In this document: in pieces, positions 1-64,000 of the stretch
Position numbering within the stretch: position 1 is the first letter of the stretch
How the letters are laid out: each line of letters begins with the position of its first letter
From: Planctomycetota bacterium
GTDB lineage: Bacteria > Planctomycetota > Phycisphaerae > Phycisphaerales > SM1A02
DNA length: 64,000 nt
Assembly (NCBI GenBank): GCA_022562915.1
Contig: JADFOJ010000003.1
Coordinates: forward strand, 1 to 64,000
Direction of reading: 5' to 3'
Made by a program: the position numbers and the translations under genes
Notes under the pieces: generated by a model
Seen by the model: the letters and a program-made list of their open reading frames with translations, nothing else
Told to the model about the DNA's origin: nothing
The model's database searches: none

Positions 1-1
1 C

Positions 2-421
2 ATCGGCGGCGGCGGTGGTGGTAGTGGAGGCGGCGGCTTTGGCGGTGGCGGCGGCGGTGGCGGCGGCGGCTCCGGCAGCGGCGGCTCGATCTTCGGCGAC
101 CCCGGCGACGAGCGGGAGCGCAAGAGCGAGGCCGAGAAGGCCCAGGAGCTCATCGACCTGATCACGGAAACCGTCGAGCCGGACGCCTGGGATATCAACG
201 GCGGCGACTGGGCCAGCATCCGATACTACTCCGGCGTCCTGATCATCCGGGGCCCGGACTACATCCAGCGGCAGATCGGCGGCTACCCCTTCGCCATCCG
301 TCCCATCGCGCGGTCACGATCCATCGCCCCGCGGTACCTGTCGTTCAGCGGCGCCACGGCCGCGGTGGAGATCGTCGGCATCCGTGCTGTCGAGACGACC
401 GGAGCGGTCGGCGGCCGGTAG
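2..421 (+). CDS. C-terminal fragment of a Gly-rich, secretin-N-like protein
   Basis: Open from the left edge to TAG at 419-421, so the N-terminus is outside the window. The first 30 or so residues are almost all Gly and Ser, a flexible linker. The remaining ~110 residues include ELIDLITETVEPDAWDINGG and a short strand containing GVLIIRGPDYIQRQI. That pattern, 'LIxxTVxPDxWxxNGG...LIIxxxxxxQxxI', is common in planctomycete proteins of unknown function that resemble secretin N-domains. A rho-independent terminator follows 27 nt after the stop. Function is not established; assignment rests on pattern memory only. Confidence 0.7.
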   Translation: MGGGGGGSGGGGFGGGGGGGGGGSGSGGSIFGDPGDERERKSEAEKAQELIDLITETVEPDAWDINGGDWASIRYYSGVLIIRGPDYIQRQIGGYPFAIRPIARSRSIAPRYLSFSGATAAVEIVGIRAVETTGAVGGR

Positions 422-447
422 CACCGCAACAGGACGAACATTCGCGA

Positions 448-475
448 AGCGACCGGCAATCCCGGTCGCTTTTTT
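448..475 (+). terminator. Rho-independent terminator
   Basis: Perfect 9-bp stem AGCGACCGG / CCGGTCGCT with a 5-nt loop, followed directly by six T. It ends the Gly-rich gene and separates it from the DUF2089 operon. Confidence 0.85.
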
Positions 476-584
476 GTCATCCCGAGCGCAATGCTCCGGC
501 CAACGCGGGCCCCCGACGACCGACCGGCGTGGCGGTGAATTCAACTAATGCAAAGTTTTCTTGCGTTTTCCGCGCTCTAGTCCT

Positions 585-633
585 AGACTTATCGCAAGTC
601 TCCTTTATATTCGTTGAAGAACGAAGCAGGAGA
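585..633 (+). promoter_or_regulatory. Two adjacent perfect palindromes and RBS before the DUF2089 gene
   Basis: AGACTT-ATCGC-AAGTCT (585-601) and TTCGTT-GAAG-AACGAA (610-625) are two perfect 6-bp inverted repeats 8 nt apart. A TATAT box lies between them and the RBS AGGAGA (628-633) sits 5 nt before the ATG at 639. They could be operators for the DNA-binding protein encoded directly downstream (autoregulation), or short mRNA hairpins. No clear -35 was found. Confidence 0.45.
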
Positions 634-638
634 CGCCC

Positions 639-977
639 ATGTCCGACATCGCCGGAGAACACCCCCTGCTGCGACTCGACGAGGACGACCTCAACATGGT
701 CACTGAATTCGTGCTGGTGTCCGGGTCGATCAAGGACCTCGCGGGACAGTATGGGGTGTCGTATCCGACCATGCGCCAGCGGCTGGATCGGCTGATCGAC
801 CGTCTGCAGAGACTGGCGGAAGGTGCCGTGGCCGATCCACTGAACGACTATCTCGCGGACCTGCTGACCAGCGGGCAACTCGCTCCGAACATCGCCCGCC
901 GCATCCGCGAGCTTCACCGCGCGGCGCTCGGCCCGCCCGGTCCCGGTCACCCCGATGGAGAACAGTGCGATGAGTAG
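639..977 (+). CDS. DUF2089-family helix-turn-helix protein
   Basis: 112 residues. The segment VTEFVLVSGSIKDLAGQYGV followed by SYPTMRQRLDRLIDRLQ matches DUF2089, where a C-terminal helix-turn-helix of this form is conserved; the N-terminal zinc ribbon found in longer members is missing here. It is probably a small DNA-binding regulator. The start ATG has a good RBS (AGGAGA) and lies just after two palindromes. The stop overlaps the start of the next gene by 8 nt, so it heads a three-gene operon with a membrane protein and a glycosyltransferase. Function beyond DNA binding is inferred. Confidence 0.8.
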   Translation: MSDIAGEHPLLRLDEDDLNMVTEFVLVSGSIKDLAGQYGVSYPTMRQRLDRLIDRLQRLAEGAVADPLNDYLADLLTSGQLAPNIARRIRELHRAALGPPGPGHPDGEQCDE

Positions 978-1353
978 CGACCTCATGCTCGGTCTCGTGG
1001 CCCAGGCCAGACCGTGGTTCGTGAACGCCGGTCTCGTCGGCGGACTGATCGGCGGTGGCGTCGGCATCCTCGGCGCCGTCTACGGCACCCTCGTGGGCGT
1101 GCTCGCGCCGCGCGGCAGGGGCCGGTCCGTCGTCTTCGCACTGCACTGGGGGGCACTCGCACTCGGCGGCGGATTCGTCGTCGCGGGTGTTACCGCAGTG
1201 ATCACGGGCCAGCCGTACGGTGTCTGGTACTCCCTGCTCCTGCCGGGGTTGCTGCTCACTTTCCTGATGGGCACCATGACGCCGGTGATCAAGCTCCGGT
1301 ACCGGCAGGCCGAGCACCGGCGGCTCCACGCCGAGGAGTTCCGTCGCGGATGA
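970..1353 (+). CDS. Small hypothetical membrane protein
   Basis: 127 residues from the ATG at 970, chosen because GGAG at 957-960 is correctly spaced; the upstream in-frame ATG at 955 would bury that RBS. At least three hydrophobic segments are visible: a Gly-rich one near residues 18-42, one near 50-75 and one near 83-105, followed by a basic Arg-rich tail. No family was recognised. It overlaps both neighbours (8 nt upstream, ATGA downstream), so its translation is coupled to the regulator and the glycosyltransferase, and it probably works with one of them. Confidence 0.75.
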   Translation: MSSDLMLGLVAQARPWFVNAGLVGGLIGGGVGILGAVYGTLVGVLAPRGRGRSVVFALHWGALALGGGFVVAGVTAVITGQPYGVWYSLLLPGLLLTFLMGTMTPVIKLRYRQAEHRRLHAEEFRRG

Positions 1354-2777
1354 GCGACCGGCCCGGCCTGCCGCGGATGACATTCCTGATCGTGGTTGCC
1401 GCGACGGCGGTCGGGATGCTGCTGCGAGCGAGTCGCCTCACCGAGAGCCTGTGGTACGACGAGATCGCGGCATGGACGTCTCACGGCGTCCTCGGCCCGC
1501 GTGCGATCGTCGCCAGCTTCGCCGAGCCGTCCAACCACATCGCCCACACGTTGCTCAGCTGGTACTCGGTGACGCTGTTCGAGCCCGCGCTGGGGTTCGC
1601 CCTGGCATTGCGACTACCCGCGCTGCTCTTCTCGCTGGCAGCGATCACGGCCGTGTGGGGCCTTGCCCGGCAGGTCCTCGGGCCCCGGCCGGCGATCTTC
1701 GCCGCCGGCTTCATGGCGGTGCTGCCGGTGGCCGTTCTCGAGGGCACCGAGGCCCGCGGCTACAGCATGATGATCTGTTTCTCGGCACTGGCGAGCTGGA
1801 CGCTGCTGGCGAACATCGCGCGCGAGCGCACCTGGCGATGGGCGCTCTACGCGGCGCTGATCGCCATGGGGGTGTGGGTGCACTTCGTGACGGCGTTCGT
1901 GGCGATCGGCCATGCAAGCTGGCTGGCCTGGCGCGCCGCCCGCCACCGCGAGATCGGCCTGGCGGCCCGTGGCGGGGCGGCGATCGGCGTCGCCGCGCTG
2001 GTCACGATCGCGCTGTACGCCCCGGCGCTGCCGGAGCTCCTCGCCGGGCGCGGCATGTACGGATCGAGCCGGGGCGACGAGCCTTCGGTCTTCGGGCCCC
2101 AGGGCGTCCACGCGCTGCTGCAGCTCGGCGGATCGTGGTACATCTGGGCGGCGCTGCCGGGGCTGGCGCTGGCCGTGGCGGGCGCGGCAACGGTCCCGCG
2201 CAGCGCAACACCGCGGCCGAGCCCGCGCGACGCGGCGGCGTTGACGCTGCTGGGTCTGCCGATCTTCCTGGTGGTGGTGCTCGTCGCCGGATCGTGGATG
2301 TATGCGCGGTTCGCGCTGTTCAGCCTGCCCGGAGCGGTCCTGCTCATGGCGGTCGGTCTCGACCGGGTCTGGGTGCGTCACAGGGCCGCGGGCATCGCCG
2401 CGGGCCTCATGGTCGTCGCCGCGTCGCTGGCGGACCTCGCGGTGCGCCCGGCCCGACAGCCCCTGGGCGACGCGGCCGCGCTGGTGCGCGACCGGCTCGG
2501 CGACGGCGAGAGGATCCTGGTCGTCGGCCTCGCGCACCGCGTGATCGACGTCTACCTCGCCGACCTCGATCCGCAGTACAGCTTCATGCACGGTGCGGAC
2601 CTGGAGCGGAAGCTCACGCAGATCGAACCGGCGTGGATCGTCCTGTACTACCCTGACCGCGTCAGCGACGGCAACTACGCTCTACTGGACGAGCGCGGCT
2701 ACGAGCTGGTCGAGCGTTTTCCCGGATGGGCCGACTGGACCAACGGCGACGTCCTGGTGTACCGCGACTCGCGCTAG
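1350..2777 (+). CDS. GT39/ArnT-like membrane glycosyltransferase
   Basis: 475 residues starting at an ATG that overlaps the previous stop (ATGA). The N-terminus has one membrane helix followed by LTESLWYDEIAAW, the SLWxDE signature of GT-C enzymes that use polyprenyl-phosphate sugars (dolichyl-phosphate-mannose mannosyltransferase or ArnT-like). About ten hydrophobic helices follow, and a soluble C-terminal domain of about 90 residues ends the protein. It should transfer a sugar on the periplasmic face; donor and acceptor cannot be read from the sequence. It converges on and overlaps the permease gene by 4 nt (CTAG, with both stops). Confidence 0.85.
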   Translation: MSDRPGLPRMTFLIVVAATAVGMLLRASRLTESLWYDEIAAWTSHGVLGPRAIVASFAEPSNHIAHTLLSWYSVTLFEPALGFALALRLPALLFSLAAITAVWGLARQVLGPRPAIFAAGFMAVLPVAVLEGTEARGYSMMICFSALASWTLLANIARERTWRWALYAALIAMGVWVHFVTAFVAIGHASWLAWRAARHREIGLAARGGAAIGVAALVTIALYAPALPELLAGRGMYGSSRGDEPSVFGPQGVHALLQLGGSWYIWAALPGLALAVAGAATVPRSATPRPSPRDAAALTLLGLPIFLVVVLVAGSWMYARFALFSLPGAVLLMAVGLDRVWVRHRAAGIAAGLMVVAASLADLAVRPARQPLGDAAALVRDRLGDGERILVVGLAHRVIDVYLADLDPQYSFMHGADLERKLTQIEPAWIVLYYPDRVSDGNYALLDERGYELVERFPGWADWTNGDVLVYRDSR

Positions 2778-4105
2778 TCGTGTCGCAGCGCCACGATCGG
2801 GTCCTGGCGGCTGGCCACGACGGCGGGGTAGATGCCGAACGTGAGACCGACCGCGGACGCCACGGTAAACGACAACACGATCGACCACGGGGTGATCTGC
2901 GTCTCGATGACGGTGATATCTTCGAAGCGGCCGCGGAGTATCGGCAGGCTCAGTATCCACGGCAGCGCCCACCCGATGCCGACGGACACGAACAGGCCCA
3001 GCCCGATGCCCAGCAACCCCCCCACCCCGGTGAGCGTGCCCGTCTCCACGAGAAACTGGGCGATGATGTGCCGTCGCGTGGCGCCGAGCGCCCGGCGGAT
3101 GCCGATCTCGCGCGTCCGCTCGGTCACCGAGGCGAGCATGATGTTCATGATGCCGATCCCGCCCACCAGGAGGCTGATCGCCGCGATCGAGATGAGCACG
3201 ACGTTCCAGACCAGCGCGGTCTTCCGTGCCTCCTCCAGCAGCTCCCACGGCACGATGATCTGCACGTCGTTGGTGTCCTTGTGGCGAACGTCCATGAGAC
3301 GGCGCACGCGCTCGGCCGTGATGAGAACCTGATCGGTTGACTTCACCGTCAGGTATACCTCGGACAGCTCGACCTCCTCGCCGGAGAACGAGCCGGTCTG
3401 GCGGCGTACGACGATGTCCTGGAACTGAAGCTCGGCCGTCGTCAGCGGGATGTGCACGTCCTTGTTCAGGTCCCGGCCGACCAGCGCGGACCCCGCACCG
3501 CCGGAAAGACCGACCGGCTCCAGCACGCCGATCACGCGGAACAGCTGCTGGTCGATGCGGAACGTCGCGCCCAGCGGATCGCGAAGACGAAAGAACTTCT
3601 CCGCCACCTCGGAACCGATCACCGCCACGGGCGTGTGCTGGCGGAGATCCTCGTCGGTGAGGTAGCGGCCGCGGCTGCGGACGCGGAGGTTCGCAACGGT
3701 GCGCAGCACCGGCGTCGTGCCGAAGACCTGGCTGGGAAGGCGATGCGCGGCGTAGGAAATCTCGGCGCCGACGGCCTTGAGCGGCACGAGGGACCGCGCG
3801 TCGGAGATGTTGAACTCCAGTCGCATGAAGTCATCACGGGTGATGCCGTACTTGGCGATGAAGGATCGCTCCTCGCCGGACAGCGACGCCGTCTCCGGCG
3901 GCTGCACCGATCGCACGATGATGTTCGTCGCGCCGAGGGCTTCGATGCCGCGCAGGGCCGCCTGCTTGTTGCCCTCGCCGATCGAGACCATGATGATCAC
4001 CGCCGCCACGCCGAGAATGATGCCCAGGCTCGTCAGGACCGAGCGCAGCAGGTGCAGCCGCAGGTTCTTGAGACCGAGCCGGATGGTTTCCAGGAGAAAG
4101 CTCAC
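2774..4105 (-). CDS. MacB/FtsX-type ABC transporter permease
   Basis: 443 residues. Layout is typical of MacB-type permeases: TM1 near 18-42 (RSVLTSLGIILGVAAVIIMV), a long periplasmic MacB_PCD domain to about residue 315, then three C-terminal helices with the FtsX motif EIGIRRALGATRRHI. Members act as mechanotransmission or lipoprotein/macrolide export subunits with a separate ATPase. No ATPase gene is adjacent in this window, so the partner is elsewhere. The start is GTG with no RBS but with TACAAT at 4111-4116, five nt upstream, which suggests a leaderless mRNA. Confidence 0.9.
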   Translation of the reverse strand: MSFLLETIRLGLKNLRLHLLRSVLTSLGIILGVAAVIIMVSIGEGNKQAALRGIEALGATNIIVRSVQPPETASLSGEERSFIAKYGITRDDFMRLEFNISDARSLVPLKAVGAEISYAAHRLPSQVFGTTPVLRTVANLRVRSRGRYLTDEDLRQHTPVAVIGSEVAEKFFRLRDPLGATFRIDQQLFRVIGVLEPVGLSGGAGSALVGRDLNKDVHIPLTTAELQFQDIVVRRQTGSFSGEEVELSEVYLTVKSTDQVLITAERVRRLMDVRHKDTNDVQIIVPWELLEEARKTALVWNVVLISIAAISLLVGGIGIMNIMLASVTERTREIGIRRALGATRRHIIAQFLVETGTLTGVGGLLGIGLGLFVSVGIGWALPWILSLPILRGRFEDITVIETQITPWSIVLSFTVASAVGLTFGIYPAVVASRQDPIVALRHD

Positions 4106-4131
4106 GGGCGATTGTAGAAGGGGCGCAGGGG

Positions 4132-4422
4132 CTATGTCCCGATGAGTTTCGGGATCTCGTCGTCGGCATCGTGGAAGCGGCGGCGGGCAGTCGAGGCGTC
4201 CAGGATGGCCGGAAGGTCCGACGCGGTTATCCGCGAAAGCAGGAACACCGCCACGGCCCTGGCCACGGCGTGCGGAGGATCGCTGCCGTCATTGCTCCAC
4301 AGGTCGTAATCCGCCCACGCAAGACGCAGCGTTCGTGTGACACCGGCGCCACCTCCGAAACGCAGCTCAAAGGACCAGCCCCCCTCAAACTCCCGCTCGC
4401 TGATGACCTCAACGTCCGGCAC
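4132..4422 (-). CDS. Hypothetical protein, 96 aa
   Basis: 96 residues from a GTG start preceded by GGGAG at good spacing. It is acidic, with a WSFELRFGGGAGVTRTLRLAW segment and then a helical C-terminal half (AVARAVAVFLLSRI). No signal peptide or membrane segment is visible. No family was recognised. It lies between the histidine kinase and the permease on the same strand, with gaps of 26 and 50 nt, so it may be transcribed with either. Confidence 0.6.
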   Translation of the reverse strand: MPDVEVISEREFEGGWSFELRFGGGAGVTRTLRLAWADYDLWSNDGSDPPHAVARAVAVFLLSRITASDLPAILDASTARRRFHDADDEIPKLIGT

Positions 4423-4472
4423 ACTCTTACTCCCTGCGCCCCTTCTTCCCTTCGTCGCTCCGTCGCTTCCCC

Positions 4473-6086
4473 CTACCCCACCATCAACGGCTGCGGCTGG
4501 TCGGGCTGGTGCGTCAGCGGGACGTCGACGAAGAACGTCGCGCCGCGACCGGGCTCGGACACCAGCGACACCGACGCCCCGAGCAGGTCGGCCAGTTCGC
4601 GACAGATCGCCAGCCCCAGCCCCGTGCCCGCATGGCGGCGGGTGTGGCTCGCGTCGAGCTGGCGGAACTTCTCGAAGATCGCGTCCTGCTGGTCGTAGGG
4701 GATTCCGGGCCCGGTGTCGGAGACGCCCAGGCGCACGCCCGGTCTCTTGTCCTGGCGGGCCAGCCGGGCGGCGGTCGTCGTGACCGTCCCCCCGGAGGAG
4801 GTGAACTTGATGGCGTTGGAGAGAAAGTTATAGAGGATCTGCTGAAGCTTGCCGGGGTCCGTCTCGATCATCGGCAGGTTTCGTCCGACCTGGCTCACGA
4901 GGGTGATCTGCTTGGCTTCGGCCTGGGGTCGCATGATCGCGTGCAACCCTTCGATGAGATCGCTGATGCTCGTCGGCTCGACGTTGACCTCCATTCGGCC
5001 GGCTTCGATCTTGGCCATCTCCAGCAACTCGTTGATCATCTCCAGCAGTGACCGGCCGCTGGTGAGAATGTTCTCGATGTAGCGCGACCGCTTGGGATCG
5101 GCGTCGTGATCGCCCTTGGCCAGGTCATTGAGCACCTCGGCAAAGCCGATGATCGAGTTCAGCGGCGTGCGGAGTTCGTGACTCATGCTCGCCAGGAACT
5201 CGCTCTTGAGCCGGTTCGACTCGAAGAGCCCGATGTTCGCCTCCGAGAGTTCCGAAACCTTCAGGTCGAGGTTCTCGTTCATCGTCGTCAACTGCGCCTG
5301 GCTTTGCTCGACCTGGTCGAGCATCGTGTTGAAGGCCTCGGCGAGTTGCTCGAACTCATCACCCGTCCGGATCTTCGATCGAATCGTGAGATCGCCGGTC
5401 CGCACCTTCTCGCTCGTCTCGCGGAGCCGCCGGACGGGCGACAGGATGAGCTTGGTCAGGATGAGGTAGAACACGAGCACGGCACCGAGCCCGGCGGCGA
5501 GCCACACGGCGATGAGGTACACCCGGTTGCGCAGAAGCTGTCCCTCGGCGACGTTGCTGGTCCGATCAATGACGAGCAGCCCGGTCACGGGGCCGTCGGC
5601 CGGGATGTCCCGAACGGGCCTGGCGTAGCGGAAGACGAGACGCCCCTTGACGTCGTACGTGACGGTTCGCTCGGTGACCTGGTCGTCCCGGCGAAACCGC
5701 CGCAGCGCATCTTCCATGAACCGGTCCGGCGTTTCGGCGCCCTCGATCAGGTCGGCCCGCACGTACACCATGCGAAGCGCCGGCGCGGTCCCGGCATCGG
5801 CGAACAGCTCGGCAGGCGTCGCCGGAAGCTCGGTCGCCACCTCGACGAGCCTGCTGGAAAGGCGGTCGGCCTGCCACGCATCGGCGAGGGCGCGGGCCGC
5901 CTCGAACTGCCCCTGGTGAACGAGTTCGGTGGACCGGACCCACGGCACGCTCAGCGCGACCGCCAGGATCGTCAGGACGGCAAATCCGAAGAGCAACTGG
6001 CTCTTGTTGGCGAGACTGATCCCGGCCATCATCGGCAGGCGGGCCTGGGGCTTGGAGGACTGGACGTTGGGCGGCTGGGAGGTCAT
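4473..6086 (-). CDS. Membrane sensor histidine kinase
   Basis: 537 residues. TM1 lies near residues 28-48, an extracytoplasmic sensor near 50-188, TM2 near 189-212, HAMP near 212-265, then a coiled coil. HisKA has the phospho-acceptor His in SHELRTP near residue 303. HATPase_c has an intact N box (LSNAIKF, near 425), G1 box DTGPGI (near 457) and G2 box GTGLGLAI (near 490). It is an active-looking class I kinase with no receiver domain and no response regulator gene next to it. Its start overlaps the preceding gene's stop by 4 nt (ATGA), so it is co-translated with the Cys-rich protein. Confidence 0.92.
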   Translation of the reverse strand: MTSQPPNVQSSKPQARLPMMAGISLANKSQLLFGFAVLTILAVALSVPWVRSTELVHQGQFEAARALADAWQADRLSSRLVEVATELPATPAELFADAGTAPALRMVYVRADLIEGAETPDRFMEDALRRFRRDDQVTERTVTYDVKGRLVFRYARPVRDIPADGPVTGLLVIDRTSNVAEGQLLRNRVYLIAVWLAAGLGAVLVFYLILTKLILSPVRRLRETSEKVRTGDLTIRSKIRTGDEFEQLAEAFNTMLDQVEQSQAQLTTMNENLDLKVSELSEANIGLFESNRLKSEFLASMSHELRTPLNSIIGFAEVLNDLAKGDHDADPKRSRYIENILTSGRSLLEMINELLEMAKIEAGRMEVNVEPTSISDLIEGLHAIMRPQAEAKQITLVSQVGRNLPMIETDPGKLQQILYNFLSNAIKFTSSGGTVTTTAARLARQDKRPGVRLGVSDTGPGIPYDQQDAIFEKFRQLDASHTRRHAGTGLGLAICRELADLLGASVSLVSEPGRGATFFVDVPLTHQPDQPQPLMVG

Positions 6087-6463
6087 GCCTTGACGTCATT
6101 CTTCTCGGGCTTATGCCAGCCGAAGTCCTTGTCTTTTTCGAGACTTCCCGCCGCCAGCTCGATGCAGCGGCGACAGATCGCGACGTCGAACAGCGGGCTC
6201 TGCCAGCCCGGCTCGTCGGCCCTGTCCAACGACTCCCGGTCGCTGCGCTCTTCGAGACACATCGGACACGTGTACTCGGCAGGCGCCGTACCGGCGCCGT
6301 GGAGCACGACCGCGGCATACGCCAGCGTCAGGCACCGGCCGCAGAGGCAGCTTCCCTGGTGCCCCTCGATCATCGGCACCTGCTCGGACCATTCCCGGTG
6401 ACAGAAATCACACAGGACATCGGTCATCTGGACGTCGGATTCGTCAGTGCCTGGTTTTCGCAC
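6083..6463 (-). CDS. Small Cys-rich, probably zinc-binding protein
   Basis: 126 residues with four Cys pairs: CDFCHREW near residue 18, CLCGRCL, CPMCLEE and CRRC. This suggests two treble-clef or C4 zinc sites; the first half resembles the ClpX-type C4 zinc domain. The GTG start is chosen because TATACT lies 6 nt upstream (6470-6475) and there is no RBS; an internal ATG at 6427 is the alternative. It is translationally coupled to the histidine kinase downstream, so it may bind or modulate it. That link is inferred from context only. Confidence 0.65.
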   Translation of the reverse strand: MRKPGTDESDVQMTDVLCDFCHREWSEQVPMIEGHQGSCLCGRCLTLAYAAVVLHGAGTAPAEYTCPMCLEERSDRESLDRADEPGWQSPLFDVAICRRCIELAAGSLEKDKDFGWHKPEKNDVKA

Positions 6464-6479
6464 ACAACAAGTATAGGAA

Positions 6480-6520
6480 ACCGGGTCTCTTTTTCGCGCT
6501 TCGCGAAAAAGAAACCCGGT
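6480..6520. repeat. Palindromic repeat, ACCGGGT-type copy 1
   Basis: Arms 6480-6498 and 6502-6520 pair over 19 bp with one mismatch (ACCGGGT...TTTTTCGCG, CTT loop). It is related to the palindrome at 6610-6656 and shares the ACCGGG element with the one at 14971-15096. It lies just upstream of the Cys-rich gene and overlaps the expected -35 region of that gene. Confidence 0.75.
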
Positions 6521-6609
6521 CTCCGTTCCTTTAACTCCTTCTCACGCCCACCCTCTCACACCCCCCCTTGCGCACCCCCCCCTTTCGCGAAGCGCGAATA
6601 AGGAAGTAA

Positions 6610-6656
6610 TAGACCGGGTCTCGTTTTCGCGAAGCGCGAAAAGGAGACCCGGTCTA
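6610..6656. repeat. Palindromic repeat, ACCGGGT-type copy 2, containing the trmB stop
   Basis: Arms TAGACCGGGTCTCGTTTTCG... (6610-6631) and its complement (6635-6656) pair over 22 bp with one mismatch and a 3-nt loop. The right arm carries the trmB stop codon (TAG at 6656-6654 on the minus strand). The 90 nt between this and copy 1 are C-rich and hold a third short CGCGAAGCGCG. It may act as a transcription terminator for trmB. Confidence 0.8.
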
Positions 6657-7316
6657 CCGTCTTAGCACCATCCCGAAGAACGGCCGCCCTTCCCGGCGGT
6701 ACTTGCGCTCGAAGTTGGAGCCGACGATCTCTCCCTCGCTCGCGGACTCGACGCGGTCGAAGGGCCCGCGTTCGAACAGATGCTCGTGCCGCGCAACGTG
6801 TTGCTCGTACCACGCCCAGAGCTCCGCGTGGTCCGTCACCAGCCGCAACTCACCGCCGGGCGCCAGCACCCGATGAAACTCCACGAGCGTCCGATCCTGG
6901 ATGACGCGCCTCTTGTGGTGCCGCGTCTTCGGCCACGGGTCGGAGAAATACAGATGGATCACCGCCGCGACCTCGTCGGCGCACCAGAACCGGATGAACT
7001 CCACGGCGTCGGCGTGCAGGACCCTGACGTTGGCGATCTTCCGGCGTCGCATCCGGTCGGCCGCGTAGCGATAGAACTCCGGCGACTTCTCGATGCCCAG
7101 AAAGTTCACCTCCGGGTGCTCCGGAGCCTCTTGCATCAGGAAGGTCCCCTTGCCGCAGCCGATCTCGATCTCGAAGCACCGTTGGGAATCGTCGAACCAG
7201 TCCCGCGGATCGATCCGCCCTTGTTCGTGCGGCGGCAGCTCCGACTGCACGACACCGTAGCCTTGCGTGAGGGGCCGCCTGCTCCGACTCAACTCCCACT
7301 CCTGGCGTGAATCCAT
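6654..7316 (-). CDS. trmB: tRNA (guanine-N7-)-methyltransferase
   Basis: 220 residues, normal length for TrmB, which makes m7G46 in tRNA using SAM. Motifs visible: SAM-binding EIGCGKGTFL near 52-61, the acidic LGIEKSPEFYR loop, the characteristic YFSDPWPKTRHHKRRV near 124-139 and the TDH motif later on. The first 28 nt overlap the 3' end of the hydrolase gene upstream on the same strand. The stop codon lies inside a palindromic repeat. Confidence 0.95.
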   Translation of the reverse strand: MDSRQEWELSRSRRPLTQGYGVVQSELPPHEQGRIDPRDWFDDSQRCFEIEIGCGKGTFLMQEAPEHPEVNFLGIEKSPEFYRYAADRMRRRKIANVRVLHADAVEFIRFWCADEVAAVIHLYFSDPWPKTRHHKRRVIQDRTLVEFHRVLAPGGELRLVTDHAELWAWYEQHVARHEHLFERGPFDRVESASEGEIVGSNFERKYRREGRPFFGMVLRR

Positions 7317-9058
7317 TGCACGATATCGCGCAGGACCGTCTCGTCGAAGGTCGTCTCGATCGTTGCGTACTCGGTGAGGGCCCCGGTCGCCGCCGGTTGG
7401 AAGAGGTGATTGAGCCCTTCATAACGCCGGATCGTCACGTCGCCCGGGCCCGAATTGACGGCCTTCTCGATCTGGGGCAGGTTCTGATCGTGGTACACCT
7501 GGAGGTCCAGCGTGCCACCGAGCGCGAGCACCGGGCACCGCACCCGCGCGAGCGCCGGCCTCGGGTCGTACGTGATGAAGAACCGCATCCATGGCGAGAG
7601 GAACTGCTTCACCTGACCGTCCACCGCATTGTCCAACTGCTCGCCCGCGAGGCCGGCCGCCTCGAACTGGACCCGCATGCTCTCTCGCAGCAGGAGCTCG
7701 ACCTCGTCATCCCGCTCGCCGGCCAGGATGATCTCGAACAGGCGCTGCTGCTGTACGCGGTTCGCCGCGATCACCGCTTCGTCGGCGCCGGCGGCCCGCG
7801 CCACCAGTTCGGCCTGCAGTTGCAGGAGCTCGTCGCCGCGGACCCCCGTGCCGGCCAGCAGCACCATGAAGTCCACGTCTTCCGTGAGCCCGGCCACCAT
7901 CGGCGCGATCATGCCTCCCTCGCTGTGACCGATCAGACCGATGCGACCCGGATCGATCCCGTCCACCGTGGCAAGAAACCTCATCGCCGCAAGCACATCG
8001 GTGGCGAAGTCCGCGGTGGTCGCCTCCGCGAACGAGCCCGTTGACCCGGCGGTACCGCGATCGTCACAGCGCAGCACGGCGATGTCCCGGCGCGCCAGGT
8101 AGTCGGCGATCACGAGAAACGGCTTGTGGCCGAAGATCGTTTCGTCGCGTTCCTGCGGGCCCGACCCGGTAATGAGCACGACCGCGGTGAACGGACCGGC
8201 TCCCGACGGGATCGAGAGCGTCCCGGCCAGCATGTGCCCGCCGGGATGTCCGATCGAGACCTCGCGGACCGCGTAGGGATACGGCGGCTCCGGGTGCTGC
8301 GGGCGATTGAAGGTCGGCTCGGCATACTCGGCGTCGCGCGGAAAATCGATCTCCAGGTCGAACGGCCCCTGCTTGAAATGGCCGGTGAGACGCTGCGCGT
8401 CCTGGGAGAGTTCCACGGTGATCGTCGCCGGGTTCACGGGAATGCCGAGTTCGGCGGTGATCGTGTTGCCTTCGCGTCGCACACCGAGCAGCGGCATGCC
8501 CACGAGCCCCTGGGCGGGCACGTCAACCTGGCCGACCCAGTTGCCGCCCGGTGTCTCGGCGAAGACCAGCGTCATCGCCAGTTTCCCGAAGGAGAACTCC
8601 AGCACGCCGCTGAAGGCAAACGGGTCGGGCAGATCCGCGGCGCGCGGGGTGCGGGCGAACTCGAAGGTTCCCTCGGCGTGCTCATCGAGGTCGTAGGTGA
8701 TGGTCCCGGCCAGCCGCTGACCGTCGTCGCTGATCCGCCCCTGGAACCGGGCCGACGCCGAGGGCAGCACGAGTGCAACCGAACGCCCGTCGATCTCGAC
8801 GTCGTCGCACGGCGCGTTGACCGCCATCGCCGAGAGCAGCGTCATCGTCGCGGTGTACCCGCCGGCGTCGCCGGGCTTGATCAGCAGCGCCGCCCAGGTC
8901 AGCGGGACCCGATCGGACTCGACGTTGCCGAGCCAGGTACCCGCCGCGGGACGGTCGTGGTCGTACTGGAACGACTCCTCGTAGAACTCGACCTGGCCGG
9001 TCGCCGCCGCCGCCATGGCGGCCGCGAGCGACAGGCACGACAGCATACGTCCGGTCAT
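7289..9058 (-). CDS. Secreted alpha/beta hydrolase
   Basis: 589 residues. The ATG at 9058 is chosen because GGAG lies 6 nt upstream; the upstream ATG at 9070 would include that RBS. An N-terminal signal peptide (MTGRMLSCLSLAAAMAAAAT) is followed by about 230 residues of beta-rich sequence and a catalytic domain with nucleophile elbow GHSEGG (Ser near 379), an oxyanion region after LITGSGPQERDE, and a C-terminal His in EGLNHLFQP. The layout matches secreted prolyl-oligopeptidase-like or acyl esterases with an accessory N-terminal domain. Substrate unknown. It overlaps trmB by 28 nt. Confidence 0.85.
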   Translation of the reverse strand: MTGRMLSCLSLAAAMAAAATGQVEFYEESFQYDHDRPAAGTWLGNVESDRVPLTWAALLIKPGDAGGYTATMTLLSAMAVNAPCDDVEIDGRSVALVLPSASARFQGRISDDGQRLAGTITYDLDEHAEGTFEFARTPRAADLPDPFAFSGVLEFSFGKLAMTLVFAETPGGNWVGQVDVPAQGLVGMPLLGVRREGNTITAELGIPVNPATITVELSQDAQRLTGHFKQGPFDLEIDFPRDAEYAEPTFNRPQHPEPPYPYAVREVSIGHPGGHMLAGTLSIPSGAGPFTAVVLITGSGPQERDETIFGHKPFLVIADYLARRDIAVLRCDDRGTAGSTGSFAEATTADFATDVLAAMRFLATVDGIDPGRIGLIGHSEGGMIAPMVAGLTEDVDFMVLLAGTGVRGDELLQLQAELVARAAGADEAVIAANRVQQQRLFEIILAGERDDEVELLLRESMRVQFEAAGLAGEQLDNAVDGQVKQFLSPWMRFFITYDPRPALARVRCPVLALGGTLDLQVYHDQNLPQIEKAVNSGPGDVTIRRYEGLNHLFQPAATGALTEYATIETTFDETVLRDIVQWIHARSGS

Positions 9059-9143
9059 GTCGGTCTCCATTCCGTGAACACGCGGGGTTCCCTGCCGGAG
9101 CCCTCATTGCCACGATGTCTGTCCGACCGGGCGATGTCCGATT

Positions 9144-9548
9144 TCACCCCGAACCGGACACGCGTGCGACCTCGGCCGGCGCCGGGTCGTAGCGGAGCAG
9201 CTCGGCGATCCCGTTGCGCTCATCACAGATCGCGACACACGGCCTGTGCGTCGCCATCTCCTCGGGCGTCATGTCCGCGAACGACATGATCAGGATGTGG
9301 TGGCCGATCTCGGTGAGGTGGGCCGCCGCGCCGTTGACCACCACTGAGCCGGAGCCGCGCTCGCCCCCCAAGACATAGGTTTCAAAGCGGGCGCCGGTCT
9401 CGCAGTCGGCAACGAGGATCTTTTCGTTGACGACCATGCCCGTGGCCTCCAGCAGCACCGGATCGATGGTGACCGAGCCCATGTAGTCCGGGTTGCTGTC
9501 CGTGACCACGGCTCGATGAATCTTGGCAAAGAGGACCTGTCGAAGCAT
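9144..9548 (-). CDS. panD: Aspartate 1-decarboxylase precursor
   Basis: 134 residues. PanD makes beta-alanine for pantothenate and needs self-cleavage at Gly24-Ser25 to form its pyruvoyl group. With the start at 9548 (MLRQVLFAKIHRAVVT) the cleavage site DYMGSVTID falls exactly at Gly24-Ser25, which supports this start over the GTG six codons upstream. There is no RBS, but TATCCT lies 8 nt upstream (9557-9562), so the mRNA may be leaderless. panB of the same pathway is 34 kb away in this window. Confidence 0.95.
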   Translation of the reverse strand: MLRQVLFAKIHRAVVTDSNPDYMGSVTIDPVLLEATGMVVNEKILVADCETGARFETYVLGGERGSGSVVVNGAAAHLTEIGHHILIMSFADMTPEEMATHRPCVAICDERNGIAELLRYDPAPAEVARVSGSG

Positions 9549-9575
9549 GGGGTACAAGGATAGCACCGCCGGCGG

Positions 9576-9980
9576 CTACTCGGAGTTCGTGGGTGCCCCT
9601 GACTCCGGTTGCCAGGGGACGACGATCGCGTCGGACCACAGCCCCTCCAGGTCGTAGTGGGTCCGCTGGTCCGGCTCGAAGAGGTGGACCATCACGCCGA
9701 CAAAATCCACGACGACCCACGTCACCCTATTGTCAAGGTCCGTCCGGAACACGGGGTGGTCGCGGTCCCGGCCCAGGTCCGACAGCTCGTCGGCCAGCGA
9801 TTTCATCTGCCGATCGCTCGTGCCCGACCCGATCAGCACGTAGTCGCAGACCTGGCTGAGGCCACGGACGTCGAGCAGCCGGACGGCTTCGCAGTGTCGG
9901 TCGGCGAGAAGCCGGGCCGCTTCGATCGCGAAGTCGCGCAGCCTGGTGATCTCCTGCTTCACGCCGGCGGGTGCGTTCAT
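9576..9980 (-). CDS. rsfS: Ribosomal silencing factor
   Basis: 134 residues, normal size. RsfS binds ribosomal protein uL14 and blocks subunit joining in poor growth conditions. Typical family segments are present: CDYVLIGSGTSDRQMKSLAD and WVVVDFVGVMVHLFEPDQR, ending in the YDLEGLWSDA motif. It lies 4 nt after hppA on the same strand and is likely co-transcribed. panD follows after 27 nt. Confidence 0.95.
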   Translation of the reverse strand: MNAPAGVKQEITRLRDFAIEAARLLADRHCEAVRLLDVRGLSQVCDYVLIGSGTSDRQMKSLADELSDLGRDRDHPVFRTDLDNRVTWVVVDFVGVMVHLFEPDQRTHYDLEGLWSDAIVVPWQPESGAPTNSE

Positions 9981-9984
9981 GTAA

Positions 9985-12537
9985 TCAGCCGAGTCCGATC
10001 CACGACATGATGGGGGGAGAGAACTTGACGATCAACCCGGCGAACACGACCGACACGATCGCGATGAGCTTGATCAGGATATTCAACGACGGGCCGGAGG
10101 TGTCCTTGAACGGATCGCCGACGGTGTCGCCGACCACGCTCGCCTTGTGCGGGTCGGAGCCCTTGCCGCCGAGGTGTCCCATCTCGATGTACTTCTTGGC
10201 GTTGTCCCACGCGCCGCCGGCGTTGGCCATGAAGATGGCGAGCGCGAAGCCGCTCGTGAGTCCACCGGTCAGCAGGCCCATGACACCGCCCACGCCGAGT
10301 ACGAGCCCCACGATGACCGGCGCCGCGATGGCCATGATCGCCGGCACGATCATCTCTTTCTGGGCGCCGGCGGTCGAGATCTTCACGCATTCGGCGTAGT
10401 CGGGGTACTGCTGACCGGCGACGGTGATCTTCATCGGCCATTTCATGGGGTCGGCGATGTCCTCTTCGCTGAGCCCCGCCTTCCTGAACCCCTCGCGCAT
10501 GATGCCGAACTGGCGGCGGCACTCGTTCATCATCCGGTGGGCCGCCCGGCCGACCGCCTGCATCGTCATGGCGCAGAACACGAATGCGAGCAGGACCCCG
10601 AGAAAAATCCCGCCCAGGACGCGGGGGTTCATCAGCGTCACGTCGTAATAGGTGAGGACCTGCTGAATCGTGGCCCGGTCGGTCGGGACGATCTGGACGT
10701 TCTTGCCCTCGATGTTCGTGTGATAGCTGTTGGTGTCCTCGTCGAGCTCATTGTCGATCTGGTAGCGGTTGCCGACCTCGAGCTTGTCGTCGATCGCCGT
10801 GAGAACCCGATCGGACGCCAACAGGACCCCGCCGAAGGCGCCGTCTTCGCCGACCACGGTGAACGTCCCGTACCCGCGATACTCCGCGACATGGCCACCC
10901 GTCGCGGAATCGACCAGGGCGGCCACGGCGGCGTCCTCGGTCAACTGGCTGTTGAGATTGGTCTGCACCACCGACACGTACGCCGCCAGCAGCGCCAGCG
11001 CCGTCAGCGCCGCGGAGCCGATCGCGAAGCCCTTGCCGGTGGCCGCGGTCGTGTTGCCGAGCGAGTCGAGCATGTCCGTGCGCTCGCGCACGAATGCAGG
11101 CTGCCCGGTCATCTCGGCGTTGCCGCCGGCGTTGTCGGCGATCGGGCCGTACGCGTCGGTGGCGAGCGTGATGCCGAGCGTCGAGAGCATGCCGACCGCG
11201 GCGATGCCCACGCCGTAGAGCCCCAGCAGGAAGTTCTCCTGGCCGCCGGCGAGATTGAACGCCGTAATGATGGCGACCACGATCGTCGAGATCGGCACCC
11301 ACGTGGAGATCATGCCGACCGCGGTTCCGGCGATGATCACCGTCGCGGGCCCGGTCTCGGCCTGCTTGGCGATCATCCGTGTCGGTCTGTGCTCGTAGCT
11401 CGTGTAGTACTCGGTGAACCAGGCAATGACCAGGCCCGCCATGAGACCGGTCGCGATCGCACCCCACAAGCCGATGCCGTTCACGGCATCGACGCTCTTG
11501 AACAGAGAGACGAACAGTCCGATCGCCACGAGTGCCGTGATCGCCGACGCGACCCACACACCGCTGTGCAGGCTCTTGAGAAGTTGACCGAAGGTGGCGT
11601 TTTCCTTCGTGCGGACGACCTTGACGCCCACCAGCGAGGCCAGGATGCCGATCCCGGCGAGTGCCATCGGGGCCACGGCAAGTTTCATCCCTACGGCAGC
11701 AGACTCGTCCCCGAGGCCCATGCCGTACGCGGCGGCCGCCCCCAGCGCCATCGAGGCCAGGATGGAACCGTAATAGCTCTCGTAGAGATCCGCCCCCATC
11801 CCGGCGACGTCGCCGACGTTGTCGCCCACGTTGTCGGCGATGGTGGCGGGGTTGCGGGGATCGTCCTCGGGAATGCCTGCCTCGATCTTGCCCACCAGGT
11901 CCGCACCGACGTCGGCCGCCTTGGTGAAGATCCCGCCGCCGACGCGGGCGAACAGCGCCTGCGTGGACGCGCCCATGCCGTAGGTGAGCATGACCGTCGT
12001 GATGCCGACCAGCGTCATGGACTCCGGCGCCGCCACGTTCCATATCGCGAACCACACCGAGATATCCAGCAGTGCGAATCCCACGACGATCAGCCCCATG
12101 ACCGCCCCGGCGCGGAAGGCGACCCTCAGTCCCTCGTTGAGCGACTGCTTGACGGCGAACGTGGTGCGCGCGGAGGCATTGGTGGCCATCTTCATGCCTA
12201 ACCAGCCGCAGGTACCGGAGAAGACGCAGGCGAACAGGACGCCGACGGGTGTCACCAGGCTCAGGATGCCGGCGAATCCGAGACCGGTCAGGATCAGCAG
12301 CAGGACGGCGAACACCATCGCCACGACCTTGTACTGGCGCTTGAGGTACGCCATCGCACCCGCACGGACCGCCGAGGCGATCTCGATCATGTCGTCGTCA
12401 CCCTCGGGGTACGCCATGACGTTCCGGCTCAGCAACAGGGCCGATACCAGCGCCGCAACGGCCGCGACAGGCGCGACGAACCAGACCCATGCCTCGGTGA
12501 CAATCATCGACAGATCGGCGAGCACGAACACGTTCAC
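9985..12537 (-). CDS. hppA: Membrane-bound ion-pumping pyrophosphatase
   Basis: 850 residues and about 16 membrane helices. It hydrolyses pyrophosphate to pump H+ or Na+. Core motifs DVGADLVGKIEAGIPEDDPR and NVGDNVGDVAGMGADLYE are intact, as is the C-terminal GDTVGDPFKDTSGPS. The segment GNTTAATGKGFAIGSAA has Ala where K+-independent enzymes have Lys, so this should be the K+-dependent class. The GTG start at 12537 is chosen because GGAGG sits 7 nt upstream; longer starts overlap it. A hydrophilic insert of about 90 residues near 520-610 (ELDEDTNSYHTNIEGK) is longer than in typical members. Confidence 0.95.
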   Translation of the reverse strand: MNVFVLADLSMIVTEAWVWFVAPVAAVAALVSALLLSRNVMAYPEGDDDMIEIASAVRAGAMAYLKRQYKVVAMVFAVLLLILTGLGFAGILSLVTPVGVLFACVFSGTCGWLGMKMATNASARTTFAVKQSLNEGLRVAFRAGAVMGLIVVGFALLDISVWFAIWNVAAPESMTLVGITTVMLTYGMGASTQALFARVGGGIFTKAADVGADLVGKIEAGIPEDDPRNPATIADNVGDNVGDVAGMGADLYESYYGSILASMALGAAAAYGMGLGDESAAVGMKLAVAPMALAGIGILASLVGVKVVRTKENATFGQLLKSLHSGVWVASAITALVAIGLFVSLFKSVDAVNGIGLWGAIATGLMAGLVIAWFTEYYTSYEHRPTRMIAKQAETGPATVIIAGTAVGMISTWVPISTIVVAIITAFNLAGGQENFLLGLYGVGIAAVGMLSTLGITLATDAYGPIADNAGGNAEMTGQPAFVRERTDMLDSLGNTTAATGKGFAIGSAALTALALLAAYVSVVQTNLNSQLTEDAAVAALVDSATGGHVAEYRGYGTFTVVGEDGAFGGVLLASDRVLTAIDDKLEVGNRYQIDNELDEDTNSYHTNIEGKNVQIVPTDRATIQQVLTYYDVTLMNPRVLGGIFLGVLLAFVFCAMTMQAVGRAAHRMMNECRRQFGIMREGFRKAGLSEEDIADPMKWPMKITVAGQQYPDYAECVKISTAGAQKEMIVPAIMAIAAPVIVGLVLGVGGVMGLLTGGLTSGFALAIFMANAGGAWDNAKKYIEMGHLGGKGSDPHKASVVGDTVGDPFKDTSGPSLNILIKLIAIVSVVFAGLIVKFSPPIMSWIGLG

Positions 12538-12558
12538 GTTGTTGACCTCCATCCACGA

Positions 12559-12580
12559 CTGCGCGGCAAGAACCGCGCAG
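12559..12580. other. Hairpin between rpsU and hppA
   Basis: CTGCGCGG / CCGCGCAG pair perfectly over 8 bp around a 6-nt loop. It lies in the hppA leader, 22 nt upstream of the start codon on the minus strand. There is no T-run, so it is not a clear terminator for rpsU; it may lower read-through or fold in the hppA leader. Confidence 0.4.
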
Positions 12581-12638
12581 CTAGGCAATGCAGCGTTCTG
12601 CTCTTACCGGTACAGCGGTCTCGACCTTCGGGTGCAAG

Positions 12639-12869
12639 CTAGCGCTTCCGGGGAGGTCGGGCAGGCCGGGAAGCCTGCGGACCTTCCTTGACCCGAATCG
12701 ATCGCGCAATGGACTTGCGCAAGGCACGGCGGCGGCGTTCCGAGGGTTTCTCGAAATACTGCCGGCGCTTGATCTCCTTGGTCAGGCCCTCTTTTTCACA
12801 GAGCTTCTTGAACCGACGAAGCATCTGCTCGACCGATTCACCGTTGCGGGCCTTGACACGAATCGCCAT
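12639..12869 (-). CDS. rpsU: 30S ribosomal protein S21
   Basis: 76 residues, very basic. The family pattern is clear: VKARNGESVEQMLRRFKKLC, then the RRQYFEKPSERRRR segment and a lysine/arginine tail. An RBS-like GAGAGGA lies about 10 nt upstream of the ATG. A good sigma70-type promoter is present further upstream (12904-12932). It is transcribed toward hppA. Confidence 0.95.
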   Translation of the reverse strand: MAIRVKARNGESVEQMLRRFKKLCEKEGLTKEIKRRQYFEKPSERRRRALRKSIARSIRVKEGPQASRPARPPRKR

Positions 12870-12903
12870 AGCGCAGCTGTCCTCTCAAGTCAGCGAATCA
12901 AGC

Positions 12904-12932
12904 ATTAGAGTGAAGAACACCTGCCCTTGCAA
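12904..12932 (-). promoter_or_regulatory. Sigma70-type promoter of rpsU
   Basis: On the minus strand, TTGCAA (12932-12927), a 17-nt spacer and TCTAAT (12909-12904). The -10 ends 34 nt before the rpsU ATG. Spacing and hexamers are close to consensus. Confidence 0.6.
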
Positions 12933-13010
12933 GGGACAGGCCCCAAGGATAGGCGCGCCGGTGGCCTGCGGCCCTTGCCCGGGCCGGGGCTCCTGTGCGA
13001 TGATGGGCCG

Positions 13011-13550
13011 ATGACGAGTCGACTCCTGCTGGCCGCGATCGTGCTGACCACCACCGCCTGCGAGCAGCAGGACCCCATCGCCCCCGCCGGGCCTCCCGCG
13101 ACGGGCTCGCCGAAGGGCTCCCGGTGGCATTCGATCGGGGGGTCGGCCATGGTCGCCGCGGCACCGGCCGAGGCGTTTCCGGAACTCGCGGCTGCCATGG
13201 AGCAGGCCCGCTCCACGGCCGGCGAGGCGCGACAGCGGTGGGCGCTGGACCCGAAGCCGGCCGTGGACGGCACCCGCTGGGCAGTCAAATGGGCGGCTCC
13301 GACTGTCGGCGGCGGTGTCGAGCACCTCTGGGTCCACCCGACCAGCTGGTCGCGTCATCGGATCGAGGGATGGCTGGTCAACTCGCCGCGGGGCACACTG
13401 GCGTGTGGCCGCAGGGAAGGGGCACTGGTCAGCTTTGCCGCCGAGGAGCTTTCGGACTGGGTGCACTATGGCACGGGGACCAACGGGAGCCCGATCGAGG
13501 GGGGGTTCACGATCCCGGTGCTCGAAACACGGTACGGGCAGCCGCACTGA
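13011..13550 (+). CDS. DUF2314 (YegJ-like) lipoprotein
   Basis: 179 residues from ATG 13011. It begins with a lipoprotein signal peptide and lipobox LTTTAC, so Cys19 or nearby would be lipidated. The mature part has an N-terminal region with AAAPAEAFPELAAAMEQARS and a C-terminal domain with VEHLWVHPTSW, a phrase typical of DUF2314. The family has no known activity. It stands alone, divergent from rpsU and 149 nt upstream of the PilZ gene. Confidence 0.75.
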   Translation: MTSRLLLAAIVLTTTACEQQDPIAPAGPPATGSPKGSRWHSIGGSAMVAAAPAEAFPELAAAMEQARSTAGEARQRWALDPKPAVDGTRWAVKWAAPTVGGGVEHLWVHPTSWSRHRIEGWLVNSPRGTLACGRREGALVSFAAEELSDWVHYGTGTNGSPIEGGFTIPVLETRYGQPH

Positions 13551-13699
13551 CTATCGGCTGTCGCGACGGGCCCGCCCGTTGTGCAGAACGCTCAGATGCA
13601 CTGCACCACGGCCGCGAACGTATGACGGGCTTTTCCTGCGCGCCCGTCGGGGCGACAACAACACGGAGGGATTCCGTATCCACAGAAGGCGGTGGGCTC

Positions 13700-14965
13700 G
13701 TGGCGAGGGCGAAGGTCAAAACCAGCGGCAGTACCCGATCAGTCGCTGCCGACAGCGCCGCGGTCGCGGCTCTGGCCGGGACGCTCGAATCGCTGCTGGC
13801 GCAATCTCAGGCATCAGCGGACCGGCTCACGAGGCTGCTGGCACAGGCACACGGCGTCCAGGCCGGGCCCGCCGCGGCCGAGGTCGTGCCGCCGAGGGAC
13901 GATTCCCGGACCGACCAACTGGAGACGGCGCGAGCGGTGGCCGAAGCCGCCGATCAGGCCAAGAGCTGCTTCCTCGCCGCCATGAGCCGTGAGTTGCGGA
14001 CCCCCGTGGACGGCCTGGCCCGGATGATCGAGCTGCTCCAGCAGACCGACATCGACGACGAGCAACGTCGCTACCTTCGCACGGCCAACCAGTCGGTGTG
14101 CGCCCTGCTGAGCCTGCTCGACAGCGTCCTTTCGATGTCCAAGGTCGATGCGGCGGTGATCGAGCTCCGCACGACCGACTTCGAGCTGCGCCGCATCGTC
14201 GACGACGTGATCGCCCTGGGTGGTCCGGTGGCCGGCAGGAAGGGGCTCCGACTCACCGGTGACGTACGACCGGAGGTGCCCTCACTGCTGCGAGGCGAAC
14301 CAGGGCGCTTGAGACAGATACTGCTGTACACCATTCGCAGGGCGATCCAGTTCGCCGCTCACGGCGAGATCGCGCTGAGCGTGGCGGTCGAATCGACGGG
14401 CGACTGCACCACGACGATCCGGTTCACGATCCGTCACACGGACACCGAGGTGTCGCGCGACGAGTTCGACCGCGCCTTCGCGCCCAACTCTCACCTGGAC
14501 GGTCGGCGGGCGTCCTCACCCGGCGGCCGGGGCCTCGGCCTCACCATCGCCCGGCACCTCGTCGAGCTGATGGGCGGTCGCATCGACATCGAGAAGAACA
14601 ACGGACGCGGCTTCACGGTCTGGTTCACCATCCCGTTGGACAACTATCGCCGGCTTGGCGATGAGCGCCGCGCCCACGGTCGTCTGCAGCAGGAGCTTCT
14701 GCAGAGCAGCCTCGGCCCGGTGCTGAATCTGTCCATGGGCGGGATGCGCGTCCGATCCAACAAGCCCGCAAAGGGCACCATCGACGTGGAATTGCTGGAC
14801 CTGGAGAGCCCGGTAACGGTCCGCGCGGAGGTCATGTGGACGCGCAGGATCGGCTTTCGCAAGTACGAGGTCGGGCTGAACTTTCCGCACGTGCCGCCGG
14901 ACATCGCCAAGCAACTGACCCGCGTCTCGCTGAACCACCGCTTGCGGCGTCTGCTTGGGTTGTGA
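13700..14965 (+). CDS. Degenerate histidine kinase fused to a PilZ domain
   Basis: 421 residues from GTG 13700 (GAAGGCGG upstream); an ATG at 13622 would add 26. Residues ~75-160 form a HisKA-like helical hairpin whose H box reads MSRELRTP, with Arg97 in place of the phospho-acceptor His. Residues ~195-313 are HATPase_c-like, but the N-box Asn is Arg214 and the G1 glycines are lost (TDTEVS, near 247); only the G2 box GLGLTIARHL is intact. Residues ~318-405 are a PilZ domain with both c-di-GMP signatures, RAHGR (RxxxR) and NLSMGG (NxSxxG). It probably cannot autophosphorylate and may be a c-di-GMP-responsive scaffold. Confidence 0.85.
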   Translation: MARAKVKTSGSTRSVAADSAAVAALAGTLESLLAQSQASADRLTRLLAQAHGVQAGPAAAEVVPPRDDSRTDQLETARAVAEAADQAKSCFLAAMSRELRTPVDGLARMIELLQQTDIDDEQRRYLRTANQSVCALLSLLDSVLSMSKVDAAVIELRTTDFELRRIVDDVIALGGPVAGRKGLRLTGDVRPEVPSLLRGEPGRLRQILLYTIRRAIQFAAHGEIALSVAVESTGDCTTTIRFTIRHTDTEVSRDEFDRAFAPNSHLDGRRASSPGGRGLGLTIARHLVELMGGRIDIEKNNGRGFTVWFTIPLDNYRRLGDERRAHGRLQQELLQSSLGPVLNLSMGGMRVRSNKPAKGTIDVELLDLESPVTVRAEVMWTRRIGFRKYEVGLNFPHVPPDIAKQLTRVSLNHRLRRLLGL

Positions 14966-14970
14966 CCCGG

Positions 14971-15096
14971 CTGAGCCCGTGAGGGGAAGAAGAAAATAGA
15001 CCGGGAGTATTTTTCGGGCTGCGGTCGCCGCGCAACAGCGGGCCACCGGCCGAAAATTACTCCCGGTCTATTTTCTTCTTCCCCTCACGGGCTCAG
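14971..15096. repeat. 126-bp inverted repeat between convergent genes
   Basis: Arms 14971-15018 and 15049-15096 match almost perfectly: the first 40 bp are identical in inverted order, including GAGGGGAAGAAGAAAATAGA and CCGGGAGTA. The right arm contains the last codons and stop of pdxH (15085-15087); the left arm repeats that sequence directly after the PilZ gene. It shares TAGACCGGG with the palindrome at 6610-6656. As RNA from either side it would form a long hairpin, probably a bidirectional terminator. Confidence 0.9.
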
Positions 15097-15690
15097 CCGC
15101 TGGATCGCCCACCCACCCTGGTCGAGACGCGTGTAGATCGCCCGGTCGTGCACGCGATCCAGCCGTCCCTGCCAGAACTCGATCCGCTGCAGGGCGACCC
15201 TGTATCCGCCCCAGTGCGGCGGACGCGGCACGGGGGCCCCTTCGAAGCGGCGTGCGGCCTCGGCCACGGCGGCCTCGAGGGCCGCGCGATTCTCGACCGG
15301 TTGCGACTGCCGGCTGGCCCAGGCACCCAGTTGTGCGCCGCGGGGCCGGCCGGCGAAGTACGCATCGCTCTCGGCGTCGTCCACGTGGCTGACGCTGCCC
15401 TCGATGCAGATCTGGCGGAGCAGCGAGTCCCAGTGCAGCAGCAGGGCCGCCGGCGAGCCGGAATCGAGCGCCACGCCCTTGCGGCTCCGGCGATTCGTGT
15501 AGAAGACGGCGCCTCGCTCGTCGAAACCCTTGAGCAGGACGGTCCGCAACGACAGGCTGCCGTCAGGATCCACCGTCGCCAGCGACATCGCATGGGGATT
15601 GATCAGCGCCGTTGTCGCCGCCACCTCCAGCCAGCATTGGACCTGGGCGACCGGATCGGCGGGAGGATTGTCAAAGTCCATATCCGTCAT
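15085..15690 (-). CDS. pdxH: Pyridoxamine 5'-phosphate oxidase
   Basis: 201 residues. PdxH is an FMN enzyme that oxidises PNP/PMP to PLP. Family motifs seen: MSLATVDPDGSLSLRTVLLKG, FYTNRRSRKG for FMN phosphate, ALLLHWDSLLRQICIEG, and the C-terminal PLP-site segment PPHWGGYRV...EFWQGRLDRVHDR. The C-terminus ends RLSP, as in the usual RL.P pattern. An upstream TATAGT (15720-15725 on the minus strand) may be its -10. Its stop lies in the inverted repeat. Confidence 0.96.
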   Translation of the reverse strand: MTDMDFDNPPADPVAQVQCWLEVAATTALINPHAMSLATVDPDGSLSLRTVLLKGFDERGAVFYTNRRSRKGVALDSGSPAALLLHWDSLLRQICIEGSVSHVDDAESDAYFAGRPRGAQLGAWASRQSQPVENRAALEAAVAEAARRFEGAPVPRPPHWGGYRVALQRIEFWQGRLDRVHDRAIYTRLDQGGWAIQRLSP

Positions 15691-15764
15691 GGTGCTGCAG
15701 AACTCCGCGCGAATCCGATACTATAAGAGGAGAGCCCGTGCCGCCCACTGGAGGAACCGGGTCG

Positions 15765-16523
15765 ATGCACGAGATACGCAATTTCGTACTCGTGATCTCG
15801 CTGATCGCGGGCGTCGTCTGGAGTATCGTGGCGTGGTTCGTGCTCGGACAGGGCACGTTTCTCCGGGACCCGCAACGCATCGCATCGGTCGTGGTGGTCG
15901 TCGTCTGCGCGGCGTGGCTGGTGTACGCCCTGAGAATCCAGGACAAGCTTCCCGACCATCTGAAGGAGGTCCTCGGCGGTATCTACTACGAAGCGGACGG
16001 GCTTTCCTTCATGCCGATCGTCCGCGCCAACGGCGACCAGGCTGAACTGAGCCTCTACTACCAGAACCGTTTCGAGAATCTCGCCGAGGCGATCGTTCAC
16101 CTCAGGCCGCCCGAAGACAGTTTCGTCTTCCGGCCGGGGCTGCGTGACATCCACATCGCGTTCACGGCCGGCGGCGGCGAATTCGGCGTCATCCACCAGC
16201 CGATCGCGGTTCCCCGGCACCTCCAGGGCCAGGTCATTGACGTTCAACTGGCGGCCGCGAGCTACTACCCGCACAGTCACGGCGCGCGCTGGCGCCGCGC
16301 CGCGGGCATGCCGTGCGGAACGCTGCTGGTGGACTGGGGCGGCGCGGCGTTCAAGACCGGGGTACACGAGGGGTCCGGCGAGATAGAACTGATCAGTCCG
16401 GTCACGCTGCACCTGTCGATGCCGGAGGGTGTCCGCAGCGAGGCGAACGAGCGCGACATGTGGACGCAGCAACAGATCAGCGCAGGTCCGCGGTCACGTA
16501 CACCGAGTTCAGCGTCCTGTTGA
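15765..16523 (+). CDS. Hypothetical membrane-anchored protein
   Basis: 252 residues from ATG 15765, with GGAGG at 15750-15754; a GTG at 15738 with its own AGGAG is a possible earlier start. Two membrane helices cover about residues 4-25 and 40-58, followed by a cytoplasmic or periplasmic beta-rich domain of ~190 residues (RFENLAEAIVHLRPP, ELISPVTLHLSMPE). No family recognised. The last 47 nt overlap the convergent metalloprotease gene, which is unusually long for a convergent overlap. Confidence 0.7.
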   Translation: MHEIRNFVLVISLIAGVVWSIVAWFVLGQGTFLRDPQRIASVVVVVVCAAWLVYALRIQDKLPDHLKEVLGGIYYEADGLSFMPIVRANGDQAELSLYYQNRFENLAEAIVHLRPPEDSFVFRPGLRDIHIAFTAGGGEFGVIHQPIAVPRHLQGQVIDVQLAAASYYPHSHGARWRRAAGMPCGTLLVDWGGAAFKTGVHEGSGEIELISPVTLHLSMPEGVRSEANERDMWTQQQISAGPRSRTPSSASC

Positions 16524-19140
16524 TCCGTTCCTTCAGGTCGCTGAGGTGAACCAGCGTGTACTCGTCGACCTGGCCGCTGGCGGCCTTGTCGAGAACTCCA
16601 TCGAGCTTCCCGTTCAGCCGCCACAGGTGCCCCACCGCCAGGGTTCGAACCGGCCTGGGCAAGCTTCGACCGTCCAGCGCCAGGTCCATGAGCCGTTCGG
16701 TCATCGCCGCCTGGAGACTGCGCCGCAGGCTGGAAATCATCGGCCGGCGATTCGTGAACGCCGCGCCGTTGATCGGCGTGTCCAACTCGGTGTAGATCGC
16801 GTCGGTGACGGTCTGAAACAACTCCGGCAACGTCAGCGCGTCGTCTTCGGCGGGTGTGCGCAACTCGTTGTCCCAGACGCGGGTGAGCGTACCGGGGTTC
16901 AGCAGGTACAGCAGCGCGAAGCTCTGGATCCGGGCCACGTGTTCATGCACTTCGAACGCGGCGTTCCCGGTGCCGACGTTGCCCCAATGCACGTACTTGT
17001 CGGAGGCGAGTTTTCGCAGCACCTCCGGCCGCGTGTCGAAGGCATCGTCCTGAAAGGCGTTCTTGATGATGACACCCAGCGCCCGGCGCTGCTTGAGGAC
17101 CGCGGTGGGCACCAGCGGATCGCGCCCCCCGGGATCGCCCTTGTGGTCGCGGTGAACGGACACGCCGCCGATATACCGGCCGGCGGTGCGCAGGGCGCCG
17201 AGGTGCTCGCCCATCAGCAGCTGGTACGCCTGCCGCATCATGTACCATGCTTCGCCGTCGTTGACGGCCTGCTCGAGGAGCTTCGCGCGCATCCGCGCGA
17301 CAAGCCGCAGACGTCCCTCGGCCCAGTCAAGCGGCTCGGCGCCGAGGTCGAAACGGCCCACCAGCGGATCCGGACCGCGGGCATCCTCGTCCGTGGCGAA
17401 CTGGAGGTCGCGGTCGGCAACGCGCTTCAGGAGTTCCGCGCCGGTGGTGTCGTCCAGCGCGTAGCCGTACTGGATCGCCCAGTAATCGTAGGGCCCGATG
17501 GTCGGCGTCACCCAGTCGCCGCGGGGCCCCTCGGCCTCCGGCGACAGGTAGATGGGGTTGTAGTCCATCACGGAACCGACGTTCGCCTCGCCGGTGCGCT
17601 GGACGTATTGCTCGAGGGTCAACCACGTGCTCGCCTTGAAGTTGTGGCGAAGGCCGAGCGTGTGACCCACCTCGTGCATGACGATTTCCTTGAGGATCGC
17701 GCCCAGGTACGCTTCGGGCACGCCGTCAAGCAACGGCGCCTCGGGCGAAACGAGTTGGGTCCCGAAGAGACGCATCGCCAGTTGGGCGGTCCGCATCTGC
17801 ATGGCCTTGCCCACCGCATAGCCGCAATAGCGGTTCTGCTGGACGACCTGGGTGGTCAGCTCTTCGCCGGTCTCCGGCAGCTCGTGACCGGCCATGGGGT
17901 TCCACAGCGGCCGCTCGGTGATCCAGCGCAGCGTTGCCGGATCGACGCCGTCGAATCCGTAGGCTGCGATCATGCGCTCGTAGCGCATGGCATAGACCTT
18001 CAGCATCGAGTCGTCGAAGATAATGTCGGCGTCGAGGATCTCGCCTGTCTCGGGGTTCACCCGGCTCGGTCCCATGGCGAACGGCGTCTCGGATGAGATC
18101 CACCGGAAGAAGTTGTACCGAACGTCCTCGGGGTCAGCGTCCATGAACGCCCCGGTCGTTGCGTCCTGCTGCCGAACCTCGATCGCCTCGAGGATCCCGC
18201 ACTTCTCGAAGGCCTTGTTCCACTCGAGAATCCCCGCTCTCACGAAGCGCCGGTACCGGACCGGGACGGTGTGCTCGATGTAGAAGACGATCGGCGAAGC
18301 CGGCGGGCTCAGCGCGAGGCTGGCATCGCGCTTCTGAAGGTTCCAGCGGTTGATCCGGCGGACGAAGTTGCTTCCGTCGCGGTTCGTCTTCGTGAGGTCC
18401 TTGTACACCGTCAGGAAGTACCCGATGCGGTCGTCCGCGTCGCGGGGTTTGTAGTCGGTCTTTGGGATCACGCTGATGGAGTAGTGCAGCGTCGTCATCT
18501 GCCCGTTCTTCATCGGGATGGTGACGGGGACCTCGACGTTCTTCGGGTACGCCTTGATGTGACCGATCTTCGCCAGGGCTGCGTCGCCGTGCATCCCGGT
18601 GAAGATCTTCGCCTTGCCGATGAGCAGGGCGTCGAGGTCGATCACCGGCCCGCGGCCGGGGCCCATCGCCACGATCGGCACCGACGTGATGACGCGGTCG
18701 TTGTACGTCCGCTTGACCGCCATCGCGAGTTCCGCGTCACGCTTGAGGGTACCGGCCCGCCGGTACAGTTGCGGCTCCATGAGCACGAGCTGCTTGTCGT
18801 GCCGGGTCCAGTAGCAGTACAGCTCTTTCCACTGCCACCCGGTGCGGCGATTGCCGCCGGCGATCGAGGTCGCGATGAAGATCTTCTGCCCGTCGAAGCC
18901 GGGCTTGAGCTCCGCGAGCACCTGGTGCTTCTTGCGGTCCACCCAGATCGTGTACAACGACTTGGCGTCGCCGGTCCGCGAGACGATCTTCTCGTAGCCC
19001 TTGGCAACGTCGGCAAAGGGCGGGAACTCCGGCGGGGTCGTCTTCTTCTTCGTGGCCGCCGGCTCCTCTCCCGCGGCGGGACCGATCACCAGCGCGGACG
19101 CGACGAGGGCCAGGATGCTCACCAACACGCCGGGTCTCAT
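16477..19140 (-). CDS. Secreted zinc-dependent metalloprotease (DUF5117-type)
   Basis: 887 residues from ATG 19140, with AAGAGGAG 7 nt upstream. A signal peptide (VSILALVASALVIGPAAG) is followed by a KKKTTPPEFPPF segment and a long N-terminal domain. The catalytic zinc motif is HEVGHTLGLRHNF near residues 489-501 (HExxHxxGxxH), with a later SVMDYN that fits a Met-turn. The arrangement agrees with the large DUF5117/DUF4953 metalloproteases found in Bacteroidota and Planctomycetota. It should act in the periplasm or outside the cell. Substrate unknown. Confidence 0.88.
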   Translation of the reverse strand: MRPGVLVSILALVASALVIGPAAGEEPAATKKKTTPPEFPPFADVAKGYEKIVSRTGDAKSLYTIWVDRKKHQVLAELKPGFDGQKIFIATSIAGGNRRTGWQWKELYCYWTRHDKQLVLMEPQLYRRAGTLKRDAELAMAVKRTYNDRVITSVPIVAMGPGRGPVIDLDALLIGKAKIFTGMHGDAALAKIGHIKAYPKNVEVPVTIPMKNGQMTTLHYSISVIPKTDYKPRDADDRIGYFLTVYKDLTKTNRDGSNFVRRINRWNLQKRDASLALSPPASPIVFYIEHTVPVRYRRFVRAGILEWNKAFEKCGILEAIEVRQQDATTGAFMDADPEDVRYNFFRWISSETPFAMGPSRVNPETGEILDADIIFDDSMLKVYAMRYERMIAAYGFDGVDPATLRWITERPLWNPMAGHELPETGEELTTQVVQQNRYCGYAVGKAMQMRTAQLAMRLFGTQLVSPEAPLLDGVPEAYLGAILKEIVMHEVGHTLGLRHNFKASTWLTLEQYVQRTGEANVGSVMDYNPIYLSPEAEGPRGDWVTPTIGPYDYWAIQYGYALDDTTGAELLKRVADRDLQFATDEDARGPDPLVGRFDLGAEPLDWAEGRLRLVARMRAKLLEQAVNDGEAWYMMRQAYQLLMGEHLGALRTAGRYIGGVSVHRDHKGDPGGRDPLVPTAVLKQRRALGVIIKNAFQDDAFDTRPEVLRKLASDKYVHWGNVGTGNAAFEVHEHVARIQSFALLYLLNPGTLTRVWDNELRTPAEDDALTLPELFQTVTDAIYTELDTPINGAAFTNRRPMISSLRRSLQAAMTERLMDLALDGRSLPRPVRTLAVGHLWRLNGKLDGVLDKAASGQVDEYTLVHLSDLKERINRTLNSVYVTADLR

Positions 19141-19249
19141 GGAGTCGCTCCTCTTGCACTGATCGCGGCGGGCGCACTGCGCCCCTGATCCGACATCATC
19201 GGTCGATGCGCGGTCGCTTCTGTCGGGCAATCGCGCTCGGACCGATAAC

Positions 19250-21028
<1,779 letters not shown>

Positions 21029-21107
21029 GTGCGAATCTCCAATACACGCGCATGACGCGCGTGGCACGGTCGGCGGCAGGGATTCGCCCGGCGTTGGGAA
21101 GATCGTT

Positions 21108-21186
21108 CGCGTTCCCTACGCCGGTGCGAACCGGGTCAGGTTCCGCGGGTGCTTCTCAGCGGCTCGTCAACGACGAACCGCGCCCC
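21108..21186 (-). ncRNA. TPP riboswitch (THI element) of thiC
   Basis: Read on the minus strand, the leader holds the ordered THI-box elements: GCGCGGTTCGTCG, then GCCGCTGAGAAGCACCCGC with the core CUGAGA, GAACCTGACCCGG, and CCGGCGTAGGGAACGCG. CGCGGTTC and GAACGCG close the P1 helix. Binding of TPP should repress thiC; the platform between 21105 and the RBS at ~21037 has no T-run, so control is more likely translational. Exact ends are approximate. Confidence 0.9.
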
Positions 21187-21222
21187 GAGCGAACGGCGGC
21201 AGTATAGCAAGGCAGCCGGGAG

Positions 21223-21738
21223 TCAGTGCTGCTGCCACGTGTCCGTCTTCCAATAGTCGAAGTCCATCGTGGTCACCGGGGTGCCCGGGATGAGCTTGGC
21301 GGTCATGGCGATCTGGCCGGCGTGCCAGGCGAAGCCGGTCACGACGCCCGACCAGATGTCCAGGACCGTGACCCGGCCGAAGTCCGGGTCGTCGACCGGT
21401 CGCCGGAAGTCGGCGGCGCCGGCAGCCTCGAGCCGGGCTCGCGTGATCGCGCGCACCTCGTGGAAGTACTCCAGCAGCCGGTCCCTGGACGGGAACTGCT
21501 CGTCCGTCGCCGCGCGAACCTGAACCTCGAACGGAAACCGCAGCGGCTCGCAGGTCACCAGCGATCGGATCCAGTTGTCCTCGACCTCGGCGATGTGCCA
21601 GAGCTGCCAGGCGATCGAGTTGCTCCCGCGAGCCGGCCGCCAGCGCATCTGCGCCTCGCTGAGCGGCTCGACGTTGCGCAGCAGCATCGGCGTGCGGAAT
21701 TCGAGGGCGGACCAGATCGTCTCGGCGGCGGGCGTCAT
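21223..21738 (-). CDS. DinB-superfamily protein
   Basis: 171 residues, four-helix-bundle layout. Conserved His of the metal site appear in WQLWHIAEVEDNW (near 48) and GFAWHAGQIAMT (near 140), plus an acidic residue in the third helix. The family includes mycothiol- and bacillithiol-dependent transferases as well as proteins of unknown role. A role in thiol chemistry or damage response is possible but not shown. It is transcribed toward the thiC leader. Confidence 0.85.
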   Translation of the reverse strand: MTPAAETIWSALEFRTPMLLRNVEPLSEAQMRWRPARGSNSIAWQLWHIAEVEDNWIRSLVTCEPLRFPFEVQVRAATDEQFPSRDRLLEYFHEVRAITRARLEAAGAADFRRPVDDPDFGRVTVLDIWSGVVTGFAWHAGQIAMTAKLIPGTPVTTMDFDYWKTDTWQQH

Positions 21739-21818
21739 GGCGGCGGTAGACCGGCAGGTCCGTTAACAATAGGGGTTGAACCTTTCATGACAATCGCCCA
21801 TAGGATCCACCAACGCCC

Positions 21819-22592
21819 ATGCGCGCACCTCTCTCCCTGAACGCTCTTCTCGCGGCCACCGCGACCGCCGCCCTCGCCGGCTGCGGCTACCGGTCGCAGA
21901 TGGTCGAACCGATCCTCCTGTCGGCCGAAGGGCCGATCGCCGTCAACGTGGTGTCGTTCAACGGCGACGTCACGGTGACCGCGGACCCGAACCTGCCCTG
22001 GGCGACGATCCGGATGAAGCGCCAGGCCACGCATGGGTTCCGGCGGCATGCGGAAGCGAAAGAGTCACTGGCCAACATTCAGTACTCGGCAAGGATCGTT
22101 CCCGGCGAGCGCGGACCCGTGCTGGAGGTCCGCACCTGGACGACAGACAAGGAACCGTGGTTCCAACGGGCCCACGTCGATATCCAGGTGCCGACCGTGG
22201 ACGGACTGACCATCCGGACCAGCAACGGCACCGTCGAAGCATGGGATATCCGCGGCACCGTGGACATCACGAGTTCAGGCGGTGACGTCCAGGTCATGAC
22301 CACTCTGCTGATGGTGCAGCCGGTCACCATCAACAACACCAACGGCGACATCGACTACCGGGTTCGCATCGGATCCACCGCCCGGTTCGACTGTCACGCC
22401 GAGAACGGCAGCGTGGACGGGCGAATCCGTCACGGGCGGTTCATCATCCACAACGGCACGAACGACCACACGCTCCTGGCCACGCTCAACGGCGGAACCA
22501 ACCCGGTCCGGCTCACGACGGTCAACGGCGACATCCGCATCGCCGTCGTGAAGGCCCCGACCGACGTGGGGTCGTGGAGGGTCACGCCGTAG
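21819..22592 (+). CDS. DUF4097-like beta-strand lipoprotein
   Basis: 257 residues. The signal peptide ends in a lipobox (TAALAGC). The mature protein is a series of short beta-strand repeats such as NVVSFNGDVTVTAD, TIRTSNGTVEAWDIRG, TINNTNGDIDYRV and LTTVNGDIRIAV, the 'NGDI' pattern of DUF4097/head-GIN adhesin-like proteins. It should be an outer- or periplasmic-side lipoprotein. The 3' end overlaps the convergent zinc-ribbon gene by 11 nt. Confidence 0.85.
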   Translation: MRAPLSLNALLAATATAALAGCGYRSQMVEPILLSAEGPIAVNVVSFNGDVTVTADPNLPWATIRMKRQATHGFRRHAEAKESLANIQYSARIVPGERGPVLEVRTWTTDKEPWFQRAHVDIQVPTVDGLTIRTSNGTVEAWDIRGTVDITSSGGDVQVMTTLLMVQPVTINNTNGDIDYRVRIGSTARFDCHAENGSVDGRIRHGRFIIHNGTNDHTLLATLNGGTNPVRLTTVNGDIRIAVVKAPTDVGSWRVTP

Positions 22593-23220
22593 GGGAAAAG
22601 AGAGACGGGGAGAAAAGGGGCCAGGAGTCGGCCTCCGCATGGCGAGCGGCGTTGATCCGGCGCTGGATCTCGTCGCGGACGGCCACTGCATCGGACTCGC
22701 TGCACGCCAGACGCGCGTTGACCATCGGAGGACCGGGCACCCGCCACCATGACGGATACAGGTGAAGCCGCCAGCCGCTCCCGGCGGGAATCAGCATGAC
22801 GTGCGAGTAGTTGCGCCACAGGTACACCGCCCGCCGTCCGGGCCGGGCCACGCCGTCTTCGGTGATCAGCCAGCGGGCGAGGGCACGCCTGCCGGTCCTG
22901 CCGCCCCGCCGCCACGCGACCAGGTACGCCAGTGTCAGGACCATTGCGGCGATCGCGACGATCACCAGCAGCACGCGCCGAGACAACCCGAACTCGTGGC
23001 GCAGCACCCCCATCGCGATCACGGCGATCGGGCCGTAGATGACCGTGGCTCGCAACCACGTCCGGCGTCCGGGAAGCCGCCATCCCTCCAGCAGGAACAT
23101 CCTCTCGTCGTAGACGAAGCCGCACTCGGGGCATCGATGCCGCGGCGGCAGGCTGTCGATGTCGTAGCCGCACGCCGGGCAGCTGGTGAGCCGCATGGTG
23201 GACTGCGTCCAGTTGCCCAT
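22582..23220 (-). CDS. Zinc-ribbon membrane protein
   Basis: 212 residues from ATG 23220 (GGAG directly before the start, TACGCT ten nt upstream); an ATG at 23196 is the alternative. The N-terminus is a zinc ribbon (CPACGYDIDSLPPRHRCPECG), followed by two membrane helices (near 55-75 and 80-100) and a C-terminal domain of ~110 residues that may be cytoplasmic. A second gene of this kind lies at 25923-26888. Planctomycetes carry many such proteins; none has a known role. Confidence 0.75.
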   Translation of the reverse strand: MGNWTQSTMRLTSCPACGYDIDSLPPRHRCPECGFVYDERMFLLEGWRLPGRRTWLRATVIYGPIAVIAMGVLRHEFGLSRRVLLVIVAIAAMVLTLAYLVAWRRGGRTGRRALARWLITEDGVARPGRRAVYLWRNYSHVMLIPAGSGWRLHLYPSWWRVPGPPMVNARLACSESDAVAVRDEIQRRINAARHAEADSWPLFSPSLFSPTA

Positions 23221-23388
23221 CTCCGGCAAGAGCGTACCCGCCGGCCGGCGGCATCGCGACCGCTGGCGCAGAAACTGCAGTTGCCGGGCAACCTCTGCCG
23301 AAAGTGCCCGGACGGTGGGCTCGTCACGGCCCCGGTTGCCCAGGCGCATGCTTTGCGGTTCGTGACGGCGACACAGGAGCCAACGCCC

Positions 23389-24555
23389 ATGCACATCAAC
23401 GAATCACACAGCATCGCCCGCTTCATGCCCAGTCGATCCGCCCGGCAGATGAACGCTCTCCAGCAGCATCGAACCGCGGATCAGAGCCCGAAGACGGGCG
23501 AGCCACGGGCGGCCGGCATGGCCAGGACGCTCCTTGCCGCGAAACGGACGCTGGCCGCGGCACCGCCCGCGGCGAACCTTCCGGCCGCCGCACAGTCGCT
23601 GCCCACCGGGACGCAGACGATCCAGATGCCCCCGCCCGCGCCACCGTCGTCGCCGGCCGGGAAGCAGACGATCCAGAAGGCCCCGCCGCCCGCCCCACCG
23701 CCGCTGCCGACCGGGCAGCACACGGTCCAGAAGCCCCCGCACCTCAATCCTCTTGAGGCGCTGATAGCCGACTGGGGCAAGTCGGACTCACCATTCGACC
23801 TCGACGGTGACGGCACCGTCGGCATCCTCGACATGCTCCAACTCCTGGCCGAGTGGACCCTCAAGCCGAACGACCCGCCACCGGTGCACCCGGACCCGGG
23901 GGTGACGCCGCCTCCGAAGACGCCTGGCGACGTCGTGAACCCGGACCCACCGCCGTCGAATCCTCTCCAGGACCTGATCGATGCCTGGGGCCAGACGAAC
24001 TCACCTCACGACCTCAACGGTGACGGCACCGTCGGCATCCAGGACCTGCTGGAATTGCTCAAGCGGATGAGCGAGGAATCCGACAAGCCCGACGGCATCG
24101 CGATCGATGCGGCCGACATCGGGCCCTCCGCGATCGACCCGGGCGCCGCCGGCACGCCGCCCGCCAAGACACCGCTGGAGTTGCTGATCGAGGACTGGGG
24201 CCAGTCGGGCTCCCCGTTCGACTTGAACCAGGACGGCACCGTCGGCATTCGCGACATGCTCCTGCTGCTCGCCCAGATGACGAGCTCCCCGCCTCCGCCG
24301 GCCATCCCCGCCATCTCCCACGAACCGGAAAATGGCCGCGAGGTCGGCCGGGGCAGGAGCATCTCGGCAACCTATCACCGCGTAGCCGCCCAGAACATCG
24401 CCCGCGCCCTGGCGCCGCAGATGTCAACGATGCAACCGGGCGAACTCCGCGAGTCGATCCAGGGCTCGAACCTGCCGGACGTGCAGAAGCGCTTCGTCCT
24501 GGACCAGATCGCCGCATTGCATCCCCACGGGCACCACGTCAGCCTCGTCGGCTGA
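23389..24555 (+). CDS. Protein with three dockerin-type EF-hand repeats and no signal peptide
   Basis: 388 residues from ATG 23389 (AGGAG 9 nt upstream). The N-terminus has no signal peptide. Residues ~65-125 are Pro-rich with three copies of a (T/K)Q(T/H)(I/V)Q-PPPAP motif. Then come three calcium-loop units: PFDLDGDGTVGILD, PHDLNGDGTVGIQD and PFDLNQDGTVGIRD, each preceded by WG and followed by LLxLL. A helical C-terminus ends ALHPHGHH. Dockerins normally have two loops and sit on exported enzymes, so a stand-alone three-loop protein is unusual. It may be a scaffold or calcium sensor. Confidence 0.75.
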   Translation: MHINESHSIARFMPSRSARQMNALQQHRTADQSPKTGEPRAAGMARTLLAAKRTLAAAPPAANLPAAAQSLPTGTQTIQMPPPAPPSSPAGKQTIQKAPPPAPPPLPTGQHTVQKPPHLNPLEALIADWGKSDSPFDLDGDGTVGILDMLQLLAEWTLKPNDPPPVHPDPGVTPPPKTPGDVVNPDPPPSNPLQDLIDAWGQTNSPHDLNGDGTVGIQDLLELLKRMSEESDKPDGIAIDAADIGPSAIDPGAAGTPPAKTPLELLIEDWGQSGSPFDLNQDGTVGIRDMLLLLAQMTSSPPPPAIPAISHEPENGREVGRGRSISATYHRVAAQNIARALAPQMSTMQPGELRESIQGSNLPDVQKRFVLDQIAALHPHGHHVSLVG

Positions 24556-24584
24556 TCCGTCCACAGCCTCCAACCCCCATTGCC

Positions 24585-24613
24585 CGAACCGCGGCCCGTG
24601 CCGCGGTTCGTCG
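24585..24613 (+). terminator. Terminator-like hairpin
   Basis: CGAACCGCGGC / GCCGCGGTTCG form a perfect 11-bp stem with a 4-nt loop, 29 nt after the EF-hand gene stop. Only TCGTTT follows, so the T-run is weak, but position and stem strength fit a terminator. Confidence 0.6.
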
Positions 24614-24615
24614 TT

Positions 24616-24777
24616 TAGAGTGGGTTCACTCCAGGTGTAGCGTTCTGAGTGCGATGCTCTTCGCTGTGGTGGCGCCGCCGGATCGACGGCATATTGCTGA
24701 TATTCCGAGATTCGGCGACGTCACCACAGCGGAGATGATCGTGCTCAGAACGCTACAGATGGAGTGAACCCGCTCTA
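24616..24777. repeat. 162-bp long hairpin element, copy A
   Basis: The two halves pair almost end to end. The outer arms are GGGTTCACTCCA / TGGAGTGAACCC and GTAGCGTTCTGAG / CTCAGAACGCTAC; a middle arm GCTGTGGTG / CACCACAGC and an apical CGGCATAT / ATATTCCG follow. Several mismatches are G-T, compatible with an RNA fold. It ends 2 nt from the oxidoreductase stop. Its core matches the element at 44708-44872 in spacing and sequence although the arms differ. Confidence 0.85.
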
Positions 24778-24779
24778 GC

Positions 24780-25862
24780 TCACACCATTCGCGATCCGGC
24801 CGCCCGGGCGACGACCACGATCTCGTTGGCCGTGCGGACCGCCGCGAACCCCGCCTGGACGTCGACGGTGGGACGCCGCTTCCGGCGAACCGAGTCCAGG
24901 AAGTCCTCGAGCTGCAGCTTGAGCGGCTCGGCGTTGCCGACGTCCAGAAGATCGACCTTGACCAGGCCCAGGTAATCCACGTGGGAAAGGTCCTCGCCCG
25001 CTTCGAGACGCCGGCGCATCTCGGCGATCTGCTCGGCGTTGGCGGTCTTGCGGACGATGGTGCCGCTGCCCTTGACGAAGTCCGCCGACACGTAGGCGTC
25101 TTCGGAGATGAGCCTGATCTTGCGCTCGGTCTTGAGCGCCAGCCGGCTGGCGGTCATGTTCGCGACGCAGCAGACGCCGTCGGGGCCGGCGGGAAAGGTC
25201 AGCCGGGCGTTGCACACGTCCTCCGCCTCCCCGAAGACCGACACCGCGTTCGCCTGGATCTGCTGGGGCTCGGTGCCCAGGAGCATCAGCAGGACATCGA
25301 TGTCGTGGATCATCATGTCCAGGACGACGCCGACGTCCACGCTGCGGAACGTCATCGGGCTGATGCGATCCACCTCGATGAACCTCGGCGAGAAGTTCTC
25401 CAGCGACTGCACCGCGAGCGTCACCGGGTCGTACCGCACGACGTGCCCGACCTGCAGGACCACGCCGGAGCGCTCGGCCGCCTCGGCGATGGCCCGCGCC
25501 TCGTCGAGGTCGGGTGCCAGCGGTTTCTCGATGAGGCAGGGGATCTTCGCCTCCAGCAGCGGCTCCGCCACCGCGCGATGCCACGCCGTGGGAGTGGCGA
25601 TCGTGACCGCATCGGGCCGCGCTTCCACCAGCGCGTCGATGCTCTCGAAGACGCGCGCGCTCCACTTCTGCCGGGCCGCCTCGCAGCGGCGCGGGTCCGT
25701 GTCGAGCACGCCGATGAGCTCGGCACCCTCGATCTCGGTGTACAGCCGGGCGTGGTGGGTACCCATCCGGCCCACGCCCACCACGGCGCAGCGGAGCCGT
25801 CGGCGGTCCTGCCCGACCTGTACCGCGGTCGTCGTGGGGGTTTTCAACGGTGTCTGCGGCAT
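24780..25862 (-). CDS. Gfo/Idh/MocA-family oxidoreductase
   Basis: 360 residues. The N-terminal Rossmann domain has CAVVGVGRMGTHHARLY (GxGxxG near 28) and the family EKPLAPDLDEA motif. The C-terminal domain contains GVVLDMMIHDIDVLLMLLG with the catalytic-site HDID. This resembles UDP-GlcNAc 3-dehydrogenases of the GnnA/WlbA type, but the substrate cannot be fixed from sequence. Upstream TACGAT lies nine nt before the ATG and there is no RBS. The zinc-ribbon gene lies 60 nt upstream on the same strand. Confidence 0.85.
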   Translation of the reverse strand: MPQTPLKTPTTTAVQVGQDRRRLRCAVVGVGRMGTHHARLYTEIEGAELIGVLDTDPRRCEAARQKWSARVFESIDALVEARPDAVTIATPTAWHRAVAEPLLEAKIPCLIEKPLAPDLDEARAIAEAAERSGVVLQVGHVVRYDPVTLAVQSLENFSPRFIEVDRISPMTFRSVDVGVVLDMMIHDIDVLLMLLGTEPQQIQANAVSVFGEAEDVCNARLTFPAGPDGVCCVANMTASRLALKTERKIRLISEDAYVSADFVKGSGTIVRKTANAEQIAEMRRRLEAGEDLSHVDYLGLVKVDLLDVGNAEPLKLQLEDFLDSVRRKRRPTVDVQAGFAAVRTANEIVVVARAAGSRMV

Positions 25863-25922
25863 CGGCGCGACATCGTACCCAACCTGCCCGCTGCAAGGAA
25901 TCCGAAAACCGTCCTATTCCGG

Positions 25923-26888
25923 TCAACCACCGTCGGAAGGTCCGTCCGGCCGCCGGGGAGACTTTTCCGGCGGTTCCAACGGGATGTCCGGCAGCGGTGG
26001 TGGCGGTGGGCGCACCGAGGCCGCAAGTTCGCGATCAGCGGCCCGCCGCGCCTCGGAAACGCGATCGTGTCGCGACGCGAGCACGTGTGCATCCAGCATG
26101 GACCACCGGACGTGCCGGTACAGTTCTGCGACGCCCATCGCGTACAGCATCATCACCCACGCCCATAGCAACAGGAGCATCCCCAGCGGAACGAGAAATA
26201 TCCACGCGATGCTCTTCGGAAACGCCTGCGGCAGCAGTGTGAGGATCGGCAGCAACCAGACGACCGCGTTGAGCCGCCGGGACGCGATCTCGCGCTGGGC
26301 CGCCATCGCGACCGGCACGAGCATCAGCGCGAGAACGATTGCGCCAAGACCGGCCAGCAGCCGCAACAAGGTGGCCCAGAAGAGCAGGACCGAAGGTGCC
26401 GTTGCGCGCCCGAGAATCCACGCCGCGTACGCCACCGGCCAGAACAGTTGCGACACGCGAACCACCCACCGTAACCGGCCCATGAACATCCACCGCCGCC
26501 CAAGCGCCGCCGGCGTGATGAGCCACGCCGCGACGGCCCACAGGATGCCAAGGCCGAACCCCAGCGAGAGATACGCCGACGCGACCTCCGGGCTGAGTCC
26601 CCAGAAGCCCAGCACGAACAGGAGCAGCCGCGCCGCCACGGCCGCGAACAGGCACGCCGCCGCCAGCGCCAGGCCCAACCTCCACGAGCGCCGCTGGGCA
26701 TCGTTGCCGCTCAGAAGCACATCGCCGCCGGCCGGCTCGATCGGCGCGCTGCACTCCGGACAAGAACCGACATAGGTCAGCCCCCGCAGGTTGTACCCGC
26801 ACTTCGTGCAGTAGAGATCCTTCTCGATCGTCCCGCGTGACAGCGCCTGCTGAAACTTCAGGTACTTCGATGACAGGAAACCGGACAT
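25923..26888 (-). CDS. Zinc-ribbon membrane protein
   Basis: 321 residues from ATG 26888, 10 nt after the purQ stop. The N-terminus carries a zinc ribbon CTKCGYNLRGL...CPECSAPI near residues 26-50. At least five hydrophobic segments follow, and the C-terminus is charged and proline-rich (PPPPPLPDIPLEPPEKSP). It is likely transcribed with purL-purQ by position only; no purine role is implied. The same architecture occurs in the gene at 22582-23220. Confidence 0.8.
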   Translation of the reverse strand: MSGFLSSKYLKFQQALSRGTIEKDLYCTKCGYNLRGLTYVGSCPECSAPIEPAGGDVLLSGNDAQRRSWRLGLALAAACLFAAVAARLLLFVLGFWGLSPEVASAYLSLGFGLGILWAVAAWLITPAALGRRWMFMGRLRWVVRVSQLFWPVAYAAWILGRATAPSVLLFWATLLRLLAGLGAIVLALMLVPVAMAAQREIASRRLNAVVWLLPILTLLPQAFPKSIAWIFLVPLGMLLLLWAWVMMLYAMGVAELYRHVRWSMLDAHVLASRHDRVSEARRAADRELAASVRPPPPPLPDIPLEPPEKSPRRPDGPSDGG

Positions 26889-26898
26889 GGGCGGTGTT

Positions 26899-27699
26899 TC
26901 ACACCGCGGCGACCTGCTGCTTCGCCCATGCCACCGCGTTGCGGAACATCGCCAGGCCAAGCGTCTCGCCGCGGGGTTCCTCCAGTCGCGTCCACTGCGG
27001 GTGGTGCGTCCAGCGGGTGAACCGTTCCGGGTGCGGCATCAGCCCGAGCACGAGGCCCGACGCATCGCAGATGCCGGCCACGGCGTCGAGCGATCCGTTG
27101 GGGTTCTCGCCGGGCCGGTAGCGCAGCGCGATCTGCCCATCGGCGGCCAGCCGGCTCACCGCGAGGTCCGGCCCGACCGTGAAGCGCCCCTCGCCGTGCG
27201 CGACGGGTAGCACCCGGCCCGCGTCTTCGAGCTCGATCCCCTGTGTCCAGATGCAGCGGGTCCCGTCCGGAATCTCGACCGCGCACCAGCGATCCACGAA
27301 ACGCGCCGTGTCGTTGGCGGCCAGGCCGACCGTCGGCCGCGCGGGGACCGCCGGCCACGGCTCGCCCGCGGCGGGGCCGGGCAGCAGCCCCATCTGGGCG
27401 GCGATCTGAAAACCGTTGCACGGCGCGATGATCGGTACTCCCCGGGCGATCGCCGAGACGAACGCCGGGTACAGCGCTTCGCGCATCAGCGTCGCCGCGA
27501 TTCGCCCGGCCCCGATCGCATCGCCGTAACTGAAGCCGCCGGGAAGACCGATCAAGCTATAGCGGTCGACCATGCCCGGTTCGGCGAGGAGCCGGTTCAG
27601 GTGAACCAGTTCGGCGGTGGCGCCCGCAAGCTCGAAGGCGTGCGCGAGCTCGCGGTCGCAGTTGATGCCGGAGGTGGTCAGAACCAGGGCAGTCGTCAT
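26899..27699 (-). CDS. purQ: FGAM synthase, glutaminase subunit
   Basis: 266 residues. A class I glutamine amidotransferase that feeds ammonia to PurL for FGAM synthesis. It has the nucleophile Cys in IIAPCNGFQ and the His-Glu pair in MPHPERF, plus GGFSYGDAIGAG in the N-terminal part. It lies 6 nt after purL on the same strand, so the two subunits are co-expressed. The C-terminal tail after HPERF is longer than in short PurQ proteins, as is common when PurL is of the small type. Confidence 0.95.
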   Translation of the reverse strand: MTTALVLTTSGINCDRELAHAFELAGATAELVHLNRLLAEPGMVDRYSLIGLPGGFSYGDAIGAGRIAATLMREALYPAFVSAIARGVPIIAPCNGFQIAAQMGLLPGPAAGEPWPAVPARPTVGLAANDTARFVDRWCAVEIPDGTRCIWTQGIELEDAGRVLPVAHGEGRFTVGPDLAVSRLAADGQIALRYRPGENPNGSLDAVAGICDASGLVLGLMPHPERFTRWTHHPQWTRLEEPRGETLGLAMFRNAVAWAKQQVAAV

Positions 27700-27705
27700 C
27701 AGGGT

Positions 27706-30624
<2,919 letters not shown>

Positions 30625-30673
30625 GAGGAGCGGCGACGGCAGGGGATCGTATGCTCTTGTAGAATCATCGTCG

Positions 30674-31135
30674 ATGCCGTCAGCGAAGCCAGCCATCGAG
30701 CTCTACACCGACGGCGCCTGCTCCGGCAATCCGGGCCCCGGCGGCTGGGCGTACATCACCAGGAACCGCGGCACGGACGCCGTGGCGGAGCGTTCCGGCG
30801 GCGAGCCCGCCACGACCAACAACCGGATGGAGCTCATGTCGGTGATCGAAGGGCTCGTCGACCTGGACGAGCCGAGCCGGGTCGAGTTGTACTCGGACAG
30901 TCAGTACGTCTGCAGGGGTCTCAGTGAGTGGCTCGACCAGTGGATGGCCCGCGGCTGGAAGCTGGGACGCAGCGGCAACAGGGATGTCAAGAACGTGGAC
31001 CTCTGGAAACGGCTCGACGAGCTTCGCCGGGTACACGAACTGAGCACGCACTGGATTCGCGGCCACAACGATCATCCGGAGAACGACCGGTGCGACGAGC
31101 TCGCCGTGGCGGCGGCCGCCCGGTTCAGCCAGTGA
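30674..31135 (+). CDS. rnhA: Ribonuclease HI
   Basis: 153 residues from ATG 30674; a longer in-frame start at 30617 would run into the divergent purL promoter. Catalytic acids are in IELYTDGACSGNPGPGGWA (Asp), TTNNRMELM (Glu), LYSDSQYV (Asp) and the C-terminal NDRCDELA (Asp). It cleaves RNA in RNA-DNA hybrids. There is no RBS; TAGAAT ends 8 nt before the ATG, so translation may be leaderless. Its stop overlaps the next gene (GTGA). Confidence 0.97.
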   Translation: MPSAKPAIELYTDGACSGNPGPGGWAYITRNRGTDAVAERSGGEPATTNNRMELMSVIEGLVDLDEPSRVELYSDSQYVCRGLSEWLDQWMARGWKLGRSGNRDVKNVDLWKRLDELRRVHELSTHWIRGHNDHPENDRCDELAVAAAARFSQ

Positions 31136-32157
31136 GCCTGCTGCACCACGCCACCGTGTTGTCCATGCTGGCGGTCGGGGCAGCGTCCGGGACAGCGTCC
31201 GGGGCAGCCCCCGACGAGGTCGTGCACATCTTCGAGTCGGCGCGTATCGAGTTCGATCAGGACCAGGACGACGACCGCCGGGTCCTGGAGACCTCCGTCG
31301 AGCTTCCGGCAGTACCGGCCGATCAACGCGACGCCCGGCGGATCACCGCGACGGTGACCGTCCGGTCCGTCCCGACGGGGTCCGGTACACGCCGGCGGCC
31401 GGGTGACGTCTGGGCCAGGCCCGGCAGCCTCAGTGTCGTCGCTCTCGATGCCGAGGGGGCTCCCGTCAATGTCGAGCTGATCCGGTTCGCGACGGGGTAC
31501 GGCCGGGGCGCGACCTACACCCAGGACGTCACGGCATTGGCGCCGCTGCTTGGGGGTCGGCGTACGCTCATCCTCACCATCAGCACGTACCGCAAGCCCG
31601 CGTGGGAGGTCTCCGCCAGGCTGGTCTTCAGCGACGAGGGCGTGGGGTACCGGCGGCCGGCCTTCGCCGCGCCCCTGTTCGCCGAGATCGCCGTCACGGC
31701 GGACAACCCGCGACTCGCGGCGACCGTCGTGATCCCACCCGGCCTTACCCGCCCGCGCATCCGGATACTCTCGACGGGCCACTCGACCGACGGCGGTCCG
31801 GAGAACGAGTTCATCACGTGCACGCACGTGCTGGGCGTCGATGGTCACCGGATCGTCAGTTGGCGGCCGTGGTCCGAGCGGGGAGCGGATGGGCGGGCGG
31901 CGAACCCGTGGGCGGGCCGCAGGACGATCGACGGCCGCGAGGTGTGGTCCAGCGACTTTGACCGCAGCGGCTGGCAGCCCGGCCTGGTCGTCGAGCCCCT
32001 GCTCGTGCCCGTGCCTGAGCTCACCCCCGGTCGGCACGAGATCACGCTGGAGGTCCTGGGAATCCGCCCCGGCGACCGGGACCACGCCCACGGCTACTGG
32101 CGGATCAGCGGCGTCGTCCTCGCCGACGAGCCGTGGCCGGCCCCGGCGGCGCCGTGA
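31132..32157 (+). CDS. PNGase F-like secreted protein
   Basis: 341 residues from GTG 31132, overlapping the rnhA stop by 4 nt. The N-terminus is a weak signal peptide ending near SGTASGAAPD. It resembles peptide-N-glycosidase F: the N-terminal domain carries ELIRFATGYGRGATYTQDVT and the C-terminal domain has ENEFITCTHVLGVDG, then NPWAGRR and SDFDRSGWQPG, similar to the PNGase F 'WxYDRSGWCPG' segment. It may release N-glycans or only share the fold; the catalytic acids were not mapped. Context next to rnhA gives no hint. Confidence 0.65.
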   Translation: MSLLHHATVLSMLAVGAASGTASGAAPDEVVHIFESARIEFDQDQDDDRRVLETSVELPAVPADQRDARRITATVTVRSVPTGSGTRRRPGDVWARPGSLSVVALDAEGAPVNVELIRFATGYGRGATYTQDVTALAPLLGGRRTLILTISTYRKPAWEVSARLVFSDEGVGYRRPAFAAPLFAEIAVTADNPRLAATVVIPPGLTRPRIRILSTGHSTDGGPENEFITCTHVLGVDGHRIVSWRPWSERGADGRAANPWAGRRTIDGREVWSSDFDRSGWQPGLVVEPLLVPVPELTPGRHEITLEVLGIRPGDRDHAHGYWRISGVVLADEPWPAPAAP

Positions 32158-32165
32158 GTCCCACG

Positions 32166-32194
32166 TTGCCCGCGGGGGTCGATGATGCTAGAGT
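32166..32194 (+). promoter_or_regulatory. Sigma70-type promoter of rpsL-rpsG
   Basis: TTGCCC at 32166-32171, a 17-nt spacer and TAGAGT at 32189-32194. The -10 ends 32 nt before the rpsL ATG. It has the same spacing as the rpsU promoter. Confidence 0.55.
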
Positions 32195-32226
32195 CACCGA
32201 TTCTCCACTGGGGACCCCCTTTCCGC

Positions 32227-32598
32227 ATGCCGACGATCAACCAACTCGTTCGCAATCCGCGCCGCACGCCGAAGCGCAAGAGCAAGGTCCGCGATCTGGA
32301 GGCCTCACCGCAGAAGCGCGGCGTGTGCCTCCAGGTGAAGACGGTCACGCCGAAGAAGCCCAACTCCGCCCTGCGGAAGGTCACCCGTGTGCGTCTTTCC
32401 AACGGCAAGGAAGTGACCGCCTATATCGGTGGTGAGGGCCACAACCTCCAGGAACACTCCATCGTGCTGGTGCGCGGCGGCCGCGTCCGCGACCTGCCCG
32501 GCGTCCGCTACCACGTGATCCGCGGTTGCCGGGACACGCTCGGCGTTGACGGTCGCAAGCAAGGGCGTTCGAAGTACGGCACCAAACGCGGCAAGTAA
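32227..32598 (+). CDS. rpsL: 30S ribosomal protein S12
   Basis: 123 residues. Typical S12: [35 protein letters not shown], the decoding-site loop KKPNSA, and [25 protein letters not shown], which carries the methylthiolated Asp position (GGRVRDLPG). Lys43 and Lys88 regions look standard, with no obvious streptomycin-resistance change. It is followed 10 nt later by rpsG. Confidence 0.98.
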
Positions 32599-32608
32599 TC
32601 ACACTCTC

Positions 32609-33103
32609 ATGTCCGGCCGAATCACCAAGTCCGAAGAGCAGTTGCGCCCCGATCCCCGGTACCAGGACAAGATCCTTGCCAAGTTCGTCAACTGCCTCAT
32701 GCACGGCGGCAAGAAGTCGGTCGCGCAGCGAGTCATGTACACGGCGCTGGACGAGATCCAGGGTCGGCTCGACTCGAAGAAGCCGGCGGGGCTGCCCAAG
32801 AGCGCCATCGAGGTCTTCCACCAGGCGCTGGAGAATGTCCGGCCCGCGGTAGAGGTTCGCTCTCGACGCGTCGGCGGCGCCAACTACCAGGTGCCCATGT
32901 CGGTGACCAGCCGCAGGCGGCAGAGCCTGGCCTTCCGCTGGATTATCCAGGCAGCCCGCGGCGAGAAGGGCAAGGCCATGTACCTGAGGCTTGCCCGCGA
33001 GCTCTACGATGCCGCCAACAACGAGGGCAAGGCCATCTCCACGCGCGAGAACACGCACCGAATGGCCGACGCGAACAAGGCGTTCGCTCACTTTGCCTGG
33101 TAG
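32609..33103 (+). CDS. rpsG: 30S ribosomal protein S7
   Basis: 164 residues from ATG 32609. Family motifs present: LRPDPRYQDKILAKFVNCLM, HGGKKSVAQRVMYTALDEIQ, ALENVRPAVEVRSRRVGGA, YQVPMSVTSRRRQSLAFRWI and NTHRMADANKAFAHFAW. S7 nucleates the 16S 3' domain. The usual downstream genes fusA and tuf are absent here; a ThiF/MoeB gene follows 8 nt later. Confidence 0.98.
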   Translation: MSGRITKSEEQLRPDPRYQDKILAKFVNCLMHGGKKSVAQRVMYTALDEIQGRLDSKKPAGLPKSAIEVFHQALENVRPAVEVRSRRVGGANYQVPMSVTSRRRQSLAFRWIIQAARGEKGKAMYLRLARELYDAANNEGKAISTRENTHRMADANKAFAHFAW

Positions 33104-33111
33104 ACCGGGCT

Positions 33112-34227
33112 TTGTCCGAACTCGATCGCTATCACCGCCAGATCCTCCTGCCGCGCATCGGCGAAGAGGGGCAACGCCGCCTGCTGGCGTCGCACGCGCT
33201 GGTCGTCGGCTGCGGAGCGCTGGGCACGGTGCTCGCCGACGCCCTGGCCCGGGCAGGCGTCGGCACGCTGACCATCGTCGATCGGGACACGGTGGAGCTG
33301 ACCAACCTTCAGCGCCAGGTTCTGTTCGACGAGTCGGACGTCCGCGAGACAATCCCGAAGGCGACCGCTGCAGGTGCCAAGCTCCGCCGGATCAACTCCG
33401 CGATCACCGTGCACGCGCACGTCGACGACTTCAACCACCGCAACGCCGAACGCTACGCCCAGGGCGCCGACGTTCTCCTGGACGGCCTGGACAACTTCGA
33501 GACGCGCTACCTGCTGAACGATCTCGCCGTCAGGGACGGCATCCCCTACGTGTACGGCGGCGCCGTCGCCACCGGCGGCATGTCGATGGTGATCCTGCCC
33601 CATCCCGACCGCCGGGCATCACCCGAGCCGCGTTCGAGGGTCCGGTGGACCGCGGAGCAGTCCACGCCGTGCCTGCGCTGCATTTTCCCCGACGCGCCGC
33701 CCGCAGGAAGCATGGCCACCTGTGACACCGCCGGCGTGCTGGGGCCCGCCGTCCTCACCATCGCCGCCCACCAGGCGACGCAGGCGATCAAGTTACTGAC
33801 CGGCAACGTGGACGCGCTGGACCGATCGCTGTACTCGATCGACGTGTGGGAGAACACGACACGGCGTCTGGACGTCTCCGGCGCACGCGACGCCGGCACG
33901 TGCCCCTGCTGCGTGTCGGGCCGCTTCGAGTTCCTCGCCGGTGAGGCGTCGAGCGCGACCACCTCGCTGTGCGGGCGCAACGCCGTGCAGATCACGCCTG
34001 CGTCGGGCGAGGCGAGCCCGCTGGATCTCGCGTCGATCGCGACGAAGCTGTCCGCCCACGGCACCTTCACGCACAACGGCTACCTGCTGCACGGCCGATT
34101 CAGCGACGTGCAAGGCGACAGCGGCCCGGTCGAACTGACCCTCTTCCCCGACGGCCGGGCGATCATCAAGGGCACGACCGAGCCCGAAAGGGCGCGAACG
34201 ATCTACGCGAAGTACGTTGGAAGCTAG
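33112..34227 (+). CDS. ThiF/MoeB-type E1-like adenylyltransferase
   Basis: 371 residues from a TTG start at 33112, 8 nt after rpsG. N-terminal SELDRYHRQILLPRIGEEGQ, the ATP-binding VVGCGALGTVLADALARAGV, and DRDTVELTNLQRQVLFD are standard. Two zinc Cys pairs appear as CLRC (near 184) and CPCC (near 264). Such enzymes adenylate the C-terminus of MoaD, ThiS or similar small carriers. A C-terminal ~90-residue region after LCGRNAVQI is of the ThiF-associated type. ThiF versus MoeB cannot be decided here. Confidence 0.85.
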   Translation: MSELDRYHRQILLPRIGEEGQRRLLASHALVVGCGALGTVLADALARAGVGTLTIVDRDTVELTNLQRQVLFDESDVRETIPKATAAGAKLRRINSAITVHAHVDDFNHRNAERYAQGADVLLDGLDNFETRYLLNDLAVRDGIPYVYGGAVATGGMSMVILPHPDRRASPEPRSRVRWTAEQSTPCLRCIFPDAPPAGSMATCDTAGVLGPAVLTIAAHQATQAIKLLTGNVDALDRSLYSIDVWENTTRRLDVSGARDAGTCPCCVSGRFEFLAGEASSATTSLCGRNAVQITPASGEASPLDLASIATKLSAHGTFTHNGYLLHGRFSDVQGDSGPVELTLFPDGRAIIKGTTEPERARTIYAKYVGS

Positions 34228-34234
34228 AATGCTC

Positions 34235-34258
34235 AACTGACGAAGATTTTCGTCAGTT
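34235..34258 (+). terminator. Terminator-like hairpin after the ThiF/MoeB gene
   Basis: AACTGACGAA / TTCGTCAGTT pair perfectly over 10 bp with a 4-nt loop, 8 nt after the stop. Only one T follows the stem, so termination may be partial. Confidence 0.55.
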
Positions 34259-34320
34259 TGGGGATCCCGCGGCTTGCCCCGCCGTCCAACTGCCCGAATA
34301 CTTGCCCAAGGAGACTCCCC

Positions 34321-36885
34321 ATGAGGCTGAACCGTCGCGTCCTGTTGTGCTGCACGCTCGCGGTGCTCGCCACGGCTGCCCCCGGTCACAGGGCGCTCGC
34401 CCAGGGTACCAGCGGCATCCTGCCGAGCCCGATCTCGGGCCGCGACCTCGACCTGTACGGCGAGGCCCTCGACTTGACCAGCGAGCAACGGCAGGCCGTC
34501 GATGCCTTCCACGACCAGTACCGCGAGGACTTCCGCGTCCTGCGCGAGGCCGAGATCGCCCGGTACATGGAGCAGGTCGGCGGCATGTTCGGCCGCGGAC
34601 TGCGCTCCATGGACCGCAAGGCGATCGAGGAGTCGATCCGTACCCTCGACCGGCTCATGGGCAGGATCCGGCTGATCGATGACCGGCTCTTCGACGGGAT
34701 CCAGTCCGTGCTCACCGACGAACAGGCCGCCCGCCTCTCACGCGCCATGCAGTCGCGCGACAGGCAGCGCTACCGGACCGGCGGGTCGAGAATGGTCGGC
34801 GCCGTGAACCGGGCAGCTCGAATCGACCTCGCCCGGCTGCACGCCGGGCTCGACCTCAGCGAGCAGGAGCGCCAGAGCACCGACCCGTTCATCATCCAGT
34901 ACGAAAGCCGGCTCACCGCCGCCACCAAGGCGTTGTACCAGGCGTCGACGCGGATGTTTCTCGACGTCGTGGAGTCGCTCGAGGAGCAGGGCCTCAGCGT
35001 TGACGACCCCGCCGCGATGATGCGAAACGGCCGCCGTATGCGGGGCGCGATGCGAACCGCGTTCGCGGAGGCCGTCAAGAAACCGCGAGAGAAGGCGTCG
35101 GCGATCAGCGATCTGAACCGCCGGACACTGCGCCAGGTCAGCGAGCTGCTGGAGACGGGATCCGCCATGACGTTCCGCGACAGGTACCTGCGCCGGGCGT
35201 ACCCGGAAGTTCCCCGGACCGGCGCCAGCGCCGCCTATCGAAGTTACCAGGCGGCGTTGAACCGCCGAGATCTTCGGGAGTCGGTGCGGTCGGACGTCGT
35301 GACGGCCGCGGCACTGTTCCGCGCCGGCCGCGTGGTCGTCGTCGAACAGATGATCGACGCCGTCGACGCGTTCAGGGACACCTGGTCGCCCATGAGTGGC
35401 GGGCGCAGGGGGCGCGACGGCCGCGACGGCGAACGTACCCGGCGGCAGGAACACGAGGCGACGCTCGATGAGTTCCGTCAGCGGCTCGACGCGATCGACA
35501 AGGCCGGGCTCGAGGCGTTGTACGCACTGGTGGACGACGACCTCGCCGACACGATCCGGTCCGCCGTGGCCTCCGGCAGCTTCGACAGTCTCGACGCCGG
35601 CGGTGCCAGGGGCGCTGCGACCGCGGCGAACGGCCCGGGCGGCCCCGCGGTGCCGGGCCTCGGGCCCGATCCCTACCTGCCGACGCCGATCACGCGCCGG
35701 GACATCGCGTTGTACCGCGACCGGCTCGGGCTCGGCGACACGGACTGGTACGTCCTGCAATCGCTGCACGAGGAGTACGTCGGCAACTTCACCCGGGTCA
35801 GGCAGACGGATATCGCCGAGCTGCGACGTGCCGAGGCCGAGGCCAAGGCCGAACCACCGACGCCCGAACGGATCGACACCGTGTACGAGCTGCGCGCCCG
35901 CGCGCTCACGTCGATCCAGCACGTCGACGCGATGCTCTTTGACGACATAGAGACGCTGATCGCCACGGACGAGCAACAGCCCGCCGCGCGGCGACTGCGC
36001 CTGGCCCGCACCCGGTTCGTCTACAACCGGGGGCTCGGCGAGAACTCACTCAGCATGATCTTCGGCGGGCGCAACCGCCGCGGCGGGCCCGGCCGCGGGC
36101 AGGGCAACAACATCCGTTCGCTGGAAGCCGGCGTCGACGTGGGGAGGCTGGTGGACGAGATGGACCTCACCGGCGAGCAGCGCACCGAGACGAACACGCT
36201 GCTGGTCGAGTACGAGACCGCGGCGACCGACGGCTTCCGACGGCAGTACGAGAGCGAGATGCGGCTGCGACGCAAGTCGGAGAAACTGCGAATCCAGATG
36301 CAGCGCAGCCCCGGCGATGGCGAGCAGGAGCGCCGCCGTCAGCGCAACCGCTGGCAGGGGTACCGCGACCTGATGGAGGGCGACGGCCGCACCGCGGGCG
36401 AGGATCGCCGGTTCATGGTCGAGCTCAACAGAGCGACGCTCAGCACGATCGCCGACGCCCTTCCGGAGGATCTCGCCGAGACGCTCCGCGATGCGTACAA
36501 CCGGAGTGCGTTCCCCGGCCTCTATGACAACCCGCGCGCCGCGGGGCGCTATCTCGTCGCGGCACTGGAGCTCACCGACCTCGAGAGCGCCCAGCGAGCC
36601 GGCATCGAGAGGCTCCACGCCGAGTACGCGCCCGAGCAGCGCCGGATCGCCGAACGGATGCGCGAGTTCTACGCCGACTCAAGCCAGGTCACCGGCGCCG
36701 ACCGGCAGCAGTGGCGCGCCCGCCGGCAACGCCGCAACAGGCTCGAGGTCCTGGAGTTCGACCGGCGCGAGGTGAATTCCAGGGCGCTCCGCCGGCTCCG
36801 CGACATCCTGACCGACATCCAGGAGGCGCGTCTGCGCCTGCCCGACGGGGCGGCCCCCGGCGGCGACGACGACCGGTCGTTCTGA
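34321..36885 (+). CDS. Large secreted protein with two Spy-like repeats
   Basis: 854 residues from ATG 34321, with AAGGAG 9 nt upstream. A signal peptide (LLCCTLAVLATAAPGHRALA) is followed by two related halves. The first starts near residue 34 (LPSPISGRDLDLYGEALDLT) and the second near 452 (LPTPITRRDIALYRDRLGLG), so the unit is about 418 residues. Each half is mostly helical and Arg/Glu-rich and includes LTxEQRxxVDxxxxxY, the LTxxQ pattern of Spy/CpxP-type periplasmic chaperones. Function is unknown. Confidence 0.75.
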   Translation: MRLNRRVLLCCTLAVLATAAPGHRALAQGTSGILPSPISGRDLDLYGEALDLTSEQRQAVDAFHDQYREDFRVLREAEIARYMEQVGGMFGRGLRSMDRKAIEESIRTLDRLMGRIRLIDDRLFDGIQSVLTDEQAARLSRAMQSRDRQRYRTGGSRMVGAVNRAARIDLARLHAGLDLSEQERQSTDPFIIQYESRLTAATKALYQASTRMFLDVVESLEEQGLSVDDPAAMMRNGRRMRGAMRTAFAEAVKKPREKASAISDLNRRTLRQVSELLETGSAMTFRDRYLRRAYPEVPRTGASAAYRSYQAALNRRDLRESVRSDVVTAAALFRAGRVVVVEQMIDAVDAFRDTWSPMSGGRRGRDGRDGERTRRQEHEATLDEFRQRLDAIDKAGLEALYALVDDDLADTIRSAVASGSFDSLDAGGARGAATAANGPGGPAVPGLGPDPYLPTPITRRDIALYRDRLGLGDTDWYVLQSLHEEYVGNFTRVRQTDIAELRRAEAEAKAEPPTPERIDTVYELRARALTSIQHVDAMLFDDIETLIATDEQQPAARRLRLARTRFVYNRGLGENSLSMIFGGRNRRGGPGRGQGNNIRSLEAGVDVGRLVDEMDLTGEQRTETNTLLVEYETAATDGFRRQYESEMRLRRKSEKLRIQMQRSPGDGEQERRRQRNRWQGYRDLMEGDGRTAGEDRRFMVELNRATLSTIADALPEDLAETLRDAYNRSAFPGLYDNPRAAGRYLVAALELTDLESAQRAGIERLHAEYAPEQRRIAERMREFYADSSQVTGADRQQWRARRQRRNRLEVLEFDRREVNSRALRRLRDILTDIQEARLRLPDGAAPGGDDDRSF

Positions 36886-36930
36886 ATCTGCCCGCGCTGA
36901 TCACGCTCACTTCAGCAACGAAAATACAGC

Positions 36931-37035
36931 GGGTGGCACGGTCGAGCGAGCGAAGCGAGCTCGCCCGTGGAGCAACGCCCAAAGACACGGGCGACGTCGT
37001 CCGCCTGCGGCGGACTCCGTCGACCGTGCCACCCC
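36931..37035. repeat. GGTGGCACGG element, copy 1
   Basis: GGGTGGCACGGTCGA at the left end and TCGACCGTGCCACCC at the right end are perfect complements. Inside is a second pair, GCTCGCCCGTG / CACGGGCGACG, and a CCGCCTGCGGCGG palindrome. It lies between the convergent ends of two genes and is followed by TTTTC on the plus strand. Copies 2-4 are at 46704-46793, 54126-54218 and (partial) 60797-60861. Confidence 0.85.
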
Positions 37036-37040
37036 TTTTC

Positions 37041-38354
37041 TTAGACACACGGCCCCCAGTTCGCCAGCAGCGCCAGGAAGTCGACGAGCCCGACGTCCCC
37101 GTCGCCGTCGAAATCAGGCGGCCCGCCCGGGTCGGTGCCCCACTGCGCCAGCAGGTCGAGAAAATCGACGATCCCGACCGCACCGTCGCCGTCGAGGTCC
37201 CACACGCACCCGCACGTGGCGTCGAACAACTGGTTGTTCATCGTGCCCCGGCCGAGCGTGCCGAAGTTGAAGTCCGTCATGTGCTGCTCGAGGATGGCGA
37301 CCGCTTTCTCCAGGTCGACCGGCGACGGCGGGTCGCCGGGCTGGTGGATCATGACCCACGCGGCACGAAAGCTCTTCTGGGAGTCGACCGAATCGGGCAC
37401 GCGCGGCCCCGCCGAAGCGATGATCTCGGCGGACGTAATGGGCGTGATCGACCCGAAGTAGTCCGACTCGCAGTCGCTGTCGTCCATGTACCGGAACTCG
37501 CTCGGCTCGGTGTCGAGCTCCTGCGGCGAGACCATGCCCATCAGGTAGAGATCCGGGTAGCTGAACACGCCCCCGATATCGGTGTTCAAGCTGTTGTCAA
37601 GAGCCACCGGCACGGCGGGGTTGACGCCGACCCACTCGGAGATCTCCATGCCGGAACCCTGGCCGTCCACCTTCCAGTTCCAGTGCGACCCGCGCCCGCA
37701 CCCGGCGCCGTCACCCTGGAGCCGGCGTCCATCGAGCAGGTCCGGAAGGAACATCCCCCAGCGATGCTCGAACTCCTGCCCGAGCACGGTGCGCGTGAAG
37801 TCCGCGTCGGGGCCGGCCCCGGGCTGCCAGGCCGAGTTGGCGATTCGCCACATCATCACGAACCCCTCGATGTTGTCGCCGGCGATGCCCATGTTGGCGC
37901 GGTTGTTGAAGAGATTGTGGCCGAGCCCGCTGACGGTGTTCTCGATCCCCGCGTAGAACGCCGAGCCGATCTGGTGGTCGGGCACGAAGTTGACCCAGAA
38001 GCCGACGAAATCGAAGTTGTCGCCGTGCGCGGCCATGACGTCGTTGGCCGCAACGGCCATGAGGTCGAGGAGCTGGCCCGTCGAAAAGTTCGTCAAGAGC
38101 AAGCCGCCGGTGTCCTCGAACGGAAAGATCTGCTCGGGCGTCAGGCACAGAGGGCTGCCGGCGGCCCGTCGGGCATTCCCCGGCGCGACGACCGGTATCG
38201 ATCGCGTCAGCGGATCGTCGATCTCGCCACGCGCGACCGCGTCGCGAAGCTGCTGCATCCAGTATTCGGGCGGGTGATACCCGCAGTCAAACCGGCCCAG
38301 GGCCGGGGTCGCCGATACACCGACCAGGAGACAAACACAGACGCTGGATTTCAT
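37041..38354 (-). CDS. Secreted dockerin protein with a QEFEH metallopeptidase-like motif
   Basis: 437 residues from ATG 38354 (GGAGGG 6 nt upstream). Signal peptide MKSSVCVCLLVGVSATPALG. The central part contains VLGQEFEHRWGMF near residues 190-202, which looks like an HExxH zinc site except that the first His is Gln193; nearby HNLFNNRANMG could offer other ligands. The C-terminus is a dockerin-like pair: WDLDGDGAVGIVDFLDLLAQ and PDFDGDGDVGLVDFLALLAN. It may be anchored to the surface by that module. Activity cannot be claimed. Confidence 0.75.
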   Translation of the reverse strand: MKSSVCVCLLVGVSATPALGRFDCGYHPPEYWMQQLRDAVARGEIDDPLTRSIPVVAPGNARRAAGSPLCLTPEQIFPFEDTGGLLLTNFSTGQLLDLMAVAANDVMAAHGDNFDFVGFWVNFVPDHQIGSAFYAGIENTVSGLGHNLFNNRANMGIAGDNIEGFVMMWRIANSAWQPGAGPDADFTRTVLGQEFEHRWGMFLPDLLDGRRLQGDGAGCGRGSHWNWKVDGQGSGMEISEWVGVNPAVPVALDNSLNTDIGGVFSYPDLYLMGMVSPQELDTEPSEFRYMDDSDCESDYFGSITPITSAEIIASAGPRVPDSVDSQKSFRAAWVMIHQPGDPPSPVDLEKAVAILEQHMTDFNFGTLGRGTMNNQLFDATCGCVWDLDGDGAVGIVDFLDLLAQWGTDPGGPPDFDGDGDVGLVDFLALLANWGPCV

Positions 38355-38500
38355 CTTCGATCCCTCCTTCAACGCTCCGGTGAAGCGTAGCCGTCAGGGG
38401 AGAAAGGGGCCACCCGGGAAATCAAGAGATTGGCGCGCAGGATCCGACCCTCAAGCGCATATAGACCCTATGGAGGACATACCACCACAGGAGGTCCCGG

Positions 38501-40651
38501 ATGAAGAAGCTGAGTTGCCTCGTGAGCGTGGTCGCCATCTCGGCGGTTGCCGAGGCCGGAACCATCCGCTTCGTCGATGACGATGCCGCGGCCGGCGGCA
38601 ACGGGTTGAGCTGGGACACGGCGTACCGGTTCCTGCAGGATGCACTGGCAGAAGCATCGTCCTCCGGGACTCTCTCGCTGATCCACATCGCACAGGGCGC
38701 ATACCAGCCTGACCAGGATGAGGGCGGCACCGTCACGCCCGGAGACCGGCACGCGACGTTTCAGCTCGTCAACGGTGTGGCGCTCCTTGGCGGCTTTGCC
38801 GGGCCTGGGACGGCCGACCCCGATGCCCGTGACGTTGCCCTGTTCGAGACGACGCTGACCGGCGACCTGTCGGGCAACGACGGGCCGGACTTCTTGAACA
38901 ACGACGAGAACAGCTATCACGTCGTGACCGGCACGGGCGTGGACCCCACGGCGATCATTGATGGGTTTACCGTCACCGCAGGCAACGCCGATGATGAGAT
39001 CAGCACATTCGGCAAGAGCGGCGGCGGCATGATCAACACGCCGGGCAGTCCAACTGTCAATGCGTGTGTCTTCAGGGAAAATGCCGCCCTTTCACGAGGT
39101 GGAGGAGTCGCCAACGGCTCCGGGTGCGACGTCCATGTGTCGAACACAACCTTTGATCGCAACAAGGCCGGCGGCACCGGCGGCGGAATGTTCAATTCCC
39201 TTGCGATATCGACCCTCGTTCAGGATTGCACGTTCATCGAGAACGACTCAGGCTTTAGCGGCGGTGGACTGTGGCACCGAACCTCTGCCGTGGGTGATCC
39301 GGCCACGATCCAACGATGTGAATTCGTCGGGAACACGGCTCTGTTCTCAGGCGGTGGCGCCGATGTTGGCAGTTCTGCCAACAGCACTATCACGAACGTA
39401 TCCGAGTGCGCCTTTACAGGTAATACTGCGCTGGGCCCGGGAGGATTGTTTGCGAATGCAAGGACCCTGGTCGTTGGCACCGACTTTGTCGACAACACTC
39501 CCACACACGTGATTGGAGAGTGGATTGACGGCGGGGGCAATTCATTCTCTCCCCCTGTGTGCGACCGCGGCGCCGGCAACAGTGTGGCGGTTCCCTCGGA
39601 CTTCCCGACAATCCAGCAGGCAATAGACGCCGTATGCGACGGAGCGACGATCACCGTGGCACCGGGTCTCTACACCGAATCAATGAACCTGGCGGGCAAG
39701 GCCATTGTTGTCCGAAGCTCAGGCGGCCCGGACGTCACCACCATCGATTCCCAGGAAGCTGGATACGCCGTCGTCACGGCCAACCTTGAGCCAATGACCG
39801 CAAGAATCGAGGGCTTCACCATCACCGGCGGCGGAATGCTCGTCTTCGTGAGTGATCCGACAGTCATCAATTGTCGGTTCACCGGCAATGTGAATGACCA
39901 GGGTGGCGCAGTGCGCATCTTAGCGGCTCGTCCGCATTTCATCGGATGCGAATTCTCAAACAACACTGCGAACGAGGGAGGGGCGATCTTTATCAATACG
40001 TTTGCCTCAATTGCCGCGAGATTCACGAACTGTACGGTTGTCAACAACACCGCACTGATATCCGGAGGTGGCATCTGGAACAAGGGTTCCGGCGGAACAT
40101 TCCACAACTGCATTATCTGGAACAACTCCCCTGGCCAGGTCTTCCTTTCCGGTGGGGGGACTCTTGGTATCGCGTATTCAAACGTGCAGGGAGGCTGGCC
40201 GGGTGTGGGCAATATTGACAGCGACCCGCTGTTCGTGAATCCGTCGAAGGGCGACTATCGAATCGCCGCGGGATCGTCGTCCATTGACGCGGGCGATACC
40301 ACCCGCGTCCCACTCGATGAATCCGACCAGGATGGTGACGGCAACACGATGGAGCGGCTGCCGTTGGATCTCGACGGGAACCCCCGGTTCGTGAACGATC
40401 CCAGGACGCCCGACACCGGCTGCGGTACCGGCGCGATCGTGGACATGGGCAGCTACGAGTTCCAGGCGGGCATCGCGTTCGAAGCCAACCTCGGTGACAT
40501 CGACGGGGATGGGGTCGTCGGGATCATCGACTTCCTCGCTCTCCTGGCCGCCTGGGGCGGGTGCGCCGGTGAATGCTGCCTTGAGGACCTGGACAACGAT
40601 ACAGTCGTCGGCCCCGCCGACTTCCAGATCCTGCTGGGCAACTGGGGTTGA
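38501..40651 (+). CDS. Secreted parallel beta-helix protein with C-terminal dockerin
   Basis: 716 residues from ATG 38501 with AGGAGG upstream. Signal peptide MKKLSCLVSVVAISAVAEA. The body repeats short strands such as GGGVANGSGCDVHVSNTTFD, GGGLWHRTSA and GGAIFINTFA, the right-handed beta-helix (POMP/chlamydial Pmp-like) pattern. The last ~55 residues form a dockerin-like pair, DIDGDGVVGIIDFLALLAAW and then EDLDNDTVVGPADFQILLGNW. It is probably a surface adhesin or polysaccharide-related protein, divergent from the other dockerin gene. Confidence 0.85.
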   Translation: MKKLSCLVSVVAISAVAEAGTIRFVDDDAAAGGNGLSWDTAYRFLQDALAEASSSGTLSLIHIAQGAYQPDQDEGGTVTPGDRHATFQLVNGVALLGGFAGPGTADPDARDVALFETTLTGDLSGNDGPDFLNNDENSYHVVTGTGVDPTAIIDGFTVTAGNADDEISTFGKSGGGMINTPGSPTVNACVFRENAALSRGGGVANGSGCDVHVSNTTFDRNKAGGTGGGMFNSLAISTLVQDCTFIENDSGFSGGGLWHRTSAVGDPATIQRCEFVGNTALFSGGGADVGSSANSTITNVSECAFTGNTALGPGGLFANARTLVVGTDFVDNTPTHVIGEWIDGGGNSFSPPVCDRGAGNSVAVPSDFPTIQQAIDAVCDGATITVAPGLYTESMNLAGKAIVVRSSGGPDVTTIDSQEAGYAVVTANLEPMTARIEGFTITGGGMLVFVSDPTVINCRFTGNVNDQGGAVRILAARPHFIGCEFSNNTANEGGAIFINTFASIAARFTNCTVVNNTALISGGGIWNKGSGGTFHNCIIWNNSPGQVFLSGGGTLGIAYSNVQGGWPGVGNIDSDPLFVNPSKGDYRIAAGSSSIDAGDTTRVPLDESDQDGDGNTMERLPLDLDGNPRFVNDPRTPDTGCGTGAIVDMGSYEFQAGIAFEANLGDIDGDGVVGIIDFLALLAAWGGCAGECCLEDLDNDTVVGPADFQILLGNWG

Positions 40652-40662
40652 TGGGGACGGAT

Positions 40663-42045
40663 CTATTCCCCGTCGGGCCCCATCGTGCCCTGGACTGACT
40701 CGAGCAGCCGTGCCGTGTCGTAGGCGACACCCGCCTTGATGACGGTGTGCACGGTGCGGGTGTTGCGGATGTCCCGCAGGGGGTTGCCCTTGATGATCAG
40801 CAGGTCCGCGAACTTGCCGACCTCGATCGTGCCGAGCTTGTCCGAGACGTTCAGCGCCCGCGCGCCGTTGATCGTGGCGATTTTCAGTGCGTCCGCCGGC
40901 CGGATCCCGGCCCGCACCATCGCGTGCAGCTCGCGGTGCGCCGCGAAGCCGGCGAGGTATTCCCCGCCGCTGACGTGATCGGTGCCCAGCGTGATGACGC
41001 CGCCCGCATCGTAGAACCGCTTGAGCGTCTTGTGCTTGACGCGGTAGATCCTGTCGAACTGTTCCAAAAACGGTGGCGTCCGGGCCTCGGCCCACCGGCG
41101 GACGTAGGGCGTGAAGTACTTCGATTCGTCATGCCATCGCTCGTACACCTCGTCATGCTGCCCGAAGTAACCGTACGCCGTGAGCGTCGCGTCGAAGACC
41201 ACGCCGCGGTCGATGAAGAGCGTCACGATCTCCCGGAACTCGGCGCTGTCGAGGTTCTCGTCGGTGAGGGTTTCCAATGACGCATATGCCGAGCGGGTGG
41301 GCCCGAGCAGATCGCCGCCGAGGAAGTGCTCGATCCGATCGATGCCCATGGCAATGGCATCCTTGGGATTGACCGTGTTGCGATAGCCCGAATCGAGGTG
41401 TGCCGTGACGGTCAGCCCGTGCAGGTGAGCGCGGTCGATGAGCGCCCGGAGTTGCCCGGGCGTGATGCGCTTGGCCTTGAATCCCCTGGCGCCGAGGGCT
41501 GCCCACTTGTCGACCTGGGCGATGACGTCCTCGGCAGTAGCGTCGCGCGGCATGCCCTGGCCGAAGTACGGCCCGGAGTTGTACACGCGTGGGCCGACCT
41601 GTTCGGCCCGGTCGATGCGCCGGCGCATCTCGAGCATGGCCTGGGGGTTGTATTCACCGGCGGGGAACGTCGAGGTCACGCCGTTGGCGAGATAGATCAC
41701 CGAGTAGTGTTCGGTTTCATCGATTCGTCCGAGGCCCGCCACCCTGATGTTGTAGTGCGCGTGAAGGTCGAAGATGCCGGGCAGGATGTAGTCGTCGTCG
41801 CCGAGGGTGATCACCGGGAACCCGCCGAGATCGCCGGGGGCCGCGGGGTCATGATCTCCGCCGATCTGCGCGAACGCACCACCCCGGATAACGATCGTGC
41901 CCGACCGCTGAACCTCGTCGCCGACGGCGTCGAAGAGCCATCCGCCGTTGATGACCAGGTCCTGGGCGGTCGCGCTCGACGGGGCGACGACCAGGCATGC
42001 CAGGGACAGGGCGGTCGCGAACCGGGTGCCGGCGCATCTGGACAT
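40663..42045 (-). CDS. Secreted amidohydrolase-superfamily protein
   Basis: 460 residues from ATG 42045 (GGGAG 9 nt upstream). Signal peptide ends near PSSATA. It has the amidohydrolase metal ligands in order: HAH in GIFDLHAHYN, a Lys in RGFKAKRI that may be carbamylated, His in TVTAHLDSG and RIEHFLGGD, and Asp in TLGTDHVSGGEYLAGF. The C-terminal GKFADLLIIKGNPLRDI is typical of imidazolonepropionase-like/prolidase-type members. It should act in the periplasm on an unknown cyclic amide or peptide. Confidence 0.85.
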   Translation of the reverse strand: MSRCAGTRFATALSLACLVVAPSSATAQDLVINGGWLFDAVGDEVQRSGTIVIRGGAFAQIGGDHDPAAPGDLGGFPVITLGDDDYILPGIFDLHAHYNIRVAGLGRIDETEHYSVIYLANGVTSTFPAGEYNPQAMLEMRRRIDRAEQVGPRVYNSGPYFGQGMPRDATAEDVIAQVDKWAALGARGFKAKRITPGQLRALIDRAHLHGLTVTAHLDSGYRNTVNPKDAIAMGIDRIEHFLGGDLLGPTRSAYASLETLTDENLDSAEFREIVTLFIDRGVVFDATLTAYGYFGQHDEVYERWHDESKYFTPYVRRWAEARTPPFLEQFDRIYRVKHKTLKRFYDAGGVITLGTDHVSGGEYLAGFAAHRELHAMVRAGIRPADALKIATINGARALNVSDKLGTIEVGKFADLLIIKGNPLRDIRNTRTVHTVIKAGVAYDTARLLESVQGTMGPDGE

Positions 42046-42111
42046 CGTTGGTTCTCCCGGGTCTCACTATACCGGGCGATTCGCCCGCAGTAGCTCTCCC
42101 CGGTAGTCGAT

Positions 42112-43029
42112 ATGGCGATTGGCATGGCCGGCAGGAGCACGAAGAAAAAGAAGAGTCGCCAGAACGTCAAGCGCCACTGGAAACCGTCGCTCGGCCGTTT
42201 CGTCGAGCATTACGACCGCAGGGGCGAGCACGCGCGACGCAAGCAAGAGAGGGCCGCGCGCCGGAGCATCGAGGCACTCTCGAAGACGACCCGCCGTCCG
42301 CGGATGGGCCGCCGGCTGGTGATCTCGGCGTGCGTCTTTGTCGCCATGCTCGCGGTCATCGGCGGTTTCCGCCTCGCCCGCCATGGGTCCGGCGTCGTCG
42401 AGTACGACGTGCTCCAGGCGAGGAAGCCTGCCATCGTCAAGCTCGATCACGGCCCGGTGACGCGGGTGGTGACCGCAACGGCCGCCGAGGTCGACGCGAT
42501 GGTCCGCGCGGCGGTCGCCTCGGTGCGCTCGACCGGCGTGGAGCACCCGGACCGGTTGATCGTGATCGACCCGGTCGCGCCGGCCATCAGCTTCGGCTCG
42601 CTGGCCAGGATTGACCAGCGCGTGTTGCGGCGGCACGCCGGGCCCGACGCGGCGCACGTCTACGAGACGGCCGTCGCGCGGTTCCTGGAGCGGGTCGTCG
42701 ATGGCCTGGCCAATCGCCGCGTCAGCGTCCTGGGGCTGCCCGTTGAGCCGGGGGCGGCCGGGATCGAAGCGGCGCGACGCACCAACCGCAGGTATGGCAA
42801 CGTCATCGAACGGCTCGACCACCTCGTGACGGCGCACGTCTTCTTCCGCACCGAGTCGTGGGTCACCGAGCAGCGCATGGTCGAAGAAGCTATCCCGGAG
42901 GCACTGCACCACGCCGGCACCCGCCCGATCGTCTTCCGGCTCAACCTCGAGTGGCGCGTGCTCATCGACCGGGCCGAAGTCGCCCGGTACCGCCGCGCGG
43001 AGTGGAACACGTTGGCCCCCGGTGGATAA
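42112..43029 (+). CDS. Hypothetical membrane-anchored protein
   Basis: 305 residues. The first ~60 are very basic (KKKKSRQNVKRHW, ARRKQERAARRS), followed by one membrane helix near 66-88 (RLVISACVFVAMLAVIGGF) and a ~215-residue soluble domain. No family was recognised. No RBS was found for ATG 42112 or 42124. The last three codons and stop lie within the inverted repeat at 43021-43085, which it shares with the convergent methyltransferase gene. Confidence 0.65.
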   Translation: MAIGMAGRSTKKKKSRQNVKRHWKPSLGRFVEHYDRRGEHARRKQERAARRSIEALSKTTRRPRMGRRLVISACVFVAMLAVIGGFRLARHGSGVVEYDVLQARKPAIVKLDHGPVTRVVTATAAEVDAMVRAAVASVRSTGVEHPDRLIVIDPVAPAISFGSLARIDQRVLRRHAGPDAAHVYETAVARFLERVVDGLANRRVSVLGLPVEPGAAGIEAARRTNRRYGNVIERLDHLVTAHVFFRTESWVTEQRMVEEAIPEALHHAGTRPIVFRLNLEWRVLIDRAEVARYRRAEWNTLAPGG

Positions 43030-43085
43030 AGGGGACTGATTTATGTACCGGCGGCCGGTAAATGAATCAGTCCCCTTTATCCACC
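43021..43085. repeat. 65-bp inverted repeat supplying both convergent stop codons
   Basis: Arms 43021-43053 and 43053-43085 match over 33 bp with two mismatches (GGTGGATAAAGGGGACTGAT at the outer end, ACCGGC at the centre). The stop of the plus gene (TAA 43027-43029) and of the minus gene (TAA 43079-43077) are the same bases in the two arms, so both proteins end in the same codons, GGT GGA TAA. Probably a bidirectional terminator or a REP-like mobile palindrome. Confidence 0.9.
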
Positions 43086-43793
43086 CCCCTTCGTGCTGAC
43101 CAGGGTGAACCGCCCGAACAGGTGCCGCCGGTACCGGACATTCGGCAGTCCCACCCGTCTGGCCAGGTCCAGCGCCTCGTGCCGCTTGAAGCCGGCGGCC
43201 ACGCTGACGATCCCGTCGTGACGGGCCATCGCGGGCGCGCCGAGGGTGAGCAGCCGGACGCCGACCGCCTCGACCGGGCCGCGCAGCAGGTCGTTCCAGA
43301 TCAGCCCGCGCGTGGTCAGGCGGTCCATCACCCGCAGGACCGTCATGACCTCGATGTCGTCGAGGTGATGCAGGAACATGCCCGCGTGGGCGTAGTCGAA
43401 CTCCCCAGGCCGGAATCGGTCCATCAGTCTCCGGGCGTCGGCACGGACAAGCTCGATGTCCGGGTCCCCCCCCACGTGCTCCCGCGCCAGCTCCAGCGTT
43501 GTCCGATGCGCGTCGATCGCCGTCACCCGGACACGCCGGCCCCGGTCCCTCGCCCACCGGACGATCGCCAGCGGAATGTCCGCCGAGCCCGTGCCCAGGT
43601 CCACGATCCGCACGACCTCGCCGGGCGGCCGGCCGGCCAGCCATCGCTTCAGGTGCCCCAGGGCCGCCCGGGTACCGCCCAGGCGACGATTGACGGCCCG
43701 GATGAACCGCAGGGAGGCGTCGAGGCCGCCGCGATCGACCGCGGGATCGTCCATCAGCTCGGGTTCATGGCGGCGCCCGGTGAGCATGGGCAT
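43077..43793 (-). CDS. Class I SAM-dependent methyltransferase
   Basis: 238 residues. SAM-binding motif I IVDLGTGSADIPLAIVRWAR near 63-82, acidic loop VTAIDAH, and a post-motif GEFDYAHAGMFLHHLDD near 133-149 fit the UbiE/methyltransferase-11 group. The C-terminal half (RVGLPNVRYRRHLFGRFTLV) looks like that of small-molecule methyltransferases often found beside polyketide or isoprenoid genes. Substrate not known. ATG 43787, eight nt after a TACCGT, is an equally good start. It diverges from panB. Confidence 0.8.
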   Translation of the reverse strand: MPMLTGRRHEPELMDDPAVDRGGLDASLRFIRAVNRRLGGTRAALGHLKRWLAGRPPGEVVRIVDLGTGSADIPLAIVRWARDRGRRVRVTAIDAHRTTLELAREHVGGDPDIELVRADARRLMDRFRPGEFDYAHAGMFLHHLDDIEVMTVLRVMDRLTTRGLIWNDLLRGPVEAVGVRLLTLGAPAMARHDGIVSVAAGFKRHEALDLARRVGLPNVRYRRHLFGRFTLVSTKGGG

Positions 43794-43832
43794 GCACGGT
43801 ACCGCGATGACCGGGGCCGATACACTACTGGC

Positions 43833-44711
43833 ATGACGAAAGTCGCCTCCGGGCCGGGGCTTGCCACCAAGGCCATCGCCGGCGCCGAGCCGGGCAAGCC
43901 GGTCACCCTCAGGACGATCCGTCGCTTCGTGGCCGAGGGCCGGAAGTTCGCCTGTCTAACCTGCTACGACGCCACGACCGCGCGCTGGCTTCAACGGGCC
44001 GGTATCCCCGTCTTACTCGTGGGCGACACGGCCGCGGAGATGATCCTGGGGTACCCCGGCACGATCCACGCGCCGCTGGACTTTCTCATCACGCTCACCG
44101 CGGCGGTGCGGCGCGGTGCGCCGGACACGTTCGTCATGGGCGACATGCCCTTCATGAGCTACCAGGCCGACGATGCGGAGGCGCTGCGCAATGCAGGCCG
44201 CTTTCTGACCGACGGACACGCCGACGCGGTCAAGCTCGAGGTGGACCGCTCCTGGGCGGGGCTCGTCGAAAAGATGGCCCGCGCCGGCATCCCGGTGGTC
44301 GCGCACATCGGGGCGCGGCCGCAGCTCTCCAAGCGCCGCGGCGGCTACGGTTCGACGGGGCGCACTGCATCGCAGGGCAGACAGCTCGTCGCCGATGCCG
44401 TGGCCCTCGAAGCGGCCGGCGCGACGATGATCCTGATCGAAGCGACGCCGGTCGAGATCTCCCAGCGGATCGTCGAGAAGACGACGGTCCCGGTGATCGG
44501 CTGCGGCGCGGGGCCCGCCTGCCACGGGCAGATCGTCGTCACCCAGGACCTGCTGGGGCTCACCGACTGGCAGCCCGGCTTCGCGCGGCCGATCACGCGG
44601 CTCGGTGACCAGCTCGTCGACGCCGCCACGCGATGGGCGGGCATGGTGCATGCATCCGAACTGGGTGAGCACCCGTACAGCATGTCAGATGGAGAGGCGG
44701 AGAAGCTCTAG
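43833..44711 (+). CDS. panB: 3-methyl-2-oxobutanoate hydroxymethyltransferase
   Basis: 292 residues from ATG 43833. PanB makes ketopantoate from ketoisovalerate and methylene-THF. Motifs: FACLTCYDATTARWL, GDTAAEMILGYPGTI, VMGDMPFMSYQ, VVAHIGARPQ and VIGCGAGPACHGQIVVTQDLLG. The start has no RBS but TACACT at 43821-43826 ends 6 nt before it. The TAG stop forms the outer tip of the hairpin element at 44708-44872. Confidence 0.97.
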   Translation: MTKVASGPGLATKAIAGAEPGKPVTLRTIRRFVAEGRKFACLTCYDATTARWLQRAGIPVLLVGDTAAEMILGYPGTIHAPLDFLITLTAAVRRGAPDTFVMGDMPFMSYQADDAEALRNAGRFLTDGHADAVKLEVDRSWAGLVEKMARAGIPVVAHIGARPQLSKRRGGYGSTGRTASQGRQLVADAVALEAAGATMILIEATPVEISQRIVEKTTVPVIGCGAGPACHGQIVVTQDLLGLTDWQPGFARPITRLGDQLVDAATRWAGMVHASELGEHPYSMSDGEAEKL

Positions 44712-44872
44712 TGCTCTGTCACGGCCGAATCTTGGCGTTGGACCGGACCTCATTCCGTCTGGCGGCGTTGCCGCTCCTCGCCGTATCTTTGGATATGCCT
44801 TCGTCGCGTCGCCTTGCCAGACGAAACGATCTCGCGCCCCAACCCCAATATTCGACCGTGACAGAGCACTAG
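44708..44872. repeat. 165-bp long hairpin element, copy B
   Basis: Outer arms CTAGTGCTCTGTCACGG / CCGTGACAGAGCACTAG are perfect over 17 bp; CGAATCTTGG / CCAATATTCG and CGTCTGGC / GCCAGACG continue the stem with mismatches, and an apical CCGTATC...GATATGCC closes it. The left tip contains the panB stop, and the right end is 1 nt from the ATG of the HtrA gene. The core aligns with copy A at 24616-24777 with paired changes on both strands. Confidence 0.9.
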
Positions 44873-44873
44873 C

Positions 44874-46694
44874 ATGCGAAGGTTCAACAGCTACGGGCCG
44901 AGCCTGATCGTGCTCGGCACCGCCATCGTCATCCTGCTTGCCGGACCCAGCGCCGTCTGGCGACTGACCTACGAGCAGACCAGGGCCCGCATCATCCAGG
45001 CGAGCGAGGCGCTTGACGACAACCCGATTCTTCAGCAACTCAGCCAGGCGTATCGCGACATCGCCACGCTCGTCGAGCCGTCCGTCGTGCACATCTCCAC
45101 CGAGCGGCCGATGACCGTCCGGCTCGGCGAACGGCGGTACGTCGGTTCGTCGGGATCGGGCTGGATCTACGATGAGGCGGGTCACGTGGTCACGAACTAC
45201 CACGTCATCCAGGATGCCCAGCGCATCGAAGTGCAATTGCACAACGGCATCATTCGCGCAGCCGAGGTCGTCGGCTACGACCAGTCCACGGACATCGCCG
45301 TGATCAAGATCGAGCCGGGCCGCCTCTTTCCTGCGCTGATCGCCAAGACCGACGACAACGGCGCCGCAGCGGTCAAACAGGGCGACCTCGTGTTCGCGTT
45401 CGGCTCGCCCTTCGACTTTCGCTTCTCGATGTCCTCCGGCGTCGTCTCCGGCATCGGCCGCTCCGTCGGCGTGATCCGGGACGAACGAGGCGTGCCCATG
45501 GGCTACGAGAACTTCATCCAGGTGGACGCCGCCATTAATCCAGGCAATTCCGGCGGCCCGCTGACCAACGCGCGGGGACGGGTCATCGGCATGAACACGG
45601 CGATCGCGACCGGCCGGGGCAGTCGCCTCGACGAGGGACAGTTCGCGGGGATCGGCCTGGCGATTCCGATCGACATGATCGAGCCGGTCGTCGAGCAGAT
45701 CATCGACTCGGGCTCCGTGCAGAAGGGCTTCCTGGGCGTCAGCGTCCGGGACCTCCAGGACACCATCGCCATGGAGTTGTCTCTGATCGACTTCAGCGGC
45801 TACGGGTTGACGGTCGGGCGGGTCGACGTGAACAATCCCGCGTTCGAAGCCGGGCTGGAACTCGGTGACGTGATCACCGCCATCAACGACCAACAGGTGA
45901 GAACGCAGCGGGACCTTGACAGGGCCACGGCCGGTGTCGGCTCCGGTGAGACCGTCGAGCTGGCGGTGTGGCGGTACGACCCGCGGACCGACCGCGCCGA
46001 GCGGGTCCAGATCAGCCTCCCCGGGGTCGTCGCCGCCAACGGGTTCCGCGGCGTGTGGCTGCTCGAGCTCGACGACCACATTGCGGACTGGCTGGCGCTG
46101 CTGGGATTCACCGGCCGCGGCGTACGTATCTCGCGGCTGGAACTCGACAAGCCGGCCCGGCGGGCGGGGCTGCGCTACCGCGACATCGTCACACAGATCA
46201 ACGGCGTGCCCGTGAGATCGGTACCTCAACTGCGATCGAAGATATCCTCCATGCGGCCGGGCGAGGTCGTCCAGGTAAAGCTCTGGCGGTACGAGCCCGA
46301 GCGCGGTCACGGCCGCGAGATGGTCTTCGACGTCGAGCTGGGCCGGCTGGACATGGTCCGTATGACCGGTGTGATCCCTCCCGATCAGCCGGACAACTCC
46401 CTCGCAGGCCTGGGACTGGCCCGCATCGCGACCAACACGCCGGAACTGTCCGCCCGGTACGGTACGAGGTACCTCGCCGGCGTTCTCGTCGAGGAGGTCG
46501 TCAAAGGATCGTCGCTCGAGGGCCGGATCGAGCCCGGGTCGGTCATCGTCGCCGTCATGGATCGCATGGTGACCGACGTCGACGACTTCTTCGACCTGCT
46601 GCGCCGGTACGATCTCCGCCGGCCGCGCGGTGTGCGGGTGACCTTCGTCGCGACCGACGGCTCGCGGAACACCACGTACCTCGTGATCGAGTAA
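44874..46694 (+). CDS. HtrA/DegP-type serine protease with three PDZ-like domains
   Basis: 606 residues. An N-terminal membrane helix (residues 9-28) anchors the protein. The trypsin-like domain has His110 (TNYHV), Asp140 (STDIAV) and Ser226 (NPGNSGGP). Three PDZ-like domains follow: near 280-375 (GFLGVSVRDL...AFEAGLELGDVITAI), 380-485 (RRAGLRYRDIVTQINGVPV) and 495-606. Two PDZ domains are usual. It should degrade misfolded proteins in the periplasm. There is no RBS: the start directly follows the hairpin at 44708-44872. Confidence 0.9.
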   Translation: MRRFNSYGPSLIVLGTAIVILLAGPSAVWRLTYEQTRARIIQASEALDDNPILQQLSQAYRDIATLVEPSVVHISTERPMTVRLGERRYVGSSGSGWIYDEAGHVVTNYHVIQDAQRIEVQLHNGIIRAAEVVGYDQSTDIAVIKIEPGRLFPALIAKTDDNGAAAVKQGDLVFAFGSPFDFRFSMSSGVVSGIGRSVGVIRDERGVPMGYENFIQVDAAINPGNSGGPLTNARGRVIGMNTAIATGRGSRLDEGQFAGIGLAIPIDMIEPVVEQIIDSGSVQKGFLGVSVRDLQDTIAMELSLIDFSGYGLTVGRVDVNNPAFEAGLELGDVITAINDQQVRTQRDLDRATAGVGSGETVELAVWRYDPRTDRAERVQISLPGVVAANGFRGVWLLELDDHIADWLALLGFTGRGVRISRLELDKPARRAGLRYRDIVTQINGVPVRSVPQLRSKISSMRPGEVVQVKLWRYEPERGHGREMVFDVELGRLDMVRMTGVIPPDQPDNSLAGLGLARIATNTPELSARYGTRYLAGVLVEEVVKGSSLEGRIEPGSVIVAVMDRMVTDVDDFFDLLRRYDLRRPRGVRVTFVATDGSRNTTYLVIE

Positions 46695-46703
46695 GAACTA
46701 GTC

Positions 46704-46793
46704 AGTGGCACGGTCGTGGCCGACGGCGAAGCCGGCGGACTCGCCCGTGGTTCGACGTCGCTCCACGGGCGAGCAAGCTCGACCGTGCCACCC
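46704..46793. repeat. GGTGGCACGG element, copy 2
   Basis: GTGGCACGGTCG at the left and CGACCGTGCCAC at the right end are perfect complements; inner pairs CTCGCCCGTGG / CCACGGGCGAG and GCCGACGGC / GCCGGCGGA repeat the layout of copy 1. It separates the HtrA gene from the ABC ATPase gene on the same strand, so it is not restricted to convergent gene ends. Confidence 0.85.
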
Positions 46794-46813
46794 AGAGCGC
46801 GCCAAGAGGTACC

Positions 46814-47653
46814 ATGACCGCGATGCCGCTGCTCAAGGTCGAGAACCTGCGCACGTACTTTCCTGTCCGCACCGGTGTCCTGCAGCGTGTCACGAGCCAC
46901 GTCAAGGCAGTGGACGATGTGAGCTTCGAGATCCGCGAAGGCGAGACGCTCGGGCTCGTCGGCGAATCCGGGTGCGGCAAGACGACGGTCGGCCGGACGA
47001 TCCTGCGACTGATCCGGGCCACCGGTGGGCGTGTCCTGTACAAGAACCGCAATATCTTCGAGCTGTCGGCCTCCCGGATGCGCCGCCTGCGCCGCGAAAT
47101 GCAGATCATATTCCAGGACCCGGTCGGCTCGCTCAATCCGCGCATGCGGGTGGGGCGGATCGTCGGCGAGCCACTGAAGGTGCACGGCATCAGTTCGGGC
47201 GATGAGCTGCGCGCCCGTGTCGGGGACCTGCTGCAGCGGTGCGGCCTCCGGCCGGACGCGGCGGGCCGCTACCCGCACGAATTCTCCGGCGGTCAGCGTC
47301 AGCGGATCGGGATCGCCCGGGCGCTCGCGCTTCAACCGCGACTGGTCATCTGCGACGAGCCTACGAGTGCGCTGGACGTCTCCGTCCAGTCACAGATCCT
47401 CAACCTGCTCAAGGACCTCCAGGAGAGCTCCGGCATGTCGTATCTCTTCATCAGCCACGACATGGCGGTGATCCATCACGTCTGCGACCGCATCGCGGTC
47501 ATGCTCGACGGCCGGATCGTGGAGATCGGCGATCGCGACCAGATCATCAACGATCCGCAGCACGACTACACCAGGGCGCTGCTCTCGGCGGTGCCGGAGC
47601 CCGATCCGCGGCGCCGCAGGACGCGAATCCGGTACGAACGGACACCGACGTAG
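46814..47653 (+). CDS. Oligopeptide-type ABC transporter ATP-binding protein (OppF/DppF-like)
   Basis: 279 residues from ATG 46814 (AGAGG five nt upstream). Walker A GESGCGKTTVGRTI, Q loop IIFQDPVGSLNPRM, signature FSGGQRQRIGIARAL, Walker B LVICDEPTSALD and switch FISHDMAVI are intact, so it should hydrolyse ATP. The C-terminal DPQHDYTRALLSAVPEPDP is the OppF/DppF tail. No OppB, OppC, OppD or binding protein is adjacent, so the rest of the transporter lies elsewhere. Confidence 0.9.
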   Translation: MTAMPLLKVENLRTYFPVRTGVLQRVTSHVKAVDDVSFEIREGETLGLVGESGCGKTTVGRTILRLIRATGGRVLYKNRNIFELSASRMRRLRREMQIIFQDPVGSLNPRMRVGRIVGEPLKVHGISSGDELRARVGDLLQRCGLRPDAAGRYPHEFSGGQRQRIGIARALALQPRLVICDEPTSALDVSVQSQILNLLKDLQESSGMSYLFISHDMAVIHHVCDRIAVMLDGRIVEIGDRDQIINDPQHDYTRALLSAVPEPDPRRRRTRIRYERTPT

Positions 47654-48907
47654 GTGCGGTCGGTCGCGCGCAACGTCAGGCTGTATCCCCTCTACCAGGC
47701 ATTCTTCAACGCCTACTTCTGGCTGCCGGTCTTCTTTCTGTACTTCAGCGAGCAACTACCATTGCGCCGGGTGCTGCAACTGGAGGCGATCTACTACCTC
47801 ACGGTGGTCGTGGTGGAGGTGCCCTCGGGGTACTTCTCCGACACGGTCGGCCGGCGGCGGACGCTGATGGTGGCGGCCGCGGCGTTGGTCGTGTCCTATG
47901 CGCTGTTCTTCTTCGGCACCGGGTTCGCCGTCTTCGCGCTGGCACAGGTGTTCCTGGCCATCGGGATGGCGTTCAACTCCGGAACGGACACGGCGCTGCA
48001 CTTCGACTCGCTCAGCGGCATCGACCGCGCCGGCGAATACGCCGACCGCGAGGCCTCCGTCCATCGGCTGGCGTTGCTCGCCGGGGCAGTGGCCGCACTC
48101 GTGGGCGGGCTCGCCGGGGCGTGGCAGCTTCGGATCGCCTACGGGCTGTCGCTGCTGGCGGCGCTGGGTGCTCTGGTCACGGTCTGGCTCATGGTCGAGC
48201 CCCCGCTTCGGGCGGTGCCCGGCGAGGAGACGGTCGCCCGGCGGGGGTTCGCGCGGCAACTGGCCGCATGCGCGGGACACCTGCGCGACCGAACGCTCGC
48301 CTGGCTGCTGGGCTTCGCGATCCTGATGATCGTGATCAACCACGTGCCGTATGAGCTCTACCAGCCCTACCTGGACCTGCTCTTGAGCGAACGCGAGATC
48401 GACTTACCCGGCCGTGGCACGCCGCTGGTCACCGGCGTGATCACGGCGTTGACGATGCTGATCGCCTCGTGGGCCACGGCTCGCAGCATCCGCTTGCGTA
48501 ACCGCATTGGTCTCGGTGCGACGCTCCTGCTCTGCACGACGATCCAGGTGGTGATCATGGCCGCGATGGGTCTCGTGCTGCACGAGGCCATACTGATACT
48601 GATCCTCCTGCGGAGCGTGTCTTCGGCAATCATGCAGCCCCCGATGCGGGCGGCGATCACGCCGCGGCTGCCGCAATCGCTGCGCGCGACCTACCTGTCG
48701 ATCCAGAGCCTCGCCGGGCGGCTCGCGTTCGCCGGGACGCTGTGGCTGCTGTCGAGGGCCGCGGAGCCGGGCGCCGCAGCGGACTGGCCGAGCCTCTCGT
48801 CGATGAGCCTCACCTGCGCGGTGGTCGGCTTCGCCGGTTTCTTCGTACTCGCCGCCGCGGCCGGACCGTGTCTGGGCGGCGAGCCTCTAGAATCAAGCGA
48901 CCGATGA
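47654..48907 (+). CDS. MFS transporter
   Basis: 417 residues from GTG 47654, right after the ABC gene stop. Twelve hydrophobic segments are visible. The loop between TM2 and TM3 has [17 protein letters not shown], a form of the MFS signature GxxxDRxGRR. It resembles MFS members with a D-x-x-G-R-R loop found near antibiotic or metabolite export genes; substrate unknown. It overlaps thyA by 4 nt (ATGA), so it is in one operon with thyA-folA. Confidence 0.85.
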
Positions 48908-49698
48908 AGCAGTACCTCGACCTGTTGCGCCACATCCTCGAAAACGGGGCCGTCAAGGCCGACCGGACCGGCACCGGCACCAGGAGCGTCTTCGGCTACC
49001 AGATGCGTTTCGACCTGGACCGCGGCTTCCCGTTGCTCACGACCAAGAAGCTCCATCTGCGGTCGATCATCCACGAGCTGTTGTGGTTCCTTGCCGGCGA
49101 CACCAACGTCGCCGCGCTCAATGCGCACGGCGTCAAGATCTGGGACGACTGGGCCGACGACAGCGGCGACCTCGGGCCGATCTACGGGCGGCAATGGCGA
49201 TCCTGGCCCGACGGGCACGGCGGCTGCATCGACCAGGTCGACCGCGTCGTTCAGACCATCCGCGACGACCCTTTCTCGCGCCGTCTCATCGTCAGCGCGT
49301 GGAACGTCGCGGACCTGGACCGGATGGCGCTGCCGCCCTGCCACGTGCTGTTCCAGTTCTACGTCGCCGGCGGGCGGCTCTCGTGCCAACTCTACCAGCG
49401 AAGCGCCGACGTGTTCCTGGGGGTGCCGTTCAACATCGCGTCGTACGCCCTGCTGACCATGATGATGGCGCAGGTCACCGGCCTGGAGCCTGGCGAGTTC
49501 ATCCATACGTTCGGCGACGCGCACCTGTACTGCAATCACCTGGAGCAGGCCGAGTTGCAACTGCAGCGCGCCCCCCGGGCACTGCCGGCGATGCGGATCA
49601 ACTCGCGATCGCAGACGATCGTCGGCTTCGAGTTCTCCGACTTCGAACTCGTCGGGTACGAACCGCACCCGCACATCCCGGCGCCGATCGCGGTATGA
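48904..49698 (+). CDS. thyA: Thymidylate synthase
   Basis: 264 residues, the same size as E. coli ThyA. It methylates dUMP with methylene-THF, giving dihydrofolate. Motifs: [20 protein letters not shown], the catalytic Cys146 in [30 protein letters not shown] and [15 protein letters not shown]. The ATG overlaps the MFS stop; TAGAAT ends 10 nt upstream inside that gene. folA follows with an ATGA overlap, a classic pairing because DHFR recycles the product. Confidence 0.98.
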
Positions 49699-50204
49699 AG
49701 ATCACACTGATCGCCGCCATGGCCGAGAACCGCGTGATCGGCCGCGCCGGGGCACTGCCGTGGCACCTGCCCCAGGACATACGCCGTTTCAAACGCCGCA
49801 CCGTGGGGCATGCCGTCATCATGGGGCGACGGACGTTCGAATCGCTGGGTGGGCCCCTGCCCGACCGCCGCGCGATCGTGATCACGCGCCGCCGCGATTT
49901 CACCGCGGGCGGCGCGACGGTAGCGCACAGCCTCGAGGAGGCGATCGACATCGCCCGCGGCTGGAACGAGCGGGAAGTGTTCATTCTCGGCGGCGCAGAA
50001 ATATACTCCTTGGCGCTGCCGCTGGCGGATCGCCTGGAACTGACGGTGGTCCACGCCGAGATCGAGGGCGATACGTTCTTCCCGGAGTTTGACATGGCGG
50101 CGTGGGTGCTGATCGATGACGACCGCCGCGAGGCGGACCAGCGTCACCGGCACGCGTTCAGCTTTCGATGTTACGAGCGCGCGGAGAGCGGTCACCGAAC
50201 GTAG
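49695..50204 (+). CDS. folA: Dihydrofolate reductase
   Basis: 169 residues. Conserved parts: [23 protein letters not shown] with the catalytic acid region, [14 protein letters not shown] for NADPH, and [20 protein letters not shown]. The C-terminus ends with a VxxYER-type segment ([12 protein letters not shown]). It reduces the dihydrofolate produced by ThyA. Its last 13 nt overlap the convergent lipoprotein gene. Confidence 0.97.
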
Positions 50205-50611
50205 ATCGTGACCAGGCCGATCAGCGGCTCGTCCTCGCCGACCTGCAGTTCGACGAGCCGCACCGGGGTCGGCTCCTGGACTCGCCAGAATCCGCCGGCG
50301 GCAAGCCGATCGCCGCGCACGTCCCAGAAATCCCAGAGCGACACCCGGACCGTCGCGCCGGCGGGCAGCGTCTCCAGGCGCCGCATGAACCGCTGGTTGA
50401 TCCAGATCGCGACGTCCCGGTAGGTGGTCGCCGTCGAGTTGACGATTTCCAGCTCGGGTCCCTCGCGGAAGACCTGGATATCCACGGAGGTCGACCGGTG
50501 CAGCTCCTGTGGATACGCGGGACTCGCGTGAGCGGGATCGTACATCGTGTGGGCGCACCCGCCGGCCGGCAACAGTGCACACAGAGCAATCCAGCGCCAT
50601 CGGATCATCAC
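50192..50611 (-). CDS. Small hypothetical lipoprotein
   Basis: 139 residues from a GTG immediately before an ATG. Signal peptide with lipobox LLPAGGC, then a soluble ~120-residue domain that is beta-rich ([40 protein letters not shown]). No family was recognised. TACCAT lies 8 nt upstream of the GTG; no RBS was found. It ends inside folA by 13 nt. Confidence 0.7.
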   Translation of the reverse strand: MMIRWRWIALCALLPAGGCAHTMYDPAHASPAYPQELHRSTSVDIQVFREGPELEIVNSTATTYRDVAIWINQRFMRRLETLPAGATVRVSLWDFWDVRGDRLAAGGFWRVQEPTPVRLVELQVGEDEPLIGLVTIYVR

Positions 50612-50640
50612 GGCAGCGAATGGTAGCTGAAAGGACTCTC

Positions 50641-51372
50641 CTACGAACGCCCGACGGCTTCGCCCAGGTGACGGACCTCGGCGAGAACCTCGCCCAGACG
50701 CTCGATCGCCGCCGGCGAGAAACCGGCTCGCGCAGTGTGCGGCACCGCGCGGGCGACGTCTTCCGGATCACCGAGACCGGCATCGCGATACCGCCGCATG
50801 AGCAGCAGGATCTGGTCGCGGACCTCCCTGGCGTTGGCGATCCCCCGCAGGTTGCCCTCGTGCCCGCCGCCGAACGGGCGCTTGCCGTGGGTGTCGCCCC
50901 CGGACGGCCCCCCGCCGGCGGACTCGACGATGAGGTTCGCCAGCCCCAGGTACCGCTCCAGCGGCCCCTGGGTCACGCTGAGGTTCTGAATGTTGGCGAA
51001 CGTATAGGTGGACTCGTGGATGAGCAGGGCGCCCTCGCGGATTCTCAAGCTCCGGTCCGTCACGACGTAGTAGCGCATGTCGTAGTCGATCCGGATCAGG
51101 AAGTACTTGCCGATCGCGCCGATGATCGTCAGCGCCAGCAGCAGCCACCCGATCAGCCCGCCCTCGTCGCCGTGCATGAAGATGATCATGAGCACCTCCG
51201 CGAGGATGCCCATGGCGAAGCCGCCGCCCCAGACGATCAGTCGGAGCTTCAGGAAGTTCGGGTCGGCCCGGAACGTCTGTACGGATCCGTGCGAGCCCGC
51301 GGGCGGGTCGGGTGGGTGCGTCGGCGCCTTGAGCAGCGGCAGAAGTCTGCCCTTGACGGCCTCGTAGATCAT
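50641..51372 (-). CDS. PH-domain membrane protein (bPH2, YdbT-like), second of a pair
   Basis: 243 residues with two adjacent membrane helices near 45-90 (IVWGGGFAMGILAEVLMIIF and WLLLALTIIGAIGKYFLI), followed by a bPH2 domain: YYVVTDRSLRIREGALLIHE, STYTFANIQNLSVTQGP, RYLGLANLIVESAGGG. Such proteins (YdbS/YdbT type) come in pairs and may bind lipids or scaffold membrane stress responses. It overlaps its partner by 4 nt, confirming an operon. Confidence 0.85.
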   Translation of the reverse strand: MIYEAVKGRLLPLLKAPTHPPDPPAGSHGSVQTFRADPNFLKLRLIVWGGGFAMGILAEVLMIIFMHGDEGGLIGWLLLALTIIGAIGKYFLIRIDYDMRYYVVTDRSLRIREGALLIHESTYTFANIQNLSVTQGPLERYLGLANLIVESAGGGPSGGDTHGKRPFGGGHEGNLRGIANAREVRDQILLLMRRYRDAGLGDPEDVARAVPHTARAGFSPAAIERLGEVLAEVRHLGEAVGRS

Positions 51373-51896
51373 GGCCGGCCGCCCTGGAGCCGCTCCCGCA
51401 CGGCGCGGAGTTCGTCGCGAATATCGGTCAGCAGGGCGACGGCGATGTCGCCATCAGGTGCCGGCGCGGCCGGCGCCTGCCCGGGCTCGCCGGGCTCGTC
51501 GAACCGCGCGCCGCGCATGCGCGAGTAGAGAAAGTCGCGGACCTGCTCGTAATCGATCAGCCCCACGATCGACATCTCCGACGAGCTGCTGCCGGCGGCC
51601 GTCTGGATGTTGATGGTGGCAAGTCCCAGCCACCGCTCGATGATCCCGCGCGACAGGTGGATGTCCTGGATGCGGGCGTAGGTCAGGAAGATCTCGCGCC
51701 TCCACAAGAGCCCCCACGCCATGGTGATCCCCTCGTCATCGAAGCGGTACTTGAGCGTCTCGTACTTGAAGAAACTCGGAACGAACACGAACGGGAACGC
51801 GGGTCCGGTCAGGGCCGCCCGCACGATGTACTGCGTCAGAAGCTTGCGGTCCGGACGGGTGATCTCGTGTACGCGCGTGAAATCGGTTTCGGTCAT
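51369..51896 (-). CDS. PH-domain protein (bPH2), first of a pair
   Basis: 175 residues from ATG 51896 (AGGGA 8 nt upstream). A hydrophobic segment lies near 27-45 (AALTGPAFPFVFVPSFF), then a bPH2 domain: YRFDDEGITMAWGLLWRREI, LTYARIQDIHLSRGIIERWLGLATINIQ. The C-terminus is charged and predicted helical (LLTDIRDELRAVRERLQ). It resembles YdbS. Stop and start of the two PH genes overlap (ATGA). Confidence 0.85.
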   Translation of the reverse strand: MTETDFTRVHEITRPDRKLLTQYIVRAALTGPAFPFVFVPSFFKYETLKYRFDDEGITMAWGLLWRREIFLTYARIQDIHLSRGIIERWLGLATINIQTAAGSSSSEMSIVGLIDYEQVRDFLYSRMRGARFDEPGEPGQAPAAPAPDGDIAVALLTDIRDELRAVRERLQGGRP

Positions 51897-51959
51897 GGGT
51901 CGTCCCTGCACCGGAACATACCAGAATCCCGGCTCGCAAAAGCAGGTACACTGCCGACG

Positions 51960-52646
51960 ATGACGCCGGAGCATTCCGCAAAGCTCGTCTCGGTCAACGT
52001 GGGTGCGCCCCGTGACGTCCAGTGGAAGGGCCGGACCGTGTCCACCGGCATCTACAAGGAGCCGGTCGACGGCCGCGTGACGGTGAACACGCTGAACCTC
52101 GAGGGTGACACCCAGGCTGATCTCTCCGTTCACGGCGGGCCGAGCAAGGCGATCTACGCCTACCCGGCGGAACACTATTCGTATTGGCGGCAGGAGTTCC
52201 CGGACATGGAGCTGCCGTGGGGCATGTTCGGCGAGAACCTCACCACCGAGGGCCTGCTGGAAGACACCGTGCGCATCGGCGATCGGTTCTCCATCGGGAC
52301 CACGACGATGCAGGTCACCGAGCCGCGCACGCCGTGCTACAAGCTGGCCGTCCGGTTCGAGCGGGTCGACATCGTGCGGTTGTTCAAGAACAGCGGCCGG
52401 ACCGGCTTTTACCTGCGCGTCCTGGAGGAGGGGTTCGTGGAAGCGGGCGACGAGATCGACCTGCTCGCACAGGACCCCGCGGAAGTCACCGTCGCGGACA
52501 TCACCCGCTTGCACACCCAGGACAAGGCCGCCAACGCCGAGTTACTGCGGCAGGCGATCACCGTCGGGGCACTCGGCGAAAACTGGCGCGAGTACTTCCG
52601 GCACGAGCTGAAGAAACTCGAAGCGTCCGCCGCGGCGGACGGCTGA
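51960..52646 (+). CDS. MOSC-domain protein (YiiM-like)
   Basis: 228 residues from ATG 51960. MOSC domains handle sulfur or molybdenum cofactor chemistry; this one fits the YiiM branch. Signs: STGIYKEPVDGRVTVNTLNLEGD, DLSVHGGPSKAIYAYPAEHY, and VTEPRTPCYKLAVRF with the Cys expected as the active residue. The start has no RBS; TACACT (51947-51952) ends 7 nt upstream. The 3' end from 52532 is duplicated 1397 bp downstream. Confidence 0.9.
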   Translation: MTPEHSAKLVSVNVGAPRDVQWKGRTVSTGIYKEPVDGRVTVNTLNLEGDTQADLSVHGGPSKAIYAYPAEHYSYWRQEFPDMELPWGMFGENLTTEGLLEDTVRIGDRFSIGTTTMQVTEPRTPCYKLAVRFERVDIVRLFKNSGRTGFYLRVLEEGFVEAGDEIDLLAQDPAEVTVADITRLHTQDKAANAELLRQAITVGALGENWREYFRHELKKLEASAAADG

Positions 52647-52715
52647 CCACGGCGGCGACCAAGGGAACACGCGCTGCAACCAAGGAACAGGCGGCGCATC
52701 CAGGGCACACGTGGG
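52532..52715 (+). repeat. Direct repeat, left copy (3' end of MOSC gene)
   Basis: 184 bp that recur at 53929-54112 with the same spacing and no indels. It covers the last ~38 codons of the MOSC gene, its stop and ~70 nt after it, including ACCAAGGAACAGGCGGCGCA. The two copies differ at scattered, often third-codon positions. Confidence 0.85.
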
Positions 52716-52911
52716 TGTCCCGCGACGCCGGCGCCCGAAGGACCACTGCCTGCCAGGCCAACCCAACCCCACCGAGTGCGCGCCAGGTCATGGCTTCCGG
52801 ACGTCGAAGGTGAGTCGCCCCTGGGCGATCGTCCATGGTCGGTAGGCCCCGTGGTCCAGTTACTGTCATCGCCGGGCACCTCGTCGCCCTCGTACTGTAC
52901 GGGAGTCATCG
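52716..52911. other. Non-coding stretch in the insertion
   Basis: No convincing gene. A minus-strand reading frame that starts at 52927 continues through the repeat and antisense to the MOSC gene, so it looks spurious. The sequence includes GTACTGTAC, a short palindrome at 52892-52900, before the broken gene. Confidence 0.4.
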
Positions 52912-53445
52912 TTGGTGTCTCAGTCATGTTGGCACAGAGGGTACGACCTCTCGGTCGAGGAACTCAAGTCGTCAGCGCTGGTTCCTGGGCCGGGCGAACC
53001 GCGGGTATGCCCGAGTTGGGACGCTCCTTGGCGAGAGGCTCTCGTTGGCAACCTCGAGATCCTCGTGGGGCAGCTCTGGCAAGTCGGGATCACAGAGATC
53101 TTCGTGGATGGGTCGTTCGCAGAGGAGAAGGACCATCCAAACGATATTGACGGATACTTCGATTGTGAGCTACAGCGACTGAGCAGCGGGGAACTTCAAA
53201 CGGAACTGAATCTCCTGGATCCGCACAAGATCTGGACATGAGATCCCAACTCGCGTCGCCCGTACCAAGGGTATCCGAAGCAACAGCTCCCGATGTGGCA
53301 TCAGTATCGCGTGGAGTTGTATCCGCATTGCGGGCTGCCTTCAGGAATAGTGGATGCCTACGGCCATCAACTCGAGTTCCCATCGGCATTCAGGCAGTCG
53401 CGTCGGGATAGTAAGCCGCGAGGCATTGTCAAGATTCGGAGGTAA
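52912..53445 (+). pseudogene. Nucleotidyltransferase-like (DUF6932-like) gene with one in-frame TGA
   Basis: Reads in one frame from TTG 52912 to TAA 53443-53445, interrupted once by TGA at 53239-53241. Before the TGA: 109 residues with IFVDGSFAEEKDHPNDIDGY, whose GS...DxD spacing fits the catalytic loop of a minimal nucleotidyltransferase. After it: 67 open codons, including LPMWHQYRVELYPHC and KPRGIVKIRR, in the same frame. The break reads IWT-stop-DPNSRR, so a TGG-to-TGA change is likely. The next gene's RBS lies in its last codons. Family name is from memory and tentative. Confidence 0.7.
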
Positions 53446-53448
53446 GCC

Positions 53449-53895
53449 ATGATTCGCAACGAGACCGAATATGGGGAAGCGGTGGCGCGCCTCAAGGTGG
53501 AGCGGGTTCGGTTTGCCGAACATGAGCGGAACCTGGAGGAGACGGGCCTGTCGAAAGAGGAAATCAAGCGTGTGCTCGACCCCATGGTATCGTTCCATCT
53601 GCAACTTGCGGAGGAGGTGGAAAGCTACGAGAGGTTGAGGCGTGGTGAGTTTGCGGAGATCCGAAACCTTCGCGCCATTGGGCAGCTGCTGATTGGCGTT
53701 CGCATTGCTCACGGCCTCAGCCAGCGAGACCTGGCGGAACGTCTTGGGGTGCACGAGTCGCAGGTATCGCGCGATGAGCGGAACGAGTATTTCAACGTTA
53801 CGCTTGAGCGTGCGGCTAAGATATTCGACGCGCTCGACGTTGAACTTCTGACAACTGTTCAGTCCGCTGGTACCGGACCGACTGTGTCCGCGTAG
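53449..53895 (+). CDS. Xre-family helix-turn-helix protein (putative antitoxin)
   Basis: 148 residues from ATG 53449, with GGAGG 6 nt upstream inside the end of the preceding frame. The N-terminal half is a coiled-coil-like region (VERVRFAEHERNLEETGLSK, QLAEEVESYERLRRGEF). The C-terminal half is a Cro/C1 HTH: RIAHGLSQRDLAERLGVHES QVSRDE. Codon and base use is less GC-rich than the flanks. With the nucleotidyltransferase-like gene it makes a two-gene unit that resembles toxin-antitoxin or regulator-effector pairs; that role is inferred. Confidence 0.8.
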   Translation: MIRNETEYGEAVARLKVERVRFAEHERNLEETGLSKEEIKRVLDPMVSFHLQLAEEVESYERLRRGEFAEIRNLRAIGQLLIGVRIAHGLSQRDLAERLGVHESQVSRDERNEYFNVTLERAAKIFDALDVELLTTVQSAGTGPTVSA

Positions 53896-53928
53896 CAGCC
53901 TGTATCTCTGCGGGCGATCGGAGTGCGG

Positions 53929-54112
53929 CAACGCCAAACTGCTGCGGCAGGCGATCACGGTCGGGGCGCTCGGCGAGGAATGGCGCGAGTACGTCCGGCA
54001 CGAGCTGAAGAAACTCGAAGCGGCCGCCGCGCCGGACGGCTGACCACGGCGGCGACCGAGGGAACACGCGCTGCAACCAAGGAACAGGCGGCGCATCCAA
54101 GGAACAGGTGGG
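53929..54112 (+). repeat. Direct repeat, right copy (MOSC 3' fragment)
   Basis: 184-bp partner of 52532-52715. It includes an orphan MOSC C-terminus (LLRQAITVGALGEEWREYVR to a TGA at 54041-54043) with differences from the intact gene at a few residues, so it is a divergent copy rather than a recent exact duplication. It marks the right edge of the insertion. Confidence 0.85.
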
Positions 54113-54125
54113 ACTGCCCTGCAGG

Positions 54126-54218
54126 GGGTGGCACGGTTGAACTCGCGAAGCGAGTTCGGCCGTGGTTGGGCGTCGCACCACGGGCGACCTCGCTATCGCT
54201 CGGTCGACCGTGCCACCC
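54126..54218. repeat. GGTGGCACGG element, copy 3
   Basis: GGGTGGCACGGTTGA at the left pairs with TCGACCGTGCCACCC at the right (one G-T). Inner ACTCGCGAAGCGAGTT is a local palindrome, and GGCCGTGGT / ACCACGGGC repeat the layout of copies 1 and 2. It lies between the insertion and the zwf stop (4 nt before). Confidence 0.85.
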
Positions 54219-54222
54219 GGAG

Positions 54223-55758
54223 TCAGGCAGGTGTTCCCACGGGATTGTGCCACCCGTGGCCGTGGCCGTGGGCGCTGAGCAGGCGGTCGGCGCTGGAGGG
54301 TCCCCAGCTTCCCGCGGGATAGTTCGCGTGCAGGTTCCGGCGGATCTTCTCTGACTCCGGGCCCAGCAGCGGCATCACCGCCCGCCACGCGCCTTCGACC
54401 TCGTAGCGGTGCTGGAAGAGCGTCTGGTCGCCGCGCATCGCGTCGATGATGAGCGGGCCGTACGCCTCCACGGGATCGGCACCGAAGCGCTGCGAGTAAT
54501 CGAAGTCCATCGCCACCGTGTCGAGGCGCATGCCGAGACCGGGAACCTTGCCGTCGAAACGCAGGCTCACCCCGCTGTTCGGTGCGATCTCGATGATGAT
54601 CCGGTTGGCCGGCCGGATCGTGGACGCCTTGTCGAGGTGCCCGAAAATCCGCGCCGGTGGATGCTTGAACTGGATGACGATCTCGGTGCGCTTGGCGGCC
54701 ATGCGCTTGCCGGTGCGCAGCAGGAACGGCGTGCCCGCCCAGCGCCAGTTGTCGAAGGTCAGTCTCACGGCGGCGAACGTCTCAGTAACGGTCGTGTCGG
54801 GCACACCGGCGTTCAGGTGGTATGCCGGCTCACGGTCGTCGCCGCCGTACTGCCCCAGCGCCGCGTGCTGCTCCAGCCGGTCGAGCGGCAGCGGCTCGAT
54901 GGCATCGATGATCTTGATCTTCTCCTGCCGGATGTGGTGGTTCGTGAAGCTGGTCGGCGGCTCCATCGCCACCAGGGCCATGACCTGGAGCAGGTGCGAC
55001 TGGATCATGTCGCGGATCGCTCCGACCCCGTCATAGAACGCCGCGCGGTCGCCCGCGCCGACGGTCTCCGCCGCGGTGATCTGGACGTGATCGATGTACT
55101 GCTGGTTCCACAGGGGCTCGAAGATCGTGTTGGCGAACCGGAACACCAGCAGGTTCTGCACGATCTCCTTGCCGAGGTAATGATCGATCCGGTAGATCGC
55201 GTCCTCCTCGAACGCGCGCCCCAGCGTCCGGTTGAGCCCCTTGGCCGAATCGATGTCGTGGCCGAAGGGCTTTTCCACGATGATCCGCTGCCAGGGCATG
55301 ACGTCGCGATCGAGGCTGCACCAGCGCCGCCCCTCCAGGATCAACCCGCCGGAGTCGAGGCATTCGATGATGGGTTCGTACAGTTTCGGGGCAACCGCCA
55401 GGTGGAACAGGATGTTGCCGCCTCCGCCGCGCTCAGCGGTCAGCGCGGCGATCCGCTCGCTGAGTTTCGGGTAGATTTCCGGTTCCGTCGCGCTGCCGGA
55501 GAAGTAGTGAATACGCCGGGCAAACACGTCCCACGCGGATTTCTCGAAGCGGCCGGCATGTTCCCTGACCCGCGGCGCAAGGCGATCCCGCCACTGGTCG
55601 TCGGTCATCGGCGTCCGGCTCACACCCAGGATAGACGTCTCGGCCGGCAGATCGCCGCTGACGGACATGTCGTACACGGCGGGAATGATCTTGCGCGACG
55701 TGAGGTCACCGGAGGCCCCGAAGATCACCAGCACGCATGGGTCCGCTCCGCGAGGCAC
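54223..55758 (-). CDS. zwf: Glucose-6-phosphate 1-dehydrogenase
   Basis: 511 residues from GTG 55758; a start at 55827 would add 23 residues not typical of the family. NADP-binding [32 protein letters not shown] and the catalytic RIDHYLGKE are present, as are the substrate-site segments further on ([18 protein letters not shown]). It is the first step of the oxidative pentose phosphate pathway. No RBS; TATGAT (55770-55765) ends 6 nt before the start. No pgl or gnd gene is adjacent. Confidence 0.96.
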
Positions 55759-55932
55759 GGCTGCATCATAAGGGGCCCTGATAGAATGAGCCGTCGCACC
55801 GAGCCTGGCGAGGATCGTCGCGAGCAAGAAGGCCGAATCAGGCGGCTTCCCATGCCGTTGATGGAGGCCGACGCCGCACGCGACGATTCTCGTCGGGCGA
55901 ATGCAGGCTCATTCCGTCAGCCGGCTGGACTT

Positions 55933-56850
55933 TCACGGTCGGGGGTGATATTTCCGGATGACTTCCTTGAGCTGTGACCGGTCGACGTGGGTGTAGATCT
56001 GGGTCGTGGCGATGTCCGCGTGACCGAGCAGTTCCTGGACGACGCGGAGATCCGCCCCGCCGGCCAGCAGGTGGGTCGCAAAGCTGTGGCGAAGCTGATG
56101 CGGGTGGATGTCTCCGAGCCCGGCAAGCACGGCGTTGCGCCGCACGATCTGCCACACCGCGACGCGCTCCAGGGGCCGTCCGGTGTGTGACAGAAGCAGT
56201 CGCTCGGCATCGCGGCCGTCCTCCCAGCGGCACAGGTGCGGGCGGGTCTCCTGGAGGTAGCGGTCGGTCCATTGCCCGGCGGGTCGGCCCACGGGCACCA
56301 GCCGCTGCTTATTGCCCTTGCCGGAGACCATGAGAACCAGCACCGTCGGGTTGTACTCCCGGACGTGCAGTGCGGCGACCTCCGACGCTCGCAGGCCCGC
56401 GGCGTACATGAGTTCAAGCATCGCCTTGTCGCGCAGCCACAGGCGGCCGTGCTCCGGAGCGGGTGCCTCCAGCAGCGTCTTCATTTTTCCCGGCGAGAGT
56501 ACGCCCGGCAGCCGCTTCCACCTCGTCGGCGACTCCAGCAGCCGGGTCGGATCCTCGCCGATGAGCCGGTTCGCCAGCAGGAACCGGTAGAACACGCGCA
56601 GCGTGGCCAGGTGCCGGGCGATCGACGACGCCTGGAGGCGGCGCGTCGCGTGCAATCTCCGCAGGTGATCGGCGAGGTGCTCCGGCAAGGTCGCGTCGAC
56701 GCCGGGGACCCCCTGCTCGCGCAGATCATCGACCATGTCGCGCAGATCACGGCCGTATGCCTCCAGCGTGGCGGGCGCGAGCCCGGCCTCGACCCGCAGC
56801 CAGGTGAGGAACTCGCCGACGGGGCCGGCAAAAGAAGTAACGGTCGGCAC
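55933..56850 (-). CDS. xerD: Site-specific tyrosine recombinase XerD
   Basis: 305 residues from GTG 56850 (GGAG 7 nt upstream). Core-binding domain in the first ~95 residues (FLTWLRVEAGLAPATLEAYG), then the catalytic domain with Arg in AAGLRASEVAAL, Lys in VSGKGNKQRLVPV, His/Arg in HPHQLRHSFATHLL, His in LLGHADIATTQIYTHV and the Tyr in that segment. The IATTQIYTHV and THV...HPR tail resemble XerD more than XerC. It should act at dif to resolve chromosome dimers. It is not next to an integrase element here. Confidence 0.93.
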   Translation of the reverse strand: MPTVTSFAGPVGEFLTWLRVEAGLAPATLEAYGRDLRDMVDDLREQGVPGVDATLPEHLADHLRRLHATRRLQASSIARHLATLRVFYRFLLANRLIGEDPTRLLESPTRWKRLPGVLSPGKMKTLLEAPAPEHGRLWLRDKAMLELMYAAGLRASEVAALHVREYNPTVLVLMVSGKGNKQRLVPVGRPAGQWTDRYLQETRPHLCRWEDGRDAERLLLSHTGRPLERVAVWQIVRRNAVLAGLGDIHPHQLRHSFATHLLAGGADLRVVQELLGHADIATTQIYTHVDRSQLKEVIRKYHPRP

Positions 56851-57044
56851 GAGGAAGCTCCGCAACGGGAGATCTCTTCGACCGCAGCCGTGGTCGGGGG
56901 GCACAAAACACCCCCCAGGGGCAGGTCTTGCGCCTCCGCAAGCGCGACGAGGCCGCGACGGGGCCGCCCCGCGGCGCATTCGGGCAGTGGTACGCGGATT
57001 GCCATGAGACGGGCTGACGAACCACCTGCGGCAAGGAGTGCCCG

Positions 57045-57260
57045 GTGCGTGCCCACATACGCAAGCTGATCGACCAAGCACAACGACCCGTGGACCCCAT
57101 CGCGCTGGAGTGCACACGGGGCACGGCACTGCGCCTGGCGTCCGAGACGATCCGGCTCGCGCGCCTCGCCGCCTCCACCCACATGATTCTCTCTGCCAGG
57201 ATGACGGTCACCGGTATCGACCGCGTCGGGACCGGGGGATTCGGGAAGGATTCGGCATGA
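57045..57260 (+). CDS. Small hypothetical protein coupled to flgF
   Basis: 71 residues from GTG 57045, with AAGGAG 6 nt upstream (57033-57038). The stop TGA overlaps the flgF ATG (ATGA, 57257-57260), so translation is coupled and this is likely a true gene. It is basic and mostly helical (IRKLIDQAQRPVDPIALECT, ASETIRLARLAASTHMI) with no membrane segment. No family was recognised. Its place at the head of a flagellar operon suggests a flagellar role, for example a chaperone or regulator, but nothing in the sequence proves it. Confidence 0.6.
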   Translation: MRAHIRKLIDQAQRPVDPIALECTRGTALRLASETIRLARLAASTHMILSARMTVTGIDRVGTGGFGKDSA

Positions 57261-58030
57261 ACTACGGTCTGTACCTCGCCGCCGCCGGCGCGCTGAGCGC
57301 GTCGCACCGGCAGGACGTGCTCACGAACAACCTGGTGAACTCGGAGACCGTCGGCTTCAAGCCCGACATGGTCTTCGGGCGACAACGGCTGCCGGCCCGG
57401 CTGGATTCCCACGGCTACGGCGCCGGGATCGACCCGCAGCTGATGCTGGAGCGGCTCGGCGGCTCGCCGACGCTCGACCCCACACGCATCGATCTCACGC
57501 AGGGCGGCCTCTCCGAGACGGGCAACAACCTGGACCTGGCCATCAACGGCAAGGGGTTCTTCGTGGTCCAGGACGGTAACCAGGCGCTTCACCTGACACG
57601 GGACGGCCGGTTCGCGATCAACGGCGAGGGCCGGCTGGTCATGGCCAACAACGGCATGGCCGTCCTGGATTCGCGCAACCGGCCCATTCGCATCGACCGG
57701 AACGTGCCGGTAGAGATCAACTCGCGCGGCGACATCGAGCAGGAGGGAACCGTCGTCGCGACGATCCGGGTCGTCATGCCCGCCGATCCGGGCGACCTGG
57801 TCAAGGTCGGCGGCAACCTGCTGCGCTCGGATTCGATTCCGGAGCCGTCGAACCGCGGGTTCGACGGTCGGATCCTTCAGGGGCACGTCGAGAACAGCTC
57901 CGTGGACCCGATCTCCCTGCTCAAGGATCTCGTCGGGGCCGCCAAGAGTTTCGGGAGCAACATCAAGATGATGCAATTCCAGGACCACATCATGGGACAG
58001 GCCATCAACACGTTCGGACGAGTCGCCTGA
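57257..58030 (+). CDS. flgF: Flagellar proximal rod protein FlgF
   Basis: 257 residues from ATG 57257 (GGGAAGGA upstream). N-terminal MNYGLYLAAAGALSASHRQD and TNNLVNSETVGFKPD form the flagellar rod motif, with NNLDLAINGKGFFVVQDG and TRDGRFAINGEGRLV as the flagellin-hook domain. The C-terminal ENSSVDPISLLKDLVGAAKS is the terminal coiled coil. FlgF and FlgG are close paralogues; this one has the N-terminus lacking the ALWT-like FlgG start, so it is called FlgF, also by order. Confidence 0.9.
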   Translation: MNYGLYLAAAGALSASHRQDVLTNNLVNSETVGFKPDMVFGRQRLPARLDSHGYGAGIDPQLMLERLGGSPTLDPTRIDLTQGGLSETGNNLDLAINGKGFFVVQDGNQALHLTRDGRFAINGEGRLVMANNGMAVLDSRNRPIRIDRNVPVEINSRGDIEQEGTVVATIRVVMPADPGDLVKVGGNLLRSDSIPEPSNRGFDGRILQGHVENSSVDPISLLKDLVGAAKSFGSNIKMMQFQDHIMGQAINTFGRVA

Positions 58031-58055
58031 TCCCGCACACCAAGGAAAACAACCC

Positions 58056-58865
58056 ATGGCCGTCATTGCCCTCAGTACTGCCGCGACCGGGCTCTCCGCC
58101 CAGGCGACGAACCTGGATGTGATCGCCAACAACCTGGCCAACAGCAACACCCCCGGTTTCAAGGCGAGCCGCGTCAACTTCCAGGACCTCATCTACCAGG
58201 AGCGGAAGCTGCCCGGCGTCGAGAACAGGCAGGGACTTCGCCGGCCGATCGGGCTCTACGTCGGCCTGGGCGTCAAGGTCGCCGGGACGCAACTGGACTT
58301 CCGCCAGGGCTCCGCGGAGGAGACGGGGCGCAAACTCGATCTCCTCATCGACGGCCAGGGCTTCTTCCAGGTCGAGATCGAGGACGATATCGGCGAAGGC
58401 ATCGGCTACACGCGCGCCGGCAACTTCACGCTCAACGAAGACGGTGAAATCGTCCTCGCGACGGACCAGGGACGCAGGCTGATCCCGTCCATCGTCATTC
58501 CCGACGATGCCACCACGATCGAGATCAGCAGCGACGGCATCGTGAGCATCCAGCTCCCGGGCCAGATCGATCCGACCGTCGTGGCCACCATCGAGCTGGC
58601 GACGTTCATCAACAACGCCGGGATGCGCCAGATCGGCGAGAACCTCTTCATACCCTCCGCGGCCTCGGGCGACCCGGCGATCGGCGACCCCGGCGAGAAC
58701 GGGCGAGGGCTGGTCCGGCAGGGATTCCTGGAGGGTTCCAACGTGGACCCCGTCACCGAGCTGGTCGCGCTGATCCGCACACAGCGGGCCTTCGAGTTCA
58801 ACAGCCAGGCGCTGCAGGCCGCCGACGAGGCGCTGCAGCAGATCAGTAATCTCAGACGGTTCTAA
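58056..58865 (+). CDS. flgG: Flagellar distal rod protein FlgG
   Basis: 269 residues, 25 nt after flgF. ALSTAATGLSAQATNLDVIA, NNLANSNTPGFKASRVNFQD and the C-terminal LEGSNVDPVTELVALIRTQR, AFEFNSQALQAADEALQQIS are standard FlgG segments. It forms the distal rod between FlgF and the hook. Followed 10 nt later by flgA. Confidence 0.97.
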   Translation: MAVIALSTAATGLSAQATNLDVIANNLANSNTPGFKASRVNFQDLIYQERKLPGVENRQGLRRPIGLYVGLGVKVAGTQLDFRQGSAEETGRKLDLLIDGQGFFQVEIEDDIGEGIGYTRAGNFTLNEDGEIVLATDQGRRLIPSIVIPDDATTIEISSDGIVSIQLPGQIDPTVVATIELATFINNAGMRQIGENLFIPSAASGDPAIGDPGENGRGLVRQGFLEGSNVDPVTELVALIRTQRAFEFNSQALQAADEALQQISNLRRF

Positions 58866-58875
58866 GGGATACTCC

Positions 58876-60006
58876 ATGAGCAATACTCCTCGTAGAAAAC
58901 GACGCGTCCCCCGTTGGCGACGGCGGGCTGCCCGGGTGCAATGGATCCTCGCGGCCGTCGGCGCTGCCGTGCTCGCGCATGTGACTGCCGCGGATGAGAT
59001 TGCCCTCAAGCGGTCGGTGCGGCTCGCGACCGGTTCCGGCAACGTGCGGCTCGCCGACATTGCCGAACTGACCGGTCCGAGGGCCCGGCAGTACGCCGAC
59101 ATGGTCGTCGCGCAGGTCCATGACAGTACCAGCGCGATGGAGATCTCCGTTGGCGAGGTCCGCGCCGCGCTGACCGACGCGGGTGTGCACTGGGGCAAGG
59201 TCAACCTCAACGGCACCACCGTCATCGTTCGTCCCGGCGAACCCGGTCACGCCGTGGCGCCGATGTTCATGACCCCTGCCAGCATCGAGCCGGTGAACGG
59301 GCCCCTGCCCCTGCCGAGCGCCGGCCCCGGCCCCGGCCGGGGCGCCTTCGAGCAGGCCGACACGGTGACCGAACTTCAGACGCTACGCGGTGAAGTGGCC
59401 CGGATCATCGTCGCCGGGCTCGGCATGGCTCCCGAGGCCGTGCGACTGACCTTCGACGATCGCGATGCGTCGTTGCTCGACCGGGACCTGGACACCAACC
59501 GGTTCGAGATTCAGCCGTTGAGCAACCTCGACAGCGATCGGGTCCAGCTGAGCGTCCGGGTGTGGTCGCAGGGCCGCATCGTGCACCGCCAGTCGATCTC
59601 GGTTCGCCTGATGATCAGGACCGGCGTCGTCGTGCTCCATCGCGACGTCAATCGCGGTGACGTCTTGCACGAAGAGAACTTCCTCACCGAGCTGCGCTGG
59701 ATCACACCGATCCAGGCATCCACGCTCTGCGGCTTCGTCGAGGCGGTGGGCCGTGTGGCGGGCATGCCGCTCAAGGCAGGCGACGTCCTCAAGAAGAAGC
59801 ATGTGAAGCGCGACGTGCTCGTGCGACGCGGAGACCGGGTGATCGTCCGCTGCCTCGTCGGCGGGGTCGTGATCAGCCTCGACGCCGAGGCACGCAGCAA
59901 CGGCGCCGAGGGTGATCCCGTCGAGCTGCGCAAGCTCGGCGAACGCACCACGTTCATGGCCACCGTGTCGGGACCCGGCGCTGCGATCCTCGATCTTGCC
60001 CACTAG
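58876..60006 (+). CDS. flgA: Flagellar P-ring assembly chaperone FlgA
   Basis: 376 residues. A basic N-terminus and one hydrophobic helix (near 22-40) precede the periplasmic part. The C-terminal ~120 residues form a SAF/FlgA-type domain: VVLHRDVNRGDVLHEENF, VGRVAGMPLKAGDVLKKKHV and VVISLDAEARSNGAEGDPVE. The protein is longer than E. coli FlgA (about 220) because of a poorly conserved middle region with a GPGPGRG linker near 155. It should help P-ring assembly, but flgI is not in this cluster. Confidence 0.88.
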   Translation: MSNTPRRKRRVPRWRRRAARVQWILAAVGAAVLAHVTAADEIALKRSVRLATGSGNVRLADIAELTGPRARQYADMVVAQVHDSTSAMEISVGEVRAALTDAGVHWGKVNLNGTTVIVRPGEPGHAVAPMFMTPASIEPVNGPLPLPSAGPGPGRGAFEQADTVTELQTLRGEVARIIVAGLGMAPEAVRLTFDDRDASLLDRDLDTNRFEIQPLSNLDSDRVQLSVRVWSQGRIVHRQSISVRLMIRTGVVVLHRDVNRGDVLHEENFLTELRWITPIQASTLCGFVEAVGRVAGMPLKAGDVLKKKHVKRDVLVRRGDRVIVRCLVGGVVISLDAEARSNGAEGDPVELRKLGERTTFMATVSGPGAAILDLAH

Positions 60007-60024
60007 TCAACGGAAGGAACTCCT

Positions 60025-60792
60025 ATGCACCGCGGCCCGAAACACACCAAGGCCGGAGTCCCGACGCTGGCGGCGATCGCCGCGGCCGGGTGCGCATGGC
60101 AGGGTATCGCGCTCGCCCAGGACCAGGCGCCAACCACCCGACCGGCCGTGGTCACGGCCGCGTCGAGCTCACTGCTGGTCCAGGTCCAGGCAAACCCGAT
60201 GTACGGCGCGGCGGACGACGAGCCGAACGCCCTGCGGCGCATGAGCATGATCGCAATCGCCCCGGCGGAGTCGCGGCTCTACCACGAGCACGATCTGATC
60301 CAGATCATCGTCCGCGAGTCCTCGGCGGCCAAGAGCACGCACGAACTGGAGACCGAGAAGGAGGTCAATTTCAAAGGCGCCGTCAACCAGTGGCCCGACC
60401 TGCAACTGTCCAACCTGCTCGACGGCTTCCTCCGGGCAGGTCAGACCGGGATGCTGCCGAAGGTTGACCTCAAGTTCACCAAGGAGTTCGAGGGCGAGGG
60501 TGAGTACAAGCGCCGCGACGACTTCACGGCGAGGCTCACCGCCGAGGTGCTTCAGATCCTGCCCAACGGCAACCTGATCCTCGAGAGCCGTACCCGCATG
60601 AAGCAGGACAACGAGGAGTTCATCCTGAAGGTGACGGGCATCTGCCGGCCGGAAGACGTGACGCCCGCCAACACGATCCTCTCCAGCCAGTTGTACGACC
60701 TGATGGTCGAGAAGATCAACGACGGCGAGCTCAAGAAGGCCAATGAGAAGGGCCTGTTCACGCAGATCCTGGATCTTCTGTTCGCGTTCTGA
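60025..60792 (+). CDS. flgH: Flagellar L-ring protein FlgH
   Basis: 255 residues, 18 nt after flgA. N-terminus hydrophobic with AAGCAWQ as a possible lipobox. FlgH segments: HDLIQIIVRESSAAKSTHEL, EFEGEGEYKRRDDFTARLTA, VLQILPNGNLILES and the C-terminal QLYDLMVEKINDGELKKANEKGL in parts. It should form the L-ring in the outer membrane. The expected flgI and flgJ genes do not follow; a repeat and convergent trpS come next. Confidence 0.92.
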   Translation: MHRGPKHTKAGVPTLAAIAAAGCAWQGIALAQDQAPTTRPAVVTAASSSLLVQVQANPMYGAADDEPNALRRMSMIAIAPAESRLYHEHDLIQIIVRESSAAKSTHELETEKEVNFKGAVNQWPDLQLSNLLDGFLRAGQTGMLPKVDLKFTKEFEGEGEYKRRDDFTARLTAEVLQILPNGNLILESRTRMKQDNEEFILKVTGICRPEDVTPANTILSSQLYDLMVEKINDGELKKANEKGLFTQILDLLFAF

Positions 60793-60796
60793 GGCT

Positions 60797-60861
60797 GCGG
60801 GCGACGCCCGCACACGGGCGAGCTCGTCCGCCTGCGGCGGACGCACTCGACCGTGCCACCC
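60797..60861. repeat. GGTGGCACGG element, partial copy 4
   Basis: Only the right half of the element: ACACGGGCGAGCTCGTCCGC, CCTGCGGCGGACGCA, then CTCGACCGTGCCACCC. The matching left GGTGGCACGG end is absent, so it looks like a truncated copy. It lies between the convergent flgH and trpS genes. Confidence 0.75.
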
Positions 60862-60866
60862 TGCGG

Positions 60867-61940
60867 CTATGTCAGCTTCAATTCGCGATCGAAGAACTTC
60901 AGGTGTGCCGCGCGCCGGGCGAGGTCGAGCGTCTCCTCCGCGGCCTCGTTGGCCTTGATCGAGCCCGCCCGGAGGATGTCCATGATCGCGTCGTCGTCGC
61001 CCTCGTACACGGCACGGCGCTCGCGCATCGGTTCGAGCAGGGCGTTGACGGACTGGGCGATCTCCTGCTTGATGTGCCCGTCACCGATGTTGTCGCCGCG
61101 CGTGTAGCGATCGCGCAGCTCGGCGACGCGGGCCGGGTCCTCGATGAACGTATCGACGTACTGAAACAGCGCGTTGCCTGCGTCACCGGGATCGGTCGGG
61201 CTCTGGCGGCCCGTGAAGATCCGGCCGATTTTCTTCTTGACCTCTTTCGGGCTGTCCTTGATGAAGATCGCGTTGTTGAGCGACTTGCTCATCTTCAGCC
61301 TGCCGTCGGTGCCCACGAGGCGGCTGACGGTGCCGACGTCGGCGACCGGGATCGGGAACACGCCTCCCAGGCTCACGTGGTCGGAATCAGGAGCCTGGTC
61401 GGAGACGCCGCAGTAGTACTGGTTGAACCGCCGGGCGACCTCGCGGGTGAGCTCGATGTGCGGCACCTGGTCCTCGCCGACCGGCACGGCGTGCGCGCGG
61501 AACGTGAGAATGTCCGCCGTCTGGCCCACCGCGTACAGCGGGAACCCGAAGCTGTAATGATCCCCCATGCCACGGTCCCGGATCTCATCCTTGAGCGTCG
61601 GGTTGCGCATGACCCGGTTGAACGGCACCAGCATCGCGAACAGGTACGTCAGCTCGGCGATCGCGGGCACCTCGGTCTGCAGGAAGATCGTCGATCGGTC
61701 CGGGTCGATCCCCATCGCGAGGTAGTCGCGCACGATCTCCAGGCAGTCCCGGCGGATCTCCCGGGCCTGGTCGGCGCGGGTGGTGAACGCATGCAGGTTG
61801 GCGATGATGAAGTAGCAGTCCGAGGTCTCCTGGAGCTCGACGCGGCGTTTTACCGAGCCGACCCAGTGGCCAAGGTGCAGGGGCCCGGTCGGCGTGTCGC
61901 CGGTGAGAATGCGCTGCTTTGTCGAGGCCGCCGTCGTCAT
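60867..61940 (-). CDS. trpS: Tryptophanyl-tRNA synthetase
   Basis: 357 residues, normal size. Class Ic synthetase with the HIGH-like TPTGPLHLGHWVGSV near 15-29 and KMSKS near 219-223; GEDQVPHIELTREVARRFN is the tryptophan-pocket segment. It charges tRNA-Trp. No RBS; TACAGT (61954-61949 on the minus strand) ends 8 nt before the ATG. Its neighbour trpC belongs to tryptophan synthesis, though the two are not co-transcribed. Confidence 0.97.
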   Translation of the reverse strand: MTTAASTKQRILTGDTPTGPLHLGHWVGSVKRRVELQETSDCYFIIANLHAFTTRADQAREIRRDCLEIVRDYLAMGIDPDRSTIFLQTEVPAIAELTYLFAMLVPFNRVMRNPTLKDEIRDRGMGDHYSFGFPLYAVGQTADILTFRAHAVPVGEDQVPHIELTREVARRFNQYYCGVSDQAPDSDHVSLGGVFPIPVADVGTVSRLVGTDGRLKMSKSLNNAIFIKDSPKEVKKKIGRIFTGRQSPTDPGDAGNALFQYVDTFIEDPARVAELRDRYTRGDNIGDGHIKQEIAQSVNALLEPMRERRAVYEGDDDAIMDILRAGSIKANEAAEETLDLARRAAHLKFFDRELKLT

Positions 61941-61960
61941 GAGGTGCTACTGTAGCGGCT

Positions 61961-62917
61961 TCAATCGGCAACGGTCCACCAGGCGAGCCCGAGGTTCAAC
62001 GCGTTGAACAGGACGTGCATGGCGATCGGCGCGGCGAGGCGGCCCGTCCGCTCGTACACCCAGCCGAACCCCAGCGACAGCACGAACAGCGCCGGCAGCG
62101 CGTGCCAGCGGGCCACCCCCACGTGCATGGAGACGAAGACGCCGCTGGTGATGAGAATCGCCGTCCATCTGCCGAGGTCGAGCCCGATGATCGTCCGTTG
62201 GAGGATGCCCCGGTACATCACCTCTTCCAGTACGGGTGCGGCGAAGACCACCACCAGCGCCATCACGACGAGCCATGCGTCAGCGGGACTCTCCACAAGC
62301 TGCCGAAGGGTGTCGTGCGCGATTCGTGCGACGGGCTCCTGCTGGATGGCGCGGGCGAGAGCCCCCAGGACAAACGACGCGCCCTGCATGACGGGCCAGA
62401 GGGCAACCAGCGTCACCGCCCCCATCACCGCCGAGAGCCCCAACCCCACACGCCCCAGCGGGCGTGATCGGCCCGCGCACAGCCACAGGTATGCCGCCAC
62501 CACCACGGCCTGGCCGATCGAATGGCCGATGAGGATCCGGGCATGGTCGGCAAGCGCCGCGTCGGCGATCGAGTCCTCCGGCGCGTCTCCCAGGGCCACC
62601 CGGCGCACCACCGCCACGCCTGCCGCACCGAGCACGAACATCATGATGAACAGGCCCAGCCCGACCGGGGGCGAGAACGGCGGCACCGGCGGCACGCCGC
62701 GCAACCGGTACCACCGACGCCACACGATGGCGCCGATCACCAGCGGCGCCGTGGCAGCCACCAGCAGCGTAAGGAAACCGAGCTGCGGTGTTGCCACGGA
62801 CGTGTCGGCCGTCGGTGTACCGGCCAACGCGTCTCCCGCCAGGACCGCCGCGAGTAGGATACCGCCACCGACACACGTGCCCCACCCCGGCCGACGAGCC
62901 GGACACCGCCGTGCCAT
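61961..62917 (-). CDS. CPBP-family intramembrane protease (CAAX-type)
   Basis: 318 residues with about eight membrane helices. CPBP motifs: EEVMYRGILQRTI (EExxxR), SMHVGVARWH (the FxxxH-type His), and HVLFNALN at the C-terminus. These are intramembrane metalloproteases or scaffold proteins. The ATG at 62917 shares bases with the divergent trpC ATG (CATG), which is a very tight arrangement; a start further in (for example the GTG near 62872) is possible. Confidence 0.8.
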   Translation of the reverse strand: MARRCPARRPGWGTCVGGGILLAAVLAGDALAGTPTADTSVATPQLGFLTLLVAATAPLVIGAIVWRRWYRLRGVPPVPPFSPPVGLGLFIMMFVLGAAGVAVVRRVALGDAPEDSIADAALADHARILIGHSIGQAVVVAAYLWLCAGRSRPLGRVGLGLSAVMGAVTLVALWPVMQGASFVLGALARAIQQEPVARIAHDTLRQLVESPADAWLVVMALVVVFAAPVLEEVMYRGILQRTIIGLDLGRWTAILITSGVFVSMHVGVARWHALPALFVLSLGFGWVYERTGRLAAPIAMHVLFNALNLGLAWWTVAD

Positions 62918-63743
62918 GACCACGATCCTGGACACCATCGTTGCCCGGAAGCGCGTCGAGGTCGAGAAGGCCAAGGCGAACACGTCGATCGATCTGCTCA
63001 AGCAACGCGTCAGTGAAATGGGCCGCCCGCGCAACTTCTTCGCCGCCGTGGTCACCGAGGGCGCTCGCCGCCAGACACGCGTGATCGCGGAGATCAAGCA
63101 CCGCAGCCCCTCCGCCGGCATCATCAGGAACGACTTCGACCCGGTTCGCATCGCCAGAAGTTATCACGACGCGGGCGCGGCGGCGATCTCGTGCCTCACC
63201 GACGAGAAGGATTTCGGGGGTCACCTCGGCTACATCGGCCGGATCCGGGATGCCGTGCCGCTGCCGGTACTGCGAAAGGATTTCATCGTCGAGGAGTACC
63301 AGGTCTGGGAATCGCGGGCCGCGGGCGCCGATGCGATCCTGCTCATCGCCGAAATCCTGGAGGAGGGCCGGATCCTGGACATGATGATCCTCGCGCGCGA
63401 GCTCAACATGACGACCCTCGTCGAGGCGCACGAACTCGACCGCCTGCTCACGATCCGCGACCACATCGGCTTCCCGCACGCGGGCTACTCGCTGCTGGGT
63501 ATCAACAACCGCAACCTCAAGACCATGGAGACGGACCTCACGCACACGTTCCGGCAGCTGGAGTTCGTCAAGGATCGCAGGGTGGTCGTGTGCGAATCGG
63601 GGATCACCTCGGCCGGCGACCTGGCCCGACTGCGCCAGCGCGGCGTGAACATCGTCCTCGTGGGCGAACACCTCCTGCGGCAGCCGGATCCCGGCGAGGC
63701 CCTTCGCGAGTTGATCGGCGGCCCGCGGAACGATGAAGGCTAG
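62916..63743 (+). CDS. trpC: Indole-3-glycerol phosphate synthase
   Basis: 275 residues. TIM-barrel enzyme of tryptophan synthesis. Key parts: VIAEIKHRSPSAGII with the catalytic Lys, LTDEKDFGGHLGYI, VLRKDFIVEEYQVWESRAAGADAIL in part, GINNRNLKTMETD and VCESGITSAGDL. N-terminal MTTILDTIVARKRVEVE matches the family, so ATG 62916 is right. No other trp genes are adjacent apart from trpS. Confidence 0.96.
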   Translation: MTTILDTIVARKRVEVEKAKANTSIDLLKQRVSEMGRPRNFFAAVVTEGARRQTRVIAEIKHRSPSAGIIRNDFDPVRIARSYHDAGAAAISCLTDEKDFGGHLGYIGRIRDAVPLPVLRKDFIVEEYQVWESRAAGADAILLIAEILEEGRILDMMILARELNMTTLVEAHELDRLLTIRDHIGFPHAGYSLLGINNRNLKTMETDLTHTFRQLEFVKDRRVVVCESGITSAGDLARLRQRGVNIVLVGEHLLRQPDPGEALRELIGGPRNDEG

Positions 63744-63752
63744 CCGTTGCCC

Positions 63753-64000
63753 GTGCGGTGCGACCTGATCATCCCCGCCGTCGACGAGGTCGCCAACATC
63801 GATCCGCTCTTCGATGCGCTCGAACCGCTGCGCGGCGGCGTGCTGAGACACGTCGTGCTGGCCGACAACGGGTCGACGGACGGGACACCCGAGGCCGCCG
63901 CCCGGCGCGGCGCGGTCGTGGTGCGTGAACCGAAGCGCGGCTACGGCGCCGCCTGCCTCAAGGCACTGAAGTGGATCGGCGACCTCGACGAGCCCCCGGA
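63753..64000 (+). CDS. GT2-type glycosyltransferase (5' part)
   Basis: Open from GTG 63753 to the right edge, 82 codons seen. It begins CDLIIPAVDEVANIDPLFDA and has HVVLADNGSTDGTPEAAARR and PKRGYGAACLKALKW, the GT-A fold of family 2 glycosyltransferases (the usual IPAYNE replaced by IPAVDE). It may transfer a sugar to a lipid or polysaccharide. GAAGG at 63734-63738 could be an RBS, or an upstream TTG at 63747 may be used. The rest is outside the window. Confidence 0.75.
   Translation, partial: MRCDLIIPAVDEVANIDPLFDALEPLRGGVLRHVVLADNGSTDGTPEAAARRGAVVVREPKRGYGAACLKALKWIGDLDEPP

Follow-up and report, generated by a model that had tools for sequence, protein, structure and literature searches.

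Element A, a hairpin of 162 bp in the genome of a planctomycete, belongs to a large family of non-autonomous MITEs of ~160 bp in which a conserved, strand-specific hairpin core is set within exchangeable ends and probably gives rise to a transcribed RNA that a host protein would bind or process. At the level of the sequences themselves, the following traits of the family are shown: (i) dispersed copies; (ii) inverted-repeat ends; (iii) CTAG-like targets with 4-bp duplications; (iv) a shared core; and (v) changes that are compensatory, or that preserve G-U pairs, on one strand. A preliminary description of the same DNA had offered a MITE and an RNA element as separate readings, and both hold together: the former agrees with the terminal inverted repeats, the 4-bp duplications and a cognate IS1182-like insertion sequence, and the latter with strand-consistent G-U pairs and conserved non-canonical internal loops.

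The window, that is, the whole stretch of 64,000 nucleotides analysed here, is contig 146 in a draft genome of 153 contigs and 3.6 Mb, and contains element A together with a second hairpin, element B (Table 1). Element A had been described as folding from end to end, which is borne out by folding against shuffled sequences: the predicted rod reaches -128.9 kcal/mol on the + strand (z -18.9; 0 of 200 shuffles equal) and -107.9 kcal/mol on the - strand. Its arm mismatches are indeed mostly G-T, with 8 G-T and 1 A-C on the + strand of this copy, and the second hairpin is real as well (z -9.3). As proposed, the cores of both hairpins are homologous; they lie, however, on opposite strands of the window, with matches to the covariance model R1 on the + strand in A and on the - strand in B, and they look alike on the same strand because of the palindrome. 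The differences between the outer arms of A and B had been taken for compensatory change, and this does not stand: the arms are different exchangeable modules, transposon-like ends with separate relatives of their own, and what looked like paired change between the copies in the window is the replacement of one module by another. Genuine compensatory changes are found inside the core and among relatives.

Table 1. Position, strand and basis of the features of elements A and B in the window.
Feature	Position	Strand	Basis
Element A, complete, 162 bp	24616..24777	+ (strand folding best as RNA)	Fold and genome copies
Element A, conserved structured core	24651..24742	+	Model R1 match, 95.7 bits
Element A, left flank TTAG, target-like tetranucleotide, TA centre	24615..24618		Sequence
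Element A, right flank CTAG	24775..24778		Sequence
Element B, 165 bp including CTAG flanks	44708..44872	- (RNA-like strand)	Fold and genome copies
Element B, conserved structured core	44744..44835	-	Model R1 match, 77.1 bits
Element B, internal loop, 5' side AAGGCG (AAGGAG in other copies)	44810..44815	-	Sequence; A3/A4 columns
Element B, internal loop, 3' side CAACGC (CGACGC in other copies)	44765..44770	-	Sequence; A3/A4 columns
Element B, left CTAG target duplication	44708..44711		Sequence
Element B, right CTAG target duplication	44869..44872		Sequence

In its own genome, element A is present in 10 complete copies, 95-99% identical, and in two more cut by contig ends, while element B has four copies (two complete and two cut). 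A third set, C, comprises ~24 copies with ends CAGCCCGTTGAAGAAGT, and only the central 45-65 bp are in common. Several contigs of this genome stop within copies. The preliminary description had staked its reading on further copies in related genomes and had proposed a core-based covariance model for finding them; many were found, by DNA query and by model, among relatives and across the phylum. Used as a DNA query, element A recovered copies 82-87% identical in a single genome (G020) from the same family, and model R1, built on the core, detected the family in 7 of 61 relatives, with 51 matches in the own genome, at least 70 in G020 and 14 in each of three other genomes; the 24 genomes examined from the order's other families gave no match. 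A broader covariance model (R2), run on 179 genomes spread over Planctomycetota, found the family in 28, mostly multicopy, 19 of which, the own genome included, had E < 1e-6. The distribution over the phylum is patchy; the R2 counts per genome are lower bounds (23 candidates per genome were scored) and isolated weak matches may be due to chance.

A search for the core pattern in named genomes returned hairpins in Planctomycetota MAGs and one more (L261) in a bin labelled 'bacterium' that belongs to the same assembly series, and none of the matches outside those genomes folded as such elements. At L261 (~5978) and L262 (~5038, reverse strand), in two bins of one assembly series, a core variant is found with ends like CCAGCGCGGCAAGCC..GATCGCCCGCTGG and without CTAG flanks. 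Phages and plasmids searched with element A gave no match. In Rfam, no family reaches its gathering score, the best being MIR842, a generic long hairpin, with 38.4 versus 85 bits. The elements, of ~160 bp and dispersed, have neither a transposase gene nor, as far as peptide changes can be judged by eye, a conserved ORF. A small coded peptide was considered, since some copies in G020 and G021 have AAGGAG, 8 nt and ATG followed by a frame of ~30 codons that ends at the terminal TAG; it was rejected by inspection, as the ATG is gone in most types, the frame varies by type and the changes look mostly non-synonymous.

About a dozen kinds of ends surround the core across the phylum. In the home family, the following can be differentiated: (i) A, AGAGCNGNTTCACTCC; (ii) B, in the forms TGCTCTGTCACGG, TGGTGTGAGTCA and TGGTGTCCGCC; (iii) C, as given above, plus drifted forms; (iv) D, GGTCCTGTTTGACGG; (v) F, CAGGCCGCTAAGCAAACC; and (vi) type H. 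Further ends across the phylum are, for instance, TGTCCTGGATC, GTGGTGTGATTC, AAGCGGGTTCGG and AGAAGTGGTTTCATAAG. One locus (L069) has C-type ends joined to an A-like middle, another (L072) has D-like ends on that same middle, and the apex variants GATATTCCG, GATACGTCG and GATACAGCG are distributed across end types. The same core in different arms, these two joins and the apex variants therefore imply that ends and core were exchanged. Evidently, the ends drift faster than the core. The exact C-end pattern, searched in 300 genomes of the order, is present only in the own genome and at one stray site. Hairpins of 28-35 bp that consist of C-type ends only (CAGCCCGAATGACTTCTTCAACGGGCTG) were also observed (L111-L113, L115-L119; own genome, e.g., C64:57149, C65:53270, C100:3836 and C40:3495), most of them bounded left and right by CTAG and many abutting a TAG stop codon; a cryptic CAGCCCG in the right arm may serve as their inner left end, which would make them a minimal mobile unit.

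The flanks of the elements form pairs such as TTAG/TTAG, CTAA/CTAA, CCAT/CCAT, CCAG/CCAG and CTGG/CTGG, and many are CTAG/CTAG. In type C they are CTAG or near it, and 15 of 46 pairs are identical, versus 8.4 by permutation (p 0.002). The exact unusual pairs of this type show the 4-bp target-site duplication that the preliminary description had suggested looking for, established statistically rather than copy by copy because many flank pairs differ. In type A, the agreement is in TA only (TA/TA at most), and at one locus (L210) two side-by-side elements have one CTAG in common. CTAG occurs 14 times in the window versus 195 expected, a 14-fold depletion that may explain the frequent mutation of one flank. 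Three of these 14 sites flank elements A and B; GATC is found 700 times and TCGA 593 times over positions 1-64000, against the depleted CTAG.

The matching transposase that had likewise been suggested was found, for type C only, in IS1182-like insertion sequences. The own genome carries a complete one on contig C57, with C-type end (CAGCCCGTGGTGAAAGT..ACTTCTGCCACGGGCTG, CTAG on both sides) and a transposase of 466 aa with DUF772 and DDE_Tnp_1_6. Another complete one (G412:C71; CAGCCCGTTGAAGAAGTG..CACTTTTTCAACGGGCTG, flanked by CTAG and TTAG; ends CAGCCCGTTGAAGAAGTG/CAGCCCGTTGAAAAAGTG) has the same end as the C-type elements and a transposase 57% identical to that of C57. In the C57 insertion sequence (L216, 1324-2724), the right CTAG flank provides the TAG that ends the transposase frame, and the last codons (TSATGC and stop) lie inside the inverted repeat. 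Membership of the IS1182 family was judged with NCBIfam NF033551 (cut-off 270 bits): the C57 protein has its best match there but, at 166 bits, misses the cut-off, hence the name 'IS1182-like' for the C-type partner. The cut-off is passed by G026 (351 bits) and by C58 of the own genome (389 bits); the former is a bona fide IS1182 with other ends, inserted in CTAG next to an apparent C-type element (weak core match). The insertion sequences searched with the core model have no strong core match inside. No cognate insertion sequences were found for the A, B and D ends, and the G020 assembly, with its more than 70 copies, has no DUF772 transposase and a single DDE_Tnp_1 without matching ends around it; the partners of these ends may be lost or unassembled. 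The C-type elements have the ends and CTAG-like targets of complete IS1182-like elements and differ in lacking a transposase gene. Being short, dispersed, bounded by terminal inverted repeats and devoid of a transposase gene and, in type C, having a target-site duplication and ends in common with an autonomous element, the elements are, on these traits, MITEs.

The life of such an element would comprise several steps: (i) DDE transposases of insertion sequences would recognise the ends and move the element DNA in trans; (ii) the shared core would be the site of recombination or template switching through which new ends are acquired, with a change of the transposase used; (iii) the element would be transcribed, its RNA strand folding into an extended rod interrupted by two internal loops rich in G.A; (iv) a host protein (e.g., a double-strand RNA-binding protein or RNase III) would bind or process the rod; and (v), the least certain step, this binding or processing might make insertion tolerable at gene ends or aid the persistence of the element. 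Of the possible roles of the RNA, the most likely is that of a rod-like transcript which a host protein binds or processes, comparable to NEMIS and ERIC (PMC2229807; PMC10969869). Less probably, the core is a selfish RNA, structured, strand-specific and spread over the phylum, that rides on DNA transposons and swaps terminal repeats according to the DDE transposase available, its fold being needed for spread or persistence and its loops being bound by a host or transposon protein.

Copies are located at gene ends and between convergent genes, and none was found between divergent genes, the direction of neighbouring genes being assigned with a simple codon score. Element A itself has convergent neighbours: a gene for a dockerin-domain protein, which ends at 24555, and, on the - strand, one for a Gfo/Idh/MocA oxidoreductase, the stop codon of which begins at 24780. 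At element B, the TAG stop codon (44709-44711) of a + strand gene falls within the CTAG flank, and the other neighbour is a trypsin-like protease gene (named from its sequence) with its ATG at 44874. These positions, together with the fact that the target CTAG often includes the TAG stop codon, would suit a host-recruited device spread by transposition, either a transcription terminator working in both directions or a stabiliser of mRNA 3' ends. Nevertheless, such a role is rather doubtful: there is neither a T-tract nor a terminator call, the strand bias described below is not expected of a bidirectional device, and the position is equally explained by the CTAG target plus selection against insertion elsewhere. 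The orientation of the copies relative to neighbouring genes is mixed, and therefore argues against a simple sense 3'-UTR role; no promoter-like or terminator-like site was found near element A.

Selection for a fold had been suspected from the outset, and the covariation among aligned copies by which that suspicion was to be judged is far above both shuffled and slid controls. In the home family (alignment A3, 33 sequences), 19 of 27 pairs have undergone double change, with a covariation score of 0.438 versus 0.156 when shuffled and at most 0.109 when slid. In other families (A4, 24 sequences outside the training of the model), the figures are 22 of 27 pairs and 0.695 versus 0.184 and at most 0.104; the A4 alignment was fitted to the structure and its counts lean towards the model, whereas the slid control remains far below them. 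Double changes also arise by template switching between the arms of a palindrome, and covariation by itself is therefore no proof.

Template switching is a known process, and the elements might be plain MITEs without RNA function, whose arms are kept by this form of palindrome correction and by the matching of ends for the transposase. Near-perfect arms and double changes are then explained without RNA selection, and the ends do match those of IS1182-like insertion sequences. What separates this reading from selection on one strand is the direction of the mismatches: when one arm of a palindrome mutates, the mismatch is G-T on one strand and A-C on the other, and without single-strand selection the two kinds should be equally frequent on the strand that the core defines. 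Counted on the GGCATAT strand, and only in arms outside the core, G-T and A-C stand at 251:34 over the six home-family arm types (A 70:4, B 16:0, C 70:27, D 50:2, F 23:0 and H 22:1; one A copy with an atypical first base is filed under C and two B copies are mostly armless, the result being unaffected). In other families of the phylum the counts are 57:12; of 15 informative elements, 14 are positive (sign test, p 0.0005), and this element-level test is the most trustworthy because cells share ancestry. Changes private to one copy are biased too (48:15), more weakly in the youngest sets, and the GGCATAT strand folds better in 37 of the 37 copies first examined. Palindrome repair cannot, on these counts, explain the same-strand excess of G-T over A-C, and it also leaves unexplained the conserved bases of the non-pairing loops and the exchange described next; plain MITEs are already disfavoured, and improbable.

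Two internal loops are conserved throughout the phylum, AAGG(A/C)G opposite C(A/G)ACGC and CCGNAG opposite CGAG, and both contain near-invariant G.A pairs. At one pair of loop positions, adjoining a nearly invariant G.A, the 57 sequences have A.G in 28 cases, C.A in 21, U-A in 4, C-G in 3 and A.A in 1. This non-canonical exchange points to a three-dimensional motif of RNA (or single-stranded DNA). Taken together, the changes show selection to keep one strand foldable, as expected of a functional RNA. G-T pairs better than A-C in single-stranded DNA as well, and for that reason RNA, as the preferred of the two, is what we infer. The chief other explanation of the strand bias is that a Y1 enzyme recognises single-stranded DNA, and a REP-type system had been among the first suggestions: a strand-specific hairpin with conserved mismatches is a signature of REP/RAYT-like systems (PMC3733652), where an HUH/Y1 or similar nuclease would recognise a folded single DNA strand, and Y1 transposases are present in 5 of 7 genomes searched, but the reading is disfavoured by G020, which has the most copies and no detectable Y1 transposase, by the weak core matches, none of them strong, beside Y1 genes, and by long inverted-repeat ends with duplicated CTAG-like flanks, typical of DDE transposition, so that it is unlikely. 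The attC, kink-turn and bridge-RNA ideas, considered as further readings, found no support.

Bacterial MITEs are usually viewed as decayed insertion sequences, and their RNA folds as by-products of the inverted repeats. A fold conserved on one strand across a phylum, while the transposition ends around it are repeatedly replaced, separates the passenger from its vehicle and provides a testable case in which the RNA structure is what is selected. The analysis also yields a covariance model for this multicopy RNA, which is absent from Rfam and interrupts contigs in planctomycete assemblies.

Among known systems, ERIC, NEMIS (Correia) and YPAL are, like the planctomycete elements, non-autonomous, ~100-170 bp long and endowed with terminal inverted repeats, TA-type ends and a long RNA stem-loop. 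We know of no sequence relation between them and the planctomycete elements, in which, unlike in those systems, the core is common to many end types and the non-canonical loops are conserved phylum-wide. Some ERIC, NEMIS or YPAL elements serve as substrates of RNase III or influence the stability of mRNAs (PMC2229807; PMC10969869). The bcr elements of the Bacillus cereus group are MITE-like repeats, often transcribed and some with conserved RNA structures; bcr1, bcr2 and bcr3 are MITE-like and bcr10 and bcr18 are considered to be functional RNAs (PMC3446304), whereas the planctomycete element combines both properties in one. Streptococcal BOX elements are modular, and in S. suis the end pairs boxA/C or boxE/F flank the same type of boxB (PMC3049150), a precedent for exchangeable ends; BOX, however, has tandem internal boxB modules and is confined to one genus, while the planctomycete elements have a single hairpin, insertion-sequence-like ends and a phylum-wide range. 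The QMITEs of Coxiella burnetii are MITEs that yield small RNAs with long stems (PMC5896051), a few sRNAs from single insertions, in contrast to a fold under selection in a whole family. RNA-folding MITEs (ERIC, NEMIS, bcr, QMITE, BOX) and exchangeable ends (S. suis BOX, PMC3049150) are, in consequence, already known. As far as the open literature shows, and leaving out of the comparison Rhodopirellula-1, a candidate motif of 2010 from Planctomycetes and Proteobacteria (PMC2864571), the combination of a phylum-wide, strand-selected core with non-canonical loops and repeated end replacement is new.

The window has other structured features. A long inverted repeat at 14968-15099 (57-nt arms, 93% complementary, 18-nt spacer) is AT-richer than its surroundings and, by eye, unrelated to elements A and B. 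Two more, at 6480-6653 (43-nt arms 88 nt apart) and at 43021-43085 (32-nt arms 1 nt apart, GGTGGATAAAGGGGACTGATT..), possibly belong to other repeat families. Finally, a TPP riboswitch (RF00059, 59.9 bits) is found at 21095-21197 on the - strand, upstream of a thiC-like ORF (19250-21067).
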